Source: a virus
Virus record (IMG/VR): IMGVR_UViG_3300005253_001114
Span: 1 to 22,772 of that record
Length of the DNA: 22,772 nucleotides
Strand: one strand, 5' to 3'
This document shows positions 1 to 22,772 of this stretch, piece by piece. Below the pieces are notes generated by a model, which did not search any database, had not been told where the DNA came from, and saw only the letters and a list, made by a program, of their open reading frames with translations. How positions within the stretch are numbered: the first letter of the stretch is position 1; each line of letters opens with the position of its first letter. The position numbers were made by a program, and so were the translations under genes.

Positions 1-29
1 GGATTAAGGAATCAGGGAGGGATAAGTAA
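1..29 (+). CDS. 3' tail of an upstream gene (partial)
   Basis: Only the last eight codons and the stop of a possible upstream gene are visible, ending IKESGRDK with TAA at 27-29. The TAA shares its last base with the ATG of the next gene (TAATG), an arrangement used repeatedly elsewhere in this window. That arrangement is the sole support; nothing can be said about function. Confidence 0.4.
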
Positions 30-358
30 TGAATGATATGAGAGAGAAGATAGCTAATGTTATGTATTATGACCGTTCTCTTAAAACGGGGAAGGAAAAT
101 TGGAAAGCGGAAGTGGATATAGTCAAGGATGTCTATTTAAGAAGAGCTGACCAAGTCCTATCCCTAGAAACCAAGACTCACAGGATAGCGGTGATTAAGA
201 AGGGGAAGTCGCCGTTATTGGGTGATGAGGAGATAAAGCGAGCTATTGATAAAGGTGTTTCAGAAGATATGAATATAGACCCCGAACCCGAACAGTTATA
301 TAAGTATGCAGTCCAAGCCCAGAAGAAACTCAGTGATGAGTATTATAAGGGGGACTAG
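29..358 (+). CDS. Small phage-type hypothetical protein, 109 aa
   Basis: No function is recognised. The start is supported by a GGGAGGG ribosome binding site about 8 bases upstream. The protein is charged and mostly helical. Its first 50 residues follow a pattern I associate with short phage hypotheticals: REKIA near residue 5, a central Trp, then a YLRRADQVLSL segment around 36-46. This resemblance is from memory and moderate at best. The C-terminal half is acidic, then lysine-rich, with no Cys pairs, membrane segment or catalytic motif. The stop abuts the next ATG (TAG at 356-358, ATG at 359), so the two genes are probably translated together. Confidence 0.75.
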   Translation: MNDMREKIANVMYYDRSLKTGKENWKAEVDIVKDVYLRRADQVLSLETKTHRIAVIKKGKSPLLGDEEIKRAIDKGVSEDMNIDPEPEQLYKYAVQAQKKLSDEYYKGD

Positions 359-640
359 ATGACCCAATACGCAAGAGGGGCGGCGTTTGAGAGGAGGGTA
401 TTCAAGTGGTATGAATCCCAAGGCTTTGACTCCATACGCTCTGCTGGCTCTCACGGGGTAGTAGACGTCCTTGCAGTCCTCAATGGCATGTGGATACCCA
501 ATACACTGCGTCTCAGTAACTACTGGTCGCCCGCCGAGAGGGAAGAGTTTGAATCATACTGTAAGCGGAATAAATGTATAGGTAGATATGTCTGGCGGGA
601 TAAGGGTAAAATACAGTTCAAGGAGGCTAAGGATGCCTAG
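359..640 (+). CDS. PD-(D/E)XK nuclease, Holliday junction resolvase (Hjc)-like, 93 aa
   Basis: The N-terminal half reads like an archaeal-type Hjc resolvase. It has a basic start with RGAAFERRV (Glu11 as first acidic residue), then SAGSHGVVDVLAV (residues 28-40) with Asp36 as the metal-binding acid after the conserved Gly-Ser-His-Gly turn. SPAERE at 57-62 is the helix that usually follows the catalytic strand. In the family that strand carries Q/E-x-K, often IQCK. Aligned on SPAERE, this protein shows TLR, so the catalytic Lys would be Arg. The fold is well supported but activity is uncertain. Such enzymes resolve branched DNA during phage replication or before packaging. The family is usually 100-150 aa, so this is a short member. 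The gene overlaps the next by 8 bases. Confidence 0.75.
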   Translation: MTQYARGAAFERRVFKWYESQGFDSIRSAGSHGVVDVLAVLNGMWIPNTLRLSNYWSPAEREEFESYCKRNKCIGRYVWRDKGKIQFKEAKDA

Positions 641-836
641 GAGAAAGTGGTTAATATCAGAGTTACCCGATAAAAGCAGGTGCCCACACTGTCATAAATT
701 AGGTCTAACTGATGACCATAATGAAGAAGGGGATTTGGGTTGTGTATGCTGTGGGGAGAGAGTGTACAAAGTTCCACCCCTGCCCTATATAAGGAGAATT
801 TATACAAAGCAGGGGTGGCGGCCTAGTTTAGTCTAA
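633..836 (+). CDS. Zinc-binding microprotein, 67 aa
   Basis: The start at 633 is chosen because AAGGAGG lies at 620-626, six bases upstream; an in-frame start at 588 has no such site. CPHC near residue 20 and CVCC near residue 40, spaced by an acidic loop, form a four-Cys zinc-ribbon arrangement. The N-terminus (MPRRKW) and C-terminus (YIRRIYTKQGWRP) are basic and aromatic, which would suit nucleic acid or protein binding, but no family is recognised. It overlaps the resolvase-like gene by 8 bases. It also converges with the minus-strand operon, whose last gene ends at 828 inside this one, so the two opposing transcripts overlap at their 3' ends. Confidence 0.75.
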   Translation: MPRRKWLISELPDKSRCPHCHKLGLTDDHNEEGDLGCVCCGERVYKVPPLPYIRRIYTKQGWRPSLV

Positions 837-1121
837 CTCAGCGTCTATTACATAGCTATGCCACAGAACATGGTTGATGTAATCGTAAAACTCCTTAGTC
901 ATCGCAAGCCCGCTTGCCCCACCCTCTATATGCCCTTCCGACCTTAACACAGCCAATACCTTTCTATCATCCCCATTGCAACGAACTGGCTCAATAATCT
1001 GGTTATTCTTCATCACGTGGTCGAGGTAGGGGTAAAGCCTTAATTCTCCTGTCGTAATTTCTCTACCTAGAAACCCCTTAGCGATATCCTGTATTTGTTC
1101 TGTCATTTGTCCTCTAGCCAT
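828..1121 (-). CDS. Hypothetical protein, 97 aa, last gene of the minus-strand operon
   Basis: The start at 1121 follows GGAGGGG with about 5 bases of spacing. No family is recognised. The protein looks like a small alpha/beta domain. A MTEQIQDIAKGFLGREI start is followed by a helix, a RKVLAVLRSEGHIEG segment around residues 53-67 that resembles a winged-helix recognition region, and a C-terminal helix with YDYINHVLWHSY. The winged-helix idea is weak inference. The gene is separated from its upstream neighbour by one base, consistent with operonic coupling. Confidence 0.7.
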   Translation of the reverse strand: MARGQMTEQIQDIAKGFLGREITTGELRLYPYLDHVMKNNQIIEPVRCNGDDRKVLAVLRSEGHIEGGASGLAMTKEFYDYINHVLWHSYVIDAELD

Positions 1122-1122
1122 T

Positions 1123-1272
1123 TTATCCCCTCCTTACCTTAATTACTTTCATTGAATTAAAATCCTCTAATTGCTTACGGTCTCTCAGGTCCGGAAACCC
1201 GCATCCATCTTTTCTCTTAAACTGGCAGTCTTTACAGAATATTATAGGGTCTAAGTATATTGGGCAGTTCAT
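1123..1272 (-). CDS. Cysteine-containing microprotein, 49 aa
   Basis: This gene is below the length usually called. The ATG at 1272 is preceded by GGAGGTAAAT, and its first base is the last base of the upstream gene's TAA (TAATG). It ends at a TAA two bases before the next ATG. The product starts MNCPIYLDPIIFCKDCQFKR and has Cys at 3, 13, 16 and 24, a plausible four-Cys zinc site. The second half is charged and helical. Function is unknown. The ribosome binding site and exact packing between neighbours are the main support. Confidence 0.7.
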   Translation of the reverse strand: MNCPIYLDPIIFCKDCQFKRKDGCGFPDLRDRKQLEDFNSMKVIKVRRG

Positions 1273-1430
1273 TATTTACCTCCGTCTATTTTAGCTAATA
1301 CCTTTATGAGATTATTTAAATCATCTTGAAATACCCATCCGCCTTGCGACTTTATTTCCTTTAACACCTCCCACATCTCCCACTTATTCTCTTCCAGTCT
1401 CTTATCTAGTTCCTGTCCCATTTTAGACAT
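1272..1430 (-). CDS. Small helical protein, 52 aa
   Basis: The start at 1430 (MSKMGQELDKRLEEN) is chosen over an in-frame ATG 30 bases upstream because AAGGAGAAATAAT directly precedes it. The longer version would begin inside the preceding gene without a ribosome binding site. The product is highly charged and predicted helical throughout (EENKWEMWEVLKEIKSQ, then DDLNNLIKVLAKID), so it may act as an oligomer. It has no Cys, membrane segment or known motif. Stop and next start overlap by one base. Confidence 0.72.
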   Translation of the reverse strand: MSKMGQELDKRLEENKWEMWEVLKEIKSQGGWVFQDDLNNLIKVLAKIDGGK

Positions 1431-1431
1431 A

Positions 1432-1581
1432 TTATTTCTCCTTCTTTGTGTTTGTATCACTAAGTGTAAATATTATACTTGCGGTAGCTAACCCTATGAT
1501 GGCGGGTAACACATCACCATTAAGGGAAGCCCAACCACCAAACCCTAGCCACATAAATCCCACTAGCGTTTGATACCACAT
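1432..1581 (-). CDS. Small membrane protein, 49 aa
   Basis: This gene is too short for routine calling. The ATG at 1581 is preceded by AAGGAGGTATAGAT. The product is strongly hydrophobic, with two candidate membrane segments: residues about 2-19 (starting WYQTLVGFMWLGFGGW) and about 25-40 (LPAIIGLATASIIFTL). They are separated by a short polar turn, SLNGD. The tail is charged (SDTNTKKEK). A two-helix hairpin with a basic tail is seen in small phage inner-membrane proteins such as holins and superinfection-exclusion proteins. No lysis gene is adjacent, so neither role can be assigned. It ends one base before the next gene's start. Confidence 0.7.
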   Translation of the reverse strand: MWYQTLVGFMWLGFGGWASLNGDVLPAIIGLATASIIFTLSDTNTKKEK

Positions 1582-1583
1582 AT

Positions 1584-1817
1584 CTATACCTCCTTATCCC
1601 TCAGTATGTCGTTGAGTTGCATCCTAACAACAAAGTCAAGCGTCTCGCTATGTGAGTGTGGCCAATCGCCGTATTCGTCAATTCTACCAGTAATAAAGCC
1701 CTTACCACCGTTATCAGCTTGACATGTTTTATACCCACAGTCAAAGCCGAGGCTAACGTATTTCCTCCGTTCCTCTTCGAGTAATCTATTGTGCTTTCGT
1801 TTTGTGATGAATAACAT
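1584..1817 (-). CDS. Hypothetical protein, 77 aa
   Basis: The start at 1817 follows GAGGAGGTAAATA. The N-terminus is very basic (MLFITKRKHNRLLEEERRKY). The centre has GFDCGYKTC with two Cys, then a Gly-rich turn and a GRIDEYGDWPHSHSE segment containing two His. Cys and His could bind metal, but the spacing matches no family I know. The gene begins inside the 3' end of its upstream neighbour, with a 32-base overlap in another frame. That is unusually long for this operon, but both genes have good ribosome binding sites. Confidence 0.65.
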   Translation of the reverse strand: MLFITKRKHNRLLEEERRKYVSLGFDCGYKTCQADNGGKGFITGRIDEYGDWPHSHSETLDFVVRMQLNDILRDKEV

Positions 1818-1989
1818 TATTTACCTCCTCAAGTTCAGCTTTGACAATGTTTAGACTTTTGATTGCTGCCTCTGAATGAGACAACCGCTCGTCCCACGGC
1901 AGGTTAGGTTTTTCGAGTAGCGTTAAGGCGAAACCCAAACTGTTGCTTGCCCATTTCGCCCATACCTTTGTACCGTATTGATTGGCCAT
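1786..1989 (-). CDS. Hypothetical protein, 67 aa
   Basis: Two consecutive ATG codons lie at 1992 and 1989. The second is preferred because it is 6 rather than 3 bases from AGGAG; the first forms an ATGA overlap with the preceding stop. The product is a single mostly helical domain (MANQYGTKVWAKWASNSLGF then repeated Leu/Ala heptads, SHSEAAIKSLNIVKAELEEV). No family is recognised. Its 3' end overlaps the next gene by 32 bases. Confidence 0.65.
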   Translation of the reverse strand: MANQYGTKVWAKWASNSLGFALTLLEKPNLPWDERLSHSEAAIKSLNIVKAELEEVNNVIHHKTKAQ

Positions 1990-2345
1990 CATTCTCTCCT
2001 ATCTGCCTGGGCTAGTGCCTTGTTAGTAATGTCCTTGAATCTATCTACTCTTTCGCATAATCTTTTTAATTCTGCCCTGCATTGTGCATCTGATAGAGTT
2101 GGAACTACAACTGGTTGTGGATGTATTATTAGAGTCTTCAGTGCCTCATACATAGCAGGGGCAGCAGCTATTAGGTGGGCATTGGCTTCGGCTTCTTCCT
2201 GCGTGCTTCCTTGCGCTTCCGCTACCTGTTCAAGGTCTTCAGTTACGGTAACAAAGGCTCGTCCACCCGTGCGATTGCTGCGGTACGTTGTGTATCTCGA
2301 AAACGCAGAGTCAGTAACCTTCCATTCCCCTTTAGTAAATTCCAT
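1989..2345 (-). CDS. Phage conserved hypothetical (HLIAAAPxMYEAL family), 118 aa
   Basis: The start is fixed by AAGGAGGTGAAGTAAT. The product has the hallmark order of a very common phage family of unknown role. It opens with a KGEWKVTDS N-terminal strand, then a beta-rich stretch (VTVTEDLEQVAEAQG, residues about 32-46). Next comes EANAHLIAAAPAMYEALK (about 54-71), then a C-terminal helix rich in charged residues ending NKALAQA. The family is widespread in tailed phages and prophages, usually in accessory regions, and no biochemical role is established to my knowledge. Family membership rests on pattern memory of the HLIAAAP signature. The TGA overlaps the next ATG. Confidence 0.85.
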   Translation of the reverse strand: MEFTKGEWKVTDSAFSRYTTYRSNRTGGRAFVTVTEDLEQVAEAQGSTQEEAEANAHLIAAAPAMYEALKTLIIHPQPVVVPTLSDAQCRAELKRLCERVDRFKDITNKALAQADRRE

Positions 2346-2346
2346 A

Positions 2347-2508
2347 TTACTTCACCTCCTTATTAACTATCGTTCTCCTTTTACATTTAGGGCATCTCCA
2401 TTGGGGGACATATCTTTTACCGCTCAGTCCAGAGCCAGCATTCCTCATTACAATTATTTCCCCCTTCTTTAAACACTCAGGGCAGTTAGGGAATTCAGGT
2501 ATAATCAT
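2347..2508 (-). CDS. Zinc-ribbon microprotein, 53 aa
   Basis: This gene is too short for routine calling. The ATG at 2508 forms an ATGA overlap with the stop of the upstream gene and is preceded by AGGAGGAGAGAGT. The product has CPEC at residues 9-12 and CPKC at 39-42, a classical two-knuckle zinc ribbon. The knuckles are separated by a beta-hairpin-like stretch, and the tail is basic (KRRTIVNKEVK). Such ribbons commonly bind nucleic acid or partner proteins; the target here is unknown. It ends one base before the start of the HLIAAAP-family gene. Confidence 0.78.
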   Translation of the reverse strand: MIIPEFPNCPECLKKGEIIVMRNAGSGLSGKRYVPQWRCPKCKRRTIVNKEVK

Positions 2509-2699
2509 ACTCTCTCCTCCTCAATAATTCCAGTCAATTGGTAGCAGTCATACCAATACTCATTACAGCTATTGCAGTATACATGCGCTTCAAGCGTGTC
2601 TCCATTTACGGGGTCAGATTCTATGCAGTCAGAACCACAATACGGGCAAGTGTGCGGTGCTTTCAGATAAGCCTTCAATTGCTTAGGTGTTAGTTTCAT
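2505..2699 (-). CDS. Zinc-ribbon protein, 64 aa
   Basis: The start at 2699 is preceded by AAAGGAGGAGAATT. The product begins with a basic helix (MKLTPKQLKAYLKAPHTC). It then has CPYC near residue 18 and a second pair CNSC near residue 42, with an extra Cys in GSDC and another in the tail (YDCYQL). The paired CxxC motifs form a zinc ribbon. No enzyme domain is attached. It is one of several independent zinc microproteins in this operon and sits directly upstream of the other CPEC/CPKC protein, with a 4-base overlap. Confidence 0.78.
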   Translation of the reverse strand: MKLTPKQLKAYLKAPHTCPYCGSDCIESDPVNGDTLEAHVYCNSCNEYWYDCYQLTGIIEEERV

Positions 2700-2727
2700 A
2701 ATTCTCCTCCTTTGGGCTTATAGCCAC

Positions 2728-2874
2728 TTATTTACTGACAAGGTGATATTGTTTCTCGCCTCTTGTGGTGACAATGTATTGGAATCTCCAATGCCATCCG
2801 ACAGTTGCCCTAAAATTCCCGATAATGCGCCTTAGGTATGACGCTGGATAAAGTCCCGCAAATAATAGTACCAT
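2728..2874 (-). CDS. Hypothetical basic protein, 48 aa
   Basis: This gene is short but has a strong AAGGAGGAGAGAGAAA leader before the ATG at 2874. The product begins with a hydrophobic stretch (MVLLFAGLYPASYLRRIIG). It continues with a basic, aromatic region (FRATVGWHWRFQYIVTTRG) and ends HLVSK. The first 20 residues could insert in or lie on a membrane, but the stretch is short and broken by Arg-Arg. No family is recognised. Confidence 0.6.
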   Translation of the reverse strand: MVLLFAGLYPASYLRRIIGNFRATVGWHWRFQYIVTTRGEKQYHLVSK

Positions 2875-2892
2875 TTTCTCTCTCCTCCTTAT

Positions 2893-3027
2893 TTAGTCCA
2901 CTATAACTGGATATTCTTTACTGGTGCACTTTGGACACTTTGGCTGCTTAGTTGTGTCTATGACCCATGACCAATAAAGCTCACACGCCTTGCATTTCAG
3001 TGTAACTGTTTTCATGTCTCCTCCCAT
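2893..3027 (-). CDS. Zinc-ribbon microprotein, 44 aa
   Basis: This gene is too short for routine calling. Two starts are plausible: ATG 3027 (seven bases after AAAGGAG) and ATG 3015 (after GGGAGGAGAC), giving 44 or 40 aa. The product carries CKAC and CPKC about 16 residues apart, forming a minimal rubredoxin-like or zinc-ribbon fold with a Trp-rich beta-hairpin between them (LYWSWVID). It resembles stand-alone zinc ribbons from many phages. The biological target is unknown. Confidence 0.75.
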   Translation of the reverse strand: MGGDMKTVTLKCKACELYWSWVIDTTKQPKCPKCTSKEYPVIVD

Positions 3028-3080
3028 TTTCCTTCTCCTTTAACCTATCATCTTCAGTATCAGGTGGTTAATCCTGACAG

Positions 3081-3099
3081 ACGGGGATTAGCTCCCCGT
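3081..3099. other. Intergenic stem-loop
   Basis: ACGGGGA (3081-3087) pairs with TCCCCGT (3093-3099) across a 5-base loop, giving a 7-bp GC-rich stem in the 77-base gap between two minus-strand genes. It is not followed by a T-run in either direction. An RNA processing or attenuation element is therefore likelier than a classical terminator; this is inference. Confidence 0.5.
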
Positions 3100-3104
3100 T
3101 TCGA

Positions 3105-3260
3105 CTAATCGTAATAAGTGTAGTTATCGCATTGCTTATTCTTTCCCTTAGGTGTATACATCGAGCCACTTTTACATTCTATCGATACCCATAGACAATT
3201 CACACATCCGAAATCCCCTGTTTTAGCTTCCAGTGGTACTTCTTTGGTTTTAGTAGTCAT
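3105..3260 (-). CDS. Cysteine-containing microprotein, 51 aa
   Basis: This gene is too short for routine calling. The ATG at 3260 is preceded by AGGAGGTAAGGAT, nearly identical to the leader of the gene upstream. The product has Cys at 19, 22, 29 and 44 (GCVNC and two later single Cys), a likely four-Cys zinc site. A Lys-rich N-terminus precedes it and an acidic-aromatic tail follows (NYTYYD). No family is recognised. Downstream lies a 77-base gap holding a GC-rich hairpin. Confidence 0.68.
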   Translation of the reverse strand: MTTKTKEVPLEAKTGDFGCVNCLWVSIECKSGSMYTPKGKNKQCDNYTYYD

Positions 3261-3286
3261 ATCCTTACCTCCTATTTATTCTTAGT

Positions 3287-3529
3287 CTATTGCCGGCTTG
3301 GCAGTCGTTGCATTATTCTAGGTTCGTAGCCGATTTGTTTTAGTTCCTTGAGTAAGTCTGCGTACTCTTCGGGTGTGGCGAGTGAGGTTGATGAGACAAT
3401 CCCTGGCATTCCCTCACCGTGCTGGCCGACATGCTCATACATATCAACCATTCCTGGATTTGCCACATTGTCAGGCAGTAGTGCGATTATATCCCCGTTA
3501 GGCCATTTTCTGAAAATAACTCTATCCAT
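3287..3529 (-). CDS. Phage conserved hypothetical (VIFRK...GDIIAL...HVGQHG family), 80 aa
   Basis: The start at 3529 is preceded by GGAGGTAAGGAT. A longer in-frame start at 3562 would lie in the -10 region of the promoter and cannot be on the transcript. The product matches a family often seen in phages, plasmids and accessory regions: DRVIFRKWPNGDIIALLP at the N-terminus, a central MYEHVGQHGEG, then TPEEYADLLKELKQIGY as a C-terminal helix. The function of that family is unknown to me. It is the first gene of the minus-strand operon, and therefore probably the best expressed and earliest. Confidence 0.85.
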   Translation of the reverse strand: MDRVIFRKWPNGDIIALLPDNVANPGMVDMYEHVGQHGEGMPGIVSSTSLATPEEYADLLKELKQIGYEPRIMQRLPSRQ

Positions 3530-3544
3530 ATCCTTACCTCCAAT

Positions 3545-3603
3545 TACTTCATTCCCCATCACTATATACTAAAAGACTTGACTTGTCAATAGCAAATGAA
3601 GTA
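3545..3603. repeat. 9-bp inverted repeat flanking the minus-strand promoter
   Basis: TACTTCATT at 3545-3553 and its exact reverse complement AATGAAGTA at 3595-3603 sit on either side of the -35/-10 region of the minus-strand promoter, with a 41-bp gap. A flanking pair like this could be two half-sites for a DNA-bending or looping regulator, or coincidence in an AT-rich region. Confidence 0.45.
3561..3589 (-). promoter_or_regulatory. Sigma70-type promoter of the minus-strand operon with a candidate operator
   Basis: Read on the minus strand, a perfect -35 (TTGACA, 3589-3584) and a near-consensus -10 (TATAGT, 3566-3561) are separated by exactly 17 bp. This is the best promoter in the window and would start transcription just ahead of the 3529 gene. 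The -35 is the left part of the palindrome TTGACAAGTCAA, a plausible repressor operator. A host-like sigma70 promoter without phage-specific features fits early, host-polymerase-driven expression of the operon (inference). Confidence 0.85.
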
Positions 3604-4151
3604 TTTATGATATTTATTTTTGAGATAGTTCACTCAGGCGTGGTGGTATGATATGGGGTGATTAGTGAGGTATAAAGACGCACTGTACTCAATATCTGAG
3701 GGTTTTAAGAAGAGTTGTGTAGATTAGTATTAAGTGGTTGTGGCTTGAGACTTTCATCGTCTTAGAGAGTAGTGAGGAATAGGAGAGACGGGTAAGGCTG
3801 TATTCAGCCGTGTATCATCGCCTTGATGGCGTACCGAGGTATCAACTAGGTAGTAGTATAAGACACTGGGGGGTGGGGAGGGGTGTTAGGTTTTTAGCCT
3901 GTTGATTGGTAAGTATAGGTGGTTAACTAGTAGTGGTTGAATCCCCCGCACATGAAATAGCCAGTAAACAAGAGTAAATGAGAGTAAATAGCTTAACGTA
4001 ATACATATAGTGCGCCCCTAGCTAGTCTTGATTAGTATCAGATATCTGTAACTGCATGTGCGAAGCCTTATATTAGGGCTATTGCGCGATTGATTGATTT
4101 AACCCACTCACAACGCTATCTAAAATAGGATTTAAGGGTATTATGTAAATA
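3604..4151. other. Gene-free divergent intergenic region
   Basis: About 550 bases lack any credible reading frame and separate the minus-strand operon from the + strand genes. Contents seen by eye: a 7-bp stem-loop at 3745-3765; GGCTG/CAGCC hairpin at 3796-3809; CGCC/GGCG hairpin at 3819-3831; a block of G-runs at 3868-3883 (6, 4 and 4 Gs split by single bases); three 10-bp direct repeats at 3963-3992; and palindromes CTAGCTAG (4018-4025) and CAGATATCTG (4039-4048). It lies about 1.4 kb upstream of the terminase genes. Candidate roles are replication origin, packaging site, or a structured non-coding RNA; none is proven. Confidence 0.6.
3963..3992. repeat. Three tandem 10-bp direct repeats (iteron-like)
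   Basis: AGTAAACAAG, AGTAAATGAG and AGTAAATAGC follow one another with a period of exactly 10 bp, sharing AGTAAA. The spacing places each copy on the same face of the helix, as in iterons or operator arrays. The repeats lie in the AT-rich half of the gene-free region, close to two short palindromes. Confidence 0.55.
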
Positions 4152-4160
4152 TGGTATAAT
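4152..4160 (+). promoter_or_regulatory. Extended -10 promoter for the rightward genes
   Basis: TGGTATAAT matches the extended -10 form TGnTATAAT perfectly. No good -35 is visible 17 bp upstream, which is typical of extended -10 promoters. Transcription would begin around 4167, giving a very short leader that starts with the AAAGGAGG ribosome binding site of the 4180 gene. Confidence 0.75.
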
Positions 4161-4179
4161 ACGAGTAAAGGAGGAGAAG

Positions 4180-4482
4180 ATGGAGGAGAAACAGAAGGAA
4201 CAGGCGAGACTACGGAAACAGAGACAGCGTGACAAAGAACAACAGAAAAGCGTGACATCTAACACCGTGACATTGGATAGCGTGACATTACTTAACAGAC
4301 CCAATGGAGTACCGTATAACCCCAATGGAATATGGGAAGGGCAGTTCCGGTATGTCGGCCCATTCACTGATGGCCCGGCATTAAACAGAAAGACATTCCC
4401 ACTACCTTACTTCAATCCTAAAGTAGGTGGGTTTACACCTAATAAGATAAAGGGCACTATTAACCCTAGTGTAATCCATTGA
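4180..4482 (+). CDS. Basic coiled/disordered phage protein with VT repeats, 100 aa
   Basis: The start is set by AAAGGAGG at 4167-4174. The first 23 residues are extremely charged and helical (MEEKQKEQARLRKQRQRDKE), suited to nucleic acid binding. A short repeat follows in which SVT, TVT and SVT recur; at DNA level GTGACAT appears three times at 15- to 18-base steps. The C-terminal half is Pro/Asn/Gly-rich (NRPNGVPYNPNGIWEG, YVGPFTDG). Similar basic-helix plus VT-repeat proteins are common near phage replication and packaging genes, but I know no established role. The repeat may expand or contract by slippage. Confidence 0.75.
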   Translation: MEEKQKEQARLRKQRQRDKEQQKSVTSNTVTLDSVTLLNRPNGVPYNPNGIWEGQFRYVGPFTDGPALNRKTFPLPYFNPKVGGFTPNKIKGTINPSVIH

Positions 4483-4499
4483 TAGGAATAGCATATATT

Positions 4500-4518
4500 A
4501 GTGACTGTTTAGTATAAT
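4500..4518 (+). promoter_or_regulatory. Copy 1 of a 19-bp repeated promoter-like element
   Basis: AGTGACTGTTTAGTATAAT is identical at all 19 positions to 13188-13206. It ends in a consensus TATAAT and lies just upstream of a gene start in both places, while flanking bases differ. Here it is followed 2 bases later by the AAAAAGGAGG of the 4537 gene. There is no standard -35 17 bp upstream; TGACTG sits only 5 bp before the TATAAT. This suggests a phage-specific promoter, or a sigma70 promoter aided by a phage activator (inference). Confidence 0.7.
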
Positions 4519-4536
4519 AGAAAAAGGAGGATGAGA

Positions 4537-4722
4537 ATGAAAATCAATGCAAGGTTTGTTGTAAAGGGGGGGCACGTTATATTTGCGGAGGCGGAGCAAA
4601 TTAACGTCGTTGATGCTATCGCAGACATTAAAAAGGTAATGGAGGAATTCCCCATAGACAAGGGATTATTTCGGGAAGTCAAGCCTGACCCGAATTTTAC
4701 ACCAACCATAGTAAATTACTAA
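4537..4722 (+). CDS. Hypothetical protein, 61 aa
   Basis: The start at 4537 is preferred to the ATG at 4531 because the latter touches the AAGGAGG box, while 4537 has six bases of spacing. The product looks like a compact alpha/beta domain. A strand (MKINARFVVKGGHVIFAEA) leads into a helix (VVDAIADIKKVMEEF), then an extended tail (VKPDPNFTPTIVNY). No family is recognised. It is the first gene behind the 19-bp promoter-like element. Confidence 0.72.
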   Translation: MKINARFVVKGGHVIFAEAEQINVVDAIADIKKVMEEFPIDKGLFREVKPDPNFTPTIVNY

Positions 4723-4743
4723 CTACTAATAAAGGAGGACTAT

Positions 4744-4899
4744 ATGGTAATTAAGATAGAAGATAGTGTAGGGAAGGCGGTCAATCCAGGAGTTACAAAG
4801 CAGAAGCACAATCCTGTAAAGAGTGTAACTACATTACCTGTGAAGATGAGTAGGTTCTCTGTTAAGACCAAGGGTGGGTCAGTATATGACAACACGTAA
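4744..4899 (+). CDS. Hypothetical basic protein, 51 aa
   Basis: This gene is too short for routine calling. The ATG at 4744 is preceded by AAAGGAGGACTAT. The product is Lys/Val/Thr-rich (MVIKIEDSVGKAVNPGVTKQ, later KSVTTLPVKMSRFSVKTKGG) with no Cys and no hydrophobic segment, and is probably partly disordered. Its 3' end overlaps the next gene by 14 bases. Function is unknown. Confidence 0.65.
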   Translation: MVIKIEDSVGKAVNPGVTKQKHNPVKSVTTLPVKMSRFSVKTKGGSVYDNT

Positions 4900-5029
4900 T
4901 GTCACTGTATGGGTAAGTGGGCATCCTGTGAAGATATACACAGATGGGGGAGGTGTGGTTTCCATGAGACCGGTACGTGATTCACACGGAACGAAAGGCA
5001 AGACATTTGATAATAAGGGGAGGAAATGA
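4886..5029 (+). CDS. Hypothetical beta-rich protein, 47 aa
   Basis: The frame begins at ATG 4886, overlapping the previous gene by 14 bases, and ends in an ATGA overlap with the next gene. The ribosome binding site is weak (AAGGGTGGG about 6 bases upstream). The product alternates polar and hydrophobic residues (MTTRNVTVWVSGHPVKIYTD) and ends in a basic Gly-rich tail. Support comes from filling the gap precisely and coupling to the next start. It is the least certain gene of this group. Confidence 0.5.
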   Translation: MTTRNVTVWVSGHPVKIYTDGGGVVSMRPVRDSHGTKGKTFDNKGRK

Positions 5030-5268
5030 AAGAGAAATTCAAAATAGCAAGAATTAAATGGTATGATGCTACTCACTATAGAAACGAACAAGATTTCGAG
5101 TGGTTACAAGAAAATGCTTGCGGTTCAGAATTTGATACCGTAGGTCATGTTTTGAAAGCGGGGCGTAAAGAAATAATTATCGCACATGAAATAAATAACG
5201 ATGGGAGAGCAAGAGACACAAGTGTTATTCCTCGTGTCCTCATAAAAGAAATAAAGTATTTACAATAG
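5026..5268 (+). CDS. Hypothetical protein, 80 aa
   Basis: The start at 5026 is preceded by AAGGGGAGGAA and forms an ATGA overlap with the preceding stop. The product begins KEKFKIARIKWYDATHY and has an acidic centre (EQDFEWLQENACGSEFDTVGH). It then runs through basic beta-strand-like segments (HVLKAGRKEIIIAHEIN) to a C-terminal VIPRVLIKEIKYLQ. The pattern of a beta-barrel with RVLIKEI at the end is common in small phage proteins that I cannot assign. No catalytic motif is evident. Confidence 0.72.
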   Translation: MKEKFKIARIKWYDATHYRNEQDFEWLQENACGSEFDTVGHVLKAGRKEIIIAHEINNDGRARDTSVIPRVLIKEIKYLQ

Positions 5269-5277
5269 GAGAAAATA

Positions 5278-5502
5278 ATGGGATTAGGACAAGGTAAGCA
5301 AGGTGGATTCAAGAAAAAGCCGAATGTAACTCAGATGAATAGTCCAAAGGGTAGAAGCGGGAGTTTAAGTACTCCGAAGACTCAGGGGCAGGGAATGTTC
5401 TCGTCTCCTCCCAGTATACCGATATCTTCTCCCGACCCTGTGGGGAAACATCCGATTAATTTAAATCCCAGACCGTGGCCAGAGGCTTCCAGAAAGACGT
5501 AA
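5278..5502 (+). CDS. Low-complexity disordered protein, 74 aa
   Basis: The start at 5278 is preceded by TAGGAGAAAATA. The sequence is dominated by Gly, Pro, Ser, Lys and Gln (MGLGQGKQGGFKKKPNVTQM, SPPSIPISSPDPVG) and is very likely disordered. The last base of the TAA stop is the first base of the terminase small subunit's ATG (TAATG), so it is probably translated with the packaging genes. It may be a small linker or accessory factor; no function can be assigned. Confidence 0.65.
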   Translation: MGLGQGKQGGFKKKPNVTQMNSPKGRSGSLSTPKTQGQGMFSSPPSIPISSPDPVGKHPINLNPRPWPEASRKT

Positions 5503-6014
5503 TGGATGAGGAGAAAATCAGAGAAGCTCACCGCAGGATGTTTGGCGGGCGGAAGAAAGGTGGTATAAAGACATCTGCAAACCCGAAGAAGTTAAGGGAT
5601 TTTCTTGAGTGGTATCGCTCGGAAGACCCGACCAAGTTATCTAAGCGGAACATGATTCTTTACCTCAAGATAACAGAGGGTCAGGCGGAGCAGTGGATAC
5701 AGGAAATCAATAAAATTGAGATGACGGATGGGGCGGATAAACTTCCAAAGTTTGTCGCTCACCTCGAAGCTCAGGTTTACAAGCCAAACGCATCCAAGGG
5801 GATACAGGAACTTTACGCAAGAGTGAGTGGATGGCTGGAAGATAAATCTAAGATGGAGATAACACATAAAGTAGATGGTAGTTTCTACACAAAAATCGCC
5901 CTTGAAGCCCTCGAAAGAGATAGAAGAGAACGTCAAGGAGTGGATGAAGTGCCACAACAGCCTGGAATACTTTGCGACAACTTACGTCTACCTCCAGGAC
6001 AGGGCGAAACTTGA
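5502..6014 (+). CDS. terS: Candidate terminase small subunit, 170 aa
   Basis: The ATG at 5502 overlaps the preceding stop (TAATG); an in-frame GTG at 5475 is possible but has no better ribosome binding site. The assignment rests on position directly 5' of the large terminase and on architecture. A basic N-terminal segment (EAHRRMFGGRKKGG) leads into a helical region (LRDFLEWYRSEDPTKLSKRNMILYLKITEGQAEQWI, in part) resembling a helix-turn-helix DNA-binding domain. Then comes an oligomerisation-type helical centre and a charged C-terminus (IALEALERDRRERQG). Small subunits recognise the packaging site and deliver DNA to the large subunit. Sequence conservation in this family is poor, so confidence is moderate. 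Its 3' 71 bases overlap terL in another frame. Confidence 0.6.
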   Translation: MDEEKIREAHRRMFGGRKKGGIKTSANPKKLRDFLEWYRSEDPTKLSKRNMILYLKITEGQAEQWIQEINKIEMTDGADKLPKFVAHLEAQVYKPNASKGIQELYARVSGWLEDKSKMEITHKVDGSFYTKIALEALERDRRERQGVDEVPQQPGILCDNLRLPPGQGET

Positions 6015-7371
6015 AACAGTAAAGTTTGAGCCGTGGGATTATCTATTAGACCTGTTCAAGCTTTATCAAGACCCAGATGTCAAGCTTTTGATTATCGGGA
6101 AAGCAAGGCAGCTGGGTATTACATATTCTGTTGTTATTTTAGCCGTCTGGTTGTGTAAGTTCTTTCAAAATGCCAAAGTTCTTTGTTTATCACAGGGAGA
6201 GGACGAGGCGTTTGATGTCATCTCTCGTTGCAGGTTTGTGGATAACCAACTTCCTGAGTTTTTAAGAACCAAGCGAGAACCCGACCAGAGAGGGCATATA
6301 GGTTTCCCCGCTACTGGGAGCGAAATAAGGGCACTTGCCTCTACGGAAAAAGCAGGAAGAAGCACAGATGCGAGCCTTGTAATTTGTGATGAGTGGGAAT
6401 TCCACCCTTACGCAGAGCCTAACTTTGCAGCCTTGAAGCCTACTATAGACGGTGGGGGAAAATTCATCGGGTTAAGCACCGCCGATACTTCTAAATTAAA
6501 TACGTTCTTTAAACGCAAGTACCATGCAGCTCGCTCAGGTATGGGGAATTTTAAGAAGGTCTTCCTACCCGCTTTAATAAGACCAGGGCGTGATATGGAG
6601 TGGTTTAATAATGCTACGGCAGACTTGTCCGAGTCGCAGAGACAGGGCGAATACCCATTATCAGAAGATGACATGCTGTCCGTGGTTAAGAGTCGCAGGG
6701 TTCTTTCACAGGATATGCTGGACTGGATGAGGTTAAACGCACAACCGCCCATCCCTCACGAGTTAAGCGAGAAGTATAAAGGATTGGTTAAAATCTTCAA
6801 AGCTCCTGTTCTGGGATTGAAGTATTTCTTATTCAACGACCCCTCGGAGGGAATAGAGGACCCACACGCTATTTCAGTGCATGAGTTTATAACAGGTGAA
6901 CAAGTGGCTACCTCAAGAGGTAAAGTCCCCGCTGATATGTGTGCCAAGATAGAGGACGAGTTAGTGAGGGCATACAATAATGCGTGGAACTCTCACGAGT
7001 TAAACGCCCGTGCTGGGGGGATTGTTTCCCAGAAGTTGGATGAATTAAGCACTCCTAATCGTTGCCCCTTTGTAGATACCAACGGGGAGTTGAATTTAAA
7101 AGGTAAAAGAGGTTGGCACACAGGAGCAGCTTTGAGAGATAAGTTAATCTGGGGCTTGGAAGAAGTCATACGTTTAAACCAGATGAGAATAAATGATTTA
7201 GACTTTATTGATGAGATGAAGAACTTTGTCCAACTGGAGGGGGAAGACCCCTCCGCACCAGGTGGTGGGCATGACGACACCGTATTTGCTTGCGGTGGAG
7301 CGTGGCAGATAAGGAAATATATGCCTTTGAATTCAGGTATAGTCAAATCCTATAAGTACAGGAGAAACTGA
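5944..7371 (+). CDS. terL: Terminase large subunit (DNA-packaging ATPase/nuclease), 475 aa
   Basis: This is the motor that pumps DNA into the prohead and cuts it. The ATPase domain has a deviant Walker A (GKARQLGIT, residues about 52-60), Walker B with catalytic Glu (LVICDEWE, about 145-151) and coupling motif (GLSTAD, about 176-181). The RNase H-like nuclease domain shows a first acidic residue in FLFNDPSEG (Asp about 299) and a C-terminal GHDD (about 442-445). Length is typical for the family. The start at 5944 (MKCHNSLEYF) is chosen for AAGGAG at 5935-5940, a spacing of only 3. An upstream ATG at 5875 would add 23 residues and a 140-base overlap, with no ribosome binding site. The stop shares a base with the portal start. 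Confidence 0.93.
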   Translation: MKCHNSLEYFATTYVYLQDRAKLETVKFEPWDYLLDLFKLYQDPDVKLLIIGKARQLGITYSVVILAVWLCKFFQNAKVLCLSQGEDEAFDVISRCRFVDNQLPEFLRTKREPDQRGHIGFPATGSEIRALASTEKAGRSTDASLVICDEWEFHPYAEPNFAALKPTIDGGGKFIGLSTADTSKLNTFFKRKYHAARSGMGNFKKVFLPALIRPGRDMEWFNNATADLSESQRQGEYPLSEDDMLSVVKSRRVLSQDMLDWMRLNAQPPIPHELSEKYKGLVKIFKAPVLGLKYFLFNDPSEGIEDPHAISVHEFITGEQVATSRGKVPADMCAKIEDELVRAYNNAWNSHELNARAGGIVSQKLDELSTPNRCPFVDTNGELNLKGKRGWHTGAALRDKLIWGLEEVIRLNQMRINDLDFIDEMKNFVQLEGEDPSAPGGGHDDTVFACGGAWQIRKYMPLNSGIVKSYKYRRN

Positions 7372-9062
7372 TGGCGGAATCCTTACAGGAAATAAGAGAC
7401 CGATTCGACTACTATAAAAACGACTTCTACTCCGCACGGAGGGGAGACCAAGCTTTAGATAATTCCTATTACTATGATACGTTTGATGTACCTCAGGTAA
7501 ATGAACTTGTGCGGATTTCGAGAACAGGTGGCGGGACAGAACTTGTAGATGAACCAGTTAGCCAGATTTCTTCAGTAATGATGCGAGTCTTGCGACCTGT
7601 TAAAAAGGATACAAATACCGCCCGTGACGCTGCACTTAGAATTTCAAAGATGATAAATGAGAAATGGATACCGACTTTAATCCGCAGAAGTCCCAGCCCT
7701 ATTTTCATGTTTAATAAAAACCAATTTTTAAGAGGTGAAGCATATATTCAGGTTTTGCACAATAAGTTGTGGGTTAACAAGAAAAAGGAATATTTAGACA
7801 GGACTGGGCTTCCTATTGTGTTTTTAGTCCGTGACCCGATGACAATTTACCCTTCACCTAATGAAACTGATGACGGTATACCTGAGCATGTGTATGTGCA
7901 CTATCAGAGACTCCCTGGCGAAGTTAAGGCGATGTACCCTGATTGGAATAATCCCGAAGCGAAAGACCCTAATAATGAAGACCCCTCAAAGAAAACAGTG
8001 GAGTGGAAGGAATACTGGCACAAGGATAGGATATTTGCGGAAGCTGATGGGCAGGCAGTGAAGGATATACCTAATATCTACGGCTATGCTCCATTTATTC
8101 ATAAGGTTTCAGGGTGGGGGACTGACTCTCCCGAAGGTAAGCCAGAAGATAAAGTCGTTTCCAGGATAAGGAAGTATCGTGACCTCTTGGAGAGGGAATG
8201 CGCGATATCAAGTGATGTGGACTCCCAGTATCACCTGTACGCCAATAAAAACATCTGGGTGCAACCTGATGGGAATATTACAACTGAAGTCCCAGAGAAA
8301 TTTAGAGAGAATTTTTCTATGGCTGCGGGGCATCTTAACGAAATCCCGCCTGGATTGAATTTTGGGTTCATGGAGACAGACGTACCCGACCAGCAAGCGT
8401 TGAACTATCTTTACGCTATAAAGGCTGAACTTGGCAGGAAGACACCCTCTACGATGTCTGGGGATGCTTTAGGTGGGAGTGGGAGACTTCAGGACATTGG
8501 GTATGGGATAGCGATGAAGAAGTTTGAGCAACAGATGTTGAACACCCAATATGCCTTTGAAACCGCTATGTCTATGGCTTTACAAATGATAGAGACTGTA
8601 CCAACTCTATTACCATCTGATATTAACAAAGGGGATATCGGTGGTGATTATCAAGTAGAAGTGGAGTTGAAGAATGACGACCCCTTGGAGAATGAGAGAT
8701 TAAGCACTCGTGGTTCAAGGATGTGGCAGGCTGGGGAGATTGATTTAACGACTAATCTAGTGGACTTTCAAGGTAAGACTATTGAAGACGCAAAGCAAAT
8801 CAAGAAAGATATTATGGTTGAAAGGATAATGTTCTCAGAGAACTCTCCTTTTGCCCAGATAATTGCTATGTGGCTGGCGCAGGAACTCGGTATGGAAGAA
8901 CAACTATCTGGGTTATTACAGCAAGGAGCGGAGGCAGGCGGTCAGGGTCAGACTGCTTCAGCACAAAGAAGGGGACAAGGTGAAGTCCAAACCCCGCAGG
9001 GGAGAGAGATGATAGACCAATCCCTTTTAGGGGGTGAGGTGAGGAGAAGTCCAATTGCCTAA
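7371..9062 (+). CDS. Portal protein, 563 aa
   Basis: Portal proteins form the dodecameric ring at one capsid vertex through which DNA passes and on which the terminase docks. The call rests on position immediately after terL, length (portals are typically 450-700 aa) and composition. An Asp/Tyr-rich N-terminus (RDRFDYYKNDFYSA) precedes the SQISSVMMRVLRPV region. A long alpha/beta body contains RGEAYIQVL (about 120) and FLVRDPMTIYPSPNE (about 150-164). A helical stem-like segment near DALGGSGRLQDIGYG (about 363-377) is followed by a C-terminal helical, Gln/Gly-rich crown tail. AGGAG precedes the ATG, which shares its A with the terL stop (TGATG). The terminal codons overlap the next gene by 8 bases. 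Confidence 0.85.
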   Translation: MAESLQEIRDRFDYYKNDFYSARRGDQALDNSYYYDTFDVPQVNELVRISRTGGGTELVDEPVSQISSVMMRVLRPVKKDTNTARDAALRISKMINEKWIPTLIRRSPSPIFMFNKNQFLRGEAYIQVLHNKLWVNKKKEYLDRTGLPIVFLVRDPMTIYPSPNETDDGIPEHVYVHYQRLPGEVKAMYPDWNNPEAKDPNNEDPSKKTVEWKEYWHKDRIFAEADGQAVKDIPNIYGYAPFIHKVSGWGTDSPEGKPEDKVVSRIRKYRDLLERECAISSDVDSQYHLYANKNIWVQPDGNITTEVPEKFRENFSMAAGHLNEIPPGLNFGFMETDVPDQQALNYLYAIKAELGRKTPSTMSGDALGGSGRLQDIGYGIAMKKFEQQMLNTQYAFETAMSMALQMIETVPTLLPSDINKGDIGGDYQVEVELKNDDPLENERLSTRGSRMWQAGEIDLTTNLVDFQGKTIEDAKQIKKDIMVERIMFSENSPFAQIIAMWLAQELGMEEQLSGLLQQGAEAGGQGQTASAQRRGQGEVQTPQGREMIDQSLLGGEVRRSPIA

Positions 9063-9336
9063 TGAAAATATATATGACGAAGTTCTAGGTGATGTAAAGG
9101 ATATAATGCTTGAGATACGGGATGGTATCAAGAAGCAGTATAAGAATGTGAAACCTTTCGGGGTGAAACAACTCACCCCTCAACAGCAGTTGGAACAGTA
9201 CCATTCTAGCGGGTATGAGATATTCAAGCAGATAGCCCAGACCGAGGGGGTAGATAAGGCTACGGACTATAGGGATAAGATGGAGAGATTACAGGAACAA
9301 ACAGCCAGGAGGTTTACAGATGCCAGACCCAACTAA
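9055..9336 (+). CDS. Small helical virion-module protein, 93 aa
   Basis: The start is TTG at 9055, eight bases after GAGGAG; no ATG in this frame lies near. The product is charged and helical (MPNENIYDEVLGDVKDIMLE, then LTPQQQLEQYHSSGYEIFKQ), with a C-terminal amphipathic helix (YRDKMERLQEQTARRF). It sits between the portal and a larger Gln-rich protein and overlaps both (8 and 17 bases). That suggests a head-assembly partner such as a portal-associated or internal protein. No family is recognised. Confidence 0.7.
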   Translation: MPNENIYDEVLGDVKDIMLEIRDGIKKQYKNVKPFGVKQLTPQQQLEQYHSSGYEIFKQIAQTEGVDKATDYRDKMERLQEQTARRFTDARPN

Positions 9337-10642
9337 TCAGCCTTGGTGGGAAAAACTTTTACCTTCAGCTTTCCAGAAGACTAAATTGTTGGAATATGGG
9401 GGGAATATCGCTGCTGGGCGTGCGCCATGGGAGCAAGCGTCAGATGACCCTTTTGCTTATCAGGGTTCGCAGTTCCAATTCGAGGAAGAAGAGCCACTTG
9501 ACCCTGAGTTATTCATGCTTCTTTTACAGGGGTATAATGACGACCAGTTCGACCAGGGAAATATAAGTGAGGAAGAGGGACTAAGGATTGAGGATTCTAT
9601 TCGAGGGTTAATAGATAGTGGGCGATTCTCAAGGGCAACTGTATTATCTCTATTTCCTTCGATTACAAGTAAAATACTTAGTACTTATAACACTGTCCAG
9701 AAATCACGGAAGCAACCGGAGGACACCCCTCAAGGTGAGTTAATAGGTAATAATCTCATTCGATTACCAGATGGCAGTTACACTGATAAGTCAGGCCAGC
9801 CTATTAACCAGCAAGTAGGCGAGATGATGTGGCAGAAGGCATTTCGTGACCTGCAACCCGATACAGGGGGAGTTGGTAATCTCCAAAGTTTAGCTGCTCA
9901 ACAGAAAAGTTTTATAAATCAAGCGAGACAAGCCCAGCAGTTCGCTTTTAGGGCTATGGCACGCCAAAGTGGTTTAAGTGAGGAAGCTCAAAGAAGGCGT
10001 AACCAGGAACAGTTTGAGCAAGCACGCCAGCAGGCGTTTGGGCAATTCTCTAGCCCTATAGATTGGGTAGAACGACTGGAAGTGGAGTTAGAAAGAAATC
10101 CATTTCGTAAGCAACCTATGACCAGTGGAGAAAGGTTACGGGGACTTGAGAGAGATGTCACAAGCACGCAAGGGGCAGCCCAGAGAGCAGCGGAGGCGTT
10201 CCCTTTCCTAACTGAAATTGATTTACAGGAGCCTGGTAGAACTGGCACAATGGCACAAGTGTTTGCGGAAAGCGATATTACGGCAGCTGACACTGCTTTA
10301 AGGCAATTAGGCAAGGCGCAAACTGAGGGTATTGAACCATTAGCGGGTGATAAGCCACGCAGTAAGTCTTTCGATATTCCTGATTGGTTGTCATCGTTAT
10401 ATCCCTCTCAATTTCAGAAAGGTGGGAGGACAACTTTAAGGGCGTTGGGTGGGGCTCAGGTAGCCCCTATAAGCGCATCGGTATGGAATAGATTACCTTG
10501 GACGACTCAGCAGGGATTTTTAGGATTGGCTAGATTCCAAGGACAAGACCCAAAGGATATGTTAGGTTTAATGGCTAGGCAACTGCCTCAACCTAGAGGT
10601 GTGCCTGTGCGCCGGCCCGCTCGCCAGAGGACTTCAGTCTAA
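9320..10642 (+). CDS. Gln-rich putative virion protein, 440 aa
   Basis: The start at 9320 is preceded by AGGAGGTTTACAG. The sequence opens with Trp/Pro-rich NQPWWEKLLPSAFQ, then an acidic stretch (FEEEEPLDPELFML, about 54-67). The central region is Gln/Arg/Ala-rich and predicted long-helical (AQQKSFINQARQAQQFAFRA, about 193-212, then EEAQRRRNQEQFEQARQQAF). The C-terminus has GRTTLRALGGAQVAP and a Pro/Arg tail. There are no catalytic motifs or membrane segments. Gln- and Ala-rich helical proteins encoded between portal and scaffold are often internal or ejection proteins in podovirus-like phages; this is inference from position and composition. The stop overlaps the next start (TAATG). Confidence 0.68.
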   Translation: MPDPTNQPWWEKLLPSAFQKTKLLEYGGNIAAGRAPWEQASDDPFAYQGSQFQFEEEEPLDPELFMLLLQGYNDDQFDQGNISEEEGLRIEDSIRGLIDSGRFSRATVLSLFPSITSKILSTYNTVQKSRKQPEDTPQGELIGNNLIRLPDGSYTDKSGQPINQQVGEMMWQKAFRDLQPDTGGVGNLQSLAAQQKSFINQARQAQQFAFRAMARQSGLSEEAQRRRNQEQFEQARQQAFGQFSSPIDWVERLEVELERNPFRKQPMTSGERLRGLERDVTSTQGAAQRAAEAFPFLTEIDLQEPGRTGTMAQVFAESDITAADTALRQLGKAQTEGIEPLAGDKPRSKSFDIPDWLSSLYPSQFQKGGRTTLRALGGAQVAPISASVWNRLPWTTQQGFLGLARFQGQDPKDMLGLMARQLPQPRGVPVRRPARQRTSV

Positions 10643-13188
10643 TGCCTATCAATCGAGAAGGTAGAGACCAACCTCAGCCAACTCCTCCGCAACCACCTGG
10701 GGGCGGGACGAAGTGGTGGGAATATGGCTTACAGGGTTTAGAACGTGCCTTTTTCCCTTTTGCAGAATTCGGCATGCAACGCAGGGAACAAGGTCAGCCA
10801 TGGTATTTACCCACAATACAGACAACTCAGGAATCAATATCTCCAGAAGCCTTTGCGAGTAGAGCGATAGGTGGTGAGCAATATGAAGCGTACCAAGAAC
10901 TGCCCTTTTTAGAGAAGCTTAAAGCAGAAGCTCCTCTATGGCTTATCTCCACGCTTGTTCCAGGTGCAACTAAAGCAAGGTCTTTATTAGCGACTAAGGG
11001 TGGGATAGCCCCTAAGATAGCTCGTGGTGCGTTACTTCCAGGGGAATTAGGAGAAAAGGCACTTGAGGTAGCACTCAAGCCCGTAACATGGCCTATTAGC
11101 AAGGCTGTCCAGCAAGTAACTAAACTATTGCCAGAACGTACAGTAACTCGTCCCAATGCTTCTTATGAGCAACTTACCAAAATTCACAATACAGCAAAGA
11201 GAAAAGGTCTTTATTTACGGAAAAAAGATAAACCAAATAAAGACTATTACAGAGTTCTTAATAGATGGTTCGGGAAGAAACATGCTAACGAGCTAAGTGA
11301 TTATGAGGCAAATGCTTTTATTAGAGCGTTGTCCGAAGTTAAGGTTGTAAATAGGAGGGTTGTTTTACCAAAGGGCAAGGTACTTGTTACGCCAAGATTA
11401 GTTGCTGCCACTAGAAGTCTCAATGAAATAAATGTTTTTGATAGAACCCGCCAAGCCCCGTATGTGTTTGAGAAGATGGGTGATGATGCGGTTGATTTAT
11501 GGCGTGATACCCAATGGGCGGATATAAGAAGAGGTGAGAGGGCGATAGAACTGGACGGATACTTAAAGTCGTTCGAGAAACAGTTAACTGATAGGGATGT
11601 TAGCGCAGTCAGGATATGGGATGCGCTAGAAGACCCCTTGCAGACTGTTAAGTTAGTAAATGAGGAACAAACTGCGTATCAATTTCTAAGGGAATTCTGG
11701 GACTCAGCAGCTATAGCGCAAGGTTTATCCACATCACAAATGCGTAAGAACTATGTTACTCATATATTTGATAGGGCTTTAAGAGAAGCGTACAACAAGA
11801 AGATGGGCATATCGCAGGACTTAGCTTATGGGATAGATTATAACTTACCCAAAGAGATGAGTATGCCATTTCTAAGGGAGAGGTTTGGGGCTGAAGTAGG
11901 GCTGATAAAAGACCCCTTCAGGGCAGCGAGAGCGTATGGACGGTATCTCTATCGCAAACAAGAGTTCCAACCCGTTATGGATAGATTGAACGCTATGATG
12001 AAATTCCTCCCTGATTCTGCGGATTGGGCACCAACTAAGAATTATCTAAAGCAATTTGGCGCACGGATGTCTAATAGACCTTCTGTGTTTGATATAGAGA
12101 TAAATAACGCACTAAAGCCTATGGAAGAGTGGTTGGGAAAGTTGGGGATGAAAGGTATAACTAAGGTTATGGCATCAAGCCAGAATAAGGGTGGGACAGT
12201 TGCCTATAATTTGGCAGGAATTTACTATCTTTCATGGTTAGGTTTTAAGCCAGTTTCAGCTATTAGAAATCTATCCCAGCAACTATTAACAGTATCTCAT
12301 GTAGGACCACGTGCTTTTGCGAATGGGTTGGGTTTATCTGAAGCTACTGTAGTGTTGCTTAAAAAGAATACTATGATGTGGCGGACTCGCCAGTTAAATC
12401 AATTCGTAGGTGGGTTGGAGGAGGAGTTCAGCCAGTTAATTCCACAGAAGGTGATGAAGGGTGGTATGTGGCAATTCCAGCGGGCGGATAGAGCGAATGT
12501 TATCAACTCATTAAAAGCGGGTTACGCTAATGCGAAAAGATTGGATTTACCTGATGATATAGCCTATCAGTATGCTGATGAGGTTGCTAAGGCTACACAG
12601 TTTCTATATACCAAGATGGCTCGCTCCATGATTGAACAGAGTACGGCGGGGAGGTTTGTTACACCCTTCACGACATGGCCACGGAATTTCATGGAGTTAA
12701 TGGCGGGTTGGACTACAGGGAGGCAGTCCTATGTTTTACAGAGATACGCCCGTGAATTAGCCGAGAAAGGTCTAAGTAACCAGAAACTTACTACTGAATT
12801 ATCACGCCCTGGTTTCCTCAATAAGCGTAAGGAATTACTCAGATATATGGCTTTATTGGGTGGTGCGTATACAGTTAAGGAAACTACGAAAATAAACGCC
12901 ACTGAATATATAGGCTGGACTTCAGTAGGGTCGTTGGCACGCATATTACAAGGTGAACTCCCTGCACTGACTTTAGTTAGGGGTTTGGCGGAGGTGGCTT
13001 ATGGTGTATCCCAGAATGACCCTGCTTCTACTAAACGCGGGATAAACAGAGTCAGGCCAGATAGGTTTATCGCCATAATCAGACAATTTGAAAATGTGAT
13101 GTCTGGTAAAGCAGACTGGTTGAGTTTGTTTTTCTATTTAAATAAAGAGGATAAGGGACAGAGAAAGGGTAGGGGAATAAGGCGATAA
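10642..13188 (+). CDS. Large internal/ejection-like virion protein, 848 aa
   Basis: The start overlaps the previous stop (TAATG). The N-terminus is Pro/Gln-rich (QPQPTPPQPPGGG, 10-22), then WWEYGL. Residues about 97-107 (APLWLISTLVP) are hydrophobic. The middle is highly charged (KRKGLYLRKKDKPNKDYYR, about 187-205). Around 525-560 the pattern YYLSWLGFKPVSAIRNLSQQ resembles a motif I associate with large polyvalent or ejection proteins of phages and mobile elements, and PFTTWPRNFMELMAGW (about 674-689) fits the same class. The tail is Lys/Arg-rich (GQRKGRGIRR). Long proteins delivered with the DNA often have this make-up. No peptidase or lysozyme motif is visible. The precise role is unassigned, and the 19-bp promoter-like element begins on its last base. 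Confidence 0.65.
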   Translation: MPINREGRDQPQPTPPQPPGGGTKWWEYGLQGLERAFFPFAEFGMQRREQGQPWYLPTIQTTQESISPEAFASRAIGGEQYEAYQELPFLEKLKAEAPLWLISTLVPGATKARSLLATKGGIAPKIARGALLPGELGEKALEVALKPVTWPISKAVQQVTKLLPERTVTRPNASYEQLTKIHNTAKRKGLYLRKKDKPNKDYYRVLNRWFGKKHANELSDYEANAFIRALSEVKVVNRRVVLPKGKVLVTPRLVAATRSLNEINVFDRTRQAPYVFEKMGDDAVDLWRDTQWADIRRGERAIELDGYLKSFEKQLTDRDVSAVRIWDALEDPLQTVKLVNEEQTAYQFLREFWDSAAIAQGLSTSQMRKNYVTHIFDRALREAYNKKMGISQDLAYGIDYNLPKEMSMPFLRERFGAEVGLIKDPFRAARAYGRYLYRKQEFQPVMDRLNAMMKFLPDSADWAPTKNYLKQFGARMSNRPSVFDIEINNALKPMEEWLGKLGMKGITKVMASSQNKGGTVAYNLAGIYYLSWLGFKPVSAIRNLSQQLLTVSHVGPRAFANGLGLSEATVVLLKKNTMMWRTRQLNQFVGGLEEEFSQLIPQKVMKGGMWQFQRADRANVINSLKAGYANAKRLDLPDDIAYQYADEVAKATQFLYTKMARSMIEQSTAGRFVTPFTTWPRNFMELMAGWTTGRQSYVLQRYARELAEKGLSNQKLTTELSRPGFLNKRKELLRYMALLGGAYTVKETTKINATEYIGWTSVGSLARILQGELPALTLVRGLAEVAYGVSQNDPASTKRGINRVRPDRFIAIIRQFENVMSGKADWLSLFFYLNKEDKGQRKGRGIRR

Positions 13189-13206
13189 GTGACTGTTTAG
13201 TATAAT
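13188..13206 (+). promoter_or_regulatory. Copy 2 of the 19-bp repeated promoter-like element
   Basis: This copy is identical over 19 bases to 4500-4518 and ends in TATAAT (13201-13206). It begins on the last base of the 848-aa gene's stop codon and lies 49 bases upstream of the scaffold gene start. That would allow separate, stronger transcription of scaffold and capsid, the proteins needed in most copies. The same -10-like end without a proper -35 argues for a phage-specific mode of recognition. Confidence 0.72.
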
Positions 13207-13254
13207 GTATATGGTGAGGCAATTAGCGTAGCCATAGGAGGTTAACAAAAGAAT

Positions 13255-13950
13255 ATGGCAGAAGACGAAAAAGCGCAGGCTGAAACAGCCGAGGCAGATG
13301 TAGAGTCACTCAAGACTCGGAATGAAGAGCTAACAGCTCAACTTGCTTCCGCTCTAACTGAGGCCAAGGGGCATCAGAAACGGGCTGAGAAGAATAAAGG
13401 TGAAGCTTCAAGGCTCGACAAAATTGAGAAACATATTGAAGTGCTGACAGGAATGACAGCAGAGACTCTCGATAAGGACGAGTTCGGAGAGAAGCGTAGG
13501 TCGGATACCTATTTAAACCGTCTCAAGGAATCTGATGAGCAGCGTGTTAAAAACCAACTGATGGGTGCAGATAGAAGACTCAAGGAAATTGGGCTTGATA
13601 TGCAGTCTTCGGATGAGACACAGCGTGCTTATAACAAGTATCTCTTAGGGGATATGGATGGATGCCTGGATGAAGTTGATAGGTTAATTGAAGGTAAAAA
13701 GGTTGAGGCTTCTAAGTCAAAGGAAACCGACAAGTCTAGTGTAGAGGAACAAGTCGAAGAGCGAGTCCGTCAGAAAATGCAAGAGAAGGGCTTACTCGAC
13801 ACTGACACTGGAGGCCCCCAAGGTGCAGGTGGCAAGGTATTCACTACCAAGGAAATAGACAAGATGGATATTAAGGAATATCGTGAGAAGTTTCCTGGTG
13901 GATATGGGGATGTCTTGAAGGCAATACAAGAGGGGCGAATAAAAGAATAA
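13255..13950 (+). CDS. Scaffolding-like coiled-coil protein, 231 aa
   Basis: Scaffolding proteins organise capsid subunits into a prohead and are then lost. Support is position immediately 5' of the capsid gene, size, and composition. A highly charged coiled coil (LKTRNEELTAQLASALTEAK, about 19-38) runs on through EKNKGEASRLDKIEKHIEVL. A second acidic helical part (VEEQVEERVRQKMQEKGLLD, about 163-182) precedes a Gly-rich hinge (TGGPQGAGG), and the C-terminal KEYREKFPGGYGDVLKAIQE region is the usual place for capsid binding. No protease motif is seen. AGGAGG lies about 13 bases before the ATG, longer than usual; no other start is available because a stop lies three codons upstream. Confidence 0.8.
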   Translation: MAEDEKAQAETAEADVESLKTRNEELTAQLASALTEAKGHQKRAEKNKGEASRLDKIEKHIEVLTGMTAETLDKDEFGEKRRSDTYLNRLKESDEQRVKNQLMGADRRLKEIGLDMQSSDETQRAYNKYLLGDMDGCLDEVDRLIEGKKVEASKSKETDKSSVEEQVEERVRQKMQEKGLLDTDTGGPQGAGGKVFTTKEIDKMDIKEYREKFPGGYGDVLKAIQEGRIKE

Positions 13951-13951
13951 T

Positions 13952-13973
13952 AGAACGTGTGGGTGTGAGTTCT
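13952..13973 (+). promoter_or_regulatory. Small stem-loop in the capsid gene leader
   Basis: AGAAC (13952-13956) can pair with GTTCT (13969-13973) across a G/T-rich 12-base loop, ending just 5' of the CAGGAG ribosome binding site of the capsid gene. It could stabilise the mRNA end after processing or tune translation. A 5-bp stem may equally be chance. Confidence 0.3.
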
Positions 13974-13988
13974 TAACAGGAGAAAATA

Positions 13989-14831
13989 ATGGCTTTCGAT
14001 ATGATTAGTTCGACTAATCTAGCGAACTGGATACCCACAGTATGGTCGAAAGAAGTTCTAGCTGATGTGGAGAACAGTCTTGTGACTGGTGCTCTTTTTG
14101 ACCGCAGTTATGAGGACTTGGTTCGTTCAGGTGGTGACACGATAGTAGTCCCGCATCTGGCTGAAATTTCAGCCAACATCGTTAATACAGCAGTTGATGT
14201 CACGCTCTATGATGCTATTCAGAATGTGACCAACATCGCTCTTGACTTCAAGTATGATATTGCTATTGAGGTCAGTGACATTGAGCAACTTCAAACCAAC
14301 CCCAAGTATTTCTCGAAGGTTACAAGCAAGCTTGCCTACGGTATAGGCAAGCAGATAGATGTAAACTGCAACGTCAAGTTCAGGGACTTCAACAACCAGG
14401 TAGGAACGGTTAATACTGCTCTAACCGAGGATGTCCTGATTGATGCCTACGAGAAGCTCAATGAGGCCAATGCTCCGTATAGTGATAGAGCATGGGTGTT
14501 TGACCCTGCGTCCATTACTGATTTAATGAAGCTGGATTACTTCGTCAGGATGGATTATGTTTCTGGGAGTGTTTCAGAACAAGGTTTCGTAGGGCGGTCA
14601 ATAATGGGTTCGCCTGTGTATATTTCCACCAATCTTGATACATATGCGGGAGGGCCGCACGCTGCGGGTTATTTCCAACGTGAGACAGTAGCACTTGTGA
14701 TGCAGATGCAACCCAAGTTCGAGGTTGCCCGCATCCCACTTCGACATGCCGATGCTATAATCGGTCTGGCGGTTTGGGGTATTCAGGAAATGCGTGGCAC
14801 TTTCGGGGTGACCATCAATACAAGAAGTTAA
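13989..14831 (+). CDS. Major capsid protein (HK97-like fold candidate), 280 aa
   Basis: The start follows CAGGAGAAAATA. The N-terminus (MAFDMISSTNLANWIPTVWS) and following SKEVLADVENSLVTGALFDR are typical of coat proteins whose N-arm leads into the spine helix. SGGDTIVVPHLAEISANIV (about 47-65) fits the extended E-loop/strand region. AIEVSDIEQLQTNPKYFSKV and the helix VTSKLAYGIGKQID (about 110-123) form the P-domain-like part. YEKLNEANAPYSDRAWVFDP and the C-terminal ALVMQMQPKFEVARIPLRHA through IIGLAVWGIQEMRGTFGV are signatures I recognise from P22-coat-like or HK97-fold major capsid proteins. Position after the scaffold and before a terminator agrees. Length is on the short side. Confidence 0.88.
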   Translation: MAFDMISSTNLANWIPTVWSKEVLADVENSLVTGALFDRSYEDLVRSGGDTIVVPHLAEISANIVNTAVDVTLYDAIQNVTNIALDFKYDIAIEVSDIEQLQTNPKYFSKVTSKLAYGIGKQIDVNCNVKFRDFNNQVGTVNTALTEDVLIDAYEKLNEANAPYSDRAWVFDPASITDLMKLDYFVRMDYVSGSVSEQGFVGRSIMGSPVYISTNLDTYAGGPHAAGYFQRETVALVMQMQPKFEVARIPLRHADAIIGLAVWGIQEMRGTFGVTINTRS

Positions 14832-14836
14832 GTTAT

Positions 14837-14868
14837 AGGGGGGTGGAAACCCCCCTTAGCTTATTTTT
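14837..14868 (+). terminator. Hairpin terminator after the capsid gene
   Basis: AGGGGGGT (14837-14844) and ACCCCCCT (14849-14856) form an 8-bp stem capped by a GGAA (GNRA-type) tetraloop, six bases downstream of the capsid stop. A T-rich tract, TTATTTTT, follows at 14861-14868. The tract is separated from the stem by four bases, so termination may be partial. It separates the head genes from the carbohydrate operon. Confidence 0.8.
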
Positions 14869-14875
14869 AGAAGTG

Positions 14876-14884
14876 TGCTATAAT
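14876..14884 (+). promoter_or_regulatory. Extended -10 promoter of the carbohydrate operon
   Basis: TGCTATAAT matches the extended -10 form TGnTATAAT exactly. The -35 position (TTAGCT at 14856-14861) is poor. The start of transcription expected about 7 bases downstream (near 14891) coincides with the GTG start of the first gene, so no 5' leader would exist. Its place directly behind the terminator supports independent transcription of the operon. Confidence 0.7.
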
Positions 14885-14889
14885 AAGAT

Positions 14890-16377
14890 GTGTGTGAGAA
14901 ACCTGAACTACTTATCACTGTATGTTCGCATAGAACATTAGCTGCCCCCACTGCTGGTTCTTTTGACCAATTACGCTTCTCAGGTATTCCCTGGTTGCAG
15001 AAGCTTGTAGTTGGCGACGCCCTCATTTCTCGCTCACGCAGTGCAGCCTGCACTCATTTCCTCGAAGATGAACTACAACTCCCTTATATGCTTTTCATTG
15101 ATGATGACATCACATTCACCCCTCAAGATGTAGGAACAATCCTTACCCACCTGAAAAACGGCTATGACATTATAGGCGGTATCTACGCTGTCAGGGGTGC
15201 TTCGCAACTATCTTCTTATGGATTCAACGGTAGACTTGATGTAGATGGTAAGATACATGAAATCGAATATCTATCTACGGGTTTCATGGGTATATCCCGC
15301 CGTGCCTTAGAGAAGATAAAGGCAGAGTTAAAATTACCCGAACTCAACAAGAACGACTGGTCTCGTAATTTCCCATTCTTTGAATGTGGACGATGCCTGA
15401 ATCTCGCTGATTTTGCTGATACGTTGGGTGATATGTTCAAAACACCCCCTTCTGATAAATTCCTCAAACGCTGGCTTAAATTCTCAGGTTTCCGTGTGAG
15501 GGAGAAGGGTGATTCCATCTACATTTCCGAGGATTGGGATTTCTGTGATAAGGCTAGATTATGTGGTATTAAAATCTACGCTGATACCTCTGTTCAAGTA
15601 GGTCACATGAGGGAGCAGATATTCACGCCTGAGAATGTCTTGGGCGTTCAGCAACAACAGTGGAGAGAGAAGACTGTACACGGTGCTCAAACTAATCAAA
15701 GAAATCTCATGCAGAAGATTGACGAAGACCTGTCTGAGTTTCTCGCTCAACCAGTTAACAAAATCCGAGAGCAGATGAATACTGCACAGAAAGACTTAGC
15801 CAAACTATGGGATAACGCTGAGGCGCTTCTCAAATATCCTCCTGGAGAGAAGTTCTACGATTGTAACCAAACTTACTTGTTCGACCTCGCCTTGTTTAAC
15901 CAGCAAGAAGATTACTTCAGAAATAGATTAGGTCAATTGGTTAATATCTCAAAACTAAAGATACTCGATATAGGCTGTGGTATAGGGACGACCGCCTTTA
16001 TGATGGCTGAACAAGGCAATGACGTGACAGGATGGGATATAAACGAAGACTGCATAGATTTCTGTAACTTCAAGAAGGATAAGTATAAGTTGGGTGGTAC
16101 GTTCACTATTGAGAAGCCAGACTTTAGTGAGTTTGATTTCATCATAGCGGTTGATACATTGGAACATATAAAAGACTTAAAGGGGTTCTTGAAAGACCTT
16201 GGGACGAATATGAAGTATGGGGCTAAATTCTACCACTCCGATTTCTTCCCCAAGGAGAATGCGTGGCCGATGCACTACGAAGAACACGCTAAATCGTTAG
16301 ACAAGTGGCTGGAACAAGCAGGTTTGATTAAGTGGGATGAAAGGTGGGCAATTTCGGATAGGGATAAAAATGAGTAA
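14890..16377 (+). CDS. Glycosyltransferase-methyltransferase fusion, 495 aa
   Basis: Residues 1-260 look like a GT-A glycosyltransferase of the type common in phages: LLITVCSHR at the start, MLFIDDDITF (about 67-76) with the metal-binding DDD at 71-73, a GFMGISRRAL segment (131-140), an acidic SEDWDFC motif (213-219) as the likely catalytic region, and His239 in VGHM. Residues about 260-345 are a helical linker. From about 355 a class I SAM methyltransferase follows: motif I LDIGCGIGTTAF (359-370), acidic Asp383 ending beta-2 (GWDIN), and DTLEHI (422-427). Fusion of a sugar transferase and a methylase suggests adding or capping a methylated sugar. Start GTG 14890 is forced, as an in-frame TAA lies at 14884. 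There is no ribosome binding site, so it looks leaderless. Confidence 0.85.
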   Translation: MCEKPELLITVCSHRTLAAPTAGSFDQLRFSGIPWLQKLVVGDALISRSRSAACTHFLEDELQLPYMLFIDDDITFTPQDVGTILTHLKNGYDIIGGIYAVRGASQLSSYGFNGRLDVDGKIHEIEYLSTGFMGISRRALEKIKAELKLPELNKNDWSRNFPFFECGRCLNLADFADTLGDMFKTPPSDKFLKRWLKFSGFRVREKGDSIYISEDWDFCDKARLCGIKIYADTSVQVGHMREQIFTPENVLGVQQQQWREKTVHGAQTNQRNLMQKIDEDLSEFLAQPVNKIREQMNTAQKDLAKLWDNAEALLKYPPGEKFYDCNQTYLFDLALFNQQEDYFRNRLGQLVNISKLKILDIGCGIGTTAFMMAEQGNDVTGWDINEDCIDFCNFKKDKYKLGGTFTIEKPDFSEFDFIIAVDTLEHIKDLKGFLKDLGTNMKYGAKFYHSDFFPKENAWPMHYEEHAKSLDKWLEQAGLIKWDERWAISDRDKNE

Positions 16378-16789
16378 TCAGATATATAAGTATAGTAAAG
16401 GGAGTAAATGCCCTAGATGGGGATGCGGGAAGCCTATAATGAATGGGTCTGCATTTTGTATGACTCATCGTTGGATAGGTAACAAACGTAAACATACCCC
16501 TCGTTTAGAAAAGAATTTATATTGGCAGACATTGTTATATTCAGATGACCCATTTTATCCAATGGCTTCAAAGAGAGGATATGTATACGTGCATAGATTG
16601 GTGATGGCTAAAGAAGTGGGTAGATGTTTGACTAAAGATGAAATAGTACATCATCTCAATGGTATAAGAACTGATAATAGAAAGGAGAATTTAGTTATTA
16701 TTACAGAGCGAAGCCACGATACAAGGAGTTTTATTAAAAGTTTACAGGCTCGTATTAGAGAATTAGAAAGATGGTGTATTCGTGGATAA
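16370..16789 (+). CDS. HNH endonuclease with N-terminal zinc knuckle, 139 aa
   Basis: An N-terminal Cys/His cluster (Cys14, Cys19, Cys30, His33) forms a zinc-binding knuckle. An HNH domain follows: YVHRLVMAKEVGR (His75), then DEIVHHLNGIRTDNRKENL (about 90-108) with the catalytic His pair and the two Asn residues, and a late His116. The C-terminus is a charged helix (FIKSLQARIRELERW). This is the arrangement of phage freestanding HNH nucleases, several of which behave as homing enzymes. The start 16370 overlaps the previous gene by 8 bases with only a weak AGGG upstream; an in-frame ATG at 16337 lacks any site. By eye the gene is more AT-rich than its neighbours, suggesting a later arrival. 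Confidence 0.88.
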   Translation: MSNQIYKYSKGSKCPRWGCGKPIMNGSAFCMTHRWIGNKRKHTPRLEKNLYWQTLLYSDDPFYPMASKRGYVYVHRLVMAKEVGRCLTKDEIVHHLNGIRTDNRKENLVIITERSHDTRSFIKSLQARIRELERWCIRG

Positions 16790-16796
16790 GGGGGAT

Positions 16797-17069
16797 ATGA
16801 CTAAGCAAGGAGAGATAAGGGAAGGGATAGAGTTAATATTGGACAATCTCATTGAGGGTAACAAGATACGAATGAGCACCAGCAACATGGTAGGCTTATA
16901 CAGGGAAAAGCTTGTTTCTTATCTTAAATCTCAAGGTGTAGTCCTCAAGGTATACAGAGAAATGCCATACATTAATCGTGGACGCAATAAGGGGCAAAAT
17001 GAAGCTCAATTAGATATGAGAGATAGGATGCTCAAGGCAGGCTTTACCGCAACTGAGGATTTGATATGA
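16797..17069 (+). CDS. Phage-type hypothetical protein, 90 aa
   Basis: ATG 16797 is chosen for AAGGGGGAT directly upstream; an in-frame GTG at 16782 overlaps the HNH gene without such a site. The product is mainly helical (MTKQGEIREGIELILDNLIE), followed by EKLVSYLKSQGVVLKVYREM and a C-terminal RDRMLKAGFTATEDL. The hydrophobic-helix then basic-strand pattern resembles small phage proteins of unknown role. Nothing links it to sugar chemistry, so it and the HNH gene may have arrived together. It couples to the next gene by ATGA. Confidence 0.7.
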   Translation: MTKQGEIREGIELILDNLIEGNKIRMSTSNMVGLYREKLVSYLKSQGVVLKVYREMPYINRGRNKGQNEAQLDMRDRMLKAGFTATEDLI

Positions 17070-17872
17070 ACAAACTAGACATTATAATGGCAACGCACAA
17101 CAATCTAGGTATGACCATACGGGCTGTATCAGCGTTGTATGAGAATACTAATGTAGATTTCAGGTTAACGGTAGTAGATGACTCCGTAGATATGACACCT
17201 GATTACTTCCGCCAACTTCAACGCCGTGTGAGCAACCTTCAATATATCAGACCCTTTGATGAGTCTTATGAGGTTATACCTCGCAAGGTAACTCACGGCA
17301 ACCAGATAATCAATATCGGGCTAAAGCACACCACAAGTCCTCACGTGGTATATATGGGGAACAGTACCATAGTAGAGCCGAACTGGTTGAATATGGCTCT
17401 AGCCTTAATACAGCAGAATGAGAATTTAGGATTAGTGGGATTCAAGCTCCTGAAACCAACAGGAGTGATAGAACATGCGGGGATTTACTTTGCTGAAGGA
17501 GCACCCCATCATATGAATCGAGGTGTGGGTGAGTCTTCTCATAGTCTAACTCTAATAGATGATGTGGACGGACATAAGTTAGTAGGGTGGGCTTTAGTTC
17601 TTATCAGGAGAAAAGCCATACCGAGAAAAGGGCTAGAGGAAGGGTATTATCATGGCTTCAGAGGTTATGATGATTTAGATAATTGTCGGCAGATGGTTAA
17701 AAACGGATGGGATATAGCCTACTGCGGGTTTGGTGTTGCCACACATTATGCTTTAGCAACCAGAGGGGAGTATAACGAGAAGGTAGCCAAAGAGTATGAA
17801 GAGAACAGGGTCAGATTTATTAAACGCTGGGGAGAGGTGAAGAAGGATGCGAGTCCTCCTAATTGCGTATGA
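17066..17872 (+). CDS. Glycosyltransferase family 2 (GT-A), 268 aa
   Basis: The N-terminal Rossmann-like half carries LDIIMATHNNLGMTIRAV (4-21) and VVDDS (36-40), the usual nucleotide-binding strand ends. The place where the family has a DxD metal site reads VVYMGNSTIVEPNW (94-107), with Asn-Ser instead of Asp-Asp. The later part has GWALVLIRRKAIPRKG and GFRGYDDLDNCRQMVKNGWD (198-217). The latter matches the acidic motif before the C-terminal helix, which holds the catalytic base, and His227 follows. Absence of DxD suggests altered metal dependence, or that the acidic cluster at 201-205 compensates. Length is typical for a soluble GT2. The start overlaps the previous stop (ATGA); the last 26 bases overlap the radical SAM gene. 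Confidence 0.85.
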   Translation: MNKLDIIMATHNNLGMTIRAVSALYENTNVDFRLTVVDDSVDMTPDYFRQLQRRVSNLQYIRPFDESYEVIPRKVTHGNQIINIGLKHTTSPHVVYMGNSTIVEPNWLNMALALIQQNENLGLVGFKLLKPTGVIEHAGIYFAEGAPHHMNRGVGESSHSLTLIDDVDGHKLVGWALVLIRRKAIPRKGLEEGYYHGFRGYDDLDNCRQMVKNGWDIAYCGFGVATHYALATRGEYNEKVAKEYEENRVRFIKRWGEVKKDASPPNCV

Positions 17873-19118
17873 TAACGGGATGTACATCAACTACTTCCCT
17901 TTAGGGTTGGCTTATGTAGCCTCTAAGCTAAGGGATGAGGGTAATGATGTTGAAATATATAACCAGGATGTATTTCATTATCCAGAGAGCCATCTCACGC
18001 AGTATCTTACAGATAATCATTATGATGTTGTGGGTGTGGGTATGTGTGCAGGTTATTATCAATGGGATAAACTCTGGCATATTTATGGGGCGATAAATAA
18101 GTCAAGAGATTATTTAAAGACAAGGCTATGGCTTGGTGGGCATTTAGTTTCACCCGAACCCAAGTTTTTTGAAGAACGGATGCTAGGAGTCGATGTATTC
18201 ACTGGTGAATATGATTATAAGGAGAACGTAGATGAAATTAGCGAACCTGCTTGGGATTTATTCCCGATTGACTACTACTCTCTTATTAGGTTCCCTCATT
18301 CCACTAATAGCGACCGCTGTTTTGTTGTGCTATCTGGTCGTGGCTGCCCCTATAAATGTAATTTCTGCTATCGTATGTCGAAGGGTTATCGCCCTAGAAG
18401 TGCACGTGGACTTACAGAAGAAATATGTAAAATTACCAAAGACTATCATATCAATTACATCGAGTTCGCAGACGAACTCTTCATGGTCTCTCCTGAAAGG
18501 ACGATGGAGTTATGCGAAGCTCTGAAACCCCTTAAAATAAAGTGGAATTGTAGTGGAAGATTAAACATAGCCAAGCCTAAAGTATTAAAGGCTATGAAGG
18601 ACTCAGGGTGTGTCTTTATCAATTACGGGATAGAGTCAGTGGATGATGGAGTCCTTGAAAGGATGAATAAACAACTCACTGTGAAGCAAATCATATCGGG
18701 GGTTGAAGCGACTCTTGAGGCGGGTATATCACCTGGATTGAATATGATGTGGGGGAATATTGGGGATACCGTCCATACACTTCGTAAGGCAGAACACTTC
18801 CTGCTCAAGTATGATGACCATACGCAGATGAGGACTATCAGACCAGTAACTCCCTATCCTGGGTGCGATTTGTACTACGAAGCTATTAAGCAAGGAAAGT
18901 TAAAGGATGTAGCCGACTTCTATGAAAAGCACATGAACTCGGACTTACTAACGGTGAACTTCACGGATATTCCAGATGAGGAATTCCATAGACAGCTATA
19001 CAAAGCTAATAAATTACTAATCTCGGAGTATTACTATCAGGAAAGAACGTCCACTTACAAACGGGCTAAGGCTTTATATGCGGGCGATACATTCTTCAGG
19101 GGGTTTAGACAGACATGA
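17847..19118 (+). CDS. B12-binding-type radical SAM enzyme, 423 aa
   Basis: The N-terminal 150 residues form a cobalamin-binding-like Rossmann fold: MRVLLIAYDN, PLGLAYVASKLRDEGNDVEI (18-37), DVVGVGM (60-66) and LWLGGHL (94-100). I do not see the DxHxxG motif for base-off B12, which many members of this group lack. The radical SAM core begins with CFVVLSGRGCPYKCNFCYR, where Cys167, Cys171 and Cys174 form CxxxCxxC for the 4Fe-4S cluster. IEFADELFMVSPERTMELC (205-223) and FINYGIESV are typical later strands. Members make C-methylations, ring changes or rearrangements on sugars, lipids and peptides; the substrate here is unknown. Placement suggests action on the sugar precursor or glycan. Confidence 0.9.
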   Translation: MRVLLIAYDNGMYINYFPLGLAYVASKLRDEGNDVEIYNQDVFHYPESHLTQYLTDNHYDVVGVGMCAGYYQWDKLWHIYGAINKSRDYLKTRLWLGGHLVSPEPKFFEERMLGVDVFTGEYDYKENVDEISEPAWDLFPIDYYSLIRFPHSTNSDRCFVVLSGRGCPYKCNFCYRMSKGYRPRSARGLTEEICKITKDYHINYIEFADELFMVSPERTMELCEALKPLKIKWNCSGRLNIAKPKVLKAMKDSGCVFINYGIESVDDGVLERMNKQLTVKQIISGVEATLEAGISPGLNMMWGNIGDTVHTLRKAEHFLLKYDDHTQMRTIRPVTPYPGCDLYYEAIKQGKLKDVADFYEKHMNSDLLTVNFTDIPDEEFHRQLYKANKLLISEYYYQERTSTYKRAKALYAGDTFFRGFRQT

Positions 19119-19825
19119 GGAATCCGTTCATTATAGCCGAGATTGGGATAAACCACAACGGTGACTTAGATATCGCCAAACAGTTAATTGATATGGCTGT
19201 AAGGTGTGATTGTGATGCGGTGAAGTTTCAGAAGCGGACTATTGATTTATGTTACTCCAAAGAGTTTCTAGACTCTCCCCGTGAAAGCCCATGGGGTACG
19301 ACTCAAAGGCAACAGAAGGAGGGATTGGAATTCAGTAGGGCAGAATATGATGAGATAGATAAGTATTGTAAGGGAAAGATAGACTGGTTTGCTTCTGTAT
19401 GGGATGTAGGTGCGAGAGAGTTTATGAACCAGTACGATGTGAAGTATAATAAGATACCCCATCAATTATGGTATGATACTGAGTTGCGAAAAGTTAGGGC
19501 AAATGGGAGACATACATTTATCTCTATGACAGTGCCTATGGAATCTGAGCCAAACATAACTATTATGCTAACAAGCGGAAAATACCCTTGCCCTGATGAT
19601 GAGTGCCATTTAAGTTTGATAAGAAAAGGCATGGGATTTAGTTGCCACAACCCATCAATACTTGTTCCCGCTTTAGCAGTGGCTTTGGGGGCTGAGGTGA
19701 TAGAAGTCCATATCACATTAGATAGAACTTCATACGGGAGTGACCAATCAGCCTCGTTTGAAGAAGAGGGGTTACGGAGAGTGGTTAGAGATTGCAGGCG
19801 GGTAAAGGAGATATTGGGTGTTTAA
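19115..19825 (+). CDS. NeuB/SpsE-like sialic acid synthase lacking the SAF domain, 236 aa
   Basis: NeuB enzymes join phosphoenolpyruvate to a 6-carbon amino sugar to make a 9-carbon acid. Family motifs seen: IIAEIGINHNGDLDIAK (6-22, Glu9), DAVKFQKRTIDL (34-45), SPRESPWGTT (54-63), WFASVWD (91-97), GFSCHNPS (174-181) and EVHITLDRTSYGSDQSAS (197-214). The two metal-binding histidines fall at 178 and 199. Differences from the family are notable. ISTGM is replaced by ISMTVPM, and the KIxS loop reads KIPHQLW. The C-terminal SAF antifreeze-like domain, which closes the neighbouring active site in ordinary ~345-aa enzymes, is absent because the gene stops after EILGV. It is a divergent family member, so the substrate may differ. 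The start overlaps the previous stop (ATGA). Confidence 0.88.
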   Translation: MRNPFIIAEIGINHNGDLDIAKQLIDMAVRCDCDAVKFQKRTIDLCYSKEFLDSPRESPWGTTQRQQKEGLEFSRAEYDEIDKYCKGKIDWFASVWDVGAREFMNQYDVKYNKIPHQLWYDTELRKVRANGRHTFISMTVPMESEPNITIMLTSGKYPCPDDECHLSLIRKGMGFSCHNPSILVPALAVALGAEVIEVHITLDRTSYGSDQSASFEEEGLRRVVRDCRRVKEILGV

Positions 19826-19979
19826 GTGTCCATTGTGTAAGCATCCCTATAATAAGCCAGCCATAACTAAGACAGATAGTGGCTATTTAATATGTGGGCA
19901 CTTTTCCTTTCACATGTGGGATACACATGGCATCCCGCCTGAATATTTATCTGAGTGGGTAATGAGGTTTCTAAAATGA
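19818..19979 (+). CDS. Zinc-finger-like microprotein, 53 aa
   Basis: This gene is too short for routine calling. The start is GTG at 19818, seven bases after AAAGGAG (19804-19810), overlapping the end of the synthase gene by 8 bases; the stop overlaps the next ATG (ATGA). The product begins FKCPLCKHPYNKPAI and has CGHFSFHMWDTHG near residues 26-38. Cys4, Cys7, Cys26 and His28 form a likely zinc site. The C-terminus is WVMRFLK. Lying exactly between synthase and CMP-transferase, it may be a structural partner or an unrelated passenger. No homologue is recalled. Confidence 0.75.
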   Translation: MFKCPLCKHPYNKPAITKTDSGYLICGHFSFHMWDTHGIPPEYLSEWVMRFLK

Positions 19980-20563
19980 TAGTAGCACTGATACCAGCTA
20001 GAAGTGGAAGTAAAAGAGTTAAGGATAAGAACATCCGCCCGTTAGGAGGGTATCCCTTAATGGCGTGGAGTATAGCGTGTGCAAAAATATGTGGTCTTGA
20101 AACTTATGTATCGTCAGAATCTATTAAGTATTTAGGTATAGCGGAGAAATATGGGGCACTTGCACATTTACGAACATCGGGTTACTCAGATAGCGCAAAG
20201 GATATTGCAGTTATATCTGAATTTATTGAGTGTGTTTCCTGTCACGATATAGTGTACCTGCGTCCTACAACCCCGCTTAGAGACTCTACGTTTATAAGGC
20301 TTGCCCTACAGGCTTACTCGAATCACAGGGTACACTATATATCACTTTGCAAAATGCGTGATGGTGATTTTTATAGAAACACTGGCTACTGTGAGATATT
20401 CCCTTTCAATGCGTTTGGCAAGGATGAGACGGGTATTATACAAGATTATGAAGTAGGCGAAATAGACACCGAAGAAGACTTTGATTATATAGAGTGGAGG
20501 CTTACAAAATATGGCTCACCAATCCTCGACTACCTCAAAGCAAATTATCCGAACCCTGAATAA
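19976..20563 (+). CDS. NeuA-like CMP-sugar synthetase (acylneuraminate cytidylyltransferase), 195 aa
   Basis: It activates a 2-keto-3-deoxy sugar acid with CTP, giving a CMP-sugar for glycosyltransferases. Visible motifs: the CTP-binding loop IPARSGSKRVKDKNIRPLGG (6-25), the substrate strand VSSES (45-49), VYLRPTTPLRD (93-103) equivalent to the family's QPTSPLR, and the acidic DTEEDFDYIE (164-173) that holds the metal-binding end. The start ATG 19976 overlaps the preceding stop (ATGA); an in-frame GTG 21 bases upstream is unnecessary. It is shorter than typical NeuA (about 220-230 aa), lacking part of the middle. Pairing with the NeuB-like gene makes a nonulosonic acid product the natural reading. 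Confidence 0.87.
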   Translation: MIVALIPARSGSKRVKDKNIRPLGGYPLMAWSIACAKICGLETYVSSESIKYLGIAEKYGALAHLRTSGYSDSAKDIAVISEFIECVSCHDIVYLRPTTPLRDSTFIRLALQAYSNHRVHYISLCKMRDGDFYRNTGYCEIFPFNAFGKDETGIIQDYEVGEIDTEEDFDYIEWRLTKYGSPILDYLKANYPNPE

Positions 20564-21596
20564 ATACGAACCCCGAAGTCTACACCATGAAGTTGATGTA
20601 GTGTGGAAGGATGCCTTCGGTTGTACTGTGACGGATGCAGAAGGGGAAGAATATATCGACTTTACATCTGGTATCTTTGTAGCGAATGTAGGGCATGCAC
20701 ATCCTCAGGTTTTGGATGCTATAGAGTATCAGTTAAATAAACGATTACTTCACTCCTACGTCTTCCCTACGGAGATACGTGCTAAGTTAGTTAGAAAACT
20801 ATGTGAGATGACGGGGTTTGAGAAATGTTATTTATGTTCTACTGGTAGTGAAGCGGTAGAAGCAACGATAAGGATAATAAAAGCATCCCGCACTGGCTCT
20901 GTTTTTCAGTTACCCGATGAATTTCACGGCAGCACGTGGGGAGCAAAACATCTCGAAGTCTTAGGTCAGTCCCCTAAACTCAAGGCGGGGATTATTGTAG
21001 AGGGTTATCGTGGTTATGATGCTCATTTCTATGATAAGGAAGTTATTGCGGAGTTAGAGTCCCTACAGGATGAAGATGTATTACTATGTTTTGACGAGAT
21101 ACAATCAGGCTTCGGTAGAACAGGGAAGTTATTTGCTTATGAACATTATGGTGTGAAACCTGACTTAATCGTTATCGGTAAAGGACTGGGTGGTGGTATG
21201 CCCATCTCGGCTGTATTGGGAAGTGTGCAACTTCTCGATGCCCCTGACGACCTCACATCAACTCACACTGGTAATCCCATCTGTTGCGCTGCTGCGTTGG
21301 CGAGTATTAAAGTTTTGGAAGACGAAAAACTTGTGGAGCGAGCCGAGAGGATGGGTGGGTGGCTTGAGGGAGTGTTACGCCTTAACTTCCCTAAACACCA
21401 GATACGGGGTAAAGGGATGGTATGGGCACTAGATGTAGATGACACAGATGAGATAGTCGATAAGTGTGCTGAAAAGGGATTGCTCTTAATCAAGACTCAT
21501 AGAGGGACGATTAAAATCGGCCCACCATTAACTATCTCACAAGAAACCTTATCCGAAGGATTAACGATATTAAGGGATGTTATAAATGAAACTTAG
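20511..21596 (+). CDS. Class III PLP-dependent aminotransferase, 361 aa
   Basis: It belongs to the ornithine/GABA/glutamate-semialdehyde aminotransferase group. Markers: YIDFTSGIFVANVGHAHPQV (48-67), LCSTGSEAVEATIRI (108-122) for the cofactor phosphate, EFHGSTWG (137-144), CFDEIQSGFGRTG (193-205) with the Asp that holds the pyridine nitrogen, VIGKGLGGGMPISA (221-234) where Lys224 forms the Schiff base, and THTGNP (251-256). Length is slightly short. Class III enzymes usually act on terminal amino or semialdehyde groups. In a sugar operon it could aminate a keto-sugar, but the donor and acceptor are not readable. GGAGG lies 10 bases before the ATG; it overlaps the cytidylyltransferase gene by 53 bases. 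Confidence 0.92.
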   Translation: MAHQSSTTSKQIIRTLNKYEPRSLHHEVDVVWKDAFGCTVTDAEGEEYIDFTSGIFVANVGHAHPQVLDAIEYQLNKRLLHSYVFPTEIRAKLVRKLCEMTGFEKCYLCSTGSEAVEATIRIIKASRTGSVFQLPDEFHGSTWGAKHLEVLGQSPKLKAGIIVEGYRGYDAHFYDKEVIAELESLQDEDVLLCFDEIQSGFGRTGKLFAYEHYGVKPDLIVIGKGLGGGMPISAVLGSVQLLDAPDDLTSTHTGNPICCAAALASIKVLEDEKLVERAERMGGWLEGVLRLNFPKHQIRGKGMVWALDVDDTDEIVDKCAEKGLLLIKTHRGTIKIGPPLTISQETLSEGLTILRDVINET

Positions 21597-21828
21597 ACAC
21601 GTAGGGTATCCAGTGAACGATATGAAGAAGCACGTTACCTTCTGGAAGAGTAAGGGGGCGAGGATAATCTATGAAGCTACGGAACAGATACAGGTTATAA
21701 AGTTTGATAACGGGATAGAGTTGATTAAATATCTGGGAAACGGCAAGGTAGACCAGCCCCATGTAGCCTTTACTTTAGACCCAGACGAGAATATAATAGA
21801 ATTAGTGGAGGATTATAATGTGGAATAA
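21586..21828 (+). CDS. Compact VOC (glyoxalase-like) protein, 80 aa
   Basis: The sequence keeps the order of the metal ligands of VOC proteins: His5 (LRHVGYPV), Glu45 (GIELIKY), His59 (QPHVAFTL) and Glu72 (ENIIELVED). Usually each VOC domain has two paired modules of about 55-60 residues. Here the second has lost the helix and strands between its first strand and the DPDENIIELVE end, so His59 and Glu72 are only 13 apart. The N-terminal module is complete. Likely a metal-binding fold reduced by an internal deletion, possibly active as a dimer or a remnant. It overlaps the aminotransferase by 11 bases and has a weak AAGGGATGTTATAA leader. Confidence 0.75.
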   Translation: MKLRHVGYPVNDMKKHVTFWKSKGARIIYEATEQIQVIKFDNGIELIKYLGNGKVDQPHVAFTLDPDENIIELVEDYNVE

Positions 21829-21979
21829 CAGTGATGTAGCAGATTTAATACAATTGTTGAGGGAGATACGTGATGAGCTTAAACGGCTTAACGACAATCA
21901 ATGCAGAATTGACATCGAGGTGCCTCAAGAATTGTTGGATGTGCGGAAGAAGGAAATTGGTAAATCCCGTATGGGGTGA
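21818..21979 (+). CDS. Putative 53-aa peptide overlapping the SPASM gene
   Basis: GGAGG six bases upstream makes the ATG at 21818 the better-placed start in this stretch. The first 25 residues (MWNNSDVADLIQLLREIRDE and on) form a clear amphipathic helix like small phage coiled-coil proteins. The second half overlaps the radical SAM gene by 107 bases in another frame, so its sequence is constrained by that gene. It may be a real short protein with an overlapping tail, or a leader whose translation delivers ribosomes to the next start. Support is the ribosome binding site and the helix. Confidence 0.5.
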   Translation: MWNNSDVADLIQLLREIRDELKRLNDNQCRIDIEVPQELLDVRKKEIGKSRMG

Positions 21980-22646
21980 TATGGATTATGAGTTGGTTAA
22001 AAGTATCGCTAAGCAAATCCCCGCAGGAATTGTGGTTCAGTTTCACGATAACGGCGAACCATTACTTTACCCTAATCTTGGGAAAGCATTATCTCTTTTC
22101 TCAAATCAGATTAGGTGCTTGGACACGAATGGCAAATTGCTTATTGAGAAATCGGAGGAAATCATTGATAATTTGGACACAATCACAGTCTCCGTCTTCG
22201 AGAACGACCCCGAAGCAGACGAACAATGGATGATAATGAAAAAGTTTATGAGTATAAAAGGAGATAGGAAACCACGCGTCATAGCCAGGTGCCTCGGTAA
22301 AGTTAATTTAAGCAACTATTACGCAGTAGCCGATATAGTCGTAACGAGGACACTCCATAATCCAATGGGGAGTTTTGGTTATAAGAAGAATGTTACTATA
22401 CCAGAGATAGGGATTTGTTTAGATACTTTAAGCCACTTAGCGATTAAACGGGATGGTAAAGTTTCAATGTGTGTCAGGTTTGACCCCAAAGGACTGGGGA
22501 CGATAGGAGACATCACCAGAGACACCCTGAGCGATATCTGGGGTGGTAGTATAAGGAGTGAGTATCTAGCACTGCATATAGCGGGAAAGAGGTCTGAAAT
22601 ACCGCTATGTAGTAAATGTGATTATTGGGGGTGTCCTACTGGTTGA
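21873..22646 (+). CDS. Radical SAM enzyme with SPASM-type C-terminus, 257 aa
   Basis: The radical SAM cluster motif is CLKNCWMC (Cys17, Cys21, Cys24), followed by HDNGEPLLYPNLGKAL (58-73), where GEP is the usual SAM-binding glycine turn, and LDTNG (83-87). The C-terminal region holds further Cys (182, 200, 246, 249, 254) in ICLDTLSHLAIKRDGKVSMC and LCSKCDYWGCP, with DTLSDIWGG between. This is the SPASM/twitch arrangement binding auxiliary Fe-S clusters. Such enzymes act on peptides, aminoglycosides and sugars (dehydrogenation, epimerisation, crosslinking). It is short for the class (usually 320-450 aa). The ATG at 21873 is chosen over GTG 21870 for better spacing from GGGAG. The transketolase frame begins within its 3' end. 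Confidence 0.9.
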   Translation: MSLNGLTTINAELTSRCLKNCWMCGRRKLVNPVWGDMDYELVKSIAKQIPAGIVVQFHDNGEPLLYPNLGKALSLFSNQIRCLDTNGKLLIEKSEEIIDNLDTITVSVFENDPEADEQWMIMKKFMSIKGDRKPRVIARCLGKVNLSNYYAVADIVVTRTLHNPMGSFGYKKNVTIPEIGICLDTLSHLAIKRDGKVSMCVRFDPKGLGTIGDITRDTLSDIWGGSIRSEYLALHIAGKRSEIPLCSKCDYWGCPTG

Positions 22647-22772
22647 TTTAAAAGCAAAGGCAAAACAACTCAGGAATGATGTCCTGGATATGTGCGTTAA
22701 GGCTGGGACTGGGCATGTGACCTCATGCTTCTCTTGTACTGAGATTATGGTTGCGTTATTCTATGATGTTAT
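22618..22772 (+). CDS. Transketolase N-terminal region (partial, runs off the window)
   Basis: From 22645 the frame reads DLKAKAKQLRNDVLDMCVKA then GTGHVTSCFSCTEIMVALFY, the signature N-terminus of transketolase. The family motif is helix, then GHxxxxxSxxEI, where the conserved His contacts the thiamine diphosphate site and the substrate. Transketolase moves two-carbon units between sugars. Split enzymes (separate N and C halves) are common in anaerobes and surface-sugar clusters; whether this is whole or split cannot be seen. The start is uncertain: GTG 22618 is used here, and CTG 22639 lies seven bases after GGGGG. Only about 50 residues are present. Confidence 0.8.
   Translation, partial: MIIGGVLLVDLKAKAKQLRNDVLDMCVKAGTGHVTSCFSCTEIMVALFYDV

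Follow-up and report, generated by a model that had tools for sequence, protein, structure and literature searches.

A leftward, early-type microprotein operon with a candidate type II hammerhead ribozyme in an uncultured tailed phage

The window (the whole stretch of DNA analysed, a 22,772-base IMG/VR virus record) carries on its minus strand 13 ORFs of 44-118 aa, running from 3529 to 828, behind one sigma-70-type promoter and with a candidate type II hammerhead ribozyme between the second and the third ORF. We judge it probable that this is a leftward accessory operon of 13 fast-exchanged microproteins (g1 to g13) whose mRNA is cut by the hammerhead into a g1-g2 and a g3-g13 segment.

Results

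The right part of the window reads as a tailed-phage late region, in which a T4-like large terminase is followed by portal-like and capsid genes and then by sugar-related genes. Most likely the operon is an accessory one of an uncultured tailed phage, transcribed leftward and diverging from the packaging and structural operon, which runs rightward: its genes are small, co-directional and equipped with ribosome binding sites (SD), its promoter is of host type, and it lies apart from the late genes. No tRNA was found in the window, and the non-coding stretch at 3640-4160 was ruled out as a structured RNA (z -0.08). No DNA-level relative of the window was found in the phage collection, and no relative in genome_contigs; single terminase or portal sequences returned no match from IMG/VR, and related phages were recovered from it by a capsid protein query and terminase alignments.

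The 13 ORFs are genes by every available sequence test, their translation being predicted. Each of the 13 starts has, at a plausible distance, an SD match 5-9 nt long, with at least 6 nt at 12 of them, which bears out an earlier note on this DNA that had described such a 13-gene microprotein operon with strong ribosome binding sites in almost all genes; among the 259 other minus-strand ATGs of the window, an SD of at least 6 nt occurs at none and one of 5 nt at nine. Moreover, by codon usage (scoring trained on the structural and large genes of the window) the coding frame was the top of six frames in all 13 ORFs, the weakest score being that of g4 (-0.10 vs -0.11). Intergenic distances range from -32 to +28 nt, so the short gaps and overlaps claimed earlier hold everywhere except at g2-g3, where 77 nt are occupied by the ribozyme. 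By these sequence measures the operon is real. SDs, codon usage, the promoter shared with relatives and the syntenic operons found in seven of these together support the reading of the locus as an early-type operon of genuine microproteins, most of them unassigned; its expression probably falls early in infection.

The one strong promoter of the earlier note was located at 3561..3589(-): TTGACA-17-TATAGT agrees with the sigma-70-type consensus at 11 of 12 positions and lies 31 nt ahead of the g1 start. In one relative (L003) the hexamers are identical to those of the window and lie 27 nt ahead of the first gene; the pattern TTGACA-17-TATNNT, which L003 likewise shows, stands 30 nt (L010) and 34 nt (L012) ahead of the first gene in two others, and in L005 and L006 the promoter is weaker or elsewhere.

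At least four Cys occur in five genes, as had been claimed: g3, g5 and g6 have the ribbon-like CxxC...CxxC arrangement, and the four Cys of g2 and g12 are spaced differently. Specifically, g2 (51 aa, 3105..3260(-), SD AGGAGGT) reads CX2CX6CX14C, and its N-terminus resembles that of the gene ahead of the L006 ribozyme (11/22, pairwise E 9e-4); g3 (2893..3027(-), SD AAGGAG) has 44 aa, or 40 aa if it starts at the ATG at 3015, is zinc-ribbon-like (CX2CX15CX2C) and matches Zn-ribbon profiles weakly; g6 (53 aa, 2347..2508(-), SD AGGAGG) reads CX2CX26CX2C, with weak Zn-ribbon matches as well; and g12 (49 aa, 1123..1272(-), SD GGAGGT) reads C-9-C-2-C-7-C. The zinc ribbon of g5 (64 aa, 2505..2699(-)) contains six Cys and matches Zn_ribbon_PaaD at 2.7e-5, under the cut-off of that profile; a weak homologue (2e-4) is found in a Flavobacterium phage. 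Against the Lar restriction-alleviation family (TIGR03655) g5 scored 16 bits (E 0.011), below the cut-off of 39.6 bits. Membership of g5 in Lar or a defence family was not accepted, since its matches (to Lar and to the zinc parts of defence profiles) are sub-threshold. The zinc-knuckle pattern CX2CX4HX4C, under which the earlier note had placed many of the products, is absent from all 13; several of the microproteins are instead most likely small metal-binding proteins of the zinc-ribbon or another CxxC kind, as judged from their Cys spacing.

Among the remaining genes, a convincing PHROG family match was obtained for g7 only (118 aa, 1989..2345(-), SD AAGGAGGTG), which belongs to phrog_1273 (E 6.4e-13, residues 1-73). 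The first gene, g1 (80 aa, 3287..3529(-), SD GGAGGT), has homologues in Marinobacter phage PS6 (51%, 2e-14) and Burkholderia phage BcepSaruman (46%, 4e-11), and the final gene, g13 (97 aa, 828..1121(-), SD AAGGAGG), has homologues in Pseudomonas phage Itty13 (48%, 7e-24) and five more phages. The homologues of g1 and g13 in cultured phages belong to no named family; the earlier note had counted two members of widespread phage families among the 13. Searches of the PDB with g13 and g5 were empty. The two-helix membrane protein noticed earlier corresponds to g10 (49 aa, 1432..1581(-), SD AAGGAGGT), which on inspection reads as two hydrophobic segments. The least certain gene is g4 (48 aa, 2728..2874(-), SD AAGGAGG), whose coding score is barely above that of the next frame, and the top coding score among the 13 is that of g11 (52 aa, 1272..1430(-), SD AAGGAG). 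For g8 (68 aa, 1786..1992(-), SD AGGAG; coding frame top of six) no relative was found, nor for g9 (77 aa, 1584..1817(-), SD AGGAGGT), with which tblastn was empty. Seven genes (g2, g3, g4, g6, g10, g11 and g12), rather than five as counted before, encode fewer than 54 aa.

We compared the operon with the seven relatives whose sequences extend upstream of the terminase (L002/L003, L005, L006, L010, L012, L145 and L146) and whose terminases are 36-55% identical to that of the window. In all seven, small leftward genes with strong SDs form a run upstream of the terminase, and Cys-rich products are common in these runs (in L003, five of eight have at least three Cys). No significant homologue of g1-g13 was found in the operons of the relatives or in any of the fetched loci. 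Thus, on sequence comparison, architecture and promoter are conserved and gene content is almost entirely different, and the microproteins most likely are exchanged quickly from one related phage to another. Conservation of the small ORFs, on which the earlier note had made its reading depend, gave a mixed picture: it is absent from the terminase relatives and present for g1, g13 and, weakly, g5 in unrelated cultured phages. There the homologues of g1 and g13 sit inside runs of small hypothetical genes: Itty13 and tabernarius (Pseudomonas), PS6 (Marinobacter) and BcepSaruman (Burkholderia) resemble the window in this placement but differ in their other gene content, and no hammerhead was found in the stretches examined. 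The locus is thus a case in which operon architecture and promoter can persist while nearly every microprotein is swapped.

The g2-g3 gap, the sole large gap of the operon, holds the single RNA match of Rfam in the window, on the sense strand of the operon only: a candidate type II hammerhead ribozyme at 3039..3106(-) (RF02276, Hammerhead_II). It is the most specific feature of the operon and was absent from the earlier note. It scored 34.3 bits (E 0.0013 over the whole window and 2e-4 over the region), under the curated cut-off, the RF02276 gathering score of 37 bits, which is a curation threshold and not a structural feature. The hammerhead core is complete (GAAA at 3102-3099, GUC at 3082-3080 and CUGAAGA at 3057-3051), with the cut predicted between 3080 and 3079. 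Stems I and III are loop-closed and stem II is open, as defines type II: stem III (ACGGGGA/UCCCCGU) and stem I (UGUCAGG/CCUGAUA) have 7 bp each and are both present in the MFE fold, and stem II (GAU/GUC) is short, with 3 bp including one G-U, plus a bulged U. A possible 6-bp pseudoknot pairs UUAACC of loop I with GGUUAA of the 3' tail at 3045-3040, which abuts the SD of g3; at the other end, the TAG stop codon of g2 (3107-3105) overlaps the 5' end of the ribozyme. The MFE energy of the hammerhead is ordinary (z -1.45). Among 3000 Markov-simulated windows, a like motif appeared in seven with stems of at least 5 and in none with stems of at least 6.

A second hammerhead occurs in L006, at 7474-7404(-), where it is promoter-proximal and overlaps the final part of a CxxC gene of 50 aa; its pseudoknot (UUGAC x GUCAG) differs from that of the window and is still complementary. 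None was found in the other relatives examined, and because only two of the eight related phages (the window and L006) show one, the hammerhead is dispensable for operons of this type.

We further surveyed type II hammerheads by a pattern scan of IMG/VR, which yielded, among the matches listed, 189 motifs whose stems were verified, spread over 102 locus-strands, a set biased by the pattern. Among these matches, the stop of a called gene lay between -15 and +5 relative to the start of the core in 73% (vs 4.3% of random positions), a start lay 10-45 nt past the core in 57% of the 189 motifs (vs 8.5%), and both a stop at the 5' edge and a start after the core were found in 41% (vs 0.7%). The flanking genes had a median of 91.5 aa, the stop-to-start gap holding the hammerhead had a median of 88 nt, barely above the length of the ribozyme, and the start trailed the core by a median of 29 nt, again among the matches listed. 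The stop overlapped the 5' strand of the ribozyme in 48% of the listed matches, vs 33% for uniform placement in the gap; strong selection for stop-codon overlap was dropped, the excess over that null being only modest. A pseudoknot of at least 5 bp was available in 43% of the matches listed, vs 18% after loop and tail swaps between ribozymes. In some operons (L126, L034, L042, L064 and L071), between four and ten ribozymes follow one another. These data suggest a general rule, by which type II hammerheads typically occupy the space between the stop of one small phage gene and the start of the next.

Discussion

The preferred reading of the locus can be set out as follows. From the one promoter, host sigma-70 RNA polymerase would transcribe the operon, probably early in infection; stem III, stem I and the pseudoknot would fold while the RNA is made, and the RNA would cut itself after the GUC at 3080. 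The upstream product would be a g1-g2 mRNA terminated by a strong hairpin carrying a cyclic phosphate; the downstream product would be a g3-g13 mRNA that starts with a 5'-OH and a hairpin, the SD of g3 following after ~40 nt. Stability and translation rate could differ between these segments, and one promoter could in this way give two dosages without a host RNase. Computation showed the genes and their promoter, the ribozyme core with its stems, the possibility of a pseudoknot and the syntenic ribozyme of L006, whereas cleavage, the timing and the effect on expression or dosage are inferred.

Three other explanations were weighed. The hammerhead may be a decayed or accidental relic that does not cut, the operon being translated from a single uncut mRNA. 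The sub-cut-off RF02276 score, the wobble and bulge of the weak stem II and the lack of a hammerhead in six of the eight related phages are consistent with decay, but we consider it unlikely: the core nucleotides are all intact, both closed stems have 7 bp and a perfect pseudoknot of 6 bp can form; in L006 an intact hammerhead is kept at the same place, its stems and pseudoknot being formed by other sequences; and bulged variants of stem II resembling that of the window occur elsewhere in the survey, e.g., in L025. A still less likely explanation makes the ribozyme mainly a translational switch, in which ribosomes ending at the g2 stop would block folding, and cleavage and access to the g3 SD would report g2 translation. 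The geometry at both ends of the ribozyme, where the g2 stop overlaps its 5' end and GGUUAA touches the g3 SD, would suit such a switch, as would the stop overlap and the start spacing of the matches listed in the survey; the overlap is, however, just modestly above the uniform-in-gap null, and compact genomes may explain it. Equally improbable to us is the general form, that type II hammerheads of phage small-gene operons are translation-gated mRNA cutters, in which a terminating ribosome would delay folding, the pseudoknot would link cutting to downstream initiation, and dosage would be set without host factors.

It is also possible, though we doubt it, that the operon serves mainly against host defence or for host takeover, the ribozyme being incidental. 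Its position, promoter, small gene size and fast turnover suit early accessory genes, and g5 weakly matches Lar; that match is nonetheless of a generic zinc-ribbon nature and under half the bits of the cut-off, and no role is known for the families of g1, g7 and g13. The earlier note had pointed to host-takeover and anti-defence factors, and this found no backing: PADLOC, NCBIfam, Pfam and PHROGs gave no confident match to such a factor, PADLOC yielding just weak matches to zinc parts in g5 and g2.

Type II hammerheads in prophages flank single genes or short blocks and may process transcripts; such processing was proposed for clustered prophage hammerheads, and a shorter pseudoknot slows cleavage (Perreault et al. 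2011, PMC3088659). A pseudoknotted hammerhead cleaved at 16 per min in vitro (PMC11300833). The window ribozyme shares with the RF02276 type II hammerheads (PMC3088659) the closed stems I and III, the open stem II, the CUGANGA/GAAA/GUC core, the pseudoknot and the intergenic placement in a phage; it differs in being a single copy, and not part of a cluster of up to ten (as in L126, L034 and L042), in its sub-gathering score and in its weak stem II. Phage and prophage hammerheads have been reviewed as flanking small non-conserved ORFs, with their role described as open (PMC6155905). The window ribozyme likewise adjoins ORFs for small, poorly conserved proteins, and adds a complete operon with a promoter, synteny across eight genomes and the stop/start geometry. 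Hammerheads are therefore already known from phages, and what is new here is a well-placed instance with a conserved context. With a single ribozyme and a single promoter, 13 genes and a relative in which the ribozyme is placed alike, the locus is a compact test of the role of phage hammerheads.

In phage T7, RNase III cuts the early polycistronic mRNA between cistrons and so sets mRNA ends and stability. The cut proposed for the window would likewise fall between cistrons of a presumably early phage transcript; unlike the T7 mRNA, the window RNA would cut itself without a host enzyme, leaving 2',3'-cyclic phosphate and 5'-OH ends. If cleavage does occur, it would amount to host-independent cutting of a polycistronic mRNA in phages, with an effect comparable to that of RNase III processing in T7.

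Flanks of the microprotein operon

At its 3' end, the leftward microprotein operon meets the rightward gene at window 588-836 tail to tail, the two sharing nine bases (window 828-836), and no terminator separates them; thus the transcripts of both sides probably overlap each other. The plus strand at window 359-640 encodes a protein of 93 aa, whose match to the archaeal Holliday junction resolvase Hjc (Pfam) was barely above the cut-off (22.2 bits, against 21.1).

Between the divergent microprotein and packaging/structural operons lie ~640 bases without a convincing gene (window 3540-4180), where the G over C skew is strong (0.28). This stretch could contain an origin or a packaging site. A structured RNA was also tested as a candidate there and rejected.

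Downstream of the capsid gene, a sugar/modification cassette (window 14890-22646) encodes a glycosyltransferase-methyltransferase, a glycosyltransferase, a B12-radical SAM protein, a NeuB-like synthase, a cytidylyltransferase, a class III aminotransferase and a second radical-SAM-like protein. The NeuB/CMP-transferase pair in this phage cassette suggests synthesis of a sialic-acid-like sugar.

Small-gene runs in relatives and in hammerhead-rich loci

Among phages with related terminases, small zinc proteins encoded in the leftward operons of L006 (4923-4720; ECPYC...ECHHC) and L012 (2825-2622; LCPYC...ECPHC) were found to be homologous by reading their sequences; the pair is a rare case of cargo common to two relatives' operons. 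Internal short repeats (SAHVEARG..., WADYAKAR...) were observed in the small-operon products of L006 620-1306 and L005 309-851 (another such relative), which are possibly fast-evolving repeat proteins.

Among the matches listed in the type II hammerhead survey of IMG/VR, six to nine of these ribozymes per locus occurred within small-gene runs in L034, L042, L064, L071 and L047, and ten consecutive copies on one strand in L126. Every hammerhead of L126 sits between small genes (mostly 57-105 aa), with a gene stop at the ribozyme edge and the next start 16-21 nt past the core.
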